A DNA stretch of 64,000 nt from Seonamhaeicola sp. S2-3 (GTDB taxonomy: Bacteria; Bacteroidota; Bacteroidia; Flavobacteriales; Flavobacteriaceae). Under the pieces are notes generated by a model, which saw nothing but the letters and a program-made list of their open reading frames with translations, was not told where the DNA came from and did not search any database. The stretch covers positions 1,003,001-1,067,000 of the forward strand of contig NZ_CP019389.1 of the NCBI RefSeq assembly GCF_001971785.1, in the 5' to 3' direction. Shown piece by piece: positions 1-64,000 of this stretch. Every line of letters starts with the position of its first letter. Positions within the stretch are counted from its first letter, which is position 1. The position numbers and the translations under genes are program-made.

Positions 1-722
1 TTTAATGCTTTAAAATATAATTCTGGAAGCTGCTTTCTTTTTTTAGATAGGTATAAAGTATGGGCATAATTATCTAGTACCAAGGCATAAAAATCTGGTC
101 GTTCTTTTAATAAATTATCTTCATCTAAAATTTCTTTGTATTTCTCTAAAGCTAAAGTGTAATTACCAGATTTTTTATATGATAATGCTAAATTGTTTCT
201 TGAATTTTGAAGTGTTGATTTATTATTTTTTAGCAATCTTTTTAATTCTATTGCTCTATTATAATATGCAATAGATTCATCATACTGTTCTAACTGACCA
301 AAAGTAAGCCCTAGTAGATTATACAAATAAGACTTATATCTTATTACTCTATCAGTTTGTTTTAATGACTCTAATAAAGAAATAGCTTCAATGGCAGTAA
401 CCTCACAACCGGTAAAGTCTTTTTCATTGTTTTGAATAGCCGCAATTCCATACAAAGTTATGGCTGTTCTAAACTTATCATTTTTACTTCTATATATTTT
501 TTCTGCTTTTTGGTAGTGGTAATAAGCACTATCTCCAGAAAAACTATATCTATAAATTTCGCCTATTTTATAATGCGCATTGGCAATTAACAAAGAATCT
601 TTAGTCTTAGAATTAAGAATAGATTTTTGAATAGAATCAATATTTCTTAAATCATTTGAACTTTGTGCAAATGACAAGCTAAACCAGAATAATACAAATA
701 AATGGACTAATTTAAATTTCAA
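1..722 (-). CDS. Secreted tetratricopeptide-repeat protein, N-terminal part (runs off the left edge)
   Basis: The frame opens with a TTG codon at 720-722, directly preceded in frame by a stop with no ATG between, and stays open to the window edge (about 240 residues visible). The N-terminus reads as a signal peptide ending SLSFAQ, followed by helical repeats spaced like TPRs (for example YHYQKAEKIYRSKND and YYNRAIELKRLLKNN). In Bacteroidota such N-terminal TPR arrays often precede a membrane helix and a histidine kinase or LuxR-type HTH output. That part lies outside the window, so the function is unknown. The TTG start is inferred from the signal peptide. Confidence 0.7.
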   Translation of the reverse strand, partial: MKFKLVHLFVLFWFSLSFAQSSNDLRNIDSIQKSILNSKTKDSLLIANAHYKIGEIYRYSFSGDSAYYHYQKAEKIYRSKNDKFRTAITLYGIAAIQNNEKDFTGCEVTAIEAISLLESLKQTDRVIRYKSYLYNLLGLTFGQLEQYDESIAYYNRAIELKRLLKNNKSTLQNSRNNLALSYKKSGNYTLALEKYKEILDEDNLLKERPDFYALVLDNYAHTLYLSKKRKQLPELYFKAL

Positions 723-783
723 AAAATATTGATTTAACTATTTATCCAAATGTATTTATAATTTTTTAATTCTAGGGTAAAAC

Positions 784-818
784 AAAAAAAGCTCTTTACT
801 TTTTGTAAAGAGCTTTTT
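784..818 (-). terminator. Intrinsic terminator after the mini-lipoprotein
   Basis: A perfect 9-bp stem (GCTCTTTAC 791-799 with GTAAAGAGC 805-813) and a 5-nt loop. It is flanked by A-runs and T-runs, so it could act on both strands. It lies just past the stop of the minus-strand lipoprotein frame. Confidence 0.8.
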
Positions 819-838
819 AAAAATTATGTATGCAGGCT

Positions 839-983
839 TTAGTCTATTACACCGCCACCTGTATAAGGCATTGTTTGTTCTGGGTTTCTAAGTACATCAT
901 CTTCGCTTAAATCTTGTTTTGTACAAGATGTTAAAGATGCTAGAATTACGGCTACAATTAAAGTAATTTTTAGGGATTTCATA
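839..983 (-). pseudogene. Small lipoprotein gene with an apparent one-base frameshift
   Basis: From ATG 981-983 the product begins MKSLKIT and then loses frame. The shifted frame continues perfectly as a lipoprotein signal with lipobox LTSC and a short polar tail ending GGGVID, up to the stop at 839-841. The two halves join if one base is removed from the A4 run at 960-963. The intended product would be about 47 residues. A matched terminator lies just downstream. Either the gene is broken or the base is a homopolymer sequencing error. Without the shift, no normal start codon precedes the lipobox frame, because an in-frame stop lies just upstream. Confidence 0.55.
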
Positions 984-1276
984 TTAATTTCGATTTTAAG
1001 GTTAAACTATTAAACTATTTTCTCTATTTAAATTTTTAATAAAATTCTTTAACTAAGACTCTGAAAATTCAAAATCTCTGTTGAGGGAAAATGGAATAAT
1101 TAACTTTTAAAACCGAATGCAAACTAGCATACAGATTTATACAAAATATATTGTTTGAGGGGAATGTGACCTCACAGTCACTTTAAATGGATTAATTTTT
1201 CTTAAATGGCAGAGGGAATTGTTATGCCTTTAAGACGTGACTAAAGTAATTGCAAGCATTAGTTAAAACACAAAAA

Positions 1277-1318
1277 ATCGATGAAATGCGTATTTTATCG
1301 TTGAAATGCATCGATAAA
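1277..1318. promoter_or_regulatory. Candidate operator: 20-bp-spaced direct repeats plus inverted repeat
   Basis: Two direct repeats, ATCGATGAAATGCG (1277-1290) and ATCGTTGAAATGCA (1297-1310), start exactly 20 bp apart. They overlap an inverted repeat TTTATCG (1294-1300) / CGATAAA (1312-1318). The rest of the 408-bp gap between the mini-lipoprotein and the LacI gene holds no gene I can support, only a short GTGAC/GTCAC dyad at 1166-1181. The helical spacing suggests a regulator-binding site. Which protein binds is unknown. Confidence 0.4.
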
Positions 1319-1391
1319 CGGTAATGTAGTTGTTTTAATAATATTTTTAGGCATTAAACACTTTATGGAACATGCTCAAAAATTGTACAAA

Positions 1392-2399
1392 TTACTTCAA
1401 TGTAGATTTACTTTTTATAAGTGTTGTTTTAACAATTTTTGTTTTAACCTCTTCTTTTAAATGCTTATTTTGAAGTCTATGAACTAACATTTGTGCTGCT
1501 TTGGCACCTATAAGTTTAGCGTGTTGCCTTATTGTAGTTAATCTTGGTAATGCATGGTTAGAGTCTGATTTACTAGCAAAACCAATTACAGAAATATCTT
1601 TAGGCACTTTTCTTCCTAAATTAACGGCTGTATTTATGGCTATAATTCCAGATGAGCTATCGGCTGCAATTACTCCATCAATATTTTTATTCTTTTTAAA
1701 GAAAGATTTTATTTTTTTTTGATGATCATCTTTCTTTTTAATCTTCAATATTAGAGGCTCCATAGTTTGACTTTCTAAAATGGCTTTTGTATAACCTCTT
1801 TCTCTTAATTTGCCAACACTTAAACCTTGAATATTACTAATAAATACAATTTGTTTTCTATTTTCTTCTATTAAACCTTTAGTGGCATTATAAGTAGCAT
1901 CAAAATCATCTACAATTACTTTATCACACATGACATCATGTGCTACCCTATCAAACATAACAATGGGTAACCCTTGGTTTATAGTTCTTTTAAAATGTTC
2001 TACTTCATTCTTTTCTTGAGTTTCTTCGGCTACTGATAAAATAAACCCATCTACACTACCATTAGCTAAAATTTGAAGACCTTCTTTTTCTTTTTCTAAA
2101 GATTCGTTAGAAATACAGGTTATTATATTGTATCCTAGCTTTGTAGCTTCCCTCTCTATACCAAAAAGTACTTTGGCTAAAAAATGATTTAAAATATTAG
2201 GTATAATTACACCTATAGTTTTAGTTTGATTTTGTTTTAAACTTAAAGCTACTTTATTGGGCTTATAATTATAAAGTTGAGCCAATTCTTTAACACGTTT
2301 AACCGTTTCTTCACCAATCTCTTCACTATTGTTTAATGCTTTTGAAACTGTAGAAATTGAAACATTCAACTCTTTTGCCAACTGTTTTAAAGTAACCAT
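1392..2399 (-). CDS. LacI-family transcriptional regulator
   Basis: Length 335 residues, typical for LacI/GalR. Residues 1-50 form the HTH and hinge (VTLKQLAKELNVSISTVSKALN). A periplasmic-binding-protein-like effector domain starts at about residue 60 (TKTIGVIIPNILNHFLAKVL). Such proteins bind operators as dimers and release on binding a sugar-like ligand. The gene is divergent from the AraC regulator at 2579 and the TonB-dependent receptor beyond it, so it may control that uptake locus. No SusD, glycosidase or sugar transporter is adjacent, so the ligand cannot be assigned. Confidence 0.9.
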   Translation of the reverse strand: MVTLKQLAKELNVSISTVSKALNNSEEIGEETVKRVKELAQLYNYKPNKVALSLKQNQTKTIGVIIPNILNHFLAKVLFGIEREATKLGYNIITCISNESLEKEKEGLQILANGSVDGFILSVAEETQEKNEVEHFKRTINQGLPIVMFDRVAHDVMCDKVIVDDFDATYNATKGLIEENRKQIVFISNIQGLSVGKLRERGYTKAILESQTMEPLILKIKKKDDHQKKIKSFFKKNKNIDGVIAADSSSGIIAINTAVNLGRKVPKDISVIGFASKSDSNHALPRLTTIRQHAKLIGAKAAQMLVHRLQNKHLKEEVKTKIVKTTLIKSKSTLK

Positions 2400-2578
2400 A
2401 TTTTATAATACCGTGTTTTATCTGATACGCAATTTACAAAATTACTTCTTTGTAAAAAGTAATTGTGTTTTTTTGATTAGTTTAATTTAAAATTTTTACT
2501 TGTTTAACTCACTTTTCTATATAAACCTTATAATAATTTGTCCTTTTTGTACATTAGCACTTCAATTTTAATTAAACT

Positions 2579-3400
2579 ATGAGCGGGGTTTCTGAACTAA
2601 AAATAAAAGATAAGACTTTATCTTATGACACTATAAAAATTGAACCTTTTAGGAAAAACGTTAGAAAAACATCTCCGCATAAACATAATAAATATCTTGA
2701 GTTTGTTTATTTTACTAACGCCACAGGTTACCATGTAATAGATAATTTAAAAATAGATATTACCCCGCCTATGTTTTTTGTTGTTAGAAAAGAACAAATT
2801 CATTTTTGGAACCTCACTTCAGAACCTGATGGGTTTGTTATCATTATCAAAAAATCTTTTTTAGATAATTGTATTGACATAGAGATAAAACACTTATTAC
2901 TTAAAATAAGTGCTTATACGCATTTAACTCCTCAAGATAACAAAACCATTATATGCCTTTTTAAATTATTAATAAATGAAAACCAATCTAAAAATAAAAA
3001 TAATACAATTATTGAAGGGCTTTTTAAAGCATTGTTAGGTAAATTACTTCAATTTAAAAAACAAAAACCTCTTATTAACAATAGCATTTATCAAAAATTT
3101 ATTGAATTGCTTTCTGCCCAAGACAAACTTTTTAATAGTGTTGAACACTTTGCAGACTTACTAAATACAAGTCCACAAAACTTAAATGCTAGTTGTAGAA
3201 ATGAATGTGGTAAATCTGCTTCTGAAGTTTTATCAGATTTTATTCTTAGCGAAGCTAAACGACTGCTTCTTTACACTGACAAAACTATAACTGAAATTGC
3301 CTATTCTTTATCTTTTAAAGACAACTCTCATTTTACAAAATATTTTAAAAGACACGTAGGTTTTACCCCAAGCACATACAGAACCAATCATTTAAGTTAA
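2579..3400 (+). CDS. AraC-family transcriptional regulator
   Basis: Length 273 residues. The N-terminal half looks like a cupin-type sensing domain (HKHNKYLEFVYF, PMFFVVRKEQIHFWN). The C-terminal 100 residues carry two HTH motifs of the AraC family, including SEAKRLLLYTDKTITEIAYS and FKDNSHFTKYFKRHVGFTPS. It is divergent from the LacI gene and 95 bp upstream of a TonB-dependent receptor on the same strand. Control of that receptor is a reasonable inference. The effector is unknown. Confidence 0.9.
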   Translation: MSGVSELKIKDKTLSYDTIKIEPFRKNVRKTSPHKHNKYLEFVYFTNATGYHVIDNLKIDITPPMFFVVRKEQIHFWNLTSEPDGFVIIIKKSFLDNCIDIEIKHLLLKISAYTHLTPQDNKTIICLFKLLINENQSKNKNNTIIEGLFKALLGKLLQFKKQKPLINNSIYQKFIELLSAQDKLFNSVEHFADLLNTSPQNLNASCRNECGKSASEVLSDFILSEAKRLLLYTDKTITEIAYSLSFKDNSHFTKYFKRHVGFTPSTYRTNHLS

Positions 3401-3495
3401 ATACCATTTTATTTTCAAAAAGACCATTCAACCTACTTTAAATAATTTAGTTTAGCCGCTAATAACATTAAACCCTATTTAAGCTAAACTGTTTT

Positions 3496-6072
3496 ATGAA
3501 AAATACTATTTCATTTTTATTATTATTTATTTTATTCTCTGCTTTTACTTTTGCCCAAAAAGGGAATATTAAAGGACTTATTATAGATAACAACTCTAAA
3601 GACCCCATTCCTTTTGCAACGGTAGTTATTTTAAATAATAATTCTGATACAGTTTCGGGTGCTATTTCATCTGATGATGGCACTTTTAACGTTAGCAATA
3701 TAAAATTTGGGACTTATAGCGTACAAATATCTTTTATTGGTTATGAAACTACAACAATAAGCAACGTAACAATCTCAAAAACGTCTAATGAAGCTAATAT
3801 TGGTTCTATTTTATTAAAACCTCAACTAGAATCTTTAGATGCTGTAACTATTAAATCTCAAACCAAAACAGCAACAACCAAAATAGACCGAAAAGTTTAT
3901 AATGCCAGTGATTTTGCCACAGCAAAAGGTGGTAATGCTGCCGATGTTTTAAATAAACTACCTTCTATTACAGTAGACCCAAGTGGTGATGTTTCGGTTA
4001 GAGGCACTAGTGATTTTATGGTTTATTTAAACGGTAAACCTACAAACATTAAACCCTCTGTATTATTAGGCCAAATTCAATCTAATAATATTAGCAAAAT
4101 AGACGTCATTACAGTACCTACAGCTCGTTATGATGCACAAGGTAAAGGTGGCATTATTAATATTACTACCAAGAAAAATATCAACCAAGGCTTATCGGTT
4201 TCTGTAAATGGATTAATTGGGGGAGCTCCATGGGGTAATTTAACCGATGAATATAGCGAACATGACTTAAAAGATGACCGTTATGGTGGCGGATTTAATA
4301 TAACATACGGAAAGAAAAATATAACTCTTTATGGCGGATTCAATTACAATATGAAAAACGTAAACGGTAAACGCTCTGGAGAAGCAAGGGTTTTTGTTAA
4401 TCAACCCGAAGGTGATTTTTTTCATATGAATGCCAAAAATGGGCAACGTCCGGAATGGTACGAAAACTATACAGCAAACGCTGGAATAGACCTTGATTTA
4501 TCTGATACTAAAAAATTATCATTCTCATATTTCTACGGAAATAGAAATGAAGGAAGAGCTGCATATTACATTTACAACACGTTTTTTGCAAACGCAGACC
4601 AATCTAACAAAGACATAGCAACAGAGCAATTTATGTACAATCCTAATATTGATGATAGATACGGTGAGTACAACACCTTTAATGTAGATTATTCTGTTAC
4701 ATTAAAAAATGATGCTTCTTTTAAAATGGCTGCAGCATATGAAACTTCTAAGCTAAGTAGAGCGTTAAATAACAAAAACTATTTCTATAACACTAGAGCC
4801 GAGGTTGATAATGATATTGACAATAATTATGCAAATGCTAATCTTGTTGATAATTATTCATTATCAGACAACACACCACTAAAAGGACTTCGTTTTAATA
4901 CAGATTATGAAAAACAAATTGATGAATTTAGCACTTTTGGCACCGGCGCTCAAATTCAATATACTAATATTGAAGGTGAATTTTATTTTAATAACACCCT
5001 TGTTACAAAAGATTTAGATAACACCATTGACTTAACTAGAACTGTATACGCTGCCTATGCCGATTATTCTGCTAACAGAGGAAAACTTAGTTATATTTTA
5101 GGAATACGTGCTGAGTATGGCGATCAAACTTTAAAAATAGGCAATACCGATTATGTTCCTATTTTTGGAGCAGATTTAGACCAAAACTACACTCAAAATA
5201 AATTAGATATATTTCCTTCGGCGCATTTTAATTACAAATTTAACAAAACCAATAACCTTACCTTAGCTGGTAGCCGTAGAATTAATAGAGCATCTGTTAC
5301 TAAATTAGCTCCGTTTTTATACCGTCGTCATTTTGAAGTTTACGTGGTTGGAGACCCAGAATTAGAGGCTGAATATTTAAACAATGTTGAAATTACATTT
5401 GAAAAAACACTAGGAAAAAACACCTTTGGGTTAACAGGGTTTTACAGAGGAACTGATAACACCGTTTTTAGAGTAAACACCGTTACAACAGCAAACGAAA
5501 ACCCCGAATTAAATACTATTTTAAACGAAGATGTATTAATTAGATCTTACACCAATGCTGGTAATTCTACATCATTAGGAGCCGAATTGAACATGAATTT
5601 AATTGCCAACTCTTGGGCTAAATTCTTTATTGGCGGTTCTTTGTACAACTACCAAATTAAAGGAGAAGTTTTTGGTTATAATGTTGACCAAAATAGTACA
5701 AATTGGTCTTTAAAAGCAAATGCTAATTTTACCCTATCTAACAAGCTAAGATTTAATTATGATTTTAGCAGGATATCTAACACAGTAACATCACAAGGTC
5801 AAAATGATGCCTTTTCAGTTTCTAACATTGCTTTAAGTTATCAACCTTCTAACGCATGGGATATTTCTGTAAGAGGTTTAGATATTTTTGCTCAAAATGA
5901 TACTGGTTTAGACACCAATGCCTTTAACGCATCTAATCAACAAATCTTTTATCAAGAAACTTTATATGAAAGAGTTGGCCCTATAGTAGAATTTGGTGTA
6001 ACCTATTCACTTAACATGAATAACAAGAAGAAAAAAACTAAAGATTTTCAAGGAAACAAACACTTTAAATAG
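3496..6072 (+). CDS. TonB-dependent outer-membrane receptor with CarboxypepD_reg-like domain
   Basis: Length 858 residues. There is a signal peptide (LFSAFTFAQ), then a carboxypeptidase-regulatory-like Ig domain at about 23-112 (KGNIKGLIIDNNSKDPIPFA), a plug at about 120-225 (GGNAADVLNKLPSITVDPSG) and a 22-strand-type beta barrel of the OMP_b-brl_3 kind to the end. There is no SusD gene beside it, so it is not a classical SusCD glycan pair. Its AraC neighbour suggests substrate-responsive expression. The cargo cannot be read from the sequence; siderophores, peptides and small glycans all remain possible. Confidence 0.88.
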   Translation: MKNTISFLLLFILFSAFTFAQKGNIKGLIIDNNSKDPIPFATVVILNNNSDTVSGAISSDDGTFNVSNIKFGTYSVQISFIGYETTTISNVTISKTSNEANIGSILLKPQLESLDAVTIKSQTKTATTKIDRKVYNASDFATAKGGNAADVLNKLPSITVDPSGDVSVRGTSDFMVYLNGKPTNIKPSVLLGQIQSNNISKIDVITVPTARYDAQGKGGIINITTKKNINQGLSVSVNGLIGGAPWGNLTDEYSEHDLKDDRYGGGFNITYGKKNITLYGGFNYNMKNVNGKRSGEARVFVNQPEGDFFHMNAKNGQRPEWYENYTANAGIDLDLSDTKKLSFSYFYGNRNEGRAAYYIYNTFFANADQSNKDIATEQFMYNPNIDDRYGEYNTFNVDYSVTLKNDASFKMAAAYETSKLSRALNNKNYFYNTRAEVDNDIDNNYANANLVDNYSLSDNTPLKGLRFNTDYEKQIDEFSTFGTGAQIQYTNIEGEFYFNNTLVTKDLDNTIDLTRTVYAAYADYSANRGKLSYILGIRAEYGDQTLKIGNTDYVPIFGADLDQNYTQNKLDIFPSAHFNYKFNKTNNLTLAGSRRINRASVTKLAPFLYRRHFEVYVVGDPELEAEYLNNVEITFEKTLGKNTFGLTGFYRGTDNTVFRVNTVTTANENPELNTILNEDVLIRSYTNAGNSTSLGAELNMNLIANSWAKFFIGGSLYNYQIKGEVFGYNVDQNSTNWSLKANANFTLSNKLRFNYDFSRISNTVTSQGQNDAFSVSNIALSYQPSNAWDISVRGLDIFAQNDTGLDTNAFNASNQQIFYQETLYERVGPIVEFGVTYSLNMNNKKKKTKDFQGNKHFK

Positions 6073-6117
6073 TAAGCAAACTATTTTAGTGAGTACACAT
6101 AAGTTCTAAAACAAAAC

Positions 6118-6156
6118 AGCATCCCTCTATTACAATGTAATATTAGGATGCTTTTT
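6118..6156 (+). terminator. Terminator after the TonB-dependent receptor
   Basis: AGCATCC (6118-6124) pairs with GGATGCT (6146-6152), an inner ATTAC/GTAAT stem extends the hairpin, and T5 follows. Confidence 0.75.
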
Positions 6157-6188
6157 GAGGGACCCCTCTCACAAAATCCCTTTTGCTA

Positions 6189-6794
6189 TTAATTACTACT
6201 TATACTAATCTTTAGAGAAAGTTCCTTTTTATAAGAAACTTGATTCTTTTTAAAAGGTTGCTCCCAAATTTCTATATAGTCATTGTTTGCCAATTCAACC
6301 TCTCCGTAAATTGAATTTTTTAACGTATTGGTTTGTACCAATTCTGAACTACTTTTTCTAATCACAAAAACGCTACTATCTATAATAGACTCATTTTTAA
6401 CCTCTGCAGTTACTTTAAACTTTCTTGTTTTTTCACCTATGTAAATTATTCTATCGTTATAATGTTTTGATAATCTGAATATTTTATCGTTCTCAAACAC
6501 AAAACCATTTTTATCGGGATTAACAGAGCACTTAAAATAAGTAATACCAGACGGTAAAACTTGAGCGTTTTTTCTTGTTTTTACATTTAAATATACAGCG
6601 CCTTTATTTACAACAACTGCTCCTTCTTCATTTAAAAACTCATTTTCAACATACATGTTAGTTTCATCTGCTATAAACAAAACCCCTTCATTAACAACTT
6701 GAGCAAAACAATTAAATGAACTAAGTGCTAATAAAAACACCCATATTATGCGTATCTTCTTAACCGTCATTTTTTTATTATTAATGTTGCTCAC
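6189..6794 (-). CDS. Secreted protein of unknown function
   Basis: 201 residues with a signal peptide ending SFNCFAQ. Met9 (start at 6770) is an equally good start and gives a more typical signal peptide. The mature part is beta-rich with no Cys cluster and no sorting domain. Its early section (VNEGVLFIADETNMYVENEF, then GAVVVNKGAVYL) resembles the start of Bacteroidota surface proteins that repeat strand-turn units, but the match is only general. It lies downstream of the two STAS-like genes on the same strand, 36 bp after the second, so it may be their operon partner. Confidence 0.65.
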   Translation of the reverse strand: MSNINNKKMTVKKIRIIWVFLLALSSFNCFAQVVNEGVLFIADETNMYVENEFLNEEGAVVVNKGAVYLNVKTRKNAQVLPSGITYFKCSVNPDKNGFVFENDKIFRLSKHYNDRIIYIGEKTRKFKVTAEVKNESIIDSSVFVIRKSSSELVQTNTLKNSIYGEVELANNDYIEIWEQPFKKNQVSYKKELSLKISISSN

Positions 6795-6830
6795 CTTTTT
6801 TAGTAATTGTTTTTTATAAAATCTTATCTT

Positions 6831-7277
6831 CTAATTATTATAAAATTGTTTGTCTTTTTCTATAGAATAGTTTTTAGCTAACTCTAAGTCTTTAAAAACA
6901 CCAAATGGTGTAACTGGGTTATATATCCTTTTATATGTCGTTATTAATAATCTAATACCAATGGTATTAACAACAAAAGCTTCGGATATTCTAAGCTTTA
7001 TAAGTTCTGGACTATTAGCTATTAACTTAGCTGCTGAAATTGAGAACGTACCCCGAGTATTTCTAACATCTATAATAAATGGCATAGGCGTGCCATTACA
7101 TAATTTGCTAATAGCATTTATATACCTTTTTACTAAACCATAATTCAATTTAGAATTAGAATCGTTATTTGTAAACTTACAATGAAGAAACTTTGAATTA
7201 TCTATCCAAAACATAGCGTTTTCTAATATTATTATTTCTTCTATTGTTTTTTTAGTAACAGGCATTAAATTGCTCAT
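6831..7277 (-). CDS. STAS/SpoIIAA-like small protein, copy 2
   Basis: 148 residues, cytosolic. The central part (PFIIDVRNTRGTFSISAAKL, then LRISEAFVVNTIGIRLLITT) has the strand-helix alternation of a STAS-like fold seen in small Bacteroidota proteins. It aligns end to end with the neighbouring copy: KFLHCKF with HNFIQCKF, PFIIDVR with PIIFDLT, SEAFVVNTIGIRLL with SKSFLVKSFDLKLL. Its ATG lies 26 bp inside the upstream copy, implying translational coupling; Met5 is an alternative start. By analogy a protein-binding switch is possible. The actual role is unknown. Confidence 0.65.
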   Translation of the reverse strand: MSNLMPVTKKTIEEIIILENAMFWIDNSKFLHCKFTNNDSNSKLNYGLVKRYINAISKLCNGTPMPFIIDVRNTRGTFSISAAKLIANSPELIKLRISEAFVVNTIGIRLLITTYKRIYNPVTPFGVFKDLELAKNYSIEKDKQFYNN

Positions 7278-7665
7278 AATCTTTACTACAAAACTTTACT
7301 GATTGGTTATAACTTGTAAAAACTTTATTAGGCACTACAGCCCCACATTTAAAACTGCACAAATCAAAAAGCAATTTCAAGTCAAATGACTTAACTAAAA
7401 ATGATTTTGAAAGCACTAATGATTTAATATTTGAATTACGTGATAGTATCTTAAAAACTCTAAAAGCATCAAGCTTACTAATTTGCGTTAAATCAAAAAT
7501 TATCGGTTTATAGTTAATTTCTGATAACGTAGGTATAACCTCAATTAAAATATCTTCCATTTCAAGCAGAAGAAATCTTTTATCTAATTTTCCTACAAAC
7601 TTACATTGGATAAAATTATGGTCTAACCCAAATTCCATATTATCAAATACAACTTCCTTTTTCAT
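7252..7665 (-). CDS. STAS/SpoIIAA-like small protein, copy 1
   Basis: 137 residues and a paralogue of the following gene, with a matching order of motifs but low identity. It has more Cys (five in the C-terminal half) and lacks the RNTRGTFS segment of its partner. It follows the sigma54-activator gene across a strong terminator at 7784-7817, so it probably has its own promoter in 7666-7780. Whether it works with the signalling genes upstream is inference from position only. Confidence 0.62.
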   Translation of the reverse strand: MKKEVVFDNMEFGLDHNFIQCKFVGKLDKRFLLLEMEDILIEVIPTLSEINYKPIIFDLTQISKLDAFRVFKILSRNSNIKSLVLSKSFLVKSFDLKLLFDLCSFKCGAVVPNKVFTSYNQSVKFCSKDYEQFNACY

Positions 7666-7783
7666 CGTTCTTTATTACAAAAACCACGAAACAACTGATG
7701 TGCCAAACAAGATTTTAAGCACAAACAAACACGTAAACTACTGACGTTGTGGTTTTTATAAAAATGTACAGATATACTAACAA

Positions 7784-7817
7784 ACAAAAGCCACACGGTA
7801 TTCCGTGTGGCTTTTGT
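7784..7817 (-). terminator. Strong terminator after the sigma54-type activator
   Basis: AAAAGCCACACGG (7786-7798) and CCGTGTGGCTTTT (7803-7815) form a perfect 13-bp stem with a TATT loop. It is flanked by A and T tracts and sits just beyond the stop of the 7846-10341 gene. Confidence 0.85.
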
Positions 7818-7845
7818 TTAAAATTGTAAAATTAACGGTATTCCG

Positions 7846-10341
7846 TTACTGTTTTGTTGGTTTTAATATACCTAACTTGGTCATTTTATCTCTAAGTGTA
7901 CTAGGTTTTAAGTTTAACAAAGTAGAGGCACTATCTTTTCCCGTAATTTTCCAATTACACTTGTCTAAAACATGAAGAATATGATTTCTTTGAGCCGTGT
8001 CAAAGCTTAAATCTTGGTTATTAATTGGTTGTTTTGTTTTTTGAATAGTAGACTCAAAGCCTGGTATTAATAAAGTTTCATTTGTTGATAATATTGACGC
8101 TCTCTCAATTAAGTTTTCTAATTCTCTAATATTTCCTGGCCAATCATAAGATTTTAAAAGATTCATGGTTTCTGCAGGTATGTATTTAATATTCTTATCA
8201 TAGGCTTTGTTAAACTTATCTACAAAATGTTCAATTAACAAAGGAATATCTTCTCTTCTTTTTCTTAATGGAGGCACTTCAATAGGAAATACATTAAGTC
8301 TAAAATATAAATCTTCTCTAAATTGTTTTTTTTCAATTTCTTCTTTAAGATTTCTGTTTGTTGCAGCTATAACCCTAACATCTAACTTTTTTAATTCTGT
8401 ACCACCTACTGTTTCAATCTCACCTTCTTGTAAAAACCTTAAAATTTTAGGCTGCATATCTAGTGGCAACTCGCCAATTTCATCTAAGAACAAGGTGCCG
8501 CCATCTGCTAATTCAAACTTTCCTACTTTATCATTTGTTGCTCCTGTAAACGAGCCTTTTTTGTGTCCAAACAATTCACTCTCTATTAACTCACGTGGTA
8601 TGGCAGAACAATTAACTTTAATAAGTGGTTTATCATTGCGCAAACTGATATTATGAACTGCTCTAGCTAACAATTCTTTTCCAGTACCAGACTCTCCTAA
8701 TAACATTACCGTTGCATTTGTAGGAGCAACTTTTTCTATCTCGGTTAATACATTGCTAAATTCTGCGCTTCCATAAACCATGTCTTCATAATTAAAAACT
8801 AGGTCTAACTCATTTCTTAAGTAAAAGTTTTCTTGTTCTAACTGATCTCGTAGAATATTAAGTTCATTATTAGCTTTTTTTAGTTCACTATTAGCTAATA
8901 CTAAGTTTTTTTCTGCCTGCTTGCGTTCTGCACTTTCAAACATTAAAGAGACTATGTTGGCTATAGATGTTGCAAATTCTTGATCTTCTGCAGTCCAATC
9001 TCTTAATGTATCTCCTACATGTTCAAAGCAAATTACGCCATAATGTCCTTTTGTGCTATTAACCAACACATCCATTACAGATGTAATATTATTAGGAATT
9101 AAATAATCTTTTGAGAATTTTTGTGTTATACTATCATGCTGCGCATCTTTAACTCTTATAGTTTGAAATTTTTCTAGTGCTTCTAAATAATGTGGGTTGT
9201 TTTTAAATTTTAAAACACCGCCCTCTTTATGCAAATTACTACCCAATAAATATAATTTTTCACATAAAATTTGGGTTTTATCTGGACTAAAACTCCAAAT
9301 ACTAACCCTTTCAACATTTAAGGTTTGAGCAGCTAATTGAGTAATTTTATTTAAAGACTTACCAAAATCTTCTCCTAAAAGGTTAGCTAGTTCTAAAATA
9401 ACTCTTTTTTTCTGTTTAGATTTTAAAGCTGTTTCTTCTAGTATTTTTTTAGCCTTCTCTTCTTCTGAAATGTCTTTAATAGTCGCGAATATAGCTATAA
9501 CCTCGCCTTTATCATTCAAAATATTTCCAGATAAAAATGATGCTATAAATTCCTTTCCACTTTTTTTATAAAACTCTAATTTAAAAGACTTTGCTTCTCC
9601 TTTTATTACATCTTCTTTAATAGCTAACATTTTTTCTAGATCGCCTTTTTTTGCAAAAGGATAAGGTAAGTTAAGCCCTATGAGTTCACCTTGTGTATAC
9701 CCAAGAATTTCACAAAGTGAGTTATTGGCCATAATAATTTTACCTTCAAGATCTACAATTAAGAGTCCTTCTTGCATAGACATAATGAGTTTATCATTAA
9801 ACTCTTTGGCTAGTTTTAACTTTACTTCAGCTTGTTTTCTTTCTAAAATTTCATTTTCTAGATCTAAATTTTTTTGTTCAAGCTTACTTATAAGTCTTTT
9901 ACTGTAAAGCTTTAAAACTTCTTGCTCTGTAAATTCTGGTTTTTTATCTGGTTGTATCTTAGTATTAGGAGTTGCTTCGTTTAATAGTTTTTGAACTAAT
10001 TTTGTAATAGTTTCAGAGTCTGTTGGTTTTCTAAGAAAATGGGTTGCACCTAATTTTAGGGCAAATTCTTCATCTAATTTTTCTGTGTATGTAGAAGTGT
10101 AAAAAACAAAAGGAATATCTTTAAATGCTTCTTCTTTTTTACAGGCTTGACAAAACATATAGCCATCCATAACGGGCATTAAAATATCTGAGATAATTAA
10201 ATCTATACTATTTTCTCGTAATTTATTTAATGCTTGTTTTCCGTCGTTAGCCTCAATAGTATTATATCCAGCCCCCTCTAGTATAACCTTAAGCAGGTAA
10301 AGGTTTTCATAAATATCATCTACAATTAAAACAGTTTTCAT
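7846..10341 (-). CDS. REC-PAS-GAF sigma54-dependent transcriptional activator
   Basis: 831 residues. The receiver at 1-120 has phospho-acceptor Asp52 (ISDILMP) and Lys105. A coiled coil leads to a PAS at about 182-298 and a GAF at about 315-470. A second coiled coil leads to the AAA+ sigma54-interaction domain at 520-745, with Walker A GESGTGKE (549-556), loop GSFTGA (596-601, a variant of GAFTGA) and Walker B GGTLFLDEIGEL (614-625). A Fis-type HTH follows at about 784-828. The protein should remodel RpoN polymerase in response to phosphorylation and to ligands of PAS or GAF. It is the last gene of a minus-strand signalling run, 17 bp after the receiver-only regulator. Confidence 0.92.
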   Translation of the reverse strand: MKTVLIVDDIYENLYLLKVILEGAGYNTIEANDGKQALNKLRENSIDLIISDILMPVMDGYMFCQACKKEEAFKDIPFVFYTSTYTEKLDEEFALKLGATHFLRKPTDSETITKLVQKLLNEATPNTKIQPDKKPEFTEQEVLKLYSKRLISKLEQKNLDLENEILERKQAEVKLKLAKEFNDKLIMSMQEGLLIVDLEGKIIMANNSLCEILGYTQGELIGLNLPYPFAKKGDLEKMLAIKEDVIKGEAKSFKLEFYKKSGKEFIASFLSGNILNDKGEVIAIFATIKDISEEEKAKKILEETALKSKQKKRVILELANLLGEDFGKSLNKITQLAAQTLNVERVSIWSFSPDKTQILCEKLYLLGSNLHKEGGVLKFKNNPHYLEALEKFQTIRVKDAQHDSITQKFSKDYLIPNNITSVMDVLVNSTKGHYGVICFEHVGDTLRDWTAEDQEFATSIANIVSLMFESAERKQAEKNLVLANSELKKANNELNILRDQLEQENFYLRNELDLVFNYEDMVYGSAEFSNVLTEIEKVAPTNATVMLLGESGTGKELLARAVHNISLRNDKPLIKVNCSAIPRELIESELFGHKKGSFTGATNDKVGKFELADGGTLFLDEIGELPLDMQPKILRFLQEGEIETVGGTELKKLDVRVIAATNRNLKEEIEKKQFREDLYFRLNVFPIEVPPLRKRREDIPLLIEHFVDKFNKAYDKNIKYIPAETMNLLKSYDWPGNIRELENLIERASILSTNETLLIPGFESTIQKTKQPINNQDLSFDTAQRNHILHVLDKCNWKITGKDSASTLLNLKPSTLRDKMTKLGILKPTKQ

Positions 10342-10358
10342 TTTAATAAATTCAGTTA

Positions 10359-10727
10359 TTACATATTATGAATTTGTTCCATTTGAGCTACAAATGTTTC
10401 TGGGTTTATGGGTTTTTCTATATATCCTGTAGCTCCCGCTTCAATGGCTTTTTCTTTATCTCCTCCCATGGCGTATGATGTTACTGCTATAATTGTTGTA
10501 TTTTTAGGTAAACCATTATGCCTTAGTTTAACACATATTTCATAGCCATCCATATCTGGTAGCTGTATATCTATTAAAATTATTTCTGGGTGCAATTCAT
10601 GGGCTAACTGTAATCCATCTTTTCCATTAAAAGCTTTTATTACAGTGTAGTTGTGCTTTTCTAGAAGATAAGATAGCATATACATATTTTGCTCATTATC
10701 TTCAATTATTAAAATGGATTGTTTCAT
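10359..10727 (-). CDS. Receiver-only response regulator (CheY-like)
   Basis: 122 residues, a complete receiver with no output domain. The acidic pair is at IIEDNEQN, the phospho-acceptor is Asp53 (LIDIQLPDMDG), with the Thr switch (AVTSYA) and Lys in EKP. It resembles DivK-type regulators. It sits between the histidine kinase and the sigma54 activator, so it probably relays or competes for phosphoryl groups in the same pathway. Confidence 0.9.
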   Translation of the reverse strand: MKQSILIIEDNEQNMYMLSYLLEKHNYTVIKAFNGKDGLQLAHELHPEIILIDIQLPDMDGYEICVKLRHNGLPKNTTIIAVTSYAMGGDKEKAIEAGATGYIEKPINPETFVAQMEQIHNM

Positions 10728-10782
10728 GTTTTATCTTAAAGGTTGATTAAATTAGTTAAAATATTAAATATAAGACATTTAG

Positions 10783-12945
10783 TTATATAACACTGTTGTT
10801 TTTGTATGAATTTTCTATAGGTAGGGTAAAAGTAAAATTACTTCCTTTTCCTTCTATACTTTCTACTTGAATTGAACCTCCTAGTTTTTCTATTAAGTTT
10901 TTAGAAATGGCTAACCCTAACCCCGTACCATCATGATTTCTATTAAGACCTGTTTCAAGTTGGATAAAAGGCGTGAATAGTTTAACAAGATCCTTTTTAC
11001 TTATACCAATACCTTGATCTATAACCTCAGTAACTATTTCATTTTCTTTTAAATGAACTTTTACTTGTATTATTCCCTTTTTAGAAAACTTAATAGCGTT
11101 TGACAGTAAATTGAGTAAAACTTGCTCTATACGTCTTTCATCACTAGTAATTGTTATTTTAGATACTGGTAATTGTGTTTCAATACTAAGATTTTTGGCT
11201 TTAGCTTGTGGCATTAAAAACGACACTGTGCCTTTTAACGTTTCTATATAATCAAAAGGATATAGAGACATTTTTAATTTACCTGCTTCTATTTTTGAAA
11301 TATCTAAAATATCATTTATTAAACGCAAAAGATGTTCTCCACTTTTTTTAACCATGGTTAATTGTTTCTTCTGCTCTTCATTTAAAGGACCCGCTAGTTC
11401 TTTTAACAAAATTCCTGTAAACCCTATAATTGAGTTCATTGGCGTTCTTAGCTCATGAGACATGGTTGCTAAAAATGCAGACTTCATTAAATCTGCAGAT
11501 TGGGCTTTTACTTTTTCTTTTTCTAATTCAATTGATTGTGTATTTAAATCTTCTAAAAGGTTTAATAGTGCCTCTTTACTTTCATTGAGTTCTTCTGTTC
11601 TCAAATCAACCAATTTCTCTAAATTAGTTTTATAATTTAACAATTCTTTTTCACTAAGAACTCTATCTGTTATATCTTGTAGGGTTCCAAAAAACTTTAT
11701 GGGTAAATTATTTGAATCATAAAATATTTCTCCGCGTTCACTAACATATTTAATATGTTTTTCATCTAAAAGCAGCCTGTAAATAACTTGATAATAGCTT
11801 TTATTTTTTAAAGCTTTCTTGTACTGGTCTAATACTAATTCTCTATCATCTGGGTGTACTATATCAAGAAAACTACTTTGAGTAACTTTGAATTCATTTG
11901 GGGCTTTTTCAACTATTCTATACATTTCTTTAGACCATGATAATGTATTTTGTTTTAAATCTCTTTCCCAACTTCCTATTTTTGCAATTTTTTGCGCTCT
12001 ATTTAAATTTTCTTCACTCTGCTCTATTGTATATTTAGAAGCTTCATAAACTGATTTTAATTGTACTTCTTGGTTTTTTAACTTAATATTTATAAGTCTA
12101 TTTAAGCGCGCCGTATGCCCCATAAAATACCAAACACCCCATCCGCCTACAATAGCAATAACAAAACCAAATATAGCAAACCATATTGCTGGATTTATTT
12201 TGTTGTGTGTAGGCACGACGTATAATTTCCATTCCCCCATAGACATTTGTATTGGTACGGCAAATTCTTTAAAATTTGACATGTTAGTGTCTAGGAAAAA
12301 TTCTTCTTCACCTGTGTTAGCATTAACTCTGGATAACTGATAGATGAAGCTTTCATCTTCTGAGGTATTAATATTTAAATCATGAAAAAAAGTAGAAAGT
12401 TTAGTTACTACAGTAGAAAAACCAGAAAAATTGCCATCTACAAAAATGGGAACTCTACTAATCATACCAACGCCACCTTGTTCTAAATTAATAGGACCCG
12501 CAATAAAAAAATCCTTTCTTTGTATGGCTGCCAACGCTCCTGTTTTTGCTGTTGAGCTTGTTAAAACATTAAAGCCTATAACCTCATTGTTTTTTAGCGG
12601 ATAAACATGTGTAATATAACCTTGTGCATCTACTAATTCTACAACATCAAAGTAATCATTTCGTTCTAGTAACTCTACTGCAATGCTATTAAAATCTTTA
12701 GGTATTCCATTTTGTTCTACAATGTATGCTAGTGTTTTTGTAGCAGCATAACTATACATTACTAATGCTTGTAGCTTTTCTTTTATTAAGTTTATTTCGT
12801 TATCAATTTCTTTTTTTTGTTTGTTTTCATTTATTAAATATTGTTGATACGATATAAATTGAGTACCAAAAAGTAGCAACAAAAAAACTAAAATGCCAGC
12901 AGCTATTGGTTTTTTAAAGAAAAAGTAAAGTGGATGACTCTTCAT
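10783..12945 (-). CDS. Membrane histidine kinase, CHASE-like sensor plus PAS
   Basis: 720 residues. TM1 lies at about 13-30, an extracytoplasmic CHASE-like domain at about 60-235 (VVELVDAQGYITHVYPLKNN) and TM2 at about 252-276. A PAS follows at about 320-428, then a coiled coil, HisKA with His497 (FLATMSHELRTP), the N box NLLSNAIKF and G boxes DQGIGIS and GTGLGLA. It has no attached receiver, so it must use the separate regulators encoded next (55 bp to the receiver-only gene). It should autophosphorylate on sensing a small periplasmic ligand. The ligand is unknown. Confidence 0.9.
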   Translation of the reverse strand: MKSHPLYFFFKKPIAAGILVFLLLLFGTQFISYQQYLINENKQKKEIDNEINLIKEKLQALVMYSYAATKTLAYIVEQNGIPKDFNSIAVELLERNDYFDVVELVDAQGYITHVYPLKNNEVIGFNVLTSSTAKTGALAAIQRKDFFIAGPINLEQGGVGMISRVPIFVDGNFSGFSTVVTKLSTFFHDLNINTSEDESFIYQLSRVNANTGEEEFFLDTNMSNFKEFAVPIQMSMGEWKLYVVPTHNKINPAIWFAIFGFVIAIVGGWGVWYFMGHTARLNRLINIKLKNQEVQLKSVYEASKYTIEQSEENLNRAQKIAKIGSWERDLKQNTLSWSKEMYRIVEKAPNEFKVTQSSFLDIVHPDDRELVLDQYKKALKNKSYYQVIYRLLLDEKHIKYVSERGEIFYDSNNLPIKFFGTLQDITDRVLSEKELLNYKTNLEKLVDLRTEELNESKEALLNLLEDLNTQSIELEKEKVKAQSADLMKSAFLATMSHELRTPMNSIIGFTGILLKELAGPLNEEQKKQLTMVKKSGEHLLRLINDILDISKIEAGKLKMSLYPFDYIETLKGTVSFLMPQAKAKNLSIETQLPVSKITITSDERRIEQVLLNLLSNAIKFSKKGIIQVKVHLKENEIVTEVIDQGIGISKKDLVKLFTPFIQLETGLNRNHDGTGLGLAISKNLIEKLGGSIQVESIEGKGSNFTFTLPIENSYKNNSVI

Positions 12946-12982
12946 ATTAAAACTAATTAAATGAATGTTTCATTTGTAATTT

Positions 12983-14668
12983 TTATTTATTGTGTTTTTT
13001 CTTAAGTTCTTTTATTATGTTTTTTAGTTCTTTCATTTTTAATTCTCTACCCACAAATAATTTGTTCATCCTTTGTAATTCTGCGTTTTTTAATTCAATC
13101 TCTGCTGTACGTTTCTCTACTAATGCTTCTAAATTATTTTTATGATTTTCTAGTTCAATTTCGGCTTTTTTTCTACTTGTAATATCTTTTATAACTCCAA
13201 TTAAAAACTTTTTACCATCCTGATCAATAAACCTGGTTTTTCTTGTTATTATATTTCTTGTATCGCCTTCTTTTAACGTTAAGGTTTCCTCATTTATGCT
13301 TTCTTCTCCACTATCTATTACTTGTTTATCTACACTTAAAAAGCTTTCTCTTTCATTAAGAGGCACATTTTCTGCTAAAGTTTTGCCTATTATATCTTTT
13401 CTTGGAAGTTTAAAAATTTCACAAAAAGCATTGTTTACAAGTACAATTCTACTCTCACTATCTTTTACAAACACAGGATCTCCTATGTTATTCATAATGT
13501 TATAAGTAAATTTTTTGCTTTGAGCTAGCTGTTCTTCTATTTTTTTTTGCTCTGTTACATCTGTAAAATAAACTGTTAACCCATCTTTTGAAGGGTAAAC
13601 CCTATTTTCAAACCATTTGTTTAATGGTTTATAATAATATTCAAAATATATTGTTTTTTGAGTCTTAGCGGCTTCTTTGAATATTTTATAAATGGGTAGA
13701 TTTAATCCTTCTGGAAATTCGTTCCAAATATGTTTTCCTATTAAGTTTTCTGGTGTTTCATTTAAAAAATTAGCAGCCTTTTTGTTAATGTAGGTATAAC
13801 ACCAGTTAGTGTCTAGCGCCATAAAACCATCTGAAATATTACGTAGTGTATTCTCTATTTGAGATGTTAGTTTTTGCTCTACTTTTTCTTTTTCTACCTT
13901 AAGGTCTTCGTATCTTTTTTTATACTTTATTATTGATAAAACCTCTCTTTCTTTATTGGCTATAAAAGCCGATTTTCCTTTTCTATCATCAATAAATTTA
14001 ATGTACCAAAACAGAATAATTGAATATAAAATTGCAGCAATTGATTTACCTATAATATGACTTGTTAAAGATGTTTTAAATGTTGGTGTGCCATAAAATA
14101 ACGTTATGTTAAACACTAAAGCATCAAATATTAAAACAGTTAATAATGATAATGTAATAATGAATAAATACGGTATTTTTTTTAATTTTAAAATTAAATA
14201 TTGATACAGAATAACTAACAAAAAGAAGTCTATAAATAGAATTGCAGTACCGCCAAAAAAATATTTATAATTAATCTTAAATACAGATTGAGCGTTTAAC
14301 GGGGTGTTATTAATGTTACTAGTTATAGTTTCTTGTAAATAAGTTATGTGAAACAATAAGGATAGAATTACATTTGAGACAACAATACCTATAATTAATG
14401 ACCGAGCACTTGACACCCCTTCCCTTATATATATTAATAAAATCCCAAAAAGGACTCCGCTAAATAATATAATAGACCCCGGGTGAATAACATAATCTTC
14501 AAAAACTTGAATACTAAATGAGCTTCCTAAATGAGCTTGAAGAAACTGTAACGTACCTAAAAGAATGTACAGTGGTGCTAACCCTAACTTACCTCTAAGT
14601 CTAAATAAAATAAGAATACTTGTTACCACAAGTAACAACTCAAAAATAATAGTAGTGTAAACACCCAT
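12983..14668 (-). CDS. Seven-helix membrane sensor with two PAS domains and no kinase
   Basis: 561 residues. About seven hydrophobic helices fill residues 1-225, an arrangement like the VUT/7TM sensory modules found on signalling proteins. PAS1 is at about 275-380 and PAS2 at about 390-510, followed by a charged coiled coil with RMNKLFVGRELKMKELKNII. There is no HisKA, HATPase, GGDEF or other catalytic output. It is the first gene of the run and sits 37 bp upstream of the kinase, so it may modulate that kinase through the coiled coil. That link is inference. Confidence 0.82.
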   Translation of the reverse strand: MGVYTTIIFELLLVVTSILILFRLRGKLGLAPLYILLGTLQFLQAHLGSSFSIQVFEDYVIHPGSIILFSGVLFGILLIYIREGVSSARSLIIGIVVSNVILSLLFHITYLQETITSNINNTPLNAQSVFKINYKYFFGGTAILFIDFFLLVILYQYLILKLKKIPYLFIITLSLLTVLIFDALVFNITLFYGTPTFKTSLTSHIIGKSIAAILYSIILFWYIKFIDDRKGKSAFIANKEREVLSIIKYKKRYEDLKVEKEKVEQKLTSQIENTLRNISDGFMALDTNWCYTYINKKAANFLNETPENLIGKHIWNEFPEGLNLPIYKIFKEAAKTQKTIYFEYYYKPLNKWFENRVYPSKDGLTVYFTDVTEQKKIEEQLAQSKKFTYNIMNNIGDPVFVKDSESRIVLVNNAFCEIFKLPRKDIIGKTLAENVPLNERESFLSVDKQVIDSGEESINEETLTLKEGDTRNIITRKTRFIDQDGKKFLIGVIKDITSRKKAEIELENHKNNLEALVEKRTAEIELKNAELQRMNKLFVGRELKMKELKNIIKELKKKHNK

Positions 14669-15029
14669 GCTAATTAGTATCTTTTAAAAGCTATATATTT
14701 TAAAACCATTGTTATACAAACCCTTTTGTAAATTACAATTTATATTTGAAACCTAAATAAATTATAATAATAACATACTTTTACTATATAGTATATACGC
14801 TATACCTATTAAGTATCTGTTAAGTTGACCGTCAGGTTTCTTTTTAGGAAGGTCTTTACAATGCAGCTAAAAAACAAAAAAGCATCCCAATCTTCTTATT
14901 CAGAAAAAAGGAAAGCTTTCCATTGGCTACTAAGTCACTTAGTAGACTACATCACGCTTATAGCGTGAACAACACAACATTTTTAAACAAAAAAAGCTCT
15001 GTTTTTTCAGAGCCTTTTTTTAAATCTTG
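14669..15029. other. Intergenic region with serial palindromes
   Basis: No gene is visible. Four dyads lie in a row on this stretch: TGACcGTCA at about 14826-14834, GGAAAGCTTTCC (14910-14921), CTACTAAGT-C-ACTTAGTAG (14927-14945) and TCACGCT-TAT-AGCGTGA (14952-14968). An overlapping GTAG-A-CTAC (14942-14950) could compete with the third. The tRNA-Asp terminator follows. These could be hairpins of a small RNA or leader, or binding sites. Confidence 0.5.
14988..15020 (-). terminator. Terminator of the tRNA-Asp transcript
   Basis: GCTCTG (14996-15001) and CAGAGC (15008-15013) form a stem with a T-rich loop. An A7 run on the plus strand gives the U tract on the minus transcript. Confidence 0.75.
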
Positions 15030-15103
15030 CGGTCTGGACGGGACTCGAACCCGCGACCCCCTGCGTGACAGGCAGATATTCTAACCAACTGAACTACCAG
15101 ACC
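15030..15103 (-). tRNA. tRNA-Asp (anticodon GTC)
   Basis: 74 nt. The acceptor stem GGTCTGG (5', 15097-15103) pairs with CCAGACC (15031-15037), with discriminator G at 15030. The D arm is AGTTCAGTTGGTT, the anticodon loop is CTGTCAC with GTC complementary to 15067-15069, and the T arm has GGTTCGAGTCC. CCA is not encoded. All four arms pair. Confidence 0.97.
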
Positions 15104-15271
15104 GTTGCATGATTGCGGATGCAAATATACACGCCTTTTTTAATATGTCAAATCTTTTTTAGCCTTTTTTAATAAAAATTTTTAAGCACCTAAACCACAA
15201 AGGTTTCCATTTGTAAATTACTACTATTATCTATTCTAAAATTAAAATTATTATAATTTAAGAATAAAATT

Positions 15272-16201
15272 TTAAGCAAACTTTTGGCGCTCTACCATAT
15301 ATGTGGTTAAAATATGATTAAAGTTATCATTAATATCGGCCTCTACATACTTAATCTTGTATTGTGCACATTTTAATTGTAATGCTGTAAAATAAGCCTT
15401 AATTTTTTTATTATAATTTTCTTTTACAGTATCTGCATACAAATTAATAAACTCACCTGTTTCAACATCTATAAAGCGTTTAGGAGTACTATCAAAATCA
15501 AAACTATACTCCTTTTTTTTATCAAAAACGTGAAATAAAACTACTTCGTGCTTATTGTATTTTAAATGACGAAGCGCCTCAAATAATTTCACATCATCTT
15601 CTGTGGTTTGAAACATGTCTGTAAACAAAAAAATCATAGAGCGCCTATGAATTTTCTCTGCTATTTCATGTAAATATTTATATGTTTCGGTTTGCTTATT
15701 TAATGGTTTTGAAATAACCGCTTCACTTAATGCTCTTAACAACATTTGATGATGACGCTCACTACCTTTTTCTTGAGCATAAAAATCGTAATCATCACTA
15801 TAAATACTTAAACCAACAGCATCGCGTTGTCTCTTTAACATTTGCATTAATGCTGCCGATGCCAATGCTGAAAATGCAATTTTATTTAATTTATCTATAG
15901 AAAAACTTGTCATTTCAGGATAGTGCATAGAGCTACTATTATCAACTATAATATGACAACGCATATTGGTTTCATCATCATATCTTTTGGTGTAAAGTTT
16001 ATCTGTTTTTGCGTAGAGTTTCCAATCTATATGGCGCGTGCTCTCACCTCTATTATAAATTTTATGCTCTGCAAATTCTGATGAGAACCCATGAAACGGA
16101 CTTTTATGCATACCAGCTATAAAGCCTTCTACTACTTGTTTTGCTAGTAGCCCTAGGTTTTTAAACCCTTCTGCTTTATTTAGTTCTTGGCGTAAGTCCA
16201 T
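15272..16201 (-). CDS. DUF58 domain protein (von Willebrand-like fold)
   Basis: 309 residues, no signal peptide. The DUF58 core is clear: RHIDWKLYAKTDKLYTKRYD, then a VWA-like stretch CHIIVDNSSSMHYP with a MIDAS-type DxSxS. DUF58 proteins usually sit beside a MoxR ATPase and VWA proteins and are thought to help assembly of membrane or metal-dependent complexes. No MoxR gene is in the window. It follows clpP after 18 bp and probably shares its mRNA. Confidence 0.88.
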   Translation of the reverse strand: MDLRQELNKAEGFKNLGLLAKQVVEGFIAGMHKSPFHGFSSEFAEHKIYNRGESTRHIDWKLYAKTDKLYTKRYDDETNMRCHIIVDNSSSMHYPEMTSFSIDKLNKIAFSALASAALMQMLKRQRDAVGLSIYSDDYDFYAQEKGSERHHQMLLRALSEAVISKPLNKQTETYKYLHEIAEKIHRRSMIFLFTDMFQTTEDDVKLFEALRHLKYNKHEVVLFHVFDKKKEYSFDFDSTPKRFIDVETGEFINLYADTVKENYNKKIKAYFTALQLKCAQYKIKYVEADINDNFNHILTTYMVERQKFA

Positions 16202-16219
16202 TAAAAAATATAATCAGAA

Positions 16220-16765
16220 TTAATACAAAATAGAATCTACTATACCATAAGTAACAGATTCTTCTGCACCCATCCAATGATCTCTATTAAAATCCTTCAT
16301 TACTTTTTCAAAAGTTTGCCCACAATTATCTGCTAAAATTTGTGCACTTAATTCTTTGGTTAAAATAATTTCTTTGGCGGTAATTTCAATATCACTTGCT
16401 TGCCCTCTGGCACCACCACTAGGTTGATGAATCATTACTCTGGCATGAGGTTGTATAAAACGTTTTCCTTTTGTGCCCGCAGATAGGATAATAGATCCCA
16501 TAGAAGCGGCAAAACCAGTACAAATAGTTGATACGTTACTGTTTAATGATTTTATACAATCATAAATTGCAAAACCTGAGGTTACATAGCCACCAGGACT
16601 ATTTATGTACAAATGAATATCATCTGCACTTAAGGCATCTAAATACATTAAGCGGTCTATTACGTGTTTTGCAGAATCATCATCTACTTGCCCCCACAGA
16701 AAAACTTTTCTATCTTCAATTAGTTTTGCATCTATAGCATCTTGTACTTTACCTTTTTTTTCCAT
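16220..16765 (-). CDS. clpP: ClpP-family serine protease subunit
   Basis: 181 residues. The catalytic triad is visible: Ser88 (GFAASMGSII), His113 (MIHQPSGG) and Asp162 (NRDHWMG). ClpP forms a barrel that degrades proteins fed by Clp ATPases. No clpX, clpA or trigger factor gene is adjacent; the usual tig-clpP-clpX order of Bacteroidota is absent, so this may be a second copy. The N-terminus is short (EKKGKVQDAIDAKLIEDR) without a propeptide. It is followed at 18 bp by the DUF58 gene. Confidence 0.9.
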   Translation of the reverse strand: MEKKGKVQDAIDAKLIEDRKVFLWGQVDDDSAKHVIDRLMYLDALSADDIHLYINSPGGYVTSGFAIYDCIKSLNSNVSTICTGFAASMGSIILSAGTKGKRFIQPHARVMIHQPSGGARGQASDIEITAKEIILTKELSAQILADNCGQTFEKVMKDFNRDHWMGAEESVTYGIVDSILY

Positions 16766-16804
16766 TTAAAAAATTTATGAAAGTTTATAACTCATCTAAA
16801 ATAA

Positions 16805-16835
16805 AAAAAGGTTTGCCATTACAGCAAACCTTTTT
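16805..16835 (-). terminator. Terminator after trxA
   Basis: GGTTTGC (16810-16816) / GCAAACC (16824-16830) with an A/T-extended stem. It separates trxA from clpP on the minus strand. Confidence 0.8.
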
Positions 16836-16855
16836 AGTTTTCTTTTCTAATTCTT

Positions 16856-17173
16856 TTATAGAAGAGCATCTATTGCTTCTGTATAAGAGTTTTTTGGTGC
16901 AACACCTACTTTTCTATCAACTACTTCACCATCTTTAAAAACTAATACCGTTGGGATGTTACGTACACCGTATTTTGCTGCAAATTCTTGGTTTGCATCT
17001 ACATCAACTTTACCAACAACGGCTTTCCCTTCGTATTCACCGCTTATTTCTTCTATAATTGGTCCTACCATTCTACATGGTCCACACCAAGCTGCCCAAA
17101 AATCAACTAATACAGGCTTATCACTTTTTAATACTGTTTCTTCAAACGTTGCATCTGTTATTTCTAATGCCAT
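16856..17173 (-). CDS. trxA: Thioredoxin
   Basis: 105 residues with active site WCGPC (Cys30 and Cys33), the cis-Pro segment RNIPTVLVF and normal TrxA length. It is a cytosolic disulfide reductase that works with thioredoxin reductase. Encoded alone between two terminators, with a -7 box TAATTTTG at 17211-17218. Confidence 0.97.
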   Translation of the reverse strand: MALEITDATFEETVLKSDKPVLVDFWAAWCGPCRMVGPIIEEISGEYEGKAVVGKVDVDANQEFAAKYGVRNIPTVLVFKDGEVVDRKVGVAPKNSYTEAIDALL

Positions 17174-17527
17174 AATATGTGTATTTAAAATATTCTATTT
17201 TTTATTAACACAAAATTAGTCAAAAAAAACGCTAATACTTACAAACTAACAATTTGTTTTATTTATACCTGTATTATCTTACTTTATTTCAATAATTTCC
17301 AGAACAAACACTTATTGCTTAAACACTTCTAAAAAGGTTAATCCATATTGCATTTACAAGAAAACATAAACCCTATTATAGCCCCTAGACTCTTGAAATA
17401 AGTTAACATCTAATCACTTTTCTGAGAATAGCCTGTACAAACTTTATAAAATTATTTTGATTTTCTTTCTTAAAAAAAGGCTATCTAATCAAATTCAGAT
17501 AGCCTTTTTTGTTGAAATTTTTAATAA
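17174..17527. other. Intergenic region without a supported gene
   Basis: 354 bp. It holds a minus-strand -7 element for trxA (TAATTTTG, 17211-17218, 37 nt before the ATG) and the terminator of the lipoprotein gene at 17472-17510. I see no ORF or structured RNA in 17230-17470. Confidence 0.5.
17472..17510 (-). terminator. Terminator after the 286-residue lipoprotein
   Basis: GGCTATCT (17479-17486) / AGATAGCC (17497-17504), extended by A7 and T6. Confidence 0.82.
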
Positions 17528-18388
17528 TTATTTTTTTCTCTTTTTCCTTAACTCAACTTCTGTTACTGTGCCATCAATAGCTGTTTTAGTAGCTACATTA
17601 TCGCATGTACCATCACCATAATCTAAAGTAATTGTTCCTTCTGGGGTTGTGTATGTTTTAACACCTAAAGCTATGTATTTACATGCTGCTGGTTTTACCA
17701 AATCTGTTGTAATTTCCATAGTAAAAGTGCTTCCTTCTGCATTTGTAAAAGTAAAAGATCCTGTTATTGTTTTTTCATCATCATAGCATGTATAAGTATC
17801 ACCACCTGCTGTAATTTCAACAGTTCTATTTCCTTCTTTAGTATAAGTACCATCTTCTGTCTCTACTGTAATATTGGTAGTTCCGGTTATTTCTGGGTTA
17901 CCATTATCATTCTCTGCAGTAAAAGTATATTGTTTTGTACCGTTAACTAAATAACCATTTACACTTAAATCTGTAAATGTTAATGTTTTAGTTTTAATTC
18001 CGTCACCAATTTCTCTAACTTTGGTAATAGTACCAGTAATAACATTACCGTCATTATCTTCACACTCTCCGTTAAATGTAATAGTGGTAGTTATAAGTGT
18101 ATCTGTAATTTCAATAACAATATCTGAACATTCTCTAAAAAACTCAGAATAACCTCGTTTATCATCGCTTTTAGATGTTAAGGTTGAAGAACTTTTTGAA
18201 GTTGAAATACCGTAAGCGCTTTCAGAATATAGCGCAATATCATCTAAAACAGCTTCTGTTTCTTCAATAGCCACTTCAGCTTCAACAGATACTGCTCCTG
18301 TACTGTTTAAATCGTTTTGAACTCCTTCATTATCACAAGCTATTAAAGCTAATGAAAGAAAAAATGATAAACTAAAAATCTTTTTCAT
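17528..18388 (-). CDS. Lipoprotein of unknown function, beta-rich
   Basis: 286 residues with lipobox LALIAC at Cys18. After a low-complexity linker (STSKSSSTLTSK) come repeated strand-turn segments rich in Thr, such as GTITKVREIGDGIKTKTLTF and GNRTVEITAGGDTYTCYD, and a basic tail RKKRKK. Single Cys residues recur and could pair. It is probably an outer-membrane or surface lipoprotein. It lies 79 bp downstream of dnaE but carries its own terminator. No family is recognised. Confidence 0.75.
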   Translation of the reverse strand: MKKIFSLSFFLSLALIACDNEGVQNDLNSTGAVSVEAEVAIEETEAVLDDIALYSESAYGISTSKSSSTLTSKSDDKRGYSEFFRECSDIVIEITDTLITTTITFNGECEDNDGNVITGTITKVREIGDGIKTKTLTFTDLSVNGYLVNGTKQYTFTAENDNGNPEITGTTNITVETEDGTYTKEGNRTVEITAGGDTYTCYDDEKTITGSFTFTNAEGSTFTMEITTDLVKPAACKYIALGVKTYTTPEGTITLDYGDGTCDNVATKTAIDGTVTEVELRKKRKK

Positions 18389-18467
18389 GGTAAAATGTTT
18401 TATAAATTAATTGTTTACTAATAGAACAATTACTCTTTAATTTTTCCTACCCTTAAAAAGAAAATTT

Positions 18468-21400
18468 TTAATTTAATTTGTAATGAATATGTTGAGATTC
18501 TAGTTCTGAAATTAATTCTTGGCAAACTTTTACTTTTTGTTTTCTACTTGGCATACTCAACTTTATTTTTTCTTTAGCATCATACACCACAAAATTTAAA
18601 GCATGATTACCTGGATGCATACTTAACAAACTTTGTATTTGGGTTATTTTACTTTCTTTTAAATCGTTTATATCAAATAGAAGCGATAGTTTTTTAGCAT
18701 AATTCTCCATAACATCATGCAACAACTGAAAACTATTAAATTGTATACGCGGGTCACTCTTTTTTCCTGTATCTTTATTAACCCAACCTTCTCTTATAAA
18801 AGCTTTTACAAACACAAAGTTATTTACCATTAAAAAGTGTCTGAATTTTAAATAATCTTCGCCAAAAATTCTAAATTCAAAACTATCTGTATAGTCTTCT
18901 ATAGTAAACATCCCCCAGCCTTTACCTTGCTTACTAACACGATGTTGAACATCTGTTACCACACCACCAAACACCAATTCTCTATTTACATAAGGTTGTA
19001 AGTCATTAAACATTGCTACAGTAGCGTTACAAAAAGTTTTCATTTCTATTTTGAAATCGTCTAGCGGGTGACCAGAAATGTAGATACCAACAACGTCTTT
19101 TTCTTTAGCTAATTTTTCCATGGTTCCCCATTCTTCGCAAGGCGGAATGGTAGGTTCTGCAATCTGAACCTCACTAGCTTCACCAAATAAACTTACCTGT
19201 GCAGAATTCTCATTTTCTTTATGTTTTTGAGCATATTTTATAACCATTTCTAAAAAGGTTAAATCGCCTTCTTTATGAAAGTATTGTGCCCTATGAGTGT
19301 CTGTAAAACAATCAAACCCTCCGGCTAAAGCTAAATTTTCAAAGGCTTTTTTATTGGCTGCTCTTAAATCAATTCGTTTAGCAAAATCGAAAATAGACTT
19401 ATATGGACCGTCTTCTTTTCTGTTTTCAACAATAGTCATAACCGCACCATGACCAACACCTTTTATAGCCCCCATACCAAAACGTACTGCTCCTTCTTTA
19501 TTTACTGAAAACTTATAGTAACTTTCATTAACATCTGGTCCAAGTACCTTTAATTTCATGCGTTTACATTCTTCCATGAAGAAGGTTACTTGCTTAATAT
19601 CGTTCATGTTATTAGACAGTACTGCAGCCATATATTCTGCAGGATAATGCGCCTTTAAGTAAGCCGTTTGATAGGCTATCCACGCATAACAAGTAGAGTG
19701 CGATTTATTAAACGCATAACTTGCAAATGCCTCCCAATCTTTCCAAATCTTTTCTAAAACTTTAGCATCATGACCATTAGCACTTGCTTGTTCTATAAAC
19801 TTAGGCTTCATTTTATCTAGAACCGCAATTTGCTTTTTCCCCATGGCTTTACGAAGCATATCGGCTTCACCTTTAGAGAAATTTGCTAACTTTTGAGACA
19901 ACAACATTACCTGCTCTTGATAAACGGTAATACCATAAGTTTCCTTTAGGTATTCTTCCATGGCAGGTAAATCATAATCAATTTCTTCTTCACCATGTTT
20001 ACGTCTAGTAAAACTTGGAATGTACTCCATTGGTCCTGGACGGTATAAGGCATTCATGGCAATTAAATCCTCAAACACTGTTGGCTTTAGCTCACGAAGG
20101 TGTTTTTGCATTCCAGGAGATTCATATTGAAACACCCCTACGGTTTCACCTCGTTGAAATAGCGCATAAGTTTCTTCATCATCTAACGGAAAACTTTCAG
20201 GATCTAACTCAATACCGTGTTTTGCTTTTACAATTTTTACGGTATCTTTTATTAAGGTTAAGGTTTTTAAGCCTAAGAAATCCATTTTTAACAGTCCCGC
20301 AGATTCCACCACCGAGTTATCAAACTGGGTAACATATAAATCGGAATCTTTTGCTACAGAAACTGGTACAAACTTAGTGATATCATCTGGCGTGATAATA
20401 ACTCCACAAGCGTGAATTCCTGTATTTCTTACAGAACCTTCTAGAGTTCTAGCCGTATTCACGGTTTTAGCTTCTAAATCGTTTCCTTCTGAAATATTTA
20501 AAAGCTCATTTACTTTTTCTAACTCCTCTGCTCTAAACTTACTTGCTAAAGCTTTTTCATCTAAACCAAAAATTTTATTTAGTTTAGACATATTGGGAAT
20601 TAGTTTTGCAATTCTATCAGCATCAAACAACGGTAAATCTAATACTCTGGCCGTATCACGAATAGATGATTTTGCTGCCATAGTACCGTAAGTAATAATT
20701 TGAGCCACTTGGTTAGCACCGTATTTTTTAATAACATAGTCCATAACCCTACTTCGGCCTTCATCATCAAAATCAATATCAATATCGGGCATACTAATAC
20801 GATCTGGATTTAAGAAACGCTCAAAAAGTAAGTCGTACTTCATGGGGTCTATATTGGTAATCCATAAGCAATAAGCTACTACCGAACCTGCTGCCGAACC
20901 ACGTCCTGGACCCACCGATACATCCATGTTTCGGGCTTCACGAATAAAATCTTCAACAATTAAGAAATATCCTGGATATCCTGTCTTTTCAATAACATTC
21001 AACTCAAAATCTAAACGTTCTTTTACTTCATCAGAAAGGGGTTCACCATAGCGTTTTTTAGCTCCTTCATAAGTTAAATGACGTAAATAGGCATTTTCAC
21101 CACGCTTACCACCATCAACTAAATCTTCTTCATGTTTAAATTCATCGGGTATATCAAATGCAGGCAATAGTACATCACGAGCTAATTGAAAGGCTTCTAT
21201 TTTATTGGCTACTTCTTGAGTATTTAAAATGGCTTCTGGCAAATCTTTAAAGAGTTGTTTCATCTCTTCTGAAGACTTAAAATAGTACTCCTGATTTGGT
21301 AAACCGTAACGATACCCACGCCCTCTACCTATTGGAGTAGCTTGCTTTTCTCCATCTTTTACACATAATAAAATATCATGCGCATTGGCATCTTCTTGTT

Positions 21401-22850
21401 TTTGATAGTAAGTGTTATTGGTAGCTACAAGTTTTACATCATGTTTTCTAGCCAATTTAACCAAGGTGTCGTTTACGCGGTTTTCATCTTCTTGGTTATG
21501 GCGCATTAACTCAATGTACAAATCATCTCCAAACTCATTTTTCCACCAAATTAAAGCCTCTTCTGCTTGGTTTTCGCCAATATTCAATACCTTACTTGGC
21601 ACTTCACCGTAAAGGTTTCCTGTTAAAACAATAATATCTTCTTTATACTGTCTTATAAGATCTTTATCAATTCTTGGCACATAATAAAAGCCATCTACAA
21701 AGGCATGAGATGATAATTTTGCCAAATTATGGTATCCGTTTTTGTTTTTAGCTAACAGTACAATTTGGTAACCATTATCTTTACGGCTTTTATCTTTATG
21801 ATTTTCACAAACAAAAAACTCACAACCAATAATAGGTTTTATTAACTTTTTATTGGTGGTTTCTCCTTTTTCTTCGGCTGCTTCTATAGCCGCTTTAATG
21901 CTACTATTTTGCTTGTTAACTGCATTTATAAAATGGAAGGCTCCCATCATATTACCATGATCTGTCAAGGCTACAGCAGGCATGTTATGAGACGCTGCCG
22001 CAGAAACCACATCGGCAATACTCATAGTAGATTGTAATACCGAGAACTGCGAATGATTATGAAGATGTACAAAATCTACACCTGTTAAATCTACATCTTT
22101 TACTGTATCATTATCTGTAGTTTTGGCTTCTTCTAGTTTTTGAAGACGTTTTCTAATTTTAGCGCTTTCTTGCTTAAGGTTAACATGTTTTAAACCTATA
22201 AGCTGAATGGTGCTGGGGTTAGCCTCTTTAAACCTTACTTGGTAATCATCCTCTACATCTAGCTCCTCTTTAGTATATTCACCTAAGCGCACTAATTCTA
22301 AAAAACAACGTGTTGTAGCCTCAACATCGGCTGTTGCATTATGTGCTTCGGCAAACGGAGTATTAAATAAATGCTCATGTAACTCTGTTAATGTTGGTAA
22401 TTTAAAGCGACCACCGCGCCCTCCCGGAATTTTACATAACTGTGCTGTATGTTCTGTACAAGTATCTAAAACAGGGAGCTCTTGCAAGTTATTCGCTATA
22501 TTAGCTCGAACAAATTCGGCTCCCATAATATTCAAATCAAACTTTACATTTTGCCCAACAATAAACTTTGATTTTTGTAAAACAGCATTAAATTTTTCTA
22601 ATACTTCATTTAAAGGCACGCCTTGTTCTTGTGCTAACTCGGTAGAAATACCATGAACCTTTTCAGCATCATACGGAATGTTAAAACCATCTGGTTTTAC
22701 CAAATAATCTTGATGCTCTATACAATTCCCCATATCATCATGGAGTTGCCATGCAATTTGAATACACCTTGGCCAATTATCAACATCGGTTATGGGAGCA
22801 TCCCAACGTTTTGGCAATCCGGTAGTTTCAGTATCAAAGATTAAGTACAT
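18468..22850 (-). CDS. dnaE: DNA polymerase III alpha subunit fused to an N-terminal DnaQ-like exonuclease
   Basis: 1460 residues, longer than the 1150-1180 of proteobacterial DnaE. Residues 1-190 are a DEDD 3'-5' exonuclease (FDTETTGLP; AHNATADVEAT). The PHP domain starts at about 258 (FVHLHNHSQFS). The family C polymerase centre has PDIDIDFDDEGR near residue 690 and the tandem HhH and OB regions follow (ELVFGGVVTDVQHR). It is the replicative polymerase, with proofreading apparently carried on the same chain, an arrangement known in Bacteroidota. The ATG at 22850 is followed at once by the exonuclease motif, which fixes the start. Confidence 0.96.
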   Translation of the reverse strand: MYLIFDTETTGLPKRWDAPITDVDNWPRCIQIAWQLHDDMGNCIEHQDYLVKPDGFNIPYDAEKVHGISTELAQEQGVPLNEVLEKFNAVLQKSKFIVGQNVKFDLNIMGAEFVRANIANNLQELPVLDTCTEHTAQLCKIPGGRGGRFKLPTLTELHEHLFNTPFAEAHNATADVEATTRCFLELVRLGEYTKEELDVEDDYQVRFKEANPSTIQLIGLKHVNLKQESAKIRKRLQKLEEAKTTDNDTVKDVDLTGVDFVHLHNHSQFSVLQSTMSIADVVSAAASHNMPAVALTDHGNMMGAFHFINAVNKQNSSIKAAIEAAEEKGETTNKKLIKPIIGCEFFVCENHKDKSRKDNGYQIVLLAKNKNGYHNLAKLSSHAFVDGFYYVPRIDKDLIRQYKEDIIVLTGNLYGEVPSKVLNIGENQAEEALIWWKNEFGDDLYIELMRHNQEDENRVNDTLVKLARKHDVKLVATNNTYYQKQEDANAHDILLCVKDGEKQATPIGRGRGYRYGLPNQEYYFKSSEEMKQLFKDLPEAILNTQEVANKIEAFQLARDVLLPAFDIPDEFKHEEDLVDGGKRGENAYLRHLTYEGAKKRYGEPLSDEVKERLDFELNVIEKTGYPGYFLIVEDFIREARNMDVSVGPGRGSAAGSVVAYCLWITNIDPMKYDLLFERFLNPDRISMPDIDIDFDDEGRSRVMDYVIKKYGANQVAQIITYGTMAAKSSIRDTARVLDLPLFDADRIAKLIPNMSKLNKIFGLDEKALASKFRAEELEKVNELLNISEGNDLEAKTVNTARTLEGSVRNTGIHACGVIITPDDITKFVPVSVAKDSDLYVTQFDNSVVESAGLLKMDFLGLKTLTLIKDTVKIVKAKHGIELDPESFPLDDEETYALFQRGETVGVFQYESPGMQKHLRELKPTVFEDLIAMNALYRPGPMEYIPSFTRRKHGEEEIDYDLPAMEEYLKETYGITVYQEQVMLLSQKLANFSKGEADMLRKAMGKKQIAVLDKMKPKFIEQASANGHDAKVLEKIWKDWEAFASYAFNKSHSTCYAWIAYQTAYLKAHYPAEYMAAVLSNNMNDIKQVTFFMEECKRMKLKVLGPDVNESYYKFSVNKEGAVRFGMGAIKGVGHGAVMTIVENRKEDGPYKSIFDFAKRIDLRAANKKAFENLALAGGFDCFTDTHRAQYFHKEGDLTFLEMVIKYAQKHKENENSAQVSLFGEASEVQIAEPTIPPCEEWGTMEKLAKEKDVVGIYISGHPLDDFKIEMKTFCNATVAMFNDLQPYVNRELVFGGVVTDVQHRVSKQGKGWGMFTIEDYTDSFEFRIFGEDYLKFRHFLMVNNFVFVKAFIREGWVNKDTGKKSDPRIQFNSFQLLHDVMENYAKKLSLLFDINDLKESKITQIQSLLSMHPGNHALNFVVYDAKEKIKLSMPSRKQKVKVCQELISELESQHIHYKLN

Positions 22851-23009
22851 GCTTTGTATTTATTTATTAATGCGTCTATTTATTGAATGGTAAATAATGA
22901 ATTTATAAAAATACATAGAAATAATACTTTTTTAAAGTGAAGTTATTATGAGTTTTAAACAACAGTTCATTTAAAAATATTTACTTTTGAAATTAAACAA
23001 TTTCACATA

Positions 23010-24083
23010 ATGAAATTTAAATTCTCTTTTTTTATTCTAGCCATTAGTATTCTTAATTTCAATTGTAAATCATCAACCGTTCCTTTATTTGTAGGCACTT
23101 TTACAGATGAAGGTAGCAAAGGCATATACCGCTTTGATTTTAATACCAAAACCGGTGAATTAAGTAATAAGATTTTATCTATAGAAGCTGTAAGTCCGTC
23201 TTTTCTAGATTATTCCCCAGATAAAAAATTCATATATTCTGTAAACAAAACAAGCACTGAGAACGACTATATTTCATCTTACAAAATAAATCCAAATGGC
23301 ACACTTTCCTTAATAAATAGTGTAAGTAGTAATGGCAAAAACCCTTGCCACATTTCATTAAACAAAGCGGGCAATAAAGCTGTAGTTTCTATGTACACAG
23401 CTGGAAAAGTATCTGTTTACAATATTAATTCTGACGGGTCTTTAAACGAGGCTTCTCAAGTATTTAACCACAATACAAAGAATGAAAAAGCCAAAGCGCA
23501 TTCTGCTCAATTTTTTAAAGACGATTTATTTGTAGCCGATTTAGGCAGAAATGCTGTCTATGAGTATAAACTAAAAGATGACAGCTACAAATTACAATCT
23601 GAATCTATTGTTAAAATGGAAGGAAATCCTGGACCGCGCCATTTTTCGATAACCGAAAACGGACAATTTATTTATATCATCAATGAATATGGCAGCTCTA
23701 TAACTTCTGTAAAAAGAACCGAATCTGGTTTTAAAACCATTGATGAAGATTCTACTTTAGACGAAAACTATTTAGGAAAAAACTCTTGTGCCGATATTCA
23801 TTTATCTAAAGACGAGCAATTTTTATACGGTTCTAATAGAGGCGAAAATTCTATAGTTGTTTTTAAAAGAAACACTAAAGATGGCACAATTGAGAAAATA
23901 CAAAACATAAGCGTTCATGGTAACTGGCCTAGAAATTTTACTTTAGACCCAACAGGAAATTTTTTATTAGCTGCCAATAGAAGAAGCAACAATATTTCGG
24001 TTTTTAACATTAACAAAACTACTGGAAAACTTACTTTTTTACACGATGTTAAAACACCAACACCTGTATGCTTATTATTTTAG
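23010..24083 (+). CDS. Lactonase-family (6-phosphogluconolactonase-like) beta-propeller lipoprotein
   Basis: 357 residues with a lipobox near Cys19 (ILNFNCKSS). The rest is a seven-bladed propeller of the lactonase (PF10282) type: LFVGTFTDEGSKGIYRFDFN near the start, repeated blade motifs such as DYSPDKKFIYSVNK and LSKDEQFLYGSNRGENSIVV, and an RRSNNISVFNINKTTGKL finish. Cytosolic Pgl hydrolyses 6-phosphogluconolactone. A lipid-anchored copy more likely acts on other lactones in the envelope, so the substrate is open. Divergent from dnaE. Confidence 0.85.
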   Translation: MKFKFSFFILAISILNFNCKSSTVPLFVGTFTDEGSKGIYRFDFNTKTGELSNKILSIEAVSPSFLDYSPDKKFIYSVNKTSTENDYISSYKINPNGTLSLINSVSSNGKNPCHISLNKAGNKAVVSMYTAGKVSVYNINSDGSLNEASQVFNHNTKNEKAKAHSAQFFKDDLFVADLGRNAVYEYKLKDDSYKLQSESIVKMEGNPGPRHFSITENGQFIYIINEYGSSITSVKRTESGFKTIDEDSTLDENYLGKNSCADIHLSKDEQFLYGSNRGENSIVVFKRNTKDGTIEKIQNISVHGNWPRNFTLDPTGNFLLAANRRSNNISVFNINKTTGKLTFLHDVKTPTPVCLLF

Positions 24084-24090
24084 CTAAACC

Positions 24091-24121
24091 CTTGAAAATT
24101 AAAAATATTAAAGTATCTTTG
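24091..24121 (+). promoter_or_regulatory. rpsP promoter (Bacteroidota sigma-A type)
   Basis: -33 CTTG (24091-24094), a spacer of exactly 19 nt, and -7 TATCTTTG (24114-24121). This is one mismatch from the TTTG-N19-TAnnTTTG consensus. The start codon of rpsP is 47 nt downstream. Confidence 0.8.
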
Positions 24122-24138
24122 CGCCCTCATTAATAACC

Positions 24139-24153
24139 GAGGTCGGGAACCTC
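24139..24153 (+). promoter_or_regulatory. Hairpin in the rpsP leader
   Basis: GAGGT (24139-24143), loop CGGGA and ACCTC (24149-24153) lie in the 5' leader, 15 nt before the rpsP start codon. A short stem this close to the start could affect translation. Autoregulation by S16 is conjecture. Confidence 0.4.
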
Positions 24154-24168
24154 AAATAATTAATTACT

Positions 24169-24684
24169 ATGCCAGTAAAGATTAGATTACAAAGACACGG
24201 TAAAAAAGGAAAACCTTTTTACTGGATTGTTGCCGCAGATGCGCGCGCAAAAAGAGACGGTAGATACTTAGAAAAACTAGGTGCTTACAATCCTAACACT
24301 AACCCTGCAACTGTTGAACTAGATGTTGACGGTGCAGTAAAGTGGTTACAAAATGGTGCACAACCTACTGATACTGCTAAAGCCTTATTATCTTATAAAG
24401 GTGCTTTACTTAAAAATCATTTAGTAGGCGGTGTAAAAAAAGGTGCTTTAACTGAAGAGCAAGTTGAAGAAAAATTCAAAGCTTGGTTAGAAGAAAAAGC
24501 TGCAAAAATTCAAGCTAAAGCTGATGGCTTATCAGAAGCTGAAGCTAAAGCTAAAGCTGATGCACTTGCTGCTGAAAAAGCTATTAACGAAGCAAGAATT
24601 GCTGCTGCTGCGCCTGTAGTTGAAGAAGAGGAAGCTACTGAAGAAGTTGCTGCTGAAGCTGACGCTACAAACGAAGAAGAATAA
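24169..24684 (+). CDS. rpsP: 30S ribosomal protein S16 with C-terminal extension
   Basis: 171 residues. The first 80 are canonical S16 ([37 protein letters not shown]). The other half is an Ala/Lys/Glu-rich helical then acidic tail, common in Bacteroidota S16 but absent from most bacteria. S16 binds 16S rRNA early in 30S assembly. It is encoded ahead of rimM, the usual pairing, but a terminator lies between them. Confidence 0.97.
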
Positions 24685-24705
24685 AAAATTATTTTTTATA
24701 CTTTT

Positions 24706-24737
24706 AAACTCCGATAGTAACTATCGGAGTTTTTTTA
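24706..24737 (+). terminator. Terminator or attenuator between rpsP and rimM
   Basis: ACTCCGATAG (24708-24717), loop TAA and CTATCGGAGT (24721-24730), then T7. A perfect 10-bp stem. Expression of rimM from the rpsP promoter would need read-through. Confidence 0.85.
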
Positions 24738-24765
24738 TAAATAAATGTTTCATTTTTTATATATA

Positions 24766-24851
24766 ATGCTGAATTTATTTTCAGCATTTCTATAAATCTA
24801 AAATTGAGCCCCTGAAATACTGAAATAAATTCAGTACAAGCAATTTCAGGG
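24766..24851. repeat. REP-like palindromic element upstream of rimM
   Basis: Two nested dyads. ATGCTGAA (24766-24773) / TTCAGCAT (24780-24787). Then CCCTGAAA (24810-24817) / TTTCAGGG (24844-24851) enclosing TACTGAA (24818-24824) / TTCAGTA (24830-24836). The TGAAATAAATTCA core resembles dispersed palindromes common in flavobacterial intergenic DNA. Copy number in this genome cannot be judged from one window. Confidence 0.55.
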
Positions 24852-24871
24852 TGACAAATAAATAGTTTGTC

Positions 24872-25396
24872 ATGAAAAAAGAAGACTGTTTTTATTTAGG
24901 GAAAATTGTAAAAAAGTACAGTTTTAAAGGAGAAGTTTTAGCAAAACTTGACACAGACCAACCAGAACTTTACGAGCATTTAGATGCCATTTTTATAGAA
25001 CTTAAAAATAACCTAGTCCCTTTTTTTATTGAACGATCTCAACTACATAAATCAGATTTGCTTAGAATTAAATTTGAAGATGTAGATACAGAGAATGATG
25101 CCAACAGCCTAATAAAAACCAAACTATACTTACCACTAGATTTACTACCAAAATTAGATGGAAATAAATTTTACTTTCATGAAGTAATTGGTTTTAAAAT
25201 TGAAGACAAAAACTTTGGTGATGTTGGTATTATAAAATCTATAAACGACTCTACCGCTCAGGCACTTTTTGAAATAGACAGAAACGGCATAGAAATACTC
25301 ATACCCATGAATGATGAGTTTATTTTAAAAGTAGATAGAGATAACAAAACAATTATTGTTGAAACCCCTGAAGGACTTATAGATTTATATTTATAA
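24872..25396 (+). CDS. rimM: Ribosome maturation factor RimM
   Basis: 174 residues, full length. The N-terminal beta-barrel begins CFYLGKIVKKYSFKGEVLAK and the PRC-like C-terminal barrel includes FYFHEVIGFKIED and ILIPMNDEFILKVD. RimM binds S19 and helps 30S head maturation and 16S processing. It follows rpsP as in many bacteria, but trmD and rplS are not next. Confidence 0.94.
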   Translation: MKKEDCFYLGKIVKKYSFKGEVLAKLDTDQPELYEHLDAIFIELKNNLVPFFIERSQLHKSDLLRIKFEDVDTENDANSLIKTKLYLPLDLLPKLDGNKFYFHEVIGFKIEDKNFGDVGIIKSINDSTAQALFEIDRNGIEILIPMNDEFILKVDRDNKTIIVETPEGLIDLYL

Positions 25397-25402
25397 AAAC
25401 TT

Positions 25403-25855
25403 TTATCTTATAATTACCTCGTTATCTCTTTCCATTTCAAATAATCTGGCTTGAATATTATCTCTGTGTTTTAAAAGTAATTTACAAAGTGATAAAGGCA
25501 TATTCATTTGTGTAAGTAACTCGTCATACTTCTGTACACTTAACAATTCTATATCATATACCTTTCTAAGAAACTTGTTTTCGTCTTCAATCTTTAAAAA
25601 ATTTCTAAAATTTAATCGTACAACATGATCTCTTCTTTTTAAAGCAACAGGGTTTTCTGCTTTTTTTTCAAGCTTATGCAATTCATTTTTTAAAGACTTA
25701 ACGTAACCACTCCGCTCTAGGCTTCTTTCATTAGAAAATTGCTTATAGAAACTATCTGTTAGCATATTAATTGCTTTGGTATAAGCATTCTCAATTTCCT
25801 CATTTAGTATTAGTAAGTCGTTTAACTTTTCAAGAATATTATCAATTCGTTTCAC
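25403..25855 (-). CDS. Helical protein of unknown function
   Basis: 150 residues, no signal or membrane segment, almost wholly alpha-helical and charged (LEKLNDLLILNEEIENAYTK; KSLKNELHKLEKKAEN). The first 70 residues recall four-helix ferritin-like proteins of the DUF2383 kind, but no metal ligands line up, so I do not assign it. It converges on rimM with a 6-bp gap. Confidence 0.65.
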   Translation of the reverse strand: MKRIDNILEKLNDLLILNEEIENAYTKAINMLTDSFYKQFSNERSLERSGYVKSLKNELHKLEKKAENPVALKRRDHVVRLNFRNFLKIEDENKFLRKVYDIELLSVQKYDELLTQMNMPLSLCKLLLKHRDNIQARLFEMERDNEVIIR

Positions 25856-25990
25856 TACACAATTAATTTTTCACGCTATGAATATACGTTAATATTGCTT
25901 TTTTAAGATTTCATTGCCAATAAAGTTTTAACAATAATTGTTAATATCTTCATTTTTTTGTTTACTATTATTGCATTTTAAAACTCACAA

Positions 25991-26707
25991 ATGTCTCAAA
26001 AACCTTTTCAATTCAAAGAATTTCAAGTTAATCAAGATAAATGTGCCATGAAAATTGGAACCGATAGTGTTTTATTAGGCGCTTGGACTTCAATTAATCA
26101 CAACCCTTTTAATATTTTAGATATTGGAGCCGGAACAGGTATTTTAAGCCTCATGATGGCACAACGAAGCAAAGCACAACAAATTGAAGCTATTGAAATT
26201 GATGATAATGCCTTTGAACAATGTGCTGAAAACTTTGAAAATTCTCCTTGGAACGACAGGCTTTTTTGCTTTCATGCTTCCTTATTAGAGTATATTGAAG
26301 CTGTAGATGAAAAATTCGATCTTATTATTTGCAATCCGCCTTTTTACTCAGAAAACTACAAAACTAATGACAAATCTAGAGATTTAGCACGTTTTAGCGA
26401 TGCTATGCCAATGGAACATATCATTTTTGCTGTAATTTCCTTTCTTTCAAAAAAAGGTAAATTTTCTATAGTCCTTCCCTTTAAAGAAGAAAACAAATAT
26501 ATAGAAGAAGCTAGCCTTATTAAGCTTTTCCCAAATCGTATTTTACGCATTAAAGGCAATCCAAATTCTGAAATAAAACGAAGCTTAATTGAATTTTCCT
26601 TCCGCGAAAGCGAAATAAAAACTAACGAACTTGTAATTGAAACCGAAAGACATCAATACACACAAGAGTATATTGATTTGACTAAGGATTTTTATTTGAA
26701 AATGTAA
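25991..26707 (+). CDS. trmN6: tRNA1(Val) (adenine(37)-N6)-methyltransferase
   Basis: 238 residues of the YfiC/TrmN6 type. The SAM motif is DIGAGTG (44-50) and the catalytic NPPF motif of N6-adenine methyltransferases is at 115-118. The N-terminal FQFKEFQVNQDKCAMKIGTD is typical of the family. It methylates A37 beside the anticodon of tRNA-Val. Specificity is inferred from the family. Confidence 0.9.
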   Translation: MSQKPFQFKEFQVNQDKCAMKIGTDSVLLGAWTSINHNPFNILDIGAGTGILSLMMAQRSKAQQIEAIEIDDNAFEQCAENFENSPWNDRLFCFHASLLEYIEAVDEKFDLIICNPPFYSENYKTNDKSRDLARFSDAMPMEHIIFAVISFLSKKGKFSIVLPFKEENKYIEEASLIKLFPNRILRIKGNPNSEIKRSLIEFSFRESEIKTNELVIETERHQYTQEYIDLTKDFYLKM

Positions 26708-26824
26708 CATCAAATTTTTAGTTCTGTAAAAACACCGCTCTCAATTAAACAATTCTCAAAATAACAATCAAGTATTTCATTATTTTCAATAAATTTGTGT
26801 AAAACATAAATAAAAATCAAATTT

Positions 26825-28003
26825 ATGAAACCTGATTTGTTTGAATCTCCCGATTACTACAACCTAGACGAACTCCTTTCTGATGAACACAAACTGGTTC
26901 GTGATGCTACTAGGGCGTGGGTAAAAAGAGCGGTTTCTCCTATTATAGAAGATTATGCCCAAAAAGCAGAATTCCCAAAACAAATCATAGGTGGTTTAGC
27001 CAAAATTGGTGCTTTTGGTCCTTATATTCCTGAAGAATACGGTGGCGCAGGTTTAGATCAAATTAGCTACGGACTAATTATGCAAGAGATTGAGCGTGGC
27101 GACTCTGGAGTGCGCTCTACGGCTTCAGTACAATCTTCATTAGTAATGTATCCTATATGGAAATATGGTAATGAAACTCAACGTAAAAAATATTTACCCA
27201 AACTAGCTAGTGGAGAATGGATGGGGTGTTTTGGCTTAACAGAACCAGACCACGGAAGTAACCCTGGTGCTATGGTAACCAACTTTAAAGACAAGGGAGA
27301 CCATTACTTATTAAATGGTGCTAAAATGTGGATAAGCAATGCTCCTTTTGCGCAGATAGCAATTGTATGGGCTAAAAATGAAGAAGGTAGAATACATGGC
27401 TTAATTGTAGAACGCGGAATGGAAGGTTTTTCAACGCCAGAAACTCACAATAAATGGTCTTTACGCGCCTCTGCTACAGGCGAACTTATATTTAACAACG
27501 TAAAAGTGCCAAAAGAAAACTTATTACCTAATAAATCTGGACTTAGCGCACCATTAGGCTGTTTAGATTCTGCAAGATATGGCATTGCTTGGGGTGCTAT
27601 TGGAGCCGCTATGGATTGTTATAATACCGCACTTAAATACAGCAAAGAACGTATGCAGTTTGGCAAACCCATTGGTCAATTTCAACTACAGCAAAAAAAA
27701 TTAGCTGAAATGATTACTGAAATTACCAAAGCGCAACTACTAGCATGGAGATTAGGTGTTATGAAAAACAACAACACGGCAACTTCGGCCCAAATTTCTA
27801 TGGCTAAACGCAATAATGTAGCAATAGCTCTTAATATTGCAAGAGAAGCACGTCAAATTTTAGGAGGCATGGGAATTAGCGGTGAATATGCTATTATGCG
27901 CCACATGATGAACCTTGAAAGTGTTATTACATATGAAGGTACACATGACATTCATCTTTTAATAACCGGATTGGATATTACAGGACTAAATGCGTTTAAA
28001 TAA
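26825..28003 (+). CDS. Acyl-CoA dehydrogenase, glutaryl-CoA dehydrogenase-like
   Basis: 392 residues, all three acyl-CoA dehydrogenase domains. The FAD/substrate segment CFGLTEPDHGSNP, the LRASATGEL segment and the catalytic Glu at about 371 (ITYEGTHDIH) are present. The TYEGTHDIH form and LGCLDSARYGIAWG favour glutaryl-CoA dehydrogenase (oxidative decarboxylation to crotonyl-CoA in Lys/Trp degradation). It is monocistronic here, with no pathway partners nearby. Confidence 0.9.
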   Translation: MKPDLFESPDYYNLDELLSDEHKLVRDATRAWVKRAVSPIIEDYAQKAEFPKQIIGGLAKIGAFGPYIPEEYGGAGLDQISYGLIMQEIERGDSGVRSTASVQSSLVMYPIWKYGNETQRKKYLPKLASGEWMGCFGLTEPDHGSNPGAMVTNFKDKGDHYLLNGAKMWISNAPFAQIAIVWAKNEEGRIHGLIVERGMEGFSTPETHNKWSLRASATGELIFNNVKVPKENLLPNKSGLSAPLGCLDSARYGIAWGAIGAAMDCYNTALKYSKERMQFGKPIGQFQLQQKKLAEMITEITKAQLLAWRLGVMKNNNTATSAQISMAKRNNVAIALNIAREARQILGGMGISGEYAIMRHMMNLESVITYEGTHDIHLLITGLDITGLNAFK

Positions 28004-28105
28004 AACATTCATTTTACTTATTAATATTTCCTTATAACCAAGTTATTATCCTAATAATTTAACGATTACATGACTTTTGACAGTTTTTTTAATAAATTGT
28101 AGCTA

Positions 28106-28113
28106 TAAATTTG
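28106..28113 (+). promoter_or_regulatory. -7 element of the 28162 gene
   Basis: TAAATTTG matches TAnnTTTG and lies 48 nt before the ATG. No good -33 is at the proper spacing. Confidence 0.45.
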
Positions 28114-28161
28114 TAACACCTATTTACAAGGTATACTAGCAAATAATCAAAGCTACAAAGC

Positions 28162-31100
28162 ATGGAAGAATCAAGGAAAGACATCATTCAATTTATTAAT
28201 TTACAACTAGCCTCTATAGGACAACCTGTTTTTAAAGACAAAGAAAACAGTAAGGAAAAATTTTGTGACCCTGAATTTGAAAAAACCACAAGACCCCTTA
28301 TAATGAGTCTTAGAGAAAAGTCTAGACTTTTAGCAGACCATCTTTGTCCTGCAGACTCCAGAATTCAAGCTTTTATTGATGATTATTTAAAAGATGTTAA
28401 GGTTAACAAATCTTATAAATTACCAAACAACACCTTGATATTATCAAAAAAAGGACAAGCCAGAGAAGCTAGTTTACCACCCGATGGTGATTCTTTTGAA
28501 AGCGATTTAGTAAATTCTAAAAGATTAAAACAAGGTATTTTAAATAACCCTTTACACGATAAAAGAACTACTAAAGGAACCTTCCATATTGTTGAAGGTC
28601 CTCTTCCAGTTCCTTTAGATAAAAAAGAAGTACCCAAAGTAGTATTAGCTCACTTTTTAAATGAAGCTTTTAAACCTTCAGATGAGCTAAACACACTTCC
28701 TTTCACATCGAGCCAAGAAGAACAAGCAAAAACCATGGTTTCAATGCTTTTAAAGCCAGTGGTATGCCCAGAGGTAAAAGGCGTAATTTCTGAAAAAAGA
28801 TTAGAAGTTCGTTTCTTTGCTCCAGGATCTTTAGTGAGTAATTTAGATTTTGTTGAAAACATTTTTGGTAATGCTGGCAATCCTAATTTAGCACACAATG
28901 ATGCTGCTTTAGACCCAGAACACTGGACAGGACACACCGGATGTATAATTCTTGCTCCTCAACTATTAAAATTAAAAAAGAAAGATGTAGGCCTTCCTCA
29001 TTTTGATGATGCCACAGACCGTCAGAAAAAAGATGGTATGTGCTGGATAGATGAACACGAACTTTATAACGACGGTGGTGCTTTTAAAATTACATGTAGA
29101 GACGAAAGAGGCGTTGTAGTTACCTTAATTGCAGATAACTATTATGGCTACTCTAAAAAGGAAATTAAAACCCAAATTAGTTATTCTGCAAACCTTTATG
29201 GAATCTTAGAAGAAGAACATGCGGGTGGCGCCATAGCTTACGCAAGACGTGTTATGGGCGATACCGTTAACTGTAATGATTACAGTAAATACTACGGATT
29301 AGATCATACTTTTGAAGATGTTAAAAAACTACTAGGAGACCGCATTGAAGTAAAACCTGAAAACTATGCGATAGACAAAAAATATCCTAATATAGTTTAC
29401 ATACCAGAATCGTCATTCTTCAACACAAATACAAACAGCATAACTTGGCAATATAAAGGTAAAGAACAAAAACTAAAAATATCTCCTTACAAAACCTATA
29501 TGCACCCATCTGGAAATAAACTTAGGTTAGAAAAACATAAATCTATTGATTTATGGCGTATGATAGAAACCTACCCAGAAGGCGTATTTTGTCATAAACC
29601 TTGCACCGTTTCTGGTGGTGGAAAATCTGAGATTTCTAAATCTATGCAAAATGCTATTACATATAGCGCTTTCAATATTCATGACATAGAAGAAGACTTT
29701 AAAAAAGCCGACGAAATTATTGAATTTGATTATTCTACACGGTGGAAAGTTAAAGATCCTAACAGACCAAAATCAAGATCTTTCTTAAGTGAAAAAAGAA
29801 CTTTAGGTTCTGTTGTAAAACTGCTAACACCCTCAGAAGAAAACTCTGATGAGTTTAATGAATGGCTACGAAATATCCCTGTTCATGTGCGCTCTTTAGT
29901 TTTATTTGTAAAGCGTTTATTTAGGCAAGTTCATGGTGCCAACCTTAATTGGAAAGACATGATGACCGTAGATATTATTAATGGCGATAAAGGCACAGCA
30001 TTACTGTATAATCACACGCCTGTAGTTGGTAGTTATGTTCGTATTGGGTTTAACCAACAGGGGAACTGGATGCTAAATAAATTACGTTCAGATTTTTCAG
30101 CGTGCGAAAAAATTCAAACCGAAGATGATATTACAGCATCAATTACGCTTCCTAGAAATAAATTTAAAAATTTAAACTCAGAGTACCCTAACAAAAGCGT
30201 TAAAGTTGTAACCAACTGCGAAGCTCATTTATTCCAAAGACCAGATGAAGCTATTGTTAGAGGTTATGATAAGGGTGCAGAATTAGATATTATAACAGAT
30301 GGCAGATTTTTAACTAACTATGAAATGTTAACTAAAAAAGATGCTATTGAAATTTATGAAGACACCATAAATTACGATAAATACACGCAACCTGTTAAAG
30401 ACTTTATTAAAGAGATTATAGATAGTGATGATGAGAACATACAGTTTGTTTTACCTTCTCACCCAAGAATTGTAGAAGATGGTTTACCAACAAAAAATCC
30501 TCGTTATTTAGAACCCAACAGGTTTTATAAAGAAACCGAAGCTACTTATATTTCAGATATGGGGGTGCGTTTAAAAAGAAAAATTAAACCAGAAGACCCT
30601 GTAATACATGTTGTAAATGCCGTTTTACCTGGCAGAAGAAACAACCCTGTAGATAAAAAAGCTGGCATTAGACCTCTAGCGGTTTATAACCCTATTCACT
30701 ATCAAGAAACACCAGAATTATTTATGGATTTTATTTGTAGTTTAACAGGTAAATCGCCATCAACTACTGGTGCTGGGTCTGAAGGTGCCTTAACCAAAGC
30801 ACCGTTTAATATGTTAACACCAACAACCGATTTAAACAACGCTTTACTATCGCATATTTTAACAGAATCTAACGGGTTTAGTACCGCTGCTGGTTATATT
30901 GGTGCCGAAAATAAAATAGACCATGACGTGAGTTTGTTAATCCCTGAAATTTGGGCGAGAATGGCTCCTGAAGATAGAGATCCTAACAACTTAATTAAAA
31001 ACGGTTCTTTAGAAAAACTTGAAGATTTTGAGTATAAAGGCAAAAAAGTTTTAGCTAGTAGATTAGGTTACAGAATTACAAAAACCTTTGCTTTACTATG

Positions 31101-31614
31101 CTTAAACAGGCTGTTTGATGAACCTACAGCTGTATTTAGCGAAAGAATGCTTAAACCAGAACTTCAAGGACTGGAAGATTTTGTTGATGGTATAAACAAC
31201 ATTGTTGAAGCACAACAAAAAGTAGCCTTAAATTATTTTGAAGATGGTAGTATTGAAGCTGCTATACCACCATTAAAAATATTATTACACATAATGGCTT
31301 ACGGAAATTATGAAGGTAAAGATATTAACGATCCTGAATTACGTCAATATTTCAATAGAGACTATGTTTTAAATTCAGATTGGTACAAAGAAAGGTTAGC
31401 GCTAAAACAACAAAAAGATATTAAATATTATGGTTCTCAAATAGAATATTTAAAAGCTTTTAAAGCAGACCCAAATAATAATATTTTAGTTAAAGAATTG
31501 AACATAGAACAACGCTTAAAATCTGTTAAAAAACTATATAACAGAGTAAAATCTAAAGATTATATAAATGGGTTGGTTGGAACAATTGGAGCAGACCCTT
31601 TATTTAAAAAATGA
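28162..31614 (+). CDS. Putative PPi-type phosphoenolpyruvate carboxykinase (about 130 kDa)
   Basis: 1150 residues, no signal or membrane segment. The length and the block YNPIHYQETPELFMDFICSL continuing as TGKSPSTTGAGSEGALTKAP (about 863-882) fit my recall of the pyrophosphate-type PEPCKs of Entamoeba and propionibacteria (PEP + CO2 + Pi to oxaloacetate + PPi). A Gly-rich SGGGKSEISKS at about 483-493 may correspond to the phosphate-binding loop. The strong terminator at 31636-31676 makes it monocistronic. ATP-type pckA also occurs in this window at 53775, so this enzyme would be a second, energetically different route. Family assignment is from memory, not alignment; otherwise it is a large conserved protein of unknown function. 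Confidence 0.6.
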   Translation: MEESRKDIIQFINLQLASIGQPVFKDKENSKEKFCDPEFEKTTRPLIMSLREKSRLLADHLCPADSRIQAFIDDYLKDVKVNKSYKLPNNTLILSKKGQAREASLPPDGDSFESDLVNSKRLKQGILNNPLHDKRTTKGTFHIVEGPLPVPLDKKEVPKVVLAHFLNEAFKPSDELNTLPFTSSQEEQAKTMVSMLLKPVVCPEVKGVISEKRLEVRFFAPGSLVSNLDFVENIFGNAGNPNLAHNDAALDPEHWTGHTGCIILAPQLLKLKKKDVGLPHFDDATDRQKKDGMCWIDEHELYNDGGAFKITCRDERGVVVTLIADNYYGYSKKEIKTQISYSANLYGILEEEHAGGAIAYARRVMGDTVNCNDYSKYYGLDHTFEDVKKLLGDRIEVKPENYAIDKKYPNIVYIPESSFFNTNTNSITWQYKGKEQKLKISPYKTYMHPSGNKLRLEKHKSIDLWRMIETYPEGVFCHKPCTVSGGGKSEISKSMQNAITYSAFNIHDIEEDFKKADEIIEFDYSTRWKVKDPNRPKSRSFLSEKRTLGSVVKLLTPSEENSDEFNEWLRNIPVHVRSLVLFVKRLFRQVHGANLNWKDMMTVDIINGDKGTALLYNHTPVVGSYVRIGFNQQGNWMLNKLRSDFSACEKIQTEDDITASITLPRNKFKNLNSEYPNKSVKVVTNCEAHLFQRPDEAIVRGYDKGAELDIITDGRFLTNYEMLTKKDAIEIYEDTINYDKYTQPVKDFIKEIIDSDDENIQFVLPSHPRIVEDGLPTKNPRYLEPNRFYKETEATYISDMGVRLKRKIKPEDPVIHVVNAVLPGRRNNPVDKKAGIRPLAVYNPIHYQETPELFMDFICSLTGKSPSTTGAGSEGALTKAPFNMLTPTTDLNNALLSHILTESNGFSTAAGYIGAENKIDHDVSLLIPEIWARMAPEDRDPNNLIKNGSLEKLEDFEYKGKKVLASRLGYRITKTFALLCLNRLFDEPTAVFSERMLKPELQGLEDFVDGINNIVEAQQKVALNYFEDGSIEAAIPPLKILLHIMAYGNYEGKDINDPELRQYFNRDYVLNSDWYKERLALKQQKDIKYYGSQIEYLKAFKADPNNNILVKELNIEQRLKSVKKLYNRVKSKDYINGLVGTIGADPLFKK

Positions 31615-31635
31615 GTACGTTTTTCATATATTGTT

Positions 31636-31676
31636 GCAAAAAAATCTTAGTTAATAATTAGCTAAGGTTTTTTTGC
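31636..31676 (+). terminator. Terminator after the PPi-PEPCK-like gene
   Basis: GCAAAAAAATCTTAG (31636-31650) and CTAAGGTTTTTTTGC (31662-31676) form a 15-bp stem with one G-T pair. Confidence 0.85.
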
Positions 31677-31703
31677 TTGTAAAACGGCCTTACTATACAT
31701 TTG
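31672..31703 (+). promoter_or_regulatory. Promoter of the Cys-rich small protein / copper receptor unit
   Basis: -33 TTTG (31672-31675), a 20-nt spacer and -7 TACATTTG (31696-31703). It overlaps the 3' arm of the preceding terminator. The predicted transcript start lies about 10 nt before the TTG start codon at 31720. Confidence 0.6.
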
Positions 31704-31719
31704 TAAAAACTAAACTAAG

Positions 31720-32088
31720 TTGACAAAAGCCACAGCCATATTCTTTGTTTTCTTGTATATGCTAGCTATGTTAAGACCTATTCAACCCTGTATTGAATAT
31801 CTGCTTAATCAAGACTATATTGCTGAGTTTTTATGTGTTAATAAAGACAAACCCGAGCTACAGTGTAACGGAAAATGCCACCTGGCAAAAGAGCTAAAAA
31901 AACAGCAACAACAAGAGCCCTTAACCACGCTATCCGTTTATATGGAAAATTATCCTATTGGTTTTGTTAACATTCTAAACATATCTAAAAGCACTGTAAT
32001 TACTTTAAAAAAGGAACACTTTTTTTATTACAAAAACCTTTATAATTTCAATATAAAGAAATCTATTTTTCAACCTCCAATTATATAG
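31720..32088 (+). CDS. Small Cys-containing membrane protein, likely copper-uptake partner
   Basis: 122 residues from a TTG start; the ATG at 31759 would cut into the hydrophobic helix at residues 5-22. After the helix come Cys24, Cys39, Cys49 and Cys53 in EFLCVNKDKPELQCNGKCHL. This Cys block recurs in short flavobacterial proteins, as far as I recall. The rest is polar (KKQQQQEP) and probably periplasmic. The next gene, 93 bp on, encodes a copper-type TonB receptor, so metal handling by the four Cys is a reasonable inference. No biochemical role is established to my knowledge. Confidence 0.65.
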   Translation: MTKATAIFFVFLYMLAMLRPIQPCIEYLLNQDYIAEFLCVNKDKPELQCNGKCHLAKELKKQQQQEPLTTLSVYMENYPIGFVNILNISKSTVITLKKEHFFYYKNLYNFNIKKSIFQPPII

Positions 32089-32101
32089 TTTAAAATACTT
32101 A

Positions 32102-32144
32102 TTAAGTATAAAAAAGCATTGTTTAAACATAATGCTATACTTAA
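32102..32144. repeat. Intercistronic cruciform between the small protein and the receptor
   Basis: TTAAGTATA (32102-32110) pairs perfectly with TATACTTAA (32136-32144). Inside, GCATT (32116-32120) pairs with AATGC (32131-32135). There is no T tract directly after it, so it is not a standard terminator. Confidence 0.6.
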
Positions 32145-32181
32145 ACAAAAAGCACTTTTTAACATTTTTAAACTATTATAA

Positions 32182-34266
32182 ATGAAATTACACATATCCT
32201 TATGGCTGTGTGTGTTATCTGTTTGTGTATCATTTTCTCAAACACAAAAAGATACTACCCACACAAATAGAACGCAATTACCAGAAGTAATTGTAACAGG
32301 AAACACGAATACAGACCCTACTTTTAATACTGTAAAAAACGACTATCAAAAAAAAGGAACACAACCTAAAAATGTAGCCGACTTATTTTCAGAAATTAAT
32401 GGCTTTTCGGCAATTAAACGCGGTAACTATGCTATAGACCCTGTATTTAGGGCTTCGGCTTATGAACAACTAAATGTAATGTATGATGGTGGCACAAAAG
32501 CGGTACATGCTTGTCCAAACCGTATGGATCCAATAACTACCCATGTTATTCCAGAAGAAATTGAAAAAATTGAAGTTGTTAAAGGTCCTTATACTGTAAG
32601 ATACGGTGCTACTTTTGGTGGTATTGTAAATATGGTAACCAAAGACCCTAATAAGCTTGAAAAAGGGCTTCATGGCAAAACCTCTGTAGGCTATGAAACC
32701 AACGGAAATGCCTTGGTTAGCTTAATTCAACTACAACACGTCTCAAACAAATTTAATGTAACTGGTAACGTTGGATATAGAGATTTTGATGATTATGAAG
32801 ATGGCAATAACAATACTATTCCATCAGCCTTCAGAAGTACAGATTACGGCTTAAAACTTGGGTATAACCTCTCTGAAAATCAATACATACAAGCACATTG
32901 GCGTCAATCGTTTGGTAGAGACACTAAACACGCTGCATTACAAATGGATACCGAGTTTGATAATAGCTCAATAGCATCTCTAGATTACAAGGCAGAAAAT
33001 ATTAGCAACAACTTAAAAGACATAACTGCTAAAGCCTTTTATAGCTACGTAGATCATTTAATGACCAATGAAAACAGACCTAATTTTAATATGGTTTTTG
33101 CTTCATCGCCAGTAACATCAACAACCATAGGTGGTAAAGTAGAAACGCATTGGTTATTTAACCAACTAAACTTATATACTGGAGCAGATGTTAACCTTAT
33201 TAGTAGAGAAGGCAACCGTACACGTACCATTAAAATGATGAATGGTAATATGCTAGATACCCCTGTTGTTATACAAGATAAAATTTGGCAAGATGCTGAA
33301 TTAAATGACATTGGTGTATTTACAGAAGCCAACTATCAAATTAACAAAACTACATTTACTGCGGGCATAAGAGTAGATTTTGTAAATGCTGATGCTAAAG
33401 ATTTAGAAGATGATTTTGCCTTGTATTATGGCAACAACGTAAGTAAAAGTGAAACCAATGTAAGCGGAACCATATCATTAAAACATAAAATAACACCAAA
33501 AGCAATACTTGAATTTGCATATGGTAGAGGCGTTAGAACCGCAAATATGGCAGAACGCTATATAAACCATTTTTCGGTAGGGCAAGACAGTTACGAATAT
33601 TTAGGAAATCCGTTCCTTAAACCAGAAATAAACAATCAATTTGAAATTGGTTTTAAAGGATATTCAAAACTTAACAACGTTAATAATTTCAGCTACCAAT
33701 TTTCTGCTTTTTATAGTGTATATGATAATTATATATCGGCAGTGGTAGATCCTAGCATTCCAAGAAAATTCATGCCAACTGAAGAACCTTTATACACCAA
33801 AGTATTCACCAACATTGATGATGCTTATAAAACAGGATTTGAGTTTATGGTTAGGTTTAACATTTTAAAAGATTATTATTTACAAAACGAATCGGCTTAT
33901 GTAAGAACCAAGAATAAAGATTTTGGAGAATCTTTACCTTTAAATCCGCCATTTAGCTCATCATTCTCTATTGGTATAGAAAAAGCATTGTATTGGGCTA
34001 AAGCACAGTACAACATAACTTCAAAGCAGTCTCATATTGCACCATCATTTGGAGAAACCGAAACTGCTGGCTATGAAACTTTTGACGTTAAAATGGGTGC
34101 CACCCTATTTAAAAATTTCACGCTGGGCGTTGCTTGTTTAAACTTATTTGATGAAACCTACACCAATCATCTAAACTTTTCATACAGAAATCAAGCAGAT
34201 TTTGACATGAGTCCTATAACAGAACCTGGACGTAATTTCACTGCTTTCTTACAATATAAATTCTAA
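32182..34266 (+). CDS. TonB-dependent copper receptor, OprC/NosA-like
   Basis: 694 residues. Signal peptide to about residue 20 (CVSFSQ), a TonB-box-like PEVIVTG at 34-40, a plug to about 160, then a 22-strand barrel ending in Phe (NFTAFLQYKF). The plug carries HACPNRMDP with Cys111 and Met115, the CxxxM half of the OprC copper site. A barrel segment carries VDHLMTN with His292 and Met294, the HxM half. In OprC these four ligands bind copper at the extracellular face. The upstream small Cys protein is probably co-transcribed. Copper specificity is inferred from these ligands. Confidence 0.85.
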   Translation: MKLHISLWLCVLSVCVSFSQTQKDTTHTNRTQLPEVIVTGNTNTDPTFNTVKNDYQKKGTQPKNVADLFSEINGFSAIKRGNYAIDPVFRASAYEQLNVMYDGGTKAVHACPNRMDPITTHVIPEEIEKIEVVKGPYTVRYGATFGGIVNMVTKDPNKLEKGLHGKTSVGYETNGNALVSLIQLQHVSNKFNVTGNVGYRDFDDYEDGNNNTIPSAFRSTDYGLKLGYNLSENQYIQAHWRQSFGRDTKHAALQMDTEFDNSSIASLDYKAENISNNLKDITAKAFYSYVDHLMTNENRPNFNMVFASSPVTSTTIGGKVETHWLFNQLNLYTGADVNLISREGNRTRTIKMMNGNMLDTPVVIQDKIWQDAELNDIGVFTEANYQINKTTFTAGIRVDFVNADAKDLEDDFALYYGNNVSKSETNVSGTISLKHKITPKAILEFAYGRGVRTANMAERYINHFSVGQDSYEYLGNPFLKPEINNQFEIGFKGYSKLNNVNNFSYQFSAFYSVYDNYISAVVDPSIPRKFMPTEEPLYTKVFTNIDDAYKTGFEFMVRFNILKDYYLQNESAYVRTKNKDFGESLPLNPPFSSSFSIGIEKALYWAKAQYNITSKQSHIAPSFGETETAGYETFDVKMGATLFKNFTLGVACLNLFDETYTNHLNFSYRNQADFDMSPITEPGRNFTAFLQYKF

Positions 34267-34290
34267 AACCTTTTTTGTCCCTCTCAATTT

Positions 34291-34320
34291 TAAAAGCGTT
34301 TCATTTTGAAACGCTTTTTT
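34291..34320 (+). terminator. Terminator after the copper receptor
   Basis: AAAAGCGTTTC (34292-34302) / GAAACGCTTTT (34308-34318) followed by more T. It covers the TTG at 34306 that opens the next frame, which argues against that TTG as the start. Confidence 0.8.
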
Positions 34321-34335
34321 GTTTACTTTTACTTC

Positions 34336-35232
34336 ATGTTTTCATCAAAAAAACGATTAAATCGTGCCTATAATAACGCCAAAGTTATTGACTTTGACGA
34401 CGATAGTAAATTCATCCTTTTTAGTGATTGCCACCGCGGTGATAATAGTTTTGCAGATGATTTTGCCAATAACCGTAATATTTACTACCATGCTTTAAAA
34501 TACTATTACACCGAAGGTTTTCAATATTGCGAACTGGGTGATGGCGATGAACTTTGGGAAAACATTTCATTTACCTCTATTTTAAATGCTCATAAAAACG
34601 TTTATATGCTTATGAAGCAATTTCATAAGGAAAACAAACTACATATGATATGGGGTAATCATGATATGGTTTACAGAAACCCTAATTATGTAAAAAAACA
34701 TTTATCAACCTATTTTGACCCTAAAATAGGTGAAGACGTTGAGCTTTTTAAGGACATTACATATCACGAAGGAATAATACTAAAGCATTGCAGAACCGAG
34801 CAAGAACTATTTTTAACCCATGGCCATCAAGCCGATTGGTGGAACTTTCTCTTTTGGAAATGGAGTAGATTTTTAGTGCGTATTCTATGGAAACCTTTAA
34901 ACGTCATGGGAATTGCAGACCCAACAAGTCCTGCAAAGAACTATACCGAATTAATAAAAATTGAAAAACGCGCCAAAAAATGGATTGCAGAAAATAACAA
35001 TTTACTTACTATTTTCGGACACACCCATCGACCGCGTTTTCCTAAACCTGGAGATATTGCCTTTTTTAACGATGGCAGTTGCGTTCACCCACGAAGCATT
35101 ACAGGTTTAGAAATTGAAAACGGCGCCATATCATTAATTAAATGGCATATAGCCACAAAAGATGATGGCACCTTACAAATTATTAGAACCCTACTAGAAG
35201 GCCCTGTTAAGTTGATGGATTACAATACTTAA
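34336..35232 (+). CDS. Calcineurin-like metallophosphoesterase
   Basis: 298 residues from ATG 34336. The open frame extends to a TTG at 34306, but that codon lies within the terminator stem of the previous gene. Metal and catalytic motifs are in order: FSDCHRGD, GDGDELWE, GNHD, THGHQADW and GHTHRPRF, followed by NDGSC. The substrate is unknown; family members include UDP-diacylglucosamine hydrolases and protein phosphatases. It is 2 bp ahead of the DUF1853 gene and probably forms an operon with it. Confidence 0.88.
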   Translation: MFSSKKRLNRAYNNAKVIDFDDDSKFILFSDCHRGDNSFADDFANNRNIYYHALKYYYTEGFQYCELGDGDELWENISFTSILNAHKNVYMLMKQFHKENKLHMIWGNHDMVYRNPNYVKKHLSTYFDPKIGEDVELFKDITYHEGIILKHCRTEQELFLTHGHQADWWNFLFWKWSRFLVRILWKPLNVMGIADPTSPAKNYTELIKIEKRAKKWIAENNNLLTIFGHTHRPRFPKPGDIAFFNDGSCVHPRSITGLEIENGAISLIKWHIATKDDGTLQIIRTLLEGPVKLMDYNT

Positions 35233-35234
35233 TC

Positions 35235-36029
35235 ATGTTACAAAAACGATATGAAGGCTTTTTAAAAACACCTGTTTTATGGCAAAATAATGTTGTGCTT
35301 AACTTACAACAATTTGAAATTGAAACTACCACAAATAACATTAACATAAATGTTGATGATAAACTGCGTTTAGGAAAATATATTGAACGTTTTGTGTCTT
35401 TTGAATTACAACAACAAAACAATATTTCAATTCTAGCAGAAAACATTCAAATTCAACAAAACAAAATTACTTTAGGTGAATTAGATTGTTTGATACTAAA
35501 AAACGACACCCCCATTCATTTAGAAATTATTTACAAGTTTTATTTGTATGATGAAACCGTAGGAAATACAGAAACAGACCATTTTATTGGTCCTAACAGA
35601 AAAGATTCACTTATTGAAAAGTTAATTAAATTAAAAGAAAAACAACTGCCTCTACTCCATTCTGAAGCTTGTAAACCATATTTAGACAATCTTGGTTTAA
35701 ACGCAAAAACCATCTCACAACAAGTGTATTTTAAGGCGCAATTATTTCTACCTTATAACAACCAAAATATTCAGCTAAAAACACTAAACAACCAATGCAT
35801 TTCTGGATATTACATTTCAATAAACACTATTATTAATTTTAAAGATTGTAAGTTTTTCATTCCTAATAAAAAAGATTGGTTAATTACACCACACCCCAAC
35901 GTAGCTTGGTTAAATTTTGTAACGTTTAGTTCTTTGGCTTTAGAATACCTAGATCAGAAATATTCAACTTTATTTTGGTTAAAATTTAAAAACGGAATTA
36001 TAAAAAAAATGTTCCTAGTTTGGTGGTAA
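35235..36029 (+). CDS. DUF1853 family protein
   Basis: 264 residues. Family hallmarks are LGKYIERFVSFEL, a nuclease-like GELDCLILKNDTPIHLEIIY and TDHFIGPNRKDSLIEKL. The acidic ExDxxL...HLExxxK-like pattern recalls PD-(D/E)XK folds, though no nuclease activity is established. Its start follows the phosphoesterase stop by 2 bp. The two may act together, but the role is unknown. Confidence 0.82.
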   Translation: MLQKRYEGFLKTPVLWQNNVVLNLQQFEIETTTNNININVDDKLRLGKYIERFVSFELQQQNNISILAENIQIQQNKITLGELDCLILKNDTPIHLEIIYKFYLYDETVGNTETDHFIGPNRKDSLIEKLIKLKEKQLPLLHSEACKPYLDNLGLNAKTISQQVYFKAQLFLPYNNQNIQLKTLNNQCISGYYISINTIINFKDCKFFIPNKKDWLITPHPNVAWLNFVTFSSLALEYLDQKYSTLFWLKFKNGIIKKMFLVWW

Positions 36030-36043
36030 ACTAAGAACATTTT
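36006..36043 (+). terminator. Terminator overlapping the DUF1853 stop
   Basis: AAAATGTTC (36006-36014) / GAACATTTT (36035-36043) with inner AGTTT/AAACT and loop GGTGGT. It could also serve the convergent ferritin gene. Confidence 0.75.
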
Positions 36044-36103
36044 AAATGCTTAAACAACACTTCTACTGCAATTAATGCAATAGCTATGTATTTTTTATTT
36101 GTT

Positions 36104-36610
36104 TTATTCTTTTGGTAATCTTTCGTCAATCATTTTTAGTGGCATACCTTCCATTAAATCAAATACATCAATAATGCTTCTAAAGGTATCTTCTTCTTCA
36201 GATTGTTCATTAATAAACCATTGTAAAAATACTTCAGTAATAAAATCATCGGCTTTTCTAGCAGCTTTAAAAATTTTAAAGATAGATTCTGTTACGGCTA
36301 TTTCTTGTTCTAAACCAGTTTCATAAATAGCTCTTAAGCTTTCAAAATCATTATTTACATTGGTAACGTTTGGTGAAATTGCTGCACCACCATTATCATT
36401 AATAAATTCAAATATTTTCATAGCGTGCTCACGTTCCTCTTCGGCTTGTTTGTAGAAGAATGCTTTACTGTTTAAAAGTTCACGCTGGTCGCACCAAGAA
36501 GCCATGGCCAAATATGAAGCAGAAGCCTTCATTTCCATAGCAATTTGGTTGTTTAATAAGTCCATCACATCTGCGTTAATAGACATTTGCTTTCTAACTA
36601 TTGTATTCAT
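36104..36610 (-). CDS. ftnA: Ferritin (non-heme, FtnA-like)
   Basis: 168 residues, the normal length. Ferroxidase helices include MKASASYLAMASWC and EEEREHAMKIFEFIND, and the fourth helix has QWFINEQSEEEDTFRSIID. It forms a 24-mer that oxidises and stores iron in the cytosol. A -7 box lies at 36628-36635. It opens a minus-strand iron and Fe-S neighbourhood (ferredoxin, Nfu, Mrp). Confidence 0.95.
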   Translation of the reverse strand: MNTIVRKQMSINADVMDLLNNQIAMEMKASASYLAMASWCDQRELLNSKAFFYKQAEEEREHAMKIFEFINDNGGAAISPNVTNVNNDFESLRAIYETGLEQEIAVTESIFKIFKAARKADDFITEVFLQWFINEQSEEEDTFRSIIDVFDLMEGMPLKMIDERLPKE

Positions 36611-36627
36611 ACCTAAATCTTTTTACA

Positions 36628-36635
36628 CAAATTTA
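36628..36635 (-). promoter_or_regulatory. -7 element of the ferritin gene
   Basis: TAAATTTG on the minus strand, 17 nt before the ATG. The -33 is weak. Confidence 0.5.
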
Positions 36636-36700
36636 CAATAAAAGAAGGCTTGGAATAATTTTAAATAAAATTTGGATAAAGTCTAAATAAACATAAAGTT

Positions 36701-37003
36701 TTATACTAAAACCTTACTTGGAGTATGAAAAAACAAGTCTATTTCTTCTTTTAAATGGAGTAATTGAGGTATTTCTAAAAAAATAAGATGTTGCTTATCT
36801 GCCACAAAAAGCAGTACAAAATTCTCGTTATTAATAATTCTATTTAACGAGTTAAAAGTGGTTAATTTATTTATTTTTCGCCTTAACTCAAGCATTTGCG
36901 GAAAACTTAAGTTAATAGTTTTATTAGGCGTAATTAAAGCATATTTACAAAACGTAGCTTGCTTTATTTGATAACTTTCTTGTATAGTATTTTGATAAAT
37001 CAC
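36701..37003 (-). CDS. Short protein with two related halves, unknown function
   Basis: 100 residues from a GTG at 37003; the only in-frame ATG is at residue 37. The halves resemble one another: LSFPQMLELRRKINKLT and LEIPQLLHLKEEIDLFF each follow a hydrophobic strand. A -7 box TATATTTG at 37008-37015 predicts a transcript starting at about the GTG, so the mRNA may be leaderless. It is 36 bp downstream of the ferredoxin gene. No family is recognised. Confidence 0.6.
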   Translation of the reverse strand: MIYQNTIQESYQIKQATFCKYALITPNKTINLSFPQMLELRRKINKLTTFNSLNRIINNENFVLLFVADKQHLIFLEIPQLLHLKEEIDLFFHTPSKVLV

Positions 37004-37007
37004 GGCG

Positions 37008-37015
37008 CAAATATA
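37008..37015 (-). promoter_or_regulatory. -7 element abutting the 37003 gene
   Basis: TATATTTG on the minus strand, only 4 nt from the GTG start. The -33 19 nt upstream is TTTT, three of four matches. Confidence 0.5.
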
Positions 37016-37039
37016 GCCTTTATTTAGAATAAATAAAAA

Positions 37040-37369
37040 TTAACTTTCTGGAGCTAATTCTACTTCTAAACCTTCCATTTCTGGAGTTATTGGTATTTGG
37101 CATCCTAAACGTGAGTTTTCTTGAACATCAAACGCTTCGGCTAACATAGCTTCTTCATCATCACTCATTGGTGGTAGTTCATTATCACTTTTAACATAGC
37201 ACTGGCAAGAAGCACACATGGCCATACCACCACAAATACCTATGGTACCTTCTGGAGCTAGTTCATATGAACGTACAACTTCCATTAAATTCATAGCCAT
37301 GTCTGTTGGCGCTACAACATCGTGAGTCACACCATCTCTATCTGTTATTTTAATATTTACGTCTTGCAT
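37040..37369 (-). CDS. 2Fe-2S ferredoxin (adrenodoxin type)
   Basis: 109 residues. Cluster ligands are visible in GICGGMAMCASCQC and LGCQIP (pattern C-x5-C-x2-C...C). It has the acidic loop PMSDDEEAMLAEA typical of adrenodoxin-like ferredoxins. It is a soluble electron carrier and a likely donor in Fe-S assembly given the neighbours. Confidence 0.93.
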   Translation of the reverse strand: MQDVNIKITDRDGVTHDVVAPTDMAMNLMEVVRSYELAPEGTIGICGGMAMCASCQCYVKSDNELPPMSDDEEAMLAEAFDVQENSRLGCQIPITPEMEGLEVELAPES

Positions 37370-37648
37370 TGTAATATGTTTACTCTAAAATTGAGATTTA
37401 ATAATTTTTAAAATTATATTAATGCTTAAAATTTAATTTTCTTATAACACATATAAGCCTTGTTTTAAGACATATCATAATTTGTGCCGCAAATTTAATT
37501 GAAGTAAATGAGATTATTAAAACTTTTTCCTACTAATTTAATAGGAATTAAAAAAATTGAAGATTTATTAAAATTTATACCGCTTTTAAAGTCCTTTTTC
37601 AATAAAAATACTGCTTTATTGCATCTTTATCTTTAGTAGATAACTTAA

Positions 37649-37891
37649 TTAAGCTTCTATATTGATAACTTTCTCTATTTGAGGCGCATGTTTTTTTATA
37701 GTCATTTCAACACCAGACTTTAAGGTCATTTGGTTAACACTACAGCCTACACATGCCCCCTGAAGTTGTACTTTTACCAACTTATCATCTTCAATTGACA
37801 GTAAAGAAATATCTCCGCCATCACTTTGTAAAAACGGACGAATTTCATCTAAAGCATTTAATACTTTTTCTTTTAGTTCTTCTGAAGTCAT
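37649..37891 (-). CDS. NifU-like (Nfu) Fe-S scaffold domain protein
   Basis: 80 residues, only the Nfu domain with CxxC in GACVGCSVNQMTLKSGVE. It carries and delivers 4Fe-4S clusters. It lies 5 bp downstream of the Mrp gene and is therefore co-transcribed. It is unrelated to nitrogen fixation in this context. The 279-bp gap after it, up to the ferredoxin gene, holds nothing I can name. Confidence 0.93.
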   Translation of the reverse strand: MTSEELKEKVLNALDEIRPFLQSDGGDISLLSIEDDKLVKVQLQGACVGCSVNQMTLKSGVEMTIKKHAPQIEKVINIEA

Positions 37892-37896
37892 AATTT

Positions 37897-39033
37897 TTAT
37901 TTTTTTACTGCCGAACAGCCCGCCATTGTGGTAATTTTAATTGCCTCGGTTGGTGGTAAGTTATCATTACGTTTAACTACTTCTTGCACTACATTCTGAG
38001 TTAATTTTTCAAATGCTAGCTCAAGTGGTGTAGCTGTTTGTAATGCTGCTGGACGACCAACATCTCCTGCTTCTCTAATACTTTGTACTAATGGCAATTC
38101 TCCTAGGAATGGTACGTTTAAATCTTCAGCTAAATTTTTAGCACCTTCTTTTCCAAAAATATAGTATTTATTATCTGGTAATTCCTCTGGTGTAAAGTAC
38201 GCCATATTTTCAATAATTCCTAAAACAGGAACGCTTATACTTTCTTGCTGAAACATAGCCACTCCTTTTTTGGCATCGGCTAGAGCCACATTTTGAGGCG
38301 TACTAACTACAACAGCACCTGTAAGTGGTAATGCTTGCATAATGCTTAAATGAATATCGCCTGTTCCTGGAGGCAAATCTATAAGCAAGAAATCTAATGC
38401 ACCCCAATGCGCATCAAAAATCATTTGGTTTAATGCTTTTGATGCCATAGGACCACGCCAAACAACTGCTTGATTTGGTTCTGTAAAAAACCCTATTGAA
38501 AGTATTTTAACATCATAATTTTCAATTGGTTTCATTTTAGACTTTCCTTCTACTTTAACTGCCAAAGGTTTTTCTGCTTCTACATCAAACATTAAAGGTA
38601 TAGATGGTCCATAAATATCGGCATCTAAAACACCTACTTTAAATCCCATTTTAGCTAAAGACACTGCTAAGTTTGCAGTAACGGTAGACTTACCAACACC
38701 ACCTTTACCAGAGGCTACAGCTACAATATTTTGAATACCTGGAATTGGGTTTCCCTTAATAACATTGGGCTTTGGAGTTGCTGGAGCATCTACTTTTACA
38801 TTTACTGTAATTTTAGCCTTTTCATACACTTTTTCGTGAATGGTTTTTAAAATATCAACCTCTACACGCTTTTTAGCTTGCAGGCTTGGGTTTTTTATGG
38901 TAATATCTACTATAACCTCATCACCAAAGGTTATTACATTTGTCACGGCGCCACTTTCTACCATGTTTTGTCCTTCACCAGGAACAGTAATAGTTTCAAG
39001 CGCTTTTAATATATCTTTCTTATTTAATTTCAT
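37897..39033 (-). CDS. mrp: Mrp/NBP35-family Fe-S cluster carrier ATPase
   Basis: 378 residues. An N-terminal MIP18/DUF59 domain (1-80) leads to the deviant Walker A VASGKGGVGKST at about 106-117 and DIHLSIMQALPLTGAVVVST. The usual C-terminal CxxC pair (as in CPHC) is replaced by YFTPEELPDNKYYIFG; a lone Cys remains in MAGCSAVKK. It should load Fe-S clusters onto apo-proteins with the Nfu protein encoded next. Confidence 0.93.
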   Translation of the reverse strand: MKLNKKDILKALETITVPGEGQNMVESGAVTNVITFGDEVIVDITIKNPSLQAKKRVEVDILKTIHEKVYEKAKITVNVKVDAPATPKPNVIKGNPIPGIQNIVAVASGKGGVGKSTVTANLAVSLAKMGFKVGVLDADIYGPSIPLMFDVEAEKPLAVKVEGKSKMKPIENYDVKILSIGFFTEPNQAVVWRGPMASKALNQMIFDAHWGALDFLLIDLPPGTGDIHLSIMQALPLTGAVVVSTPQNVALADAKKGVAMFQQESISVPVLGIIENMAYFTPEELPDNKYYIFGKEGAKNLAEDLNVPFLGELPLVQSIREAGDVGRPAALQTATPLELAFEKLTQNVVQEVVKRNDNLPPTEAIKITTMAGCSAVKK

Positions 39034-39141
39034 GGGTTCTATTAAGAATCATTCTAACTACAAAGATAGGTAATATTGATAGAAGAATGAAGGTGTTTAT
39101 TATAAGATTTTACAATGGAGATATCTAAAAATGTAATATCT

Positions 39142-39471
39142 CTATAGTTCTTTTAAAGGGTCCCAAAATACCTTTTGAAAATCTTGAATTTGGTTGTTTA
39201 TTACTTTCACGCCTTCACTTTCTAAAAGTTGTTGCATAAGGTTGGTACCATCAAAATGATGTTTACCTGTTAACAAGCCTTTTCTGTTTACAACTCTATG
39301 AGCTGGAACATCTTTTCCTGTAGAACCATTCATGGCATACCCAACCATACGCGCACTTCTGGCAGCTCCTAAATATTTTGCAATAGCCCCATAGCTTGTT
39401 ACCCGACCATGAGGAATTAAACGAGCAACTTGGTAAACTTTGTCAAAAAAACTTAAAGTTTCGGGTTTCAT
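39142..39471 (-). CDS. Alkyltransferase-like protein (MGMT fold, no active-site Cys)
   Basis: 109 residues, the DNA-binding half of O6-alkylguanine transferases. IPHGRVTSYGAIAKYLGAAR and the Arg-finger-type segment are present. The active site reads PAHRVVN at 56-62, with Ala57 in place of Cys. Such Atl1-type proteins flip and mark alkylated guanine for nucleotide excision repair rather than repairing it directly. Its start overlaps the LysE stop by 4 bp (39468-39471). Confidence 0.9.
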   Translation of the reverse strand: MKPETLSFFDKVYQVARLIPHGRVTSYGAIAKYLGAARSARMVGYAMNGSTGKDVPAHRVVNRKGLLTGKHHFDGTNLMQQLLESEGVKVINNQIQDFQKVFWDPLKEL

Positions 39472-40103
39472 TGGTACATTTCCTTTAGAATATTTATTAA
39501 GGTAATAATGGAAATAATTCCTGTTATTCCCCCAATAATGTAGTTCATGTTTTTTTGAGAGGTGAATGATTCGCTCTTAATTTTATCGAAAAAGAAAATA
39601 TACATGTATAGCATTACAAATGTTCCTGATGCGGCTCCTGCTACATAAGACAGAATACTTATTTGTTCAAAACTTAGCCACCCAAATGAAGCTAACGTAA
39701 CTGTCATATAAGCCTGATATGGAATTGGAAACACATTAATTGAAGACAAAAACATGCCTTGAAAAAACCTGCTGTGTTTGCTTCTAATTTTAGGAGCTAT
39801 TTGTTGCTTAGGATTAGATTTGGCTATAAACAGAAAATAAACGGTTATTAAGATAAAAATTACTAAAGCAACACGCTGTAATACATCTATCACCTCGGTA
39901 TGTTTACTTAAATACCTTGCAAAAATTGAGGCTATATAGGTTTGAGCTACAACAATTACACAAACCCCAATTGAAAAAATAATTCCCCTACTATGACCTT
40001 CTTTTAAACTAATTTTAGCTGCCGTCATATTTAATAAACCGGGTGGAATTACACCTACTAAGGCAATAACTAAGCCTAAAAAGAAGATAATAGTAATATT
40101 CAA
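39468..40103 (-). CDS. LysE-family amino-acid/metabolite exporter
   Basis: 211 residues, about six membrane helices with the LysE start pattern LGLVIALVGVIPPGLLNMTA and an ALKEGHSRG-like ISLKEGHSRGIIFSIG. Exports amino acids or related compounds; substrate unknown. Lies 3 bp after trmB and overlaps the next gene by ATGA, so trmB-lysE-atl form one operon. Confidence 0.87.
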   Translation of the reverse strand: MNITIIFFLGLVIALVGVIPPGLLNMTAAKISLKEGHSRGIIFSIGVCVIVVAQTYIASIFARYLSKHTEVIDVLQRVALVIFILITVYFLFIAKSNPKQQIAPKIRSKHSRFFQGMFLSSINVFPIPYQAYMTVTLASFGWLSFEQISILSYVAGAASGTFVMLYMYIFFFDKIKSESFTSQKNMNYIIGGITGIISIITLINILKEMYQ

Positions 40104-40106
40104 AAC

Positions 40107-40781
40107 CTACTTAATTTTAAATTTAATATACGTAATTGGTTTGTTTTGCTTTAGGTATTGCGACTCATAAAATGTTTGAATGGCTGTAACATCTTCTGGA
40201 CTTCCTTCTTGTTTATACACATCATTATTAGCATATAAAACTTCATGACCTGCACCGTGCAAGAGCCCTAAAGTGTAACCATGCATAAACTCGCTATCTG
40301 TTTTTAAATTTACCACACCTTCTGGTTTTAATACTTGCTTGTATTTACTTAAAAACACGGCATTAGTCATTCTGTGCTTTGTGCGTTTATATTTAATTTG
40401 AGGATCTGGAAATGTTATCCAAATTTCATCTACTTCATTTTCCGCGAAAGCGTAATTTATTAATTCTATTTGTGTACGTAAAAAAGCTACATTAGGTATA
40501 TGTTCTTCAATGGCTGTTTTAGCACCTCTCCAAAATCGTGCGCCTTTTATATCAATACCAATAAAATTTTTATTTGGGTATTTTTTAGCCAAAGCCACAG
40601 AATATTCTCCTTTACCACAACCCAACTCTAATACAATGGGGTTGTTATTGTTAAAAACGGTGGTTCTCCAATTTCCTTTTAGTTTAAATTTGGCATCTAC
40701 CAACTCGTCTCTTTTAGGTTGATAAACGTTTGAAAAAGTTTCGTTTTCTTTAAAACGTTTTAATTTGTTTTTACTTCCCAC
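40107..40781 (-). CDS. trmB: tRNA (guanine(46)-N7)-methyltransferase
   Basis: 224 residues. SAM motif LELGCGKGEYS, GIDIKGARFWRGAKTA and the substrate motif ITFPDPQIKYKRTKHR are diagnostic of TrmB. It modifies G46 in the variable loop of many tRNAs. First gene of the trmB-lysE-atl operon. Confidence 0.96.
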   Translation of the reverse strand: MGSKNKLKRFKENETFSNVYQPKRDELVDAKFKLKGNWRTTVFNNNNPIVLELGCGKGEYSVALAKKYPNKNFIGIDIKGARFWRGAKTAIEEHIPNVAFLRTQIELINYAFAENEVDEIWITFPDPQIKYKRTKHRMTNAVFLSKYKQVLKPEGVVNLKTDSEFMHGYTLGLLHGAGHEVLYANNDVYKQEGSPEDVTAIQTFYESQYLKQNKPITYIKFKIK

Positions 40782-40905
40782 TTAATTTTAACGATTTCTT
40801 ATTATTTATATTTATTTGGTAAAATTAAGGAAATATATAAGAGTGTTTATATCTTTATTTTAGCATTTTCATATTTTAATGATGTTTTAACCGATAAATA
40901 CTTGT

Positions 40906-41970
40906 GTGAAACAGAATAAACAACGCATTTTAGTTGCTCCTTTAAATTGGGGCTTAGGTCATGCCACTAGGTGCATACCCATTATAAATGCTTTATTAGA
41001 GCATGGTTTTGAGCCGGTTATTGCTAGCGATGGTGTTGCTTTAACACTTTTACAAAAAGAGTTTCCTACCCTTTCTTCTATAACATTACCTGCCTATAAT
41101 GTAACATACGCTAAAAAAGGAAAGCACTTTAAATTAAAATTAATTAAAGACTCTCCCAAACTACTACAAGCTATTAAGGCTGAAAAAAAAGCCATAAAAA
41201 ACATTGTTAATTTGCAGGATATTGCAGGTATTATTTCTGATAACCGTTTAGGAGTTTACAGTAAAAAGGTGCCATCGGTTTTTATAACACATCAGCTTAA
41301 TGTATTAAGCGGAAGCACTACTTGGTTAAGCACCAAAATGCATCAAAAAATTATAAAAAAGTTTAAGGTTTGTTGGGTACCCGATACTGAAGGCGATATT
41401 AACCTAAGCGGAAAACTTGGACATAAAAACACGTTTGACATCCCTACAAAATACATTGGGCCACTTAGTCGGTTTGAAAAACAAGCTGCAAAACCAGTAA
41501 ACAAAATTTTGGTTTTAATTTCGGGTCCTGAACCACAACGTACATTGCTTGAAGAAAAGCTACTTTTAGAATTGAAAAATTACCCTGAAAAAGTAGTATT
41601 TGTTAAGGGTGTTATGGAAAAGGAACAAACCGTACAGGTTAAGGCTAATATGACCATTTATAATTTTATGACTTCTAAATTATTAGAAAAAACAATTAAC
41701 GAGAGTGAACTTGTTATATCTAGGTCTGGTTATACTACCGTAATGGATTTAGCAAAACTGAATAAAAAAGCCTTTTTTATACCAACACCTGGGCAATTTG
41801 AACAAGAATACTTAGCCAAACGCTTAACAAAACTTAATCTAGTACCTAGCTGTAAACAAGAAGATTTTACTATTGATAAAATAGAAGACATAGCTAATTT
41901 TAAAGGTTTAAAAGCTTTTGATTTTGAGGCTAATTTTGAAGATTTATTCAGCCTTTTCAAGCGTGAATGA
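40906..41970 (+). CDS. Glycosyltransferase, GT28/MurG-like fold
   Basis: 354 residues from a GTG at 40906. The start VAPLNWGLGHATRCIPIINA is the GT-B acceptor loop, and the C-terminal half has ISRSGYTTVMDLAKLNKKA and PTPGQFEQEYLAKRL, the nucleotide-sugar pocket. Flavobacterial homologues are annotated only as glycosyltransferases. The sugar and acceptor are unknown. Its 3' end overlaps the convergent kinase gene by 27 bp. Confidence 0.85.
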   Translation: MKQNKQRILVAPLNWGLGHATRCIPIINALLEHGFEPVIASDGVALTLLQKEFPTLSSITLPAYNVTYAKKGKHFKLKLIKDSPKLLQAIKAEKKAIKNIVNLQDIAGIISDNRLGVYSKKVPSVFITHQLNVLSGSTTWLSTKMHQKIIKKFKVCWVPDTEGDINLSGKLGHKNTFDIPTKYIGPLSRFEKQAAKPVNKILVLISGPEPQRTLLEEKLLLELKNYPEKVVFVKGVMEKEQTVQVKANMTIYNFMTSKLLEKTINESELVISRSGYTTVMDLAKLNKKAFFIPTPGQFEQEYLAKRLTKLNLVPSCKQEDFTIDKIEDIANFKGLKAFDFEANFEDLFSLFKRE

Positions 41971-42987
41971 AAACTCACTACCTACACCATATTCACTTTC
42001 TACATATATTTTTTCATTATGAGCTTCAATAATATGCTTTACAATTGAAAGTCCTAAACCAGAACCACCTTCTTTTCTAGAACCACTTTTATCTACTCTG
42101 TAAAAACGCTCAAATAACCTAGATAAATGTTCTTGTTCTATACCTTCGCCATTATCTGTAACCCTAACAATTACTTTATTTTTAATAAGATTTTCTATAC
42201 TAACCTCGGTAGTTCCTTTTTCCCTTCCGTATTTTAAAGAGTTTACTATTAGGTTGGCTAACACTTGCTGAATACGCTCTTTATCGGCCTTAACCATAAC
42301 CGGATTGTTATAATCCATATCAAAGGTTAACGTTATTTTCTTTTTGCTTGCTTTCATTTCAAACATATCAAAAACACTTTCAACCAATTCTACAATATCA
42401 AAAACTTCTGTGTTTAAACTTAAATCACCAACTTCTAACTTGGTAATCATATCTAAATCTTTAATAATGTAGCCTAATCTTTCTATGCCTTTACTAGCCC
42501 TTGTTAAGTATTTTTTTCTAAGTTTTTCATCTTCCATAGCACCATCAAGCAAGGTTAAAATATAACCTTGAATAGTAAATAATGGTGTTTTTAATTCATG
42601 CGAAACATTGCCTAAAAATTCTTTTCGGTATTGCTCTCTAACTTTAAGGGTTTCTATTTGTAACTTTTTATCTCTGGCGTACTTATCAATTTCTTGAGTT
42701 AGGGTTCTCATATCTGTAGTAATAGCCCCTTTGCTTAAACTTGCCGATTCTAAAAGTGTTAAATCATCGTAGATTTTCTTAACCCGTTTATAAATAAAGC
42801 GTTCTAATCTAAACTGAATAATTACAAAAGAAAACAGGTAAACATTAGCAGCTAGAATAAATGGATGATACCATTTTAACTCAAAGAAATAGTATAAATA
42901 AATACTTGTTAAGAGCGTAACATATATGGTTATATATAGAGCTGTTCTTTTGGCAAACTTATACGATTTTTTAAATTTTGTCTGCAT
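41944..42987 (-). CDS. PhoR-like histidine kinase with minimal sensor
   Basis: 347 residues. Two helices (about 15-34 and 42-60) are joined by only a few residues (ELKWYHP), so there is no periplasmic domain, and no PAS follows. HisKA has His130 (FLGNVSHELKTPLFT), and HATPase boxes NLIVNSLKYG, DNGEGI and GSGLGLS are complete. It pairs with the OmpR-type regulator 6 bp upstream. The name PhoR is only by similarity; no pst or phoU genes are present here. Confidence 0.88.
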   Translation of the reverse strand: MQTKFKKSYKFAKRTALYITIYVTLLTSIYLYYFFELKWYHPFILAANVYLFSFVIIQFRLERFIYKRVKKIYDDLTLLESASLSKGAITTDMRTLTQEIDKYARDKKLQIETLKVREQYRKEFLGNVSHELKTPLFTIQGYILTLLDGAMEDEKLRKKYLTRASKGIERLGYIIKDLDMITKLEVGDLSLNTEVFDIVELVESVFDMFEMKASKKKITLTFDMDYNNPVMVKADKERIQQVLANLIVNSLKYGREKGTTEVSIENLIKNKVIVRVTDNGEGIEQEHLSRLFERFYRVDKSGSRKEGGSGLGLSIVKHIIEAHNEKIYVESEYGVGSEFSFTLEKAE

Positions 42988-42993
42988 TTGGCA

Positions 42994-43674
42994 TTAATCA
43001 ACAAACTTGTACCCAACGCCTTTTATGGTTTTAAAGCTATCGTCTCCTAATTTTTCTCGAAGTTTACGAATATGAACATCTATGGTTCTACCTCCAACTA
43101 CTACTTCATTTCCCCAAACGGTATCAAGAATCTCATCGCGCTTAAAAACCTTCCCTGGCTTTGATGCCAATAAAGATAATAATTCAAACTCTTTTCTTGG
43201 TAAAATTATCTCTTTTCCTTTTGATGTTACTTTGTACTCATCTCTGTTAATAACCAAGCTTCCTATGGTAACCGTATTGGCTACATCTTCTTCTTTATAG
43301 CGTCTTAAAAGTGCTTTTACTTTACTAACCAACACTTTTGGTTTAATGGGCTTAGTAATATAGTCATCTGCTCCAGCATCAAAACCTGCTACTTGAGAAT
43401 AATCTTCACCCCTAGCAGTTAAAAAAGTAATGATGGTATTTTTTAAATCAGGACTTTTTCTAATAAGCTCACAAGCCTCAATTCCGTCCATTTCAGGCAT
43501 CATAACATCTAAAATAATGAGCTGCGGATGCTCTTTTTTTGCCTTCTTAACGCCTTCATGTCCATTTTCGGCAGTTATTACTTGATAACCTTCACTTGTT
43601 AAGTTATACCCTATAATTTCTAAAATATCGGGCTCGTCATCAACTAATAATATTTTAATATCCTTTTTCTTCAT
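42994..43674 (-). CDS. OmpR/PhoB-family response regulator
   Basis: 226 residues. Receiver with Asp56 (LIILDVMMPEMDG), Thr/Lys switch (FLTARG, KPIKP) and a winged-helix output (LPRKEFELLSLLASKPGKVF, VVGGRTIDVHIRKLREKLG). Co-transcribed with the kinase. Likely targets are unknown. Confidence 0.92.
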   Translation of the reverse strand: MKKKDIKILLVDDEPDILEIIGYNLTSEGYQVITAENGHEGVKKAKKEHPQLIILDVMMPEMDGIEACELIRKSPDLKNTIITFLTARGEDYSQVAGFDAGADDYITKPIKPKVLVSKVKALLRRYKEEDVANTVTIGSLVINRDEYKVTSKGKEIILPRKEFELLSLLASKPGKVFKRDEILDTVWGNEVVVGGRTIDVHIRKLREKLGDDSFKTIKGVGYKFVD

Positions 43675-43868
43675 TTGTAAATTAAAGTTTGTAAAAGGTA
43701 AATATAAAACTTAATGTACAATATACTTAAAATTGTAAAATTAATAACGTTAAGGTAACAAACATGTTACTAAAAATTAACGTTTCGACCAATCACCCAA
43801 ATCTTTAACATTTTTTTGGTATAACTTTTGCTATTAATTTGTAATTTTATTTCGACCGAATAAAGCCT

Positions 43869-44213
43869 ATGAAGAAAAGCTACTATTTAACTTTATTTTT
43901 CTTTTTTGCATTGTTTTTTACCACTTTTAATAGTGAGGCTCAAAACTTTGCAACAGCTAGTCCTGTACAAGAAAGTATAGAAGATTTATCTATATACCCC
44001 AACCCTGTTAATAGTGGTAAAACCTTTATTTATATTACTTCAAAAAAGAATTTGGTTAAAAACATTGAATTTTTTAATGTTTTAGGAAAAAAAATTTACT
44101 CCACAAGGCTAGTTGGTAAACAATTAAACATTGCTAACTTAAGCAAAGGTGTTTATATTTTAAAAATTACCGAAAATGATATTAGCGAAACTAGGAAATT
44201 AGTAATAAAGTAA
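43869..44213 (+). CDS. Minimal T9SS cargo: signal peptide plus sorting domain
   Basis: 114 residues. After the signal (TTFNSEAQ, cleavage near 25) only about 12 residues remain before a type A sorting domain: LSIYPNPVNSGKTFIYI, VKNIEFFNVLGKKIYS, LSKGVYILKI and terminal RKLVIK. T9SS moves such proteins across the outer membrane, usually with removal of this domain. Here there is nothing to release. It has its own terminator. Confidence 0.85.
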   Translation: MKKSYYLTLFFFFALFFTTFNSEAQNFATASPVQESIEDLSIYPNPVNSGKTFIYITSKKNLVKNIEFFNVLGKKIYSTRLVGKQLNIANLSKGVYILKITENDISETRKLVIK

Positions 44214-44233
44214 CCGCAATGTTATTACACCGT

Positions 44234-44262
44234 TAAAAAACAGCTCATTGGGCTGTTTTTTT
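44234..44262 (+). terminator. Terminator after the 114-residue T9SS protein
   Basis: AAAAACAGC / GCTGTTTTT flanking TCATTGG. Confidence 0.7.
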
Positions 44263-44320
44263 AGTTTAAACTAAAATTTATCAGTAATTTTAGAGGACTT
44301 AATTTAATTAATTCTTTATT

Positions 44321-45967
44321 ATGAAAAAACTTTACTTTTTATTTAGTGTTTTATTAATTTCTAGCGCCTCGTTTGGGCAGACTACTGTTTTTCAAGAGTC
44401 GTTTGAAAGCACTCCATACGCAGGTACTATCTCTGAAACTTGTAATGATACTTCTTCTGACTTTTTCACCGTTACAGATGGAAGTGACATAGCTTCTAAT
44501 TATGAAGTTAATGGTTATGACGGCACTTATTTTTTTGCTGCTCAAGATATTGATGGCGATTGTAGTAGTGCAACACAAACGATTACTTTTGACGACATCA
44601 ACATCTCTGGATATACAGATTTGACCTTTGCTATTTTATTAGCTGAAGACGATTCAAATGATGGAAATCAAGATTGGGATGATTCAGATTATTTTTCTGT
44701 TAGCTATGATATTGATAATTCTGGAACCTTTACTACCTTACTTACTGCTGATAATAACTCCCAAGGCACAAATGCTGAACCCCAAGTAAATGGTACAACG
44801 CTTACTAGCCAATTTGCTGAATTTGCAGCTGCAATATCTGGTAGTGGAAGTGTGATAGATATTGTTTTAACTTTTTCATTTAACTCTGGAGACGAAGATA
44901 TTGCCGTAGATAACATTAGACTTATTGACGGATATGTTTCATGCGATGTTACTTTGGGAGAAGCTACCTACACTTGTAATGCTTCTACAACTGGTAATTC
45001 TGATAGTGTAACTATTAATATTCCTTACACGGGTTCTGATGCTACAATAACTTCTGTTACTTCAAGCACTGGAACTGTTGGCGGTGATGACCCAGCAAGT
45101 GTTTCTGACGGTACCATAACCATTACTGGGTTAACTGAAGGCGATGCTTGGGACATTACTATTAATGGAGGTATTTGTGACGGTTCTACAAAATCTGGCA
45201 CCGTAGCAGAAGTTGAATGTTTACCTACCGCTTGTTTTGATTTAACAGGAACCAATGAGTTTGAAATTGTACAAATTGCTGCTAATGATGATGGTGATAA
45301 TTGGTATTTAAATTCTGGTGCATACGCTATTAACGGCTATTGTAGTGGTTGTACCGAAACCGAAACTGATAGTTGGTTAGTTTTTGGCCCGTTAGATTTA
45401 TCTAGTGCTGCAGGAACAGAATTAGTGTTTAATTCTGTGGAAGGCTTTAGTGGTAGTGATTTAGGTATTTTTTATACTAACGCCTATGGCGGTTGCCCTG
45501 ATGCTAGTATTACAACTTGGACCTCTATTCAAACCATTGCAAGTGGTAATGATGGTTACTACAGCCTAAGTATTCCTTCTACTGGAACTGCTGTTTATAT
45601 TGGTATTCAATATGCTGATAGCGACACAGTATCATCATGGACATTGTCTAATGTTGGAATTTACGCTACTAGCTGCCCTACATTAGGAACTATAGTAGCT
45701 TCTGATTGTTCTTCATTAACTGCTATTGATAAAGAAATTAGCAACTTTGAAATGTACCCTAACCCAACAGACTTAGGTTATATTAACATTAGCAGCAGAA
45801 GTAGTTCTGCAATGAGTGTTAAAGTATTTGATTTATTAGGAAAACAACTTATAAACAAAACTTTAAGCAACAATACTTTAGATGTTTCTAACTTAAATAC
45901 AGGCGTTTATTTATTAAAAGTAGCCCAAGATAATGCTACAATAACTAAACGATTAGTTATTAAATAA
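44321..45967 (+). CDS. Secreted T9SS cargo protein, Asp/Thr-rich
   Basis: 548 residues. Signal peptide ends SSASFGQ. An acidic beta-sandwich-like region follows with Ca-like loops (AEDDSNDGNQDWDDSD), then a Thr/Ser-rich Ig-like stretch (YTGSDATITSVTSSTG) and a second sandwich. A type A sorting domain lies at about 470-548 (FEMYPNPTDLGYINI; LNTGVYLLKVA; KRLVIK). No catalytic motif is seen; it is probably an adhesin or matrix component. Confidence 0.87.
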   Translation: MKKLYFLFSVLLISSASFGQTTVFQESFESTPYAGTISETCNDTSSDFFTVTDGSDIASNYEVNGYDGTYFFAAQDIDGDCSSATQTITFDDINISGYTDLTFAILLAEDDSNDGNQDWDDSDYFSVSYDIDNSGTFTTLLTADNNSQGTNAEPQVNGTTLTSQFAEFAAAISGSGSVIDIVLTFSFNSGDEDIAVDNIRLIDGYVSCDVTLGEATYTCNASTTGNSDSVTINIPYTGSDATITSVTSSTGTVGGDDPASVSDGTITITGLTEGDAWDITINGGICDGSTKSGTVAEVECLPTACFDLTGTNEFEIVQIAANDDGDNWYLNSGAYAINGYCSGCTETETDSWLVFGPLDLSSAAGTELVFNSVEGFSGSDLGIFYTNAYGGCPDASITTWTSIQTIASGNDGYYSLSIPSTGTAVYIGIQYADSDTVSSWTLSNVGIYATSCPTLGTIVASDCSSLTAIDKEISNFEMYPNPTDLGYINISSRSSSAMSVKVFDLLGKQLINKTLSNNTLDVSNLNTGVYLLKVAQDNATITKRLVIK

Positions 45968-45983
45968 ACTCTTAAATTATCTT

Positions 45984-46015
45984 AAAAAAAGCGTTGCAAT
46001 AGCAGCGCTTTTTTA
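45984..46015 (+). terminator. Terminator after the 548-residue T9SS protein
   Basis: GCGTTGC / GCAGCGC (45991-46007, one G-T pair) with A7 before and T6 after. Confidence 0.8.
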
Positions 46016-46080
46016 TTTTACATACTTTTGTTCTAAATACAGGTTTTAAAAATAATTGTATTAAAACTAAAGATGTATCA

Positions 46081-47061
46081 ATGATTGACCCAAATACCAT
46101 TTTCAACATAAAAACAGAGCAAGCGTTTACTTTAAAAGCACTTGAAGTTTTTAAATTTCAGTTTGAAAACAATAGAGTTTACAGGTCTTTTTGCGATTTA
46201 CTTTACAAAACACCAAGTGATGTTAAAACCCTGCGTGATATTCCGTTTTTACCTATTCAATTTTTTAAATCGCATACCGTTTTAAGTTCAAAAGACACTA
46301 TTAAAACCACCTTTACAAGCTCTGGAACAACAGGAGAAAACACCAGCAAGCACCATGTTACTAACCTAAAAATTTATGAAGACAGTTTTAATTTAGGATT
46401 TTCTCATTTTTACGGTAATATTGAAGATTATGTAGTTTTAGCGCTATTGCCATCGTATTTAGAGCGTGAAGGTTCATCATTAATTTACATGGTTAATGCG
46501 CTTATAAAACAATCAAAACACCCCGAAAGTGGCTTTTATTTAAATAACCTATCAGAATTAAAAAGCACATTAACAGCCTTAGATTCCGAAGGAAAAAAAA
46601 CATTATTAATTGGCGTTTCTTTTGCGTTATTAGATTTAGTTGAAACTTACAAATTCCATTTAAAAAACACCATAATAATGGAAACTGGCGGTATGAAAGG
46701 TAGACGAAAAGAATTGATACGAGATGAACTTCACAGCATATTAAAAGACGGTTTTGGCGTTAATACCATACATAGCGAATATGGCATGACCGAACTTTTA
46801 AGTCAGGCCTACTCAAAGGGTAACGGTGTTTTTAATTGCCCTAATTGGATGCGCATTTTAACACGTGATACCGAAGACCCGTTAACCATTCAAAATACAG
46901 GAAAAACAGGCGGTTTAAATATTATAGACCTTGCCAATATAAATTCTTGTGCTTTTATTGCAACCCAAGATTTAGGAAGCTTAAACGCTGATGGTTCTTT
47001 TGAAATTATTGGTAGGTTTGACCACTCTGATATTCGCGGATGCAACCTAATGGTTTTATAA
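46081..47061 (+). CDS. LuxE-family acyl-protein synthetase-like protein
   Basis: 326 residues. The adenylate-forming core has TFTSSGTTGENTSKH, METGGMKGRRKE and SEYGMTELLSQAY, fitting the LuxE (PF04443) branch that activates fatty acids as acyl-AMP. No luxCDAB genes are near, so luminescence is ruled out here. In Flavobacteriaceae this family is common and its acyl acceptor is unknown. Encoded alone. Confidence 0.82.
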   Translation: MIDPNTIFNIKTEQAFTLKALEVFKFQFENNRVYRSFCDLLYKTPSDVKTLRDIPFLPIQFFKSHTVLSSKDTIKTTFTSSGTTGENTSKHHVTNLKIYEDSFNLGFSHFYGNIEDYVVLALLPSYLEREGSSLIYMVNALIKQSKHPESGFYLNNLSELKSTLTALDSEGKKTLLIGVSFALLDLVETYKFHLKNTIIMETGGMKGRRKELIRDELHSILKDGFGVNTIHSEYGMTELLSQAYSKGNGVFNCPNWMRILTRDTEDPLTIQNTGKTGGLNIIDLANINSCAFIATQDLGSLNADGSFEIIGRFDHSDIRGCNLMVL

Positions 47062-47155
47062 ATAAAAAATAAATACGTGCGTAAGGTTATTAACTTTTAA
47101 CCGACTATTAAAGAGCTAAGAGAAAGAAAGATTAGTTTTTAATTGGTTGGTTAGT

Positions 47156-47190
47156 TATAAGGCTTGGTTTTCACCAAGCCTTATATTTTT
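47156..47190 (-). terminator. Terminator after tyrS
   Basis: ATAAGGCTTGG (47157-47167) / CCAAGCCTTAT (47174-47184), an 11-bp perfect stem, which may serve both strands. Confidence 0.82.
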
Positions 47191-48485
47191 TATACTACTC
47201 TTAAAATGAAGTAATTTTTTTTACCGCGTTGTAATAACACAAACTTATTGTTAATTAAGTCTGCCGCAGTAATGCTATAATCTTCTTTTACCTTTTCTTT
47301 ATTTACAGAAATTGAGTTTTCTTTTAAAGCGCGTCTTGCTTCACCGTTAGATTTTAAAAAGCCACCTTTTTCAGCTAAAGCAGCAATCATGCCTAGTCCG
47401 TTTTCAATATCACTTTTTGAAATTTCGGTTTGTGGCACCCCATCAAATACATCTAAAAATGTTTGCTCGTTTAGTGCTTTTAAATCTTCACTAGTAGATT
47501 TTCCAAATAAAATATTACTAGCTTTTATGGCATTATCTAAATCTTCTTTAGAATGTACCATGGTAGTTATTTCTTCGGCTAAACGTTTTTGAAGCACTCT
47601 TAAATGTGGGGCTTCATTGTGTTCTTTAACCAATGCCTCAATAGCGTCTTTAGTTAAAAAGGTAAATATTTTAATGTATTTTTCGGCATCTTCATCACTG
47701 GTATTTAACCAATATTGGTAGAATTTGTATGGTGATGTTCTGTTAGCATCTAACCAAACGTTTCCGCCTTCGGTTTTACCAAATTTAGTACCATCGGCTT
47801 TTGTAATTAATGGGCATGTTAAGGCATATCCTTTTCCGCCACCAATACGTCTTATAAGTTCTGTACCCGTAGTTATATTTCCCCATTGGTCACTACCTCC
47901 CATTTGTAAGGTGCAGTTTTTCTCTTTATATAAATGAAGAAAATCATAGCCTTGTACTAATTGATAGGTGAATTCTGTAAAAGACATGCCCTCTTTGGCT
48001 TCAGAAGACAAACGCTTTTTAACAGAATCTTTAGCCATCATATAGTTTACGGTAATGTGTTTACCAACGTCTCTAATAAATTCTAAAAACGAAAACTCTT
48101 TCATCCAATCGTAATTATTTACTAAAACGGCGGCGTTAGCTTCGTTACTTTCAAAATCTAAAAAACGTGATAACTGACTTTTAATAGCTTCTTGGTTATG
48201 GCGCAGTGTTTTTTCATCTAACAAATTACGTTCGGCAGATTTCCCTGAAGGATCACCAATCATACCAGTAGCACCACCAACAAGGGCATAAGGTTTATGG
48301 CCCGCTAATTGAAAATGACGCAACATCATAACGCTTACCAAGTGCCCTATATGTAAAGAATCGGCCGTAGGATCTATACCAACATAGGCGCTTTGCATAC
48401 CAGACATTAAATGTTCTTCGGTTCCTGGCATGGCATCATGCAACATACCTCTCCACGTTAATTCTTCAACAAAATTCATTTTCAT
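47190..48485 (-). CDS. tyrS: Tyrosine-tRNA ligase
   Basis: 431 residues. HIGH motif in [16 protein letters not shown], tyrosine pocket [17 protein letters not shown]-equivalent KFGKTEGGN and a C-terminal S4 domain ([20 protein letters not shown]). Met3 (MNFVEEL) is an alternative start. Charges tRNA-Tyr. Confidence 0.97.
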
Positions 48486-48605
48486 CTTTTATATAATTTA
48501 TTGTGCTGCAAATATAAAAATACCATACAATTAGTGAGTTATAATTAGCATTCTTTCTGAAGCATTTTAGCAAAAGCTATATAAAATATTCGTTATTTTA
48601 GCCCC

Positions 48606-49613
48606 ATGATTTTAGTTACAGGTGGTACAGGCTTGGTTGGGGCGCATTTGCTTTACAAATTAGTAAATAACGGTGAAAAGGTTAGAGCTATTTACCGAAA
48701 TGAAAAAAAACTTAAAAACGTTAAAAACGTTTTTTCTTGCTATACTAAAGCGTTTCAACCTGCTTTTGATAAAATTGAATGGGTAAAAGCCGATATTGTA
48801 GATATTCCTTCGCTTTCCATAGCTTTTAAAAATATTGAATACGTATATCATTGTGCTGCGTTTGTATCGTTTGAGCCCGATAAATACCAGCATTTAAGAA
48901 AAACTAATATTGAAGGTACTGCTAACATTGTAAATTTATGTTGTGCTTTTAATATTACAAAACTGTGTTATGTTAGCTCTATTGCTACACTTGGCTCTCC
49001 TATTAATAACGAGCCAATAACTGAAGATACCGTATGGAACCCCGAAGAAGACAATAGCGTTTATGGTATTACAAAATATGGTGCCGAAATGGAAGTATGG
49101 CGTGCTACCCAAGAAGGTTTAAACGCTGTTATTGTTAATCCTGGACTTATTTTAGGAGGCGGTATTTGGAAATATGGTAGTGGAAGCTTATTTAAAAAAG
49201 CAAAAAAAGGCTTAAATTATTACACGTCTGGAACTGTTGGATTAGTAGCTGTTGATGATGTTGTTACTATTATGATAAAACTCATGAAAAGCAACATTAA
49301 AAACGAACGTTTTATATTGGTTGCTGAAAACTGGACATACAAGCAATTTTTACAAGCTTTAACTACATCTGTAAATGCTAATCCACCAAAAAAACTAGCT
49401 AAGGCATTCTTATTAAAATTTGCATGGAAATTAGATTGGTTAAAAACCAAATTAACAGGAAAAAGACGTACGTTAACAAAACATATAGCTAAGTCTTTAT
49501 CAACCAAAAAACATTACGATAACAGTAAGGTAAAAAATGCTTTAGACTTTAGTTTTAAGCCTATTGATAAATGTATTAAAGATGTTGGTGCTATTTTTCT
49601 GAAACAGGATTAA
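48606..49613 (+). CDS. NAD-dependent epimerase/dehydratase (extended SDR)
   Basis: 335 residues. Nucleotide motif VTGGTGLVGAHLL at the N-terminus and catalytic YGITKYG (YxxxK), with VSSIATLGSP before it. Related to dihydroflavonol reductase-like or sugar-nucleotide SDRs; the substrate cannot be fixed. Its 3' end overlaps the convergent DUF4296 gene by 23 bp. Confidence 0.88.
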   Translation: MILVTGGTGLVGAHLLYKLVNNGEKVRAIYRNEKKLKNVKNVFSCYTKAFQPAFDKIEWVKADIVDIPSLSIAFKNIEYVYHCAAFVSFEPDKYQHLRKTNIEGTANIVNLCCAFNITKLCYVSSIATLGSPINNEPITEDTVWNPEEDNSVYGITKYGAEMEVWRATQEGLNAVIVNPGLILGGGIWKYGSGSLFKKAKKGLNYYTSGTVGLVAVDDVVTIMIKLMKSNIKNERFILVAENWTYKQFLQALTTSVNANPPKKLAKAFLLKFAWKLDWLKTKLTGKRRTLTKHIAKSLSTKKHYDNSKVKNALDFSFKPIDKCIKDVGAIFLKQD

Positions 49614-50112
49614 TTAAAACACCTTCTTCTTCAGGAGTTTTTATAGGTGTTTTAACTAATAAAGAATCTTTATTTTTTACTGTTTTTAATGAATCTCTTT
49701 TTTTTGAAAGCGCTTCTAACTCTATAGCTTTTAGAGAGTCTTTAATCTTTTTTTCTTTTTGTTCTTGTTCTTGTAAAGCTTTGTACTTTGCTTTTAGTTT
49801 ATCTAAACTATCTTTTACCAAAGTATATATTTCTTCGTAATCTTTTACTTTATAAGTATAATAGGCATTACTTTGGGCAAATTGAGCACTATCAACACCG
49901 TATTTATTGAATATATAACTATCTGGAAACACGCCGTTTTCTTCTAAAGTTCTTCTACTAATAGTATTAGCAGAGGTTATTAATTTGGCGTCAATTAATA
50001 TATTAACCATCATGTCTTTAGAAATTAAATTCTTAGGTTTTTTAACGCCCCCAGTACAAGCTCCTATGAACAAAATCAATATAAAAACTAGCAAAAATGG
50101 TTTTAGTTTCAT
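49591..50112 (-). CDS. DUF4296 lipoprotein
   Basis: 173 residues with lipobox FIGAC. The DUF4296 region holds ILIDAKLITSANTISRRTLE and VFPDSYIFNKYGVDSAQFAQ, then a Lys/Glu coiled coil. Overlaps the dihydroorotase-like stop by ATGA (50109-50112), so it is third in an operon with the GT2 and dihydroorotase genes, a conserved order in Flavobacteriaceae as I recall. Role unknown. Confidence 0.85.
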   Translation of the reverse strand: MKLKPFLLVFILILFIGACTGGVKKPKNLISKDMMVNILIDAKLITSANTISRRTLEENGVFPDSYIFNKYGVDSAQFAQSNAYYTYKVKDYEEIYTLVKDSLDKLKAKYKALQEQEQKEKKIKDSLKAIELEALSKKRDSLKTVKNKDSLLVKTPIKTPEEEGVLINPVSEK

Positions 50113-51449
50113 CTATTAAAAGTTAAGCGTTTAGCATAAGTATTTTTACTAAATTTAGCATTTTGGTATGCTATGTTACCGTTTATAAAGGTATGAGAAA
50201 TTCTTGATTTAAATGTTGTTCCCTCAAACGGAGACCAGCCACATTTATACAAAATATTGTCTTTTTTTACTGTCCATGGGTTGCTTAAATCTACCAAAAC
50301 TAAATCTGCATAATACCCTTCTTTAATATACCCACGTCTGTCAATTTCAAACAAAATAGCAGGATTATGACACATTTTTTCTACTATTTTTTCTAACGAA
50401 ATCTTTTCTCTATGATACATTTCTAACATAGCAGGTAATGCATGTTGTACTAACGGACCACCAGAGGGTGCTTTAGTATAAACGTTCTTTTTCTCTTCTA
50501 AAGTATGTGGAGCATGGTCTGTTGCTAAAACATCTATCCTGTCATCAAGTAAAGCTTCCCACAGTTGTTCTCTATCTTGAGCTGTTTTAACTGCTGGATT
50601 CCATTTAATAAGGGTTCCTTTTTTATCATAATCTTCATCAGAAAACCACAGGTGATGTGTGCACACCTCTGCTGTTATTTTTTTATCTTTTAAAGGAATA
50701 CTATTATCAAATAATTCGGTTTCTTTTCCGGTTGACAAATGGAAAACGTGTAATCTTGCTCCTGTTTGTTTAGCTAACTCAATAGCTTTAGAAGAAGATA
50801 AATAACAAGCTTCTTCACTTCTAATTTTTGGATGTTGCCTTAATGGGATATCATCACCGTATTTTTCAATATGCTCTTGAAGATTTTTTTTAATTGTACC
50901 TTCATCTTCACAATGAACCGAAATTCTCAAGTTAGTACTTTCAAAAATTTTCTTTAAAACTTCTGGGTCATCAACTAGCATATTTCCTGTTGAAGAGCCT
51001 AAAAACAATTTTAACCCAGCAACTTTACTAGCATCTAACTTTAAAATTTCATCTAAATTATCATTGGTTCCGCCAAACATAAATGAATAATTAGCTGAAG
51101 ATGTTTTGGCTGCTATTTCAAATTTTTCTTCTAATTTTTCAATAGTTGTAGTTTGCGGATTAGTATTGGGCATCTCTATAAAAGAAGTAATTCCACCTGC
51201 AATTGCTGCTTTAGATTCTGTTTCTATATTGCCTTTATGGGTAAGCCCAGGTTCTCTAAAATGCACTTGATCATCAATAACGCCTGGTAGTAAATATTTA
51301 CCTTCTGCATCTAAAACCAATACATCGGCCGATTTAGGAGTGAGTGATTTGTCTATCTTTTTTATATACTCGCCTTCAATTAATATATCTCCATTAAAAA
51401 TAACACCTTCGTTTACTATGTTGGCATTTTTTATAAGTGTTTTTTTCAT
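50109..51449 (-). CDS. pyrC: Dihydroorotase-like amidohydrolase (first metal His replaced)
   Basis: 446 residues, class I dihydroorotase/allantoinase architecture: GVIDDQVHFREPGLTHKGN, carboxy-Lys segment AGLKLFLGSSTGN, SVHCED, LHVFHLST and ATDHAPHT. In the HxH metal motif the first position is Gln (DDQVHF) although every other ligand is in place. Dihydroorotase closes dihydroorotate in pyrimidine synthesis; the change may alter metal content, substrate or activity. Overlaps the GT2 gene by 4 bp. Confidence 0.85.
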   Translation of the reverse strand: MKKTLIKNANIVNEGVIFNGDILIEGEYIKKIDKSLTPKSADVLVLDAEGKYLLPGVIDDQVHFREPGLTHKGNIETESKAAIAGGITSFIEMPNTNPQTTTIEKLEEKFEIAAKTSSANYSFMFGGTNDNLDEILKLDASKVAGLKLFLGSSTGNMLVDDPEVLKKIFESTNLRISVHCEDEGTIKKNLQEHIEKYGDDIPLRQHPKIRSEEACYLSSSKAIELAKQTGARLHVFHLSTGKETELFDNSIPLKDKKITAEVCTHHLWFSDEDYDKKGTLIKWNPAVKTAQDREQLWEALLDDRIDVLATDHAPHTLEEKKNVYTKAPSGGPLVQHALPAMLEMYHREKISLEKIVEKMCHNPAILFEIDRRGYIKEGYYADLVLVDLSNPWTVKKDNILYKCGWSPFEGTTFKSRISHTFINGNIAYQNAKFSKNTYAKRLTFNR

Positions 51450-52168
51450 TTTTTAAAAAGACTTTTTAGTTTCATTGATATTACTCCAAAAATAGCTTCA
51501 GAAATAATTCCTGAACTTAATTTAGATTCTCCTTTGGTTCTATCTGTAAAAATTACCGGAACTTCGGTTATTTTAAACTGCTTTAAATAGGCTTTAAATT
51601 TCATTTCTATTTGAAATGCGTAACCTATAAATTTAATGGCATCTAAATTTATTGTTTCTAAAACTTTTCGTTTATAACATACAAAACCAGCTGTGGTATC
51701 GTTTATTTTCATACCCGTTATAAAGCGTACATATTTTGAGGCGCAATAAGACATAAGCACTCTGCCCATGGGCCAATTAACCACATTTACCCCTGTAATG
51801 TAACGCGAACCTATTGATAAATCTGCACCATCAATGGCACAAGCATCATATAAGCGTTGTAAATCATTAGGATTATGTGAAAAATCGGCATCCATTTCAA
51901 AAATATACTGGTATTTTTTTTCTAAACACCATTTAAACCCATGAATATATGCTGTACCTAAACCGCTTTTTTCTTTGCGTTCTTCTAAAAATAATCGATT
52001 TTTATAGTTAGTTTGTAACTCTTTTACTTTTAAAGCTGTTAAATCTGGTGAGTTATCATCAACAATAAGAATATGAATTTCTTTAGATTGAGAAAATACT
52101 GCTTTTATAATAGCCTCTATATTATCAATCTCATTATAAGTAGGAATAATAACAATGGCTCCTGTCAT
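51446..52168 (-). CDS. Polyprenol monophosphomannose synthase-like GT2
   Basis: 240 residues, GT-A fold: IIPTYNEIDNIEAIIKAVF, DDNSPDLTA, EMDADFSHNP and the QIEMKFKAY end. Same length as Dpm1 catalytic domains, without C-terminal membrane helices. Likely transfers mannose or another sugar from a nucleotide to a lipid phosphate. First gene of the operon with dihydroorotase-like and DUF4296. Confidence 0.87.
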   Translation of the reverse strand: MTGAIVIIPTYNEIDNIEAIIKAVFSQSKEIHILIVDDNSPDLTALKVKELQTNYKNRLFLEERKEKSGLGTAYIHGFKWCLEKKYQYIFEMDADFSHNPNDLQRLYDACAIDGADLSIGSRYITGVNVVNWPMGRVLMSYCASKYVRFITGMKINDTTAGFVCYKRKVLETINLDAIKFIGYAFQIEMKFKAYLKQFKITEVPVIFTDRTKGESKLSSGIISEAIFGVISMKLKSLFKK

Positions 52169-52283
52169 ACCTTATTTGTTGAACTTTTATATTTGGCAAA
52201 TGTAAGGTAATATGAGTTTATTTTTTTTAAATATTCCTTAATTATTTAAAGACCTTATTAATAATTTGTGATAATTTTATGGC

Positions 52284-52928
52284 ATGCTAAGAGAAATTGT
52301 ATCAAATGAATTATATACCATTTTATTGGTTATAGGTCTTGCTATTGTGGCTATTGCAAAATTAGTAAACCCCAGACGTTTTAATGATTTGGTGTATATT
52401 TTAGGTAATTACAAATACTTGAAAATTTATTCTAAAGACCAAAAATTCTTAGATAAGTTTGATGCGCTGCTATTTGGAAACCTAGTTATTACAAGCTCTG
52501 TTTTTGTATATATTCTATTTCAATATTTCACTGAAACCAAAGAAACTTCGGTTAATTTACTATTTAAAATTGCTATTGGTATTGCTTCATTTTTTTTAAT
52601 AAAAGTACTTATAGAAAGGCTTATAGGGAGTCTTTTTGAAATAGATAAATTAATTGATGAATACATTTTTCAGAAAACTAGTTATAAAAATTATTTAGGT
52701 ATCTTATTACTACCAATTAACGCCCTTTTATTATATGGTTTTAATTTAACTTTACCTATAATTTACGTAATGTTTACCATTTTATTAATTGTAAATATTA
52801 TTGGACTTATTACGTCATACAAAACACATCAATATTTAATAAAACACCAATTTTTCTATTTTATTTTGTATCTTTGCGCTCTTGAAATTACACCCTATGT
52901 AATATTATATAAGGTGTTTTTGACCTAG
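52284..52928 (+). CDS. DUF4271 integral membrane protein
   Basis: 214 residues, about six helices (LYTILLVIGLAIVAIAKLVN; IAIGIASFFLIKVLIERLIG; LGILLLPINALLLYGF). Sits before hemD, with only 22 bp between, as is usual in Flavobacteriaceae. Its function is unknown. Confidence 0.82.
   Translation: MLREIVSNELYTILLVIGLAIVAIAKLVNPRRFNDLVYILGNYKYLKIYSKDQKFLDKFDALLFGNLVITSSVFVYILFQYFTETKETSVNLLFKIAIGIASFFLIKVLIERLIGSLFEIDKLIDEYIFQKTSYKNYLGILLLPINALLLYGFNLTLPIIYVMFTILLIVNIIGLITSYKTHQYLIKHQFFYFILYLCALEITPYVILYKVFLT
52869..52876 (+). promoter_or_regulatory. Possible internal -7 element for hemD
   Basis: TATCTTTG followed by CGCTC, nearly identical to the rpsP promoter core (TATCTTTG then CGCCC). It lies inside the 3' end of the DUF4271 gene, 75 nt before the hemD start. 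No good -33. Confidence 0.4.
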
Positions 52929-52950
52929 AATAACGACCAAATTTGCGCTT

Positions 52951-53700
52951 ATGAAAGTGAAAACAATTTTAGTATCTCAACCAGAACCTAAAATAGAGAA
53001 CTCACCTTACTTCGATTTACAAGAAAAACAAAAAGTAAAAATAGATTTTAGACCTTTTATTCATGTAGAAGGTGTATCTGCTAAAGACGTAAGACAACAA
53101 AAAGTTGATTTATCAAAGTACACAGCTATTATTTTAACTAGTAGAAATGCTGTAGATCACTTTTTTAGAGTTGCCAAAGAAATGCGCTTTACTGTTCCAG
53201 ATTCAATGAAGTACTTCTGCCAATCAGAAGCTGTGGCATACTATTTACAAAAGTATGTAGTGTATAGAAAACGTAAAATTTATGTAGGTAAACGTACTTT
53301 TTCTGAATTATCTCCTTTAATTAAGAAATATAAAGACGAGAAATTCTTATTACCTAATACTGATAAAGTTAAACAAGAAGTTCCCGACACTTTAAATGCT
53401 TTAGGTGTAGATTGGAAACAAGCCACTTTTTACAAAACCGTAGTAAGTGATTTATCAGATTTAGCCGATGTGTATTATGATATATTAGTATTTTTTAGTC
53501 CTTCTGGAATTGAATCATTGTTTCAAAATTTCCCAGACTTTAAACAAAATGATACGCGTATAGCTGTTTTTGGAAACACTACAATAAAAGCCGTAAAAGA
53601 AAAAGGACTACGTGTAGATATTGCTGCACCTACACCCGAAACACCTTCAATGACCATGGCTTTAGAAAAATATATTGAAAAAGTTAATAAAGGTAAATAA
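52951..53700 (+). CDS. hemD: Uroporphyrinogen-III synthase
   Basis: 249 residues, two-lobed HemD fold: ILVSQPEPKIENSPY start, AIILTSRNAVDHFFRVAKEM, PNTDKVKQEVPDTLNALGVD and ILVFFSPSGIESLFQNFPDF. It cyclises hydroxymethylbilane to uroporphyrinogen III in haem synthesis. HemD is weakly conserved, so the call rests on fold signature and context with DUF4271. Confidence 0.88.
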   Translation: MKVKTILVSQPEPKIENSPYFDLQEKQKVKIDFRPFIHVEGVSAKDVRQQKVDLSKYTAIILTSRNAVDHFFRVAKEMRFTVPDSMKYFCQSEAVAYYLQKYVVYRKRKIYVGKRTFSELSPLIKKYKDEKFLLPNTDKVKQEVPDTLNALGVDWKQATFYKTVVSDLSDLADVYYDILVFFSPSGIESLFQNFPDFKQNDTRIAVFGNTTIKAVKEKGLRVDIAAPTPETPSMTMALEKYIEKVNKGK

Positions 53701-53717
53701 TTAACTTTTACACAATT

Positions 53718-53756
53718 AAAAAAGGCTGGTTTTAAAATAAAAAACCAGCCTTTTTT
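53718..53756. terminator. Bidirectional terminator between hemD and pckA
   Basis: A 16-bp perfect stem: left arm 53718-53733, loop 53734-53740, right arm 53741-53756, with the core GGCTGGTTTT and A/T-rich ends. Serves both converging genes. Confidence 0.88.
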
Positions 53757-53774
53757 CTTTTTATACAATAACAC

Positions 53775-55391
53775 TTAAAACGCATATCGTTGCGGACCGC
53801 CTCGTCTTATTTCCTCGCTACAATGTGCCTCAAACTTTTTAAAATTTTCTCTAAACGCATTGGTTAATTTAAAAGCTGTTGTATAATAAGCTTCATCATC
53901 ATTCCATGTAGCTCTAGGACTCAATACGCTAGTAGGAACACCAGGGCATGTTCTTGGTTGTGCCACTCCAAAAACAGAATGAATATGATAATCCTCATAA
54001 TTATACAAGCCTAAATCACCGTTTAAAACAGCATTAATCATGGCTCTGGTATATTTTAACTCCATACGCTTTCCTACGCCATAAGGACCACCTGTCCACC
54101 CTGTATTAACCAACCAAACGTTCACGTTAGCTTCAATCATTTTTTTGCTTAACATTTCGGCATATTTGGCTGGATGCAAAGGCATAAAAGGTGCTCCAAA
54201 ACAAGCCGAAAAAGATGGTACTGGTTCTACCACTCCGGCCTCAGTTCCAGCTACTTTAGCTGTATAACCAGAAATAAAATGATATGCTGCTTGACTTGGT
54301 GTTAATTTAGAAATTGGTGGAATTACCCCAAAAGCATCTGCCGTTAAAAAGAAAATATTCTTAGGATTTTGCCCTATAGATGGCACTTTTATATTTTCAA
54401 TATGATGAATTGGATAACTTACTCTGGTATTTTGAGTAATACTAGTATCAGCAAAATCTACAACACCATTTTCATCTAAAATTACATTTTCAAGAATGGC
54501 ACCTTTTTTAATGGCATTATAAATCTCTGGTTCTTGTTCTTTTGAAAGATTAATAACCTTTGCATAACAGCCGCCTTCAAAATTAAATACCGTATTCTCA
54601 TTAGTCCACCCATGTTCATCATCACCAATTAAACTTCTTTTTGGGTCTGTAGACAGGGTTGTTTTTCCTGTTCCTGAAAGTCCAAAGAAAATAGCTGTAT
54701 CACCTTTTTCACCAACATTAGCACTACAATGCATTGGTAGGGTATTTTTAAATACAGGAAGAATGAAATTTAACGCCGAAAAAATGCCCTTTTTAATTTC
54801 GCCTGTATAGCCTGTACCTCCAATAAGAGCAATTTTTTTTGAGAAATCTAAAATTGCAAAATTATGTTGGCGCGTTCCATCTTCTTCAGGGTTTGCCATA
54901 AATCCTGGTGCATTTACAACCGTCCATTCTGGATTAAAATTACTTAATTCATCAGGTGTTGGCCTTAAAAACATGTTATATGCAAACTGGTTACTCCACG
55001 GAAGTTCATTAATTACCCTAATGCTCAACTTATAGTTTTCATCTGCACAGGCATAACAATCTCTTACAAAAACTTCTTTTCCAGATAAGTAATTAACCAC
55101 TTTACTGTATAGCTTATCAAATTTATCTGCATCGAAAGGAATATTAATATCTCCCCACCAAACTAAGTCTTTGGTAATATCATCTTTTACTATAAATCTA
55201 TCTTTTGGAGAGCGTCCTGTAAACTCTCCTGTATTAACAGCTAATGCTCCAGACGAAGCTTCAACTCCTAAACCTTTTTCAATAGTAATCTCATGAAGTT
55301 TTTCTGGTGATAATTGGTAATTTAATTTTGCATTTTTAATACCGTAGCGTTCTAACGAAATCGTTTTCGTAATTTGATTGTAGTTATCCAT
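53775..55391 (-). CDS. pckA: Phosphoenolpyruvate carboxykinase (ATP)
   Basis: 538 residues, full length. Kinase-1a P-loop GLSGTGKTTLSTDPKR, kinase-2 LIGDDEHGWT, the GRSPKDRF substrate motif and NTGWTGGPYGVGKRM. Converts oxaloacetate + ATP to PEP + CO2 for gluconeogenesis. Monocistronic. All catalytic residues appear intact, which matters because of the PPi-PEPCK-like gene at 28162. Confidence 0.97.
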   Translation of the reverse strand: MDNYNQITKTISLERYGIKNAKLNYQLSPEKLHEITIEKGLGVEASSGALAVNTGEFTGRSPKDRFIVKDDITKDLVWWGDINIPFDADKFDKLYSKVVNYLSGKEVFVRDCYACADENYKLSIRVINELPWSNQFAYNMFLRPTPDELSNFNPEWTVVNAPGFMANPEEDGTRQHNFAILDFSKKIALIGGTGYTGEIKKGIFSALNFILPVFKNTLPMHCSANVGEKGDTAIFFGLSGTGKTTLSTDPKRSLIGDDEHGWTNENTVFNFEGGCYAKVINLSKEQEPEIYNAIKKGAILENVILDENGVVDFADTSITQNTRVSYPIHHIENIKVPSIGQNPKNIFFLTADAFGVIPPISKLTPSQAAYHFISGYTAKVAGTEAGVVEPVPSFSACFGAPFMPLHPAKYAEMLSKKMIEANVNVWLVNTGWTGGPYGVGKRMELKYTRAMINAVLNGDLGLYNYEDYHIHSVFGVAQPRTCPGVPTSVLSPRATWNDDEAYYTTAFKLTNAFRENFKKFEAHCSEEIRRGGPQRYAF

Positions 55392-55448
55392 AAATTGCTC
55401 AAAATTTATTTAAAAGCCAAAAATAATATATTTATTTTGATATATTAT

Positions 55449-55850
55449 TTATTTTATATCAGTTTTTGGAGTTAATTTTAAGAATTTAACAATTAAAATA
55501 CCCCAAGCAAGAATAAAAAATAAGCCACCAACAGGTGTTATAAACCCAATGGTTTTAAAATTAAAAGATGTTAAACTATTTGTAGCTAATCCATAAATAG
55601 AACCCGAAAAAAATAAAACACCCACTACTACTAAATAGTAAAGTATTTTCATGGTTTTTTCAGAGAACAAAGCGCTATTACCAACAAATAAAAGTAGAAT
55701 AGCATGATACATTTGATATCTTACTCCGGTTTCAAAAGTTTTTTGAGCTTCTGGTGAAATTAATTCTTTTAAACCATGAGCTCCAAAGGCTCCTAAAACA
55801 ATTGCTATAAGTCCTAAAGCTGCTGCAGTTACTAATACGGTTTTCTTCAT
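55449..55850 (-). CDS. DUF423 membrane protein
   Basis: 133 residues with four helices. Typical DUF423 start AAALGLIAIVLGAFGAHGLK and FETGVRYQMYHAILLLFVGN, and TPVGGLFFILAW near the end. Role unknown. Lies 57 bp upstream of pckA on the same strand but may be separate. Confidence 0.9.
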   Translation of the reverse strand: MKKTVLVTAAALGLIAIVLGAFGAHGLKELISPEAQKTFETGVRYQMYHAILLLFVGNSALFSEKTMKILYYLVVVGVLFFSGSIYGLATNSLTSFNFKTIGFITPVGGLFFILAWGILIVKFLKLTPKTDIK

Positions 55851-55959
55851 AAGGGTATTTATATTAATTATTTACAAAGCTAATTAACTAATTACAACTA
55901 TTTTCATATACCAGCACAATCATTTTTATATTTTTAGTTTTAATTTGAAATCAAATTAT

Positions 55960-55967
55960 TACATTTG
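55960..55967 (+). promoter_or_regulatory. -7 element of the Lrp-type regulator
   Basis: TACATTTG. It lies between the upstream TTG (55945) and the ATG (55993), so transcription from it excludes the TTG as the start. Confidence 0.5.
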
Positions 55968-55992
55968 CCTTCTAGACAGAAACCACCACAAA

Positions 55993-56463
55993 ATGAAGAA
56001 TAAAGAAAAAACCCTTACCATAGATGGTATAGACAAAAAGATATTACGCGCGTTAATGGTAGATGCTAGAACTCCCATTTTAGAAATAGCCCGTAATGTG
56101 GGTATTTCTGGAGCTGCTATTCATCAACGTTTACGTAAACTTGAAAAATCTGGATTAATTACAGGTTCTAAATTTGTTATAAACCCAAGAGTTTTAGGAT
56201 ATACTACTGTTGCTTTTATTGGTGTTTATTTAGATAAAGCCATACACAATCCGGAGGCAATAAAACAACTTAAAAAAGTTCCCGAAGTTTTAGAATGCCA
56301 TTATACTACTGGAAACTGGAATGTATTAATTAAGATTATTTGTAAAAATAATGCGCATTTAATGCATTTATTGAATGATGAAATTCAGACTATTTCTGGA
56401 GTTTCTAGAACAGAAACTTTTATTTCTTTAGACCAGCAGATTGATAGACAAATGAAGATTTAA
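55993..56463 (+). CDS. Lrp/AsnC-family transcriptional regulator
   Basis: 156 residues from ATG 55993. The frame extends upstream to a TTG at 55945, but a -7 box lies in between. HTH: IDKKILRALMVDARTPILEI, VGISGAAIHQRLRKLEKSG. RAM effector domain: ECHYTTGNWNVLIKIICKNN and FISLDQQIDRQ. Usually senses an amino acid. Targets are not evident; it is divergent from DUF423. Confidence 0.92.
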   Translation: MKNKEKTLTIDGIDKKILRALMVDARTPILEIARNVGISGAAIHQRLRKLEKSGLITGSKFVINPRVLGYTTVAFIGVYLDKAIHNPEAIKQLKKVPEVLECHYTTGNWNVLIKIICKNNAHLMHLLNDEIQTISGVSRTETFISLDQQIDRQMKI

Positions 56464-56487
56464 CAATATTTGTATTATATATAAAAA

Positions 56488-56521
56488 CAAAAAACCGAGC
56501 CATTTTGCTCGGTTTTTTGTT
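56488..56521. terminator. Bidirectional terminator between the Lrp gene and glyS
   Basis: AAAAAACCGAGC / GCTCGGTTTTTT with loop CATTTT; GC-rich stem core at 56494-56500 and 56507-56513. Confidence 0.88.
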
Positions 56522-56582
56522 TTATGGATGCTGAATTAACACTTCATCAAGTAAAATGCAACAGTTCAACATAACTTTAAGA

Positions 56583-58127
56583 CTATCTCATTTTCATTAA
56601 CCAAGAACGTACATCTACTTCTTTTTTAATGATTTCTCTTAAATCTTCTATTTTAACACGTTCTTGCTCCATTGAATCTCTATGACGTATGGTTACTGTG
56701 TTATCTTCTAAAGTATCATGATCAACAGTAATACAGAATGGTGTACCATTAGCATCTTGCCTGCGATAACGACGGCCAACAGCATCTTTTTCATCATAAA
56801 TAACGTTAAAATCCCATTTTAATTCATCAACAATTTTACGCGCAATTTCTGGCAAACCATCTTTTTTAACTAATGGTAAAACAGCCGCTTTAACTGGCGC
56901 TAAAACACTTGGTAATTTTAAAACGGTTCTGGTTGTGCCATTTTCTAACTCTTCTTCTTGTAAAGAGTTTGAAAATACAGCTAAGAACATTCTATCTAAA
57001 CCTATTGATGTTTCTAAAACATAGGGCACATAACTTTTATTTTCCTCAGGATCAAAATACTGAAGTTTTTTACCTGAATATTTCTCATGCTGACTTAAAT
57101 CAAAATCTGTTCTAGAGTGAATACCTTCTAATTCTTTGAATCCAAATGGGAATTTAAATTCAATATCGGCAGCAGCATCGGCGTAATGCGCTAATTTTTC
57201 GTGGTCATGAAAACGGTACAAATCTTCACCCATTCCTAAACTTAAATGCCATTTTAGTCGGGTTTCTTTCCAGTGCTCATACCATTCTTTTTGAGTTCCT
57301 GGTTTAATAAAGAACTGCATTTCCATTTGTTCAAACTCACGCATTCTAAAAATAAATTGTCTTGCAACAATTTCATTTCTAAAGGCTTTACCAGTTTGAG
57401 CAATACCAAAAGGAATTTTTAAACGGCTTGTTTTTTGCACGTTTAAAAAGTTTACAAAAATACCCTGTGCTGTTTCTGGGCGCAAATATAAATCCATGGC
57501 GTTATCAGCAGAAGCACCTAGTTTTGTTCCAAACATGAGGTTGAATTGCTTAACGTCTGTCCAGTTTTTAGAACCCGTTAACGGATCTGCAATTTCCAAT
57601 TCTTCAATTAGCGCTTTAACATCGGCTAAATCTTCATTTTCTAGAGACTTTGCCATTCTAGACAATGTTTTATCTATCTTTTCTTGATAACCTAAAACAC
57701 GCCCATTTGTAGAGAGAAACTCTTCTTTATTAAAGGCATCTCCAAAACGTTTAGCTGCTTTTTTAACTTCTTTTTCAATTTTAGCTTCAATTTTAGCACA
57801 ATAGTCTTCAATTAAAACATCGGCTCTATAACGCTTTTTAGAATCTTTATTATCAATTAAAGGGTCGTTAAAAGCATCAACGTGTCCTGATGCTTTCCAA
57901 GTGGTAGGATGCATAAAAATAGCTGCATCTATACCTACTATATTTTCATTCATCTGCACCATGGCTTTCCACCAATAGTCGCGTATGTTTTTCTTTAATT
58001 CTGCACCGTTTTGCGCATAGTCATACACAGCGCTTAAACCGTCATATATTTCGCTACTTTGAAACACATAACCGTATTCTTTTGCATGCGAAATAACCTT
58101 CTTAAATTTATCGTCTTGATTTGCCAT
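56583..58127 (-). CDS. glyS: Glycine-tRNA ligase (single-chain dimeric type)
   Basis: 514 residues from the ATG at 58125-58127 (MANQDDKFKKVIS). An upstream in-frame ATG at 58172 would add 15 hydrophobic residues not seen in the family. Class II motifs: LRPETAQGIFVNFLN, FRNEIVARQFIFRMREFEQM, and LETSIGLDRMFLAVF. This is the eukaryote/archaea-like alpha2 form used in Bacteroidota, not the alpha2beta2 GlyQ/GlyS. Confidence 0.96.
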   Translation of the reverse strand: MANQDDKFKKVISHAKEYGYVFQSSEIYDGLSAVYDYAQNGAELKKNIRDYWWKAMVQMNENIVGIDAAIFMHPTTWKASGHVDAFNDPLIDNKDSKKRYRADVLIEDYCAKIEAKIEKEVKKAAKRFGDAFNKEEFLSTNGRVLGYQEKIDKTLSRMAKSLENEDLADVKALIEELEIADPLTGSKNWTDVKQFNLMFGTKLGASADNAMDLYLRPETAQGIFVNFLNVQKTSRLKIPFGIAQTGKAFRNEIVARQFIFRMREFEQMEMQFFIKPGTQKEWYEHWKETRLKWHLSLGMGEDLYRFHDHEKLAHYADAAADIEFKFPFGFKELEGIHSRTDFDLSQHEKYSGKKLQYFDPEENKSYVPYVLETSIGLDRMFLAVFSNSLQEEELENGTTRTVLKLPSVLAPVKAAVLPLVKKDGLPEIARKIVDELKWDFNVIYDEKDAVGRRYRRQDANGTPFCITVDHDTLEDNTVTIRHRDSMEQERVKIEDLREIIKKEVDVRSWLMKMR

Positions 58128-58226
58128 AGGTGCAAAAATATAAAACCCCTTGAAACTAATAACTATAAGCATTAAAAATTAAACTAAATTTGATATATTT
58201 CAATTTAAGTTTACCGCTATTTACAA

Positions 58227-58907
58227 ATGCTTAAACCATTATTAAATCTATTTTTTCCAAAAGTGTGTTACGCATGCCATAATTTACTTGGTGATAACGA
58301 AAACACTATTTGTATAGATTGCCGACATAATTTACCTGTTACTAATTTTCATTTTGAAGACAATGACGCTATAAAAAAAGTATTGTATGGACGTGCCCAA
58401 ATTGAAAACGGAACAGCGCTTTTTAGGTTTGAAAAAAAAGAATCTGTGCAAAGGCTTATTCACGGATTAAAATACAAAGGTTACCAAAACATTGGTACAA
58501 CGCTTGGTGGTTGGTTAGGTGGCGAATTAAAGGAAGTTAAAGCATATCAAAATATTGATATTGTAATTCCTGTACCACTACACAAAAAGAAATTACGTAA
58601 AAGAGGCTACAATCAGGTAGCTAAATTTGGACAAGAAATTGCATTAGCTTTAAATGCAAAATATATAGACAATGTTTTAGTTAAAATTACAAACACAAAA
58701 TCTCAAACTAAAAAAGGACGCTTTGCTCGATGGACAAACAGCAATGAACTTTTTGCTTTAAAAAATATGAACCTTATTGAAAATAAACACATCTTACTTG
58801 TAGATGACATTATAACCACCGGAGCTACTATAGAAGCCTGTACTACGGTATTAAAACAGGCAAAAAACGTTAAAATTAGTATTGCTACTATGGCAATAGT
58901 ACCTTAA
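58227..58907 (+). CDS. comF: ComF-family phosphoribosyltransferase-like protein
   Basis: 226 residues. An N-terminal zinc ribbon (CYACHNLLGDNENTICIDC) and a PRTase domain with HKKKLRKRGYNQ and LLVDDIITTGATIEA. ComF homologues are tied to DNA uptake in naturally competent bacteria; the direct role is unresolved. Confidence 0.92.
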   Translation: MLKPLLNLFFPKVCYACHNLLGDNENTICIDCRHNLPVTNFHFEDNDAIKKVLYGRAQIENGTALFRFEKKESVQRLIHGLKYKGYQNIGTTLGGWLGGELKEVKAYQNIDIVIPVPLHKKKLRKRGYNQVAKFGQEIALALNAKYIDNVLVKITNTKSQTKKGRFARWTNSNELFALKNMNLIENKHILLVDDIITTGATIEACTTVLKQAKNVKISIATMAIVP

Positions 58908-58934
58908 GTAGCGCGTTATATCTCTAAAATTATG

Positions 58935-58942
58935 TAGGTTTG
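58935..58942 (+). promoter_or_regulatory. -7 element of the Big_5 lipoprotein gene
   Basis: TAGGTTTG. The GTG at 58942 that opens the frame overlaps it, so the ATG at 58963 is the likelier start. Confidence 0.5.
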
Positions 58943-58962
58943 TGCAAAATTTAAAATTGGTA

Positions 58963-60576
58963 ATGACTAAAACCCTTTCAAATTTTATTTTAATACTTTT
59001 TTTAAGTGTAGCTTTTATAAACTGTGCTAACCGTGGCACACCCGAAGGAGGTCCTAAGGACGAAACCCCACCGGTAATTATTAAATCTGTTCCAGAGAAT
59101 TTTTCAACCAATTTTGATGAAAATGAAATTAAAATTTATTTTGATGAGTACATTAAAATAAAAGATTTACAGAAGCAGCTCATCATTTCGCCACCTATGA
59201 AAACGCAACCAGTGGTGAAACCTTTTAGTAGTGCTAGTAAATTTATAACTATTAAAATTTCTGATACACTATTACCAAATACCACTTATGCTTTTAATTT
59301 TGGCAATAGTATTACTGACAATAACGAAGGAAATCCTTACCCGTATTTTAGATATGTTTTTTCAACAGGCGATTATATTGACTCTTTAAAAGTAACAGGA
59401 AAAATAATTGACGCCTTTAATAAAGAACCCGAAACCTTTGTCAACGTTGCTCTTTACGAAGTAGATTCTACATTCTCAGATTCTATTGTTTATAAAGAAA
59501 CTCCTAAATACATTACCAATACGCTTGATAGCCTTACCACGTTTTCAATTGAAAATGTAAAAGCAGGAAAGTATATGCTCATGGCGTTAAAAGACAATAA
59601 TGGTGATAATAAATTTCAACAAAAAACCGATCAAATTGCCTTTCATAAAAGTTTTATTGAAGTACCAACAGATTCGTCTTATATTTTAAAATTATTTAAA
59701 GAAATTCCAGATTTTAGAGCTAATAAACCCAGATTATTTTCTGGTGAAAAAATTGCTTTTGGATATGAAGGCGATTATACAAATATGAAAATTGATATCC
59801 TTTCTGAAGTACCAGAAGAATTTAGTTATAGAATTACAAAAGACGAAAAAGCCGACACTTTATATTATTGGTACACTCCAAGATTAGAGGTTGATTCTTT
59901 AGTTTTTAAAGTTTCTAACAAAAACTATGAAAAAGAGTTTACAGCCAAAATTAGCGAACAAAAACGAGATTCATTAATTTTAAAATCATCTGTTTCAGGA
60001 ACTATTGGTATTGATGAGCCTTTTAAAATTATTGGCAGTACGCCTTTTGCTTCTTTTGATGATTCTAAAGTTTCTCTTATAGATAAAGACTCTACCAATG
60101 TTGATTTCTCTACTACGTTTGATACCCTAAACAATGCATACATATTCAATTTTAAGAAAAGTTATGAAAACAAGTATGCTATGAAAATTTTACCTGAAGC
60201 TTTTACAGATATTTTTAACAACGTTCAAACAGACACCCTATCTTATGCTTTAGGTACTAGAAAAGAATCAGACTTTGGTTTTGCCCGTTTTACTTTGGTG
60301 AATGCTAAATACCCACTTATTATTCAATTAACTGATGATAAAGGTGAGGTGAAATATGAAAAATATGCCACTAAAGAAGGGCAAATAGATTTTCAAAATT
60401 TAACACCAGGCAGGTATAATATTAGAGTTATTCATGATGCTAATGGCAACAAAAAATATGATACTGGTAGTTACTTAAAGAAAATTCAACCCGAACATGT
60501 AAGCCATTTTATTTTTGATAATAATGAGCAAATAAGAGCTAATTGGGGAAGCATTCAAACCTTAAATTTTAAGTAA
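58963..60576 (+). CDS. Lipoprotein with Big_5-type Ig-like domain
   Basis: 537 residues from ATG 58963 (MTKTLSNFILILF), with lipobox AFINC. Next comes the conserved start ANRGTPEGGPKDETPPVI, a Big_5 Ig-like domain (IKIYFDEYIKIKDLQKQLII; NTTYAFNFGNSITDNNEGN), carbohydrate-binding-like beta domains and a final SpaA-like repeat. Widespread in Bacteroidota, presumed outer-membrane. Overlaps the convergent nitrilase gene by 8 bp. Function unknown. Confidence 0.85.
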   Translation: MTKTLSNFILILFLSVAFINCANRGTPEGGPKDETPPVIIKSVPENFSTNFDENEIKIYFDEYIKIKDLQKQLIISPPMKTQPVVKPFSSASKFITIKISDTLLPNTTYAFNFGNSITDNNEGNPYPYFRYVFSTGDYIDSLKVTGKIIDAFNKEPETFVNVALYEVDSTFSDSIVYKETPKYITNTLDSLTTFSIENVKAGKYMLMALKDNNGDNKFQQKTDQIAFHKSFIEVPTDSSYILKLFKEIPDFRANKPRLFSGEKIAFGYEGDYTNMKIDILSEVPEEFSYRITKDEKADTLYYWYTPRLEVDSLVFKVSNKNYEKEFTAKISEQKRDSLILKSSVSGTIGIDEPFKIIGSTPFASFDDSKVSLIDKDSTNVDFSTTFDTLNNAYIFNFKKSYENKYAMKILPEAFTDIFNNVQTDTLSYALGTRKESDFGFARFTLVNAKYPLIIQLTDDKGEVKYEKYATKEGQIDFQNLTPGRYNIRVIHDANGNKKYDTGSYLKKIQPEHVSHFIFDNNEQIRANWGSIQTLNFK

Positions 60577-61348
60577 ACATAAAGTCATCTCTATCATTTA
60601 AAAACTTTAAAGCGTTTCGGTACGTTTCTATATGTTGCTTTTTTAAAGTAACTATTTCAATTTGCTCATTACTAGGTTTTATAGAGGTTATTTGGTTTCC
60701 TAAAACATCATAAACTGCAGAGTGCCCGTTATATTCAATAGCAACACCATCAACACCTACTCTATTAACACCTATGCAATAACTCATATTTTCTATAGCA
60801 CGGGCTTTTAACAACGCATCCCAAGCATTTACTCTGGTTTTTGGCCAATTGGCAACATATAATAAAACATCATAATTAACAGTATTTCTAGCCCAAACCG
60901 GAAAACGTAAATCGTAACAAATTAACGGGCATATGTTCCAACCCTTATAATTAATAATCACTCTTTCTCTACCACTTGCATATGTTTTATCTTCATTAGC
61001 TAGCGTAAAAGTATGTTTTTTATCATACGTAGTAACTTGTCCTGAGGCTTCAACAAACAACAATCTGTTATAAAATTTACCTTCTTCAATAATCACTAAA
61101 CTTCCTGTAATAGCAGAATTATATTTTGAAGCTATTTGCTTCATCCATGCAACTGTATTGCCTTGCATAGTTTCAGCAACACTTTTGGCGTTCATAGTAA
61201 AACCCGTTGTAAACATTTCGGGTAGTATCATAAGATCTACTTTTTCTGAGATGGATGCTATTTTTTCAGCAAAATTACTTCGGTTTCGTTCTGGGTTTTC
61301 CCAAACCAAATCAGATTGAAGCAATGCTACTTTTAAATGTTCTTGCAT
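60569..61348 (-). CDS. Omega-amidase / nitrilase-family hydrolase (YafV-like)
   Basis: 259 residues. Catalytic triad Glu in LPEMFTTGF, Lys in DKKHTF and Cys in PLICYDLRFP. The NRVGVDGVAIEYNGHSAVYD segment fits the YafV/NIT2 branch, which hydrolyses alpha-ketoglutaramate and similar omega-amides as a repair enzyme. Substrate by family only. Confidence 0.9.
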   Translation of the reverse strand: MQEHLKVALLQSDLVWENPERNRSNFAEKIASISEKVDLMILPEMFTTGFTMNAKSVAETMQGNTVAWMKQIASKYNSAITGSLVIIEEGKFYNRLLFVEASGQVTTYDKKHTFTLANEDKTYASGRERVIINYKGWNICPLICYDLRFPVWARNTVNYDVLLYVANWPKTRVNAWDALLKARAIENMSYCIGVNRVGVDGVAIEYNGHSAVYDVLGNQITSIKPSNEQIEIVTLKKQHIETYRNALKFLNDRDDFMFT

Positions 61349-61433
61349 GTTTAAATAGTGTTTTAAATATTGGCTGCTTGTTTTAAGATTCTATTAAAAT
61401 AACAAAAATTTACGTTTTAATTAATCCCTTTGC

Positions 61434-61441
61434 TATCTTTG
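61434..61441 (+). promoter_or_regulatory. -7 element of the S46 peptidase gene
   Basis: TATCTTTG, 21 nt before the ATG. The -33 region is poor. Confidence 0.45.
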
Positions 61442-61462
61442 GTACATTAAACATTTCACTTT

Positions 61463-63559
61463 ATGAAACTCATTAAATTCCTCATATTATTTGTATTTTT
61501 TCAAGTAACAGCTCAACAAGGTGGCATGTGGATTCCTTCGCTTTTAGAAGGGATGAACGAAGCCGAAATGCAAGCTCTAGGCAGCAAACTTACAGCTAAA
61601 GATATTTATGATGTTAACAACTCTAGCTTAAAAGATGCAATTGGGCATTTTAATGGCGGTTGTACTAGCGAAGTTATTTCTCCAAAAGGACTAGTTCTTA
61701 CCAATCACCATTGCGGATTTGCTCAAATTCAATCCCATTCTTCATTAGAAAATGATTATTTAAAAAATGGGTTTTGGGCTATGAGTTTAGAGGAAGAATT
61801 GCCTAATAACGGATTGTTTATTGAGTTTATAGTAAGAATTGAAGACGTAACATCTCAGGTTTTATCTGGAATTTCTGATGATATGACTGAAAAAGAAAAA
61901 CAGTCTTTAATTGATAAAAACAGTAACGCATTACAAAAGAATGTTGAAAAAGAACCTTGGCAAGACACTAAAGTAAAATCATTTTACAAAGGCAATCAAT
62001 ACTTTTTATTTGTAACAGAACGTTTTGAAGATATTAGATTAGTAGGTGCTCCACCAACAAGCATTGGAAAATTTGGAAGCGATACCGATAATTGGGTTTT
62101 CCCAAGACATACTGGCGATTTTTCATTGTTTAGAATTTATGCCGATAAAAACAATCGTCCAGCTAAATACAGTAAAGATAACGTACCTTATACTCCTAAA
62201 CACTTTTTACCCATTTCATTAGATGGTGTTGAAGAAGGTGATTTTACCATGGTTTTTGGTTTTCCAGGAACTACAGACGAATATTTACCTGCTGTAGCTA
62301 TTGAACACATTACAAAAAATTTCAACCCAAGTAATATTGCTATTAGAGAAGCGGCTCTAAAAGTAATTGATGCCAAAATGAAAGTAAATGATGATATTAG
62401 AATTAAATACGCATCAAAACAAGCCAGAATAGCTAATGCTTGGAAAAAGTGGATTGGCCAAAATTCTGGTCTTAAAAAAAGTAAAGCAATAGCCCTAAGA
62501 AAAGCTTTTGAAGCTAAATTTATCAAAGCATATACAGAACAAGGTTTAGAAGACAAATACGGCCATATTCTTCCAGAATTTGATAAACTTTATAAAGATT
62601 TTGCCAATGTTGATGTAAAGCGAAGAAATTTTATTGAGGTGTTTTTAGTAACTAATGAATTGATGAAAATGGTTTTTAGAACCTATCAATTTGAACAAAC
62701 CATCAAGAATAATCCCGACGCTTTAGACAAAGCCAAAAATTACATTATCAATACCATAAAAGGCATCCATAAAAATTACGATGTTACTGTTGATAAAGGC
62801 GTTTTTGAAAGTGTTATGCCAATGTACACCCAAAATGTAGATGCCACTATTTATAATAAAACCGCATTTACCAATTTAAACACCTCATTAGCATTATTTG
62901 AAGGCTCAAAAGAGGAAATCATAACAGCTATTAATAACGATGCTGCTTACAAATACGCAAAACCTATTATTGAAGAATTTTACAATGTTATTAATAAGGA
63001 ATATGAAACAAAAAACCTAGCTATTTCTGCTTTGCAAAAGGAGTATATGACAGCGCTAATAAAAGTACTACCAAATGAGCGTTATTTCCCTGATGCCAAT
63101 GGCACTCTAAGAGTTACGTACGGACAGGTTAGAGGCTATTCGCCTAGAGATGCTGTATACTACAATGCCATTAGCTATTTAGACGGCGTTATTGAAAAAT
63201 ATGTTCCAGGAGATTATGAATTTGATGTTCCTGAAAAATTACTAGAACTCTACAATAATAAAGATTACAGTCCTTACGCAGATAAAAATGGAAAAGTCCC
63301 TGTTTGTTTTTTAGGAACCAATCATACCACCGGCGGTAACTCTGGAAGTCCAACCATTGATGCGCATGGTAATTTAATTGGTTTGAATTTTGACAGAGTT
63401 TGGGAAGGCACTATGAGTGACATATACTACGACCCCGAAATATGTAGAAACATTATGGTAGATTTACGTTATGTACTTTTTATTATTGATAAATACGCTG
63501 GTGCCACACATTTAATTGATGAAATGACATTGGTACACCCAAAAACAGGTACTAAATAA
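61463..63559 (+). CDS. S46 dipeptidyl-peptidase, DPP11-type (Asp/Glu specific)
   Basis: 698 residues. Signal peptide ends QVTAQQ. His83 (VLTNHHCGF) and Ser627 (GGNSGSPT) belong to the serine-peptidase triad. The specificity position 18 residues after the Ser is Arg645 (LNFDRVWEGTMSD), as in DPP11, where Arg selects acidic P1; DPP7 has Gly there. Releases dipeptides in the periplasm for peptide nutrition. Complete, and followed by a terminator. Confidence 0.92.
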   Translation: MKLIKFLILFVFFQVTAQQGGMWIPSLLEGMNEAEMQALGSKLTAKDIYDVNNSSLKDAIGHFNGGCTSEVISPKGLVLTNHHCGFAQIQSHSSLENDYLKNGFWAMSLEEELPNNGLFIEFIVRIEDVTSQVLSGISDDMTEKEKQSLIDKNSNALQKNVEKEPWQDTKVKSFYKGNQYFLFVTERFEDIRLVGAPPTSIGKFGSDTDNWVFPRHTGDFSLFRIYADKNNRPAKYSKDNVPYTPKHFLPISLDGVEEGDFTMVFGFPGTTDEYLPAVAIEHITKNFNPSNIAIREAALKVIDAKMKVNDDIRIKYASKQARIANAWKKWIGQNSGLKKSKAIALRKAFEAKFIKAYTEQGLEDKYGHILPEFDKLYKDFANVDVKRRNFIEVFLVTNELMKMVFRTYQFEQTIKNNPDALDKAKNYIINTIKGIHKNYDVTVDKGVFESVMPMYTQNVDATIYNKTAFTNLNTSLALFEGSKEEIITAINNDAAYKYAKPIIEEFYNVINKEYETKNLAISALQKEYMTALIKVLPNERYFPDANGTLRVTYGQVRGYSPRDAVYYNAISYLDGVIEKYVPGDYEFDVPEKLLELYNNKDYSPYADKNGKVPVCFLGTNHTTGGNSGSPTIDAHGNLIGLNFDRVWEGTMSDIYYDPEICRNIMVDLRYVLFIIDKYAGATHLIDEMTLVHPKTGTK

Positions 63560-63694
63560 TTTTGAGCAAAAACCACTAATTGTTTTTTGTCATCTATACA
63601 ACTCTTTGGTATACTGCTAAGTTCATTTTATTTTTTAATAAGTACTTTTAACTGTAATTTACAAACTATTCAACCCTACAATACCGCATCAAAT

Positions 63695-63732
63695 AAAAAG
63701 AGTTCAAAAATTTATTTTTTTTGAACTCTTTT
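63695..63732. terminator. Terminator between the S46 peptidase and the convergent coiled-coil gene
   Basis: AAAAGAGTTCAAAAA (63696-63710) / TTTTTGAACTCTTTT (63718-63732), a 15-bp perfect stem. Confidence 0.85.
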
Positions 63733-63788
63733 AGGTATTACTTGTTTAAAAGTAACAAAGTAGATTTAAGGCAAATTTTTAATTGCAA

Positions 63789-64000
63789 CTATTCTAATTT
63801 CTTTTGGGCTTTTGCAATCTTGGTTTTTAAATGGGCTATCTTTTCTTTCCATTTTGCTTCGGCAACTGGAGAAAGTTTTCCTTTATTTTTTAGTTTTTCA
63901 TATTTACTAAGTGCCGCTTCATGCTTTTCAATTGCTTTATCATAATTAGCTTGCGCTTTTTCTTTTTTCTTTAACGCCTTTTCTGCTTGCTTTTTCTTTT
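63789..64000 (-). CDS. C-terminal part of a coiled-coil protein (runs off the right edge)
   Basis: About 70 residues up to a TAG at 63789-63791. Almost purely Lys/Ala/Glu helix (KKKQAEKALKKKEKAQ; NYDKAIEKHEAALSKYEKLK) with one break at GKLSPVAEAKW. The N-terminal part, and therefore any secretion signal or domain, lies outside the window. No family is assigned. Confidence 0.7.
   Translation of the reverse strand, partial: KKKQAEKALKKKEKAQANYDKAIEKHEAALSKYEKLKNKGKLSPVAEAKWKEKIAHLKTKIAKAQKKLE

Follow-up and report, generated by a model that had tools for sequence, protein, structure and literature searches.

A candidate copper-sensing leader peptide upstream of an OprC-like receptor and other copper-uptake genes of Bacteroidota

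Introduction

CruR of Bordetella pertussis heads a copper-receptor operon, senses copper through a CXXC motif, needs a C-terminal RAPP sequence and controls Rho-dependent termination. Proteins of the CruR type (DUF2946) head TonB-receptor operons, including those of the OprC type and those with MbnPH, mostly in Proteobacteria (available text of PMC9426467). CutF, encoded in the cutFOG operon of Rhodobacter capsulatus, combines a CxxxC motif with a proline-rich end and a stem that shields the next translation start, and senses copper during export. According to the available parts of PMC9973294, Bacteroidota contribute many CutF-like proteins, and TonB-like genes rank among the commonest neighbours over the whole CutF-like list, while these parts characterise no CutF-like protein of Bacteroidota. 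For upstream open reading frames (uORFs) ending in RAPP or RGPP, the accessible portion of PMC12992588 names Bacteroidota among the groups without a copper class and describes the TonB class as universal in Gram-negative bacteria; the gap in Bacteroidota thus concerns the copper class only.

Here, a locus of Seonamhaeicola sp. S2-3 (Flavobacteriaceae) is analysed, in which a small Cys-containing protein is encoded directly upstream of a TonB-dependent receptor. To our knowledge, the sensing of copper shortage and the control of copper import have been little studied in Bacteroidota.

Results and Discussion

Organization of the locus

The window, that is, the whole analysed stretch of 64,000 nucleotides (contig NZ_CP019389.1, positions 1,003,001 to 1,067,000), carries a two-gene unit on its plus strand, consisting of a uORF of 122 aa and a TonB-dependent receptor of 694 aa with a spacer of 93 nt. 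Both reading frames of the initial annotation were confirmed at their positions, and the unit displays the following features:

31636–31676, plus strand: hairpin of 19 bp with a U-rich 3′ arm (predicted fold, z −3.5; absent from the list of the terminator pattern scan)
31696–31703, plus strand: Bacteroidota-type −7 promoter element TACATTTG, 16 nt 5′ of the uORF start
31720–32088, plus strand: uORF of 122 aa with TTG start, proposed copper-sensing arrest (leader) peptide, N-terminal hydrophobic helix at about residues 2–17
31834–31878, plus strand: codons of the conserved C39-x9-C49-x-G-x-C53 (motif in the family alignment)
32029–32079, plus strand: codons of the proposed arrest motif Y104-x3-Y108-x8-F117-Q118-P119-P120 (from 111 aligned rows)
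32078–32095, plus strand: 5′ arm of a predicted stem, comprising the end of the second Pro codon, the last codons, the stop codon TAG and 7 nt beyond
32102–32144, plus strand: predicted inner hairpin, which persists once the outer stem is opened
32166–32184, plus strand: 3′ arm of the predicted stem, comprising the translation start region and two bases of the receptor ATG
32182–34266, plus strand: OprC-like TonB-dependent receptor of 694 aa (profile, PDB and fold searches)
32512–32514, 32524–32526, 33055–33057 and 33061–33063, plus strand: codons of the receptor ligands C111, M115, H292 and M294, respectively (OprC alignment)
34292–34318, plus strand: hairpin resembling an intrinsic terminator, 3′ of the receptor (pattern scan)

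The hairpin at 31636–31676 likely represents the terminator of the preceding gene (28162–31614), and the copper unit would then begin 3′ of it. The initial annotation had placed a promoter in front of the pair and had seen none between the genes. In line with this, a single TACATTTG is found upstream of the uORF, fitting TAnnTTTG, which we take to be the promoter consensus of Bacteroidota, and neither strand shows a TAnnTTTG between uORF and receptor. The pattern scan likewise detects no intrinsic terminator in this gap. On its own TAnnTTTG is frequent (108 in the window versus a shuffle mean of 123), and sigma-70-like matches do lie on the plus strand between the two genes, at 31793 and 32067, in a region with a near-chance number of such matches (21 found, 15.5 expected). 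Over the 80 named loci of the family described below, TAnnTTTG is located within 120 nt upstream of the uORF in 43, and just 4 nt ahead of the uORF start in 25 of these 43; among 316 control stretches, 26 contain it.

The receptor resembles OprC

In the alignment with OprC, C111 and M115 of the receptor (CPNRM) correspond to C143 and M147, and H292 and M294 (HLM) to H323 and M325, which are the copper ligands of OprC (available text of PMC8610252); the match to the OprC copper site that had been noticed at first is thereby borne out for all four residues. OprC is found among PDB sequences with an E-value of 7e-46. In a fold search with the predicted receptor model, in which the plug is of low confidence (residues 112–121 with pLDDT below 50), OprC occupies ranks 1–28 with TM scores of 0.75–0.77 by query length. 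The four aligned ligands and the OprC fold as the closest one link the protein to OprC of Pseudomonas aeruginosa (TIGR01778), from which it differs in sharing 21–23% identity in structural alignments and in scoring 255 bits on TIGR01778 (TonB-copper), below the NCBIfam equivalog cut-off of 472. Judged by its sequence, the receptor is a remote, copper-type relative of OprC.

Among the proteins encoded downstream of the uORF in the 80 named loci, 29 are receptors of two kinds: five resemble that of the window and 24 a second type, which has CTDKM or CTDRM. All 29 contain both CxxxM and HxM, 181–184 residues apart. CxxxM is absent from eight more TonB receptors of other types at the named loci and from two OprC-like receptors at more distant loci (L162, L172).

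The small protein represents a family with conserved Cys and Pro residues

The small protein is a member of a Bacteroidota family without Pfam or NCBIfam match, for which one scan yielded at least 591 confirmed stretches. Of 395 genomes from the phylum, 146 contain the family, as do 55 of a set of 98 made up of the own genome and 97 relatives; none was found on viral contigs. Membership in DUF2946 was considered and rejected: PF11162 is unmatched in 29 of 29 members at E-values up to 1 (the filters of HMMER remove most hits weaker than about 0.1), and among 99 Bacteroidota genomes it matches in four, one of them over the cut-off and none being the own genome.

In the 29 aligned members, C39, N41, C49, G51, C53, P119 and P120 are invariant, and C24 lies outside the invariant and nearly invariant columns. 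Four Cys residues had initially been assigned to the stretch running from EFLC to LQCNGKC; C39, C49 and C53 are indeed inside it, whereas the fourth, C24, stands earlier. All 80 named loci share the pattern C-x9-C-x-G-x-C, and thus CxxxC, as well as two consecutive prolines situated 1–8 residues short of the C-terminus, and the distance from the third Cys to this Pro-Pro (PP) is 65–72 residues throughout. The uORFs measure 119–149 aa at all 80 loci (less than 150 aa, with PP within the last 15 residues), a length that is partly made by rule, because the script took the first ATG, GTG or TTG giving 105–150 aa as start. For the same reason the start-codon counts (GTG 34, TTG 24, ATG 22) provide weak evidence.

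Upstream of PP, further positions are preferred. In 111 rows, composed of 31 relatives and the 80 named loci and containing at least four species twice (L003/L033, L004/L035, L013/L050, L015/L069), Tyr occupies position −15 in 91 and position −11 in 94; 80 rows have Phe at −2 and 104 have His, Gln, Arg or Lys at −1, and PP follows in all 111. This gives rise to the C-terminal consensus Y-x3-Y-x8-F-[HQRK]-P-P. The known RAPP-like arrest motif, searched as [RQH][AG]PP, occurs in none of the 111 rows. For comparison, 796 further proteins were called mechanically at these loci; PP falls within the last 12 residues in 22 of them, and in 12 of the 182 with no more than 160 aa. At 20 distant Bacteroidota loci, hand-picked from the phylum-wide match list, PP is near the end in all 20 and 2–5 residues from it in 18, and the Cys pattern is present in 18 with a Cys-to-PP spacing of 63–74; the remaining two display a shorter Cys spacing and still have PP near the end (one 18 residues off). 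The predicted structure of the small protein has a pLDDT below 70 except for 22 residues and is too uncertain to interpret; this low-confidence model contains a helix at residues 2–17.

Genomic neighbourhood

The co-occurrence check proposed with the initial annotation reveals a conserved linkage. In the set of 98 genomes, 13 receptors are found at E ≤1e-60, and each of the 13, the one in the own genome included, has a small-protein match beside it on the same contig and strand. For 11 of these pairs the script reads gaps of 37–359 nt. Two are known by coordinates only: one with a CPSRM receptor, missed by the script pattern, has 375 nt between the matched ends, and one whose receptor is cut by the contig end has 868 nt. 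Since 55 of the 98 genomes carry the small protein and 13 receptors were found, it often sits elsewhere.

For 79 of the 80 named loci, the genes that follow the uORF were classed according to the resemblance of their products to twelve query proteins, of which eight stem from the loci themselves (Pfam, applied to ten of the queries or proteins like them, left one YtkA query just below the cut-off and two proteins without match). The first downstream gene encodes MbnP in 30 loci, a YtkA-like protein in 17, an outer-membrane protein of RPDGHAP type in 13 and a receptor with OprC ligands in 13; the others are TonB receptors of other kinds (3), another outer-membrane-like protein (2) and a YHS protein (1). 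Over the whole downstream run, MbnP or a receptor with OprC ligands is present in 59 of 79, and 20 of 79 runs contain no gene tied to copper by family. MbnP stands together with MbnH, as the di-haem CCP_MauG protein is named here, in 36 loci. Two uORFs of the family on one strand of the fetched stretch are seen in 21 of 80 loci. The own genome, too, has a second copy of the small gene, ahead of genes for MbnP, a di-haem CCP_MauG protein and a 333-aa protein without Pfam match. At the distant loci, 11 of the 16 downstream ORFs examined could be classed.

These neighbourhoods bear on what the small protein does. The initial annotation had suggested that it accepts or reduces copper behind the receptor. 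A membrane-anchored periplasmic acceptor or reductase of this kind would be in keeping with the N-terminal helix, the conserved Cys motif and the tight linkage to the receptor, and CutF, too, was at first conjectured to be a copper chaperone (available text of PMC9426467). However, the small gene precedes many genes other than receptors, MbnP/MbnH among them, PP is held at a fixed spacing at the C-terminus, and the stop region is antisense to the next start (see below); the low-confidence predicted structure adds a weak argument in the same direction. We therefore consider a role as partner protein very improbable, the features being those of a leader peptide instead.

If the uORF encodes an arrest peptide, the cue need not be copper: thiol redox state, a soft metal of another kind or export status could be sensed as well, given that binding of other metals and disulfide formation are both conceivable for the Cys motif. 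Copper specificity was judged not to extend to all CutF-like proteins (PMC9973294, available parts), and the 20 runs without a copper-tied gene family point the same way. MbnP or receptors with OprC ligands in the other 59 runs speak against a different cue, which we regard as improbable.

Predicted pairing of the uORF end with the downstream start

In the window, nucleotides 32078–32095 are predicted to pair with 32166–32184 and thereby to enclose two bases of the receptor ATG. For the 73 of 81 loci with gaps of 40–260 nt, a count in which some Chryseobacterium starts are set too early, the expected pairs between uORF end and next start amount to 8.9 versus 3.1 in dinucleotide shuffles, with p ≤0.05 in 31 of 73, whereas control intergenic gaps from the same loci (161 of 231 scored) give 4.1 versus 3.9 pairs and p ≤0.05 in 13 of 161. 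At least eight expected pairs are reached in 46 of 73 uORF gaps and in 35 of 161 controls (p 2.6e-9, Fisher test); strong pairing is absent in 27 of the 73. On average, the start region is as strongly paired in real gaps as in shuffled ones (0.506 versus 0.502), so that the specificity lies in the partner only, and control gaps too fold better than shuffles, with a mean z of −2.0 versus −3.0 for uORF gaps.

With the Chryseobacterium starts corrected, the binding of cognate arms was compared with that of swapped arms in an alignment-free manner (79 of 82 loci used, 61 left once similar arms were removed). Cognate arms bind with a mean of −9.3 kcal/mol versus −6.66 ± 0.29 for permuted partners, and none of 5000 permutations is as good; the arms of the window reach −15.0. 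The effect is uneven by locus: in the ranking against swapped partners, the cognate pair falls within the best 5% at 17 of 61 loci and within the best 10% at 27, and that of the own-genome paralogue before mbnP in neither (0.633). The 5′ arm of the Flavobacterium mbnP group spans the stop codon and the sense codons just before it. RNAalifold, applied to a mixed alignment of 14 loci, does not recover the outer stem and gives a weak inner hairpin only, the arms not being globally alignable. Since cognate binding exceeds swapped binding, the two arms fit each other despite the lack of a global alignment.

In order to model a ribosome stalled at PP, the nucleotides it would cover were masked at the 78 of 81 loci with gaps of at least 45 nt, again with corrected starts and with control gaps of 45–300 nt. 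The mean predicted freedom of the start rises from 0.44 to 0.60, that of the window start from 0.16 to 0.46, and a rise of more than 0.2 is seen at 26 of 78 uORF loci versus 13 of 223 controls. A ribosome at the stop codon would free the start equally (0.615 versus 0.605 when stalled at PP). As a terminating ribosome thus opens the stem as well, the fold cannot show the need for a stall.

A further feature of the message is its base composition. In its 3′ half, the uORF of the analysed locus shows an excess of C over G of +0.095, which is above that of 28 of 28 sequence windows in the two neighbouring genes, and the family mean is +0.076 versus −0.018 downstream. Because of this excess in the 3′ part, a CruR-like route has to be weighed, in which the stall at PP would shield the transcript from Rho, release by copper would lead to Rho termination in the gap, and the stem would be secondary or serve as a pause site. 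CruR in Bordetella works in this way (available text of PMC9426467), and the gaps between uORF and next gene, often more than 100 nt, would suit such termination. A Rho mechanism, however, does not need the cognate-specific pairing of uORF end and next start, and we consider it rather unlikely. It lies within the same leader-peptide reading as the explanation preferred here.

Proposed mechanism

The Cys motif, the C-terminal PP, their fixed spacing and the pairing of stop region and next start indicate a regulatory leader peptide rather than a chaperone. Whichever route is used, the small ORF is quite probably a copper-responsive, cis-acting leader peptide that controls the receptor. From these features we infer stalling, copper binding and a response to copper; for the unmasking of the start by itself, which the predicted folds suggest, the chances appear about even. 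By its conservation, F-x-PP is proposed as the arrest motif.

When copper is scarce, the ribosome translating the uORF would stall with P119 in the P site and P120 in the A site. It would cover the message to about 32089, and the outer stem would lose 11 of its 17 base pairs. The opened stem would leave the receptor start free, and the receptor would be made. When copper is plentiful, it would bind C39, C49 and C53 of the nascent chain, relieve the stall and allow the ribosome to depart; the stem would then close and the receptor be switched off. This direction is drawn by analogy: stalling is assigned to the copper-poor state and relief to copper because the target is uptake and because CruR sets a precedent.

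When PP occupies the peptidyl-transferase centre, 66 residues separate it from C53. For the lengths of ribosomal tunnel and translocon that we assume, this is about the distance at which a nascent chain comes out into the periplasm. The position of the Cys motif near the periplasmic exit at the stall makes sensing of periplasmic copper by the uORF chain plausible, as has been claimed for CutF.

Taken further, copper-sensing arrest peptides may form a class that is peculiar to the Bacteroidota and spread over the whole phylum, a proposal to which we give slightly less than an even chance. Such a class would be defined by the new stall motif Y-x3-Y-x8-F-[HQRK]-P-P, by codons after PP and a stop codon antisense to the next start, and by a Cys motif 65–72 residues away that meets periplasmic copper, and it would govern much of copper uptake, including OprC-type receptors, MbnP/MbnH, YtkA-like and further outer-membrane proteins. 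If this is true, the family marks copper-uptake operons across the phylum and provides an arrest motif that can be put to the test and that surveys built on RAPP would overlook. It also calls for caution, as small Cys-rich neighbours of metal receptors should not be taken for chaperones.

Comparison with known systems

Copper-sensing uORFs of the CutF and CruR kind are known, those resembling CutF also from Bacteroidota; what is new is a variant with a C-terminal consensus of its own. Among the papers listed by literature searches, none on the small-protein family was recognised by title or beginning of the abstract, and the list of the CutF survey (PMC9973294) may include it. The partnership of small protein and receptor, which the initial annotation did not know to be described, is new only in part, since CruR/DUF2946 genes head such operons, mostly in Proteobacteria (available text of PMC9426467).

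The RAPP/RGPP arrest peptides, i.e. SecM, ApdA/ApdP and CruR, are short exported uORFs with a C-terminal Pro-Pro stall (RAGP in SecM) and the regulated gene next to them, an arrangement proposed here for the small family as well. They differ from the small family in the residues ahead of this site, which are Arg-Ala/Gly there and Phe-[His/Gln/Arg/Lys] here.

CruR shares with the small family the place of first gene before TonB-dependent copper receptors, the combination of a Cys motif with a C-terminal PP at fixed spacing, and the heading of copper-gene operons, seen here in 59 of 79 runs and for 13 of 13 OprC-like receptors. In contrast to CruR, which has CXXC and a spacing of about 45 residues between the motifs, the small family contains CxxxC at a spacing of 65–72 and lacks a RAPP-like ending in every row. 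Moreover, a predicted stem onto the next start takes the place of a demonstrated Rho terminator.

CutF, in turn, resembles the small family in its length below 150 aa, in CxxxC, in a C-terminal proline motif, in an N-terminal hydrophobic segment (predicted for the small family) and in its position directly upstream of the regulated gene. A stem hiding the next start is common to both, in the small family as a prediction and not at every locus. The C-terminal consensus Y-x3-Y-x8-F-[HQRK]-PP sets the small family apart, the likeness to CutF being drawn from the description of that protein. CutF turns on a detoxifying oxidase in the presence of copper, whereas the target here is uptake, and a switch of opposite sign is expected for this reason. 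The small family thus combines the targets of CruR with the anatomy of CutF.

Units headed by the small Cys-rich ORF

A second member of the uORF family, the small Cys-rich ORFs proposed as copper-sensing leader peptides, is present in the genome of Seonamhaeicola sp. S2-3, where it heads a unit of its own:

L032:7728-11114 (C1:2459727-2463113), second uORF-headed unit

Here the uORF is followed by MbnP and a di-haem protein resembling MbnH, together with a protein of 333 aa that gave no match in the Pfam search. This arrangement is probably a second copper-uptake unit of the same genome. In 13 loci, the first gene downstream of the uORF encodes an outer-membrane-like protein carrying RPDGHAPISVMGDHxHxKG (L036:6531-7574 and similar genes), which displays a weak Pfam match to Phenol_MetA_deg and is possibly an undescribed copper channel.

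Two family uORFs on the same strand were found in 21 of the 80 loci, as counted within the stretch fetched per locus, which gives the impression that every segment of the operon has a sensor to itself.

Loci with two family uORFs
L044, L054, L061, L066, L071, L072, L077-L080, L084
L088, L089, L092, L094, L095, L097, L105, L107, L109, L111

Features of the uORF

In 25 of 43 element-bearing loci, the end of the Bacteroidota-type promoter element TAnnTTTG lies just 4 nt upstream of the selected uORF start (GTG, TTG or ATG), so the uORF messages of such loci may be leaderless or nearly leaderless. L055, L059 and L110 are examples. The distant members L171 and L179 display a shortened Cys spacing, with PP near the C-terminal end in both (18 residues from PP to the end in L171).

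31900-32088 (+), 3' half of the window uORF

In this half C exceeds G by 0.095, an excess larger than in 28 of 28 windows in the two neighbouring genes and a possible Rho-type signal.

A second receptor type

A YtkA-like lipoprotein adjoins, in the same downstream runs, a second type of receptor (L064, L065, L090, L096, L100, L103, L106, L108 and others), which carries CTDKM or CTDRM together with HxMDD and keeps the ligand spacing of OprC.
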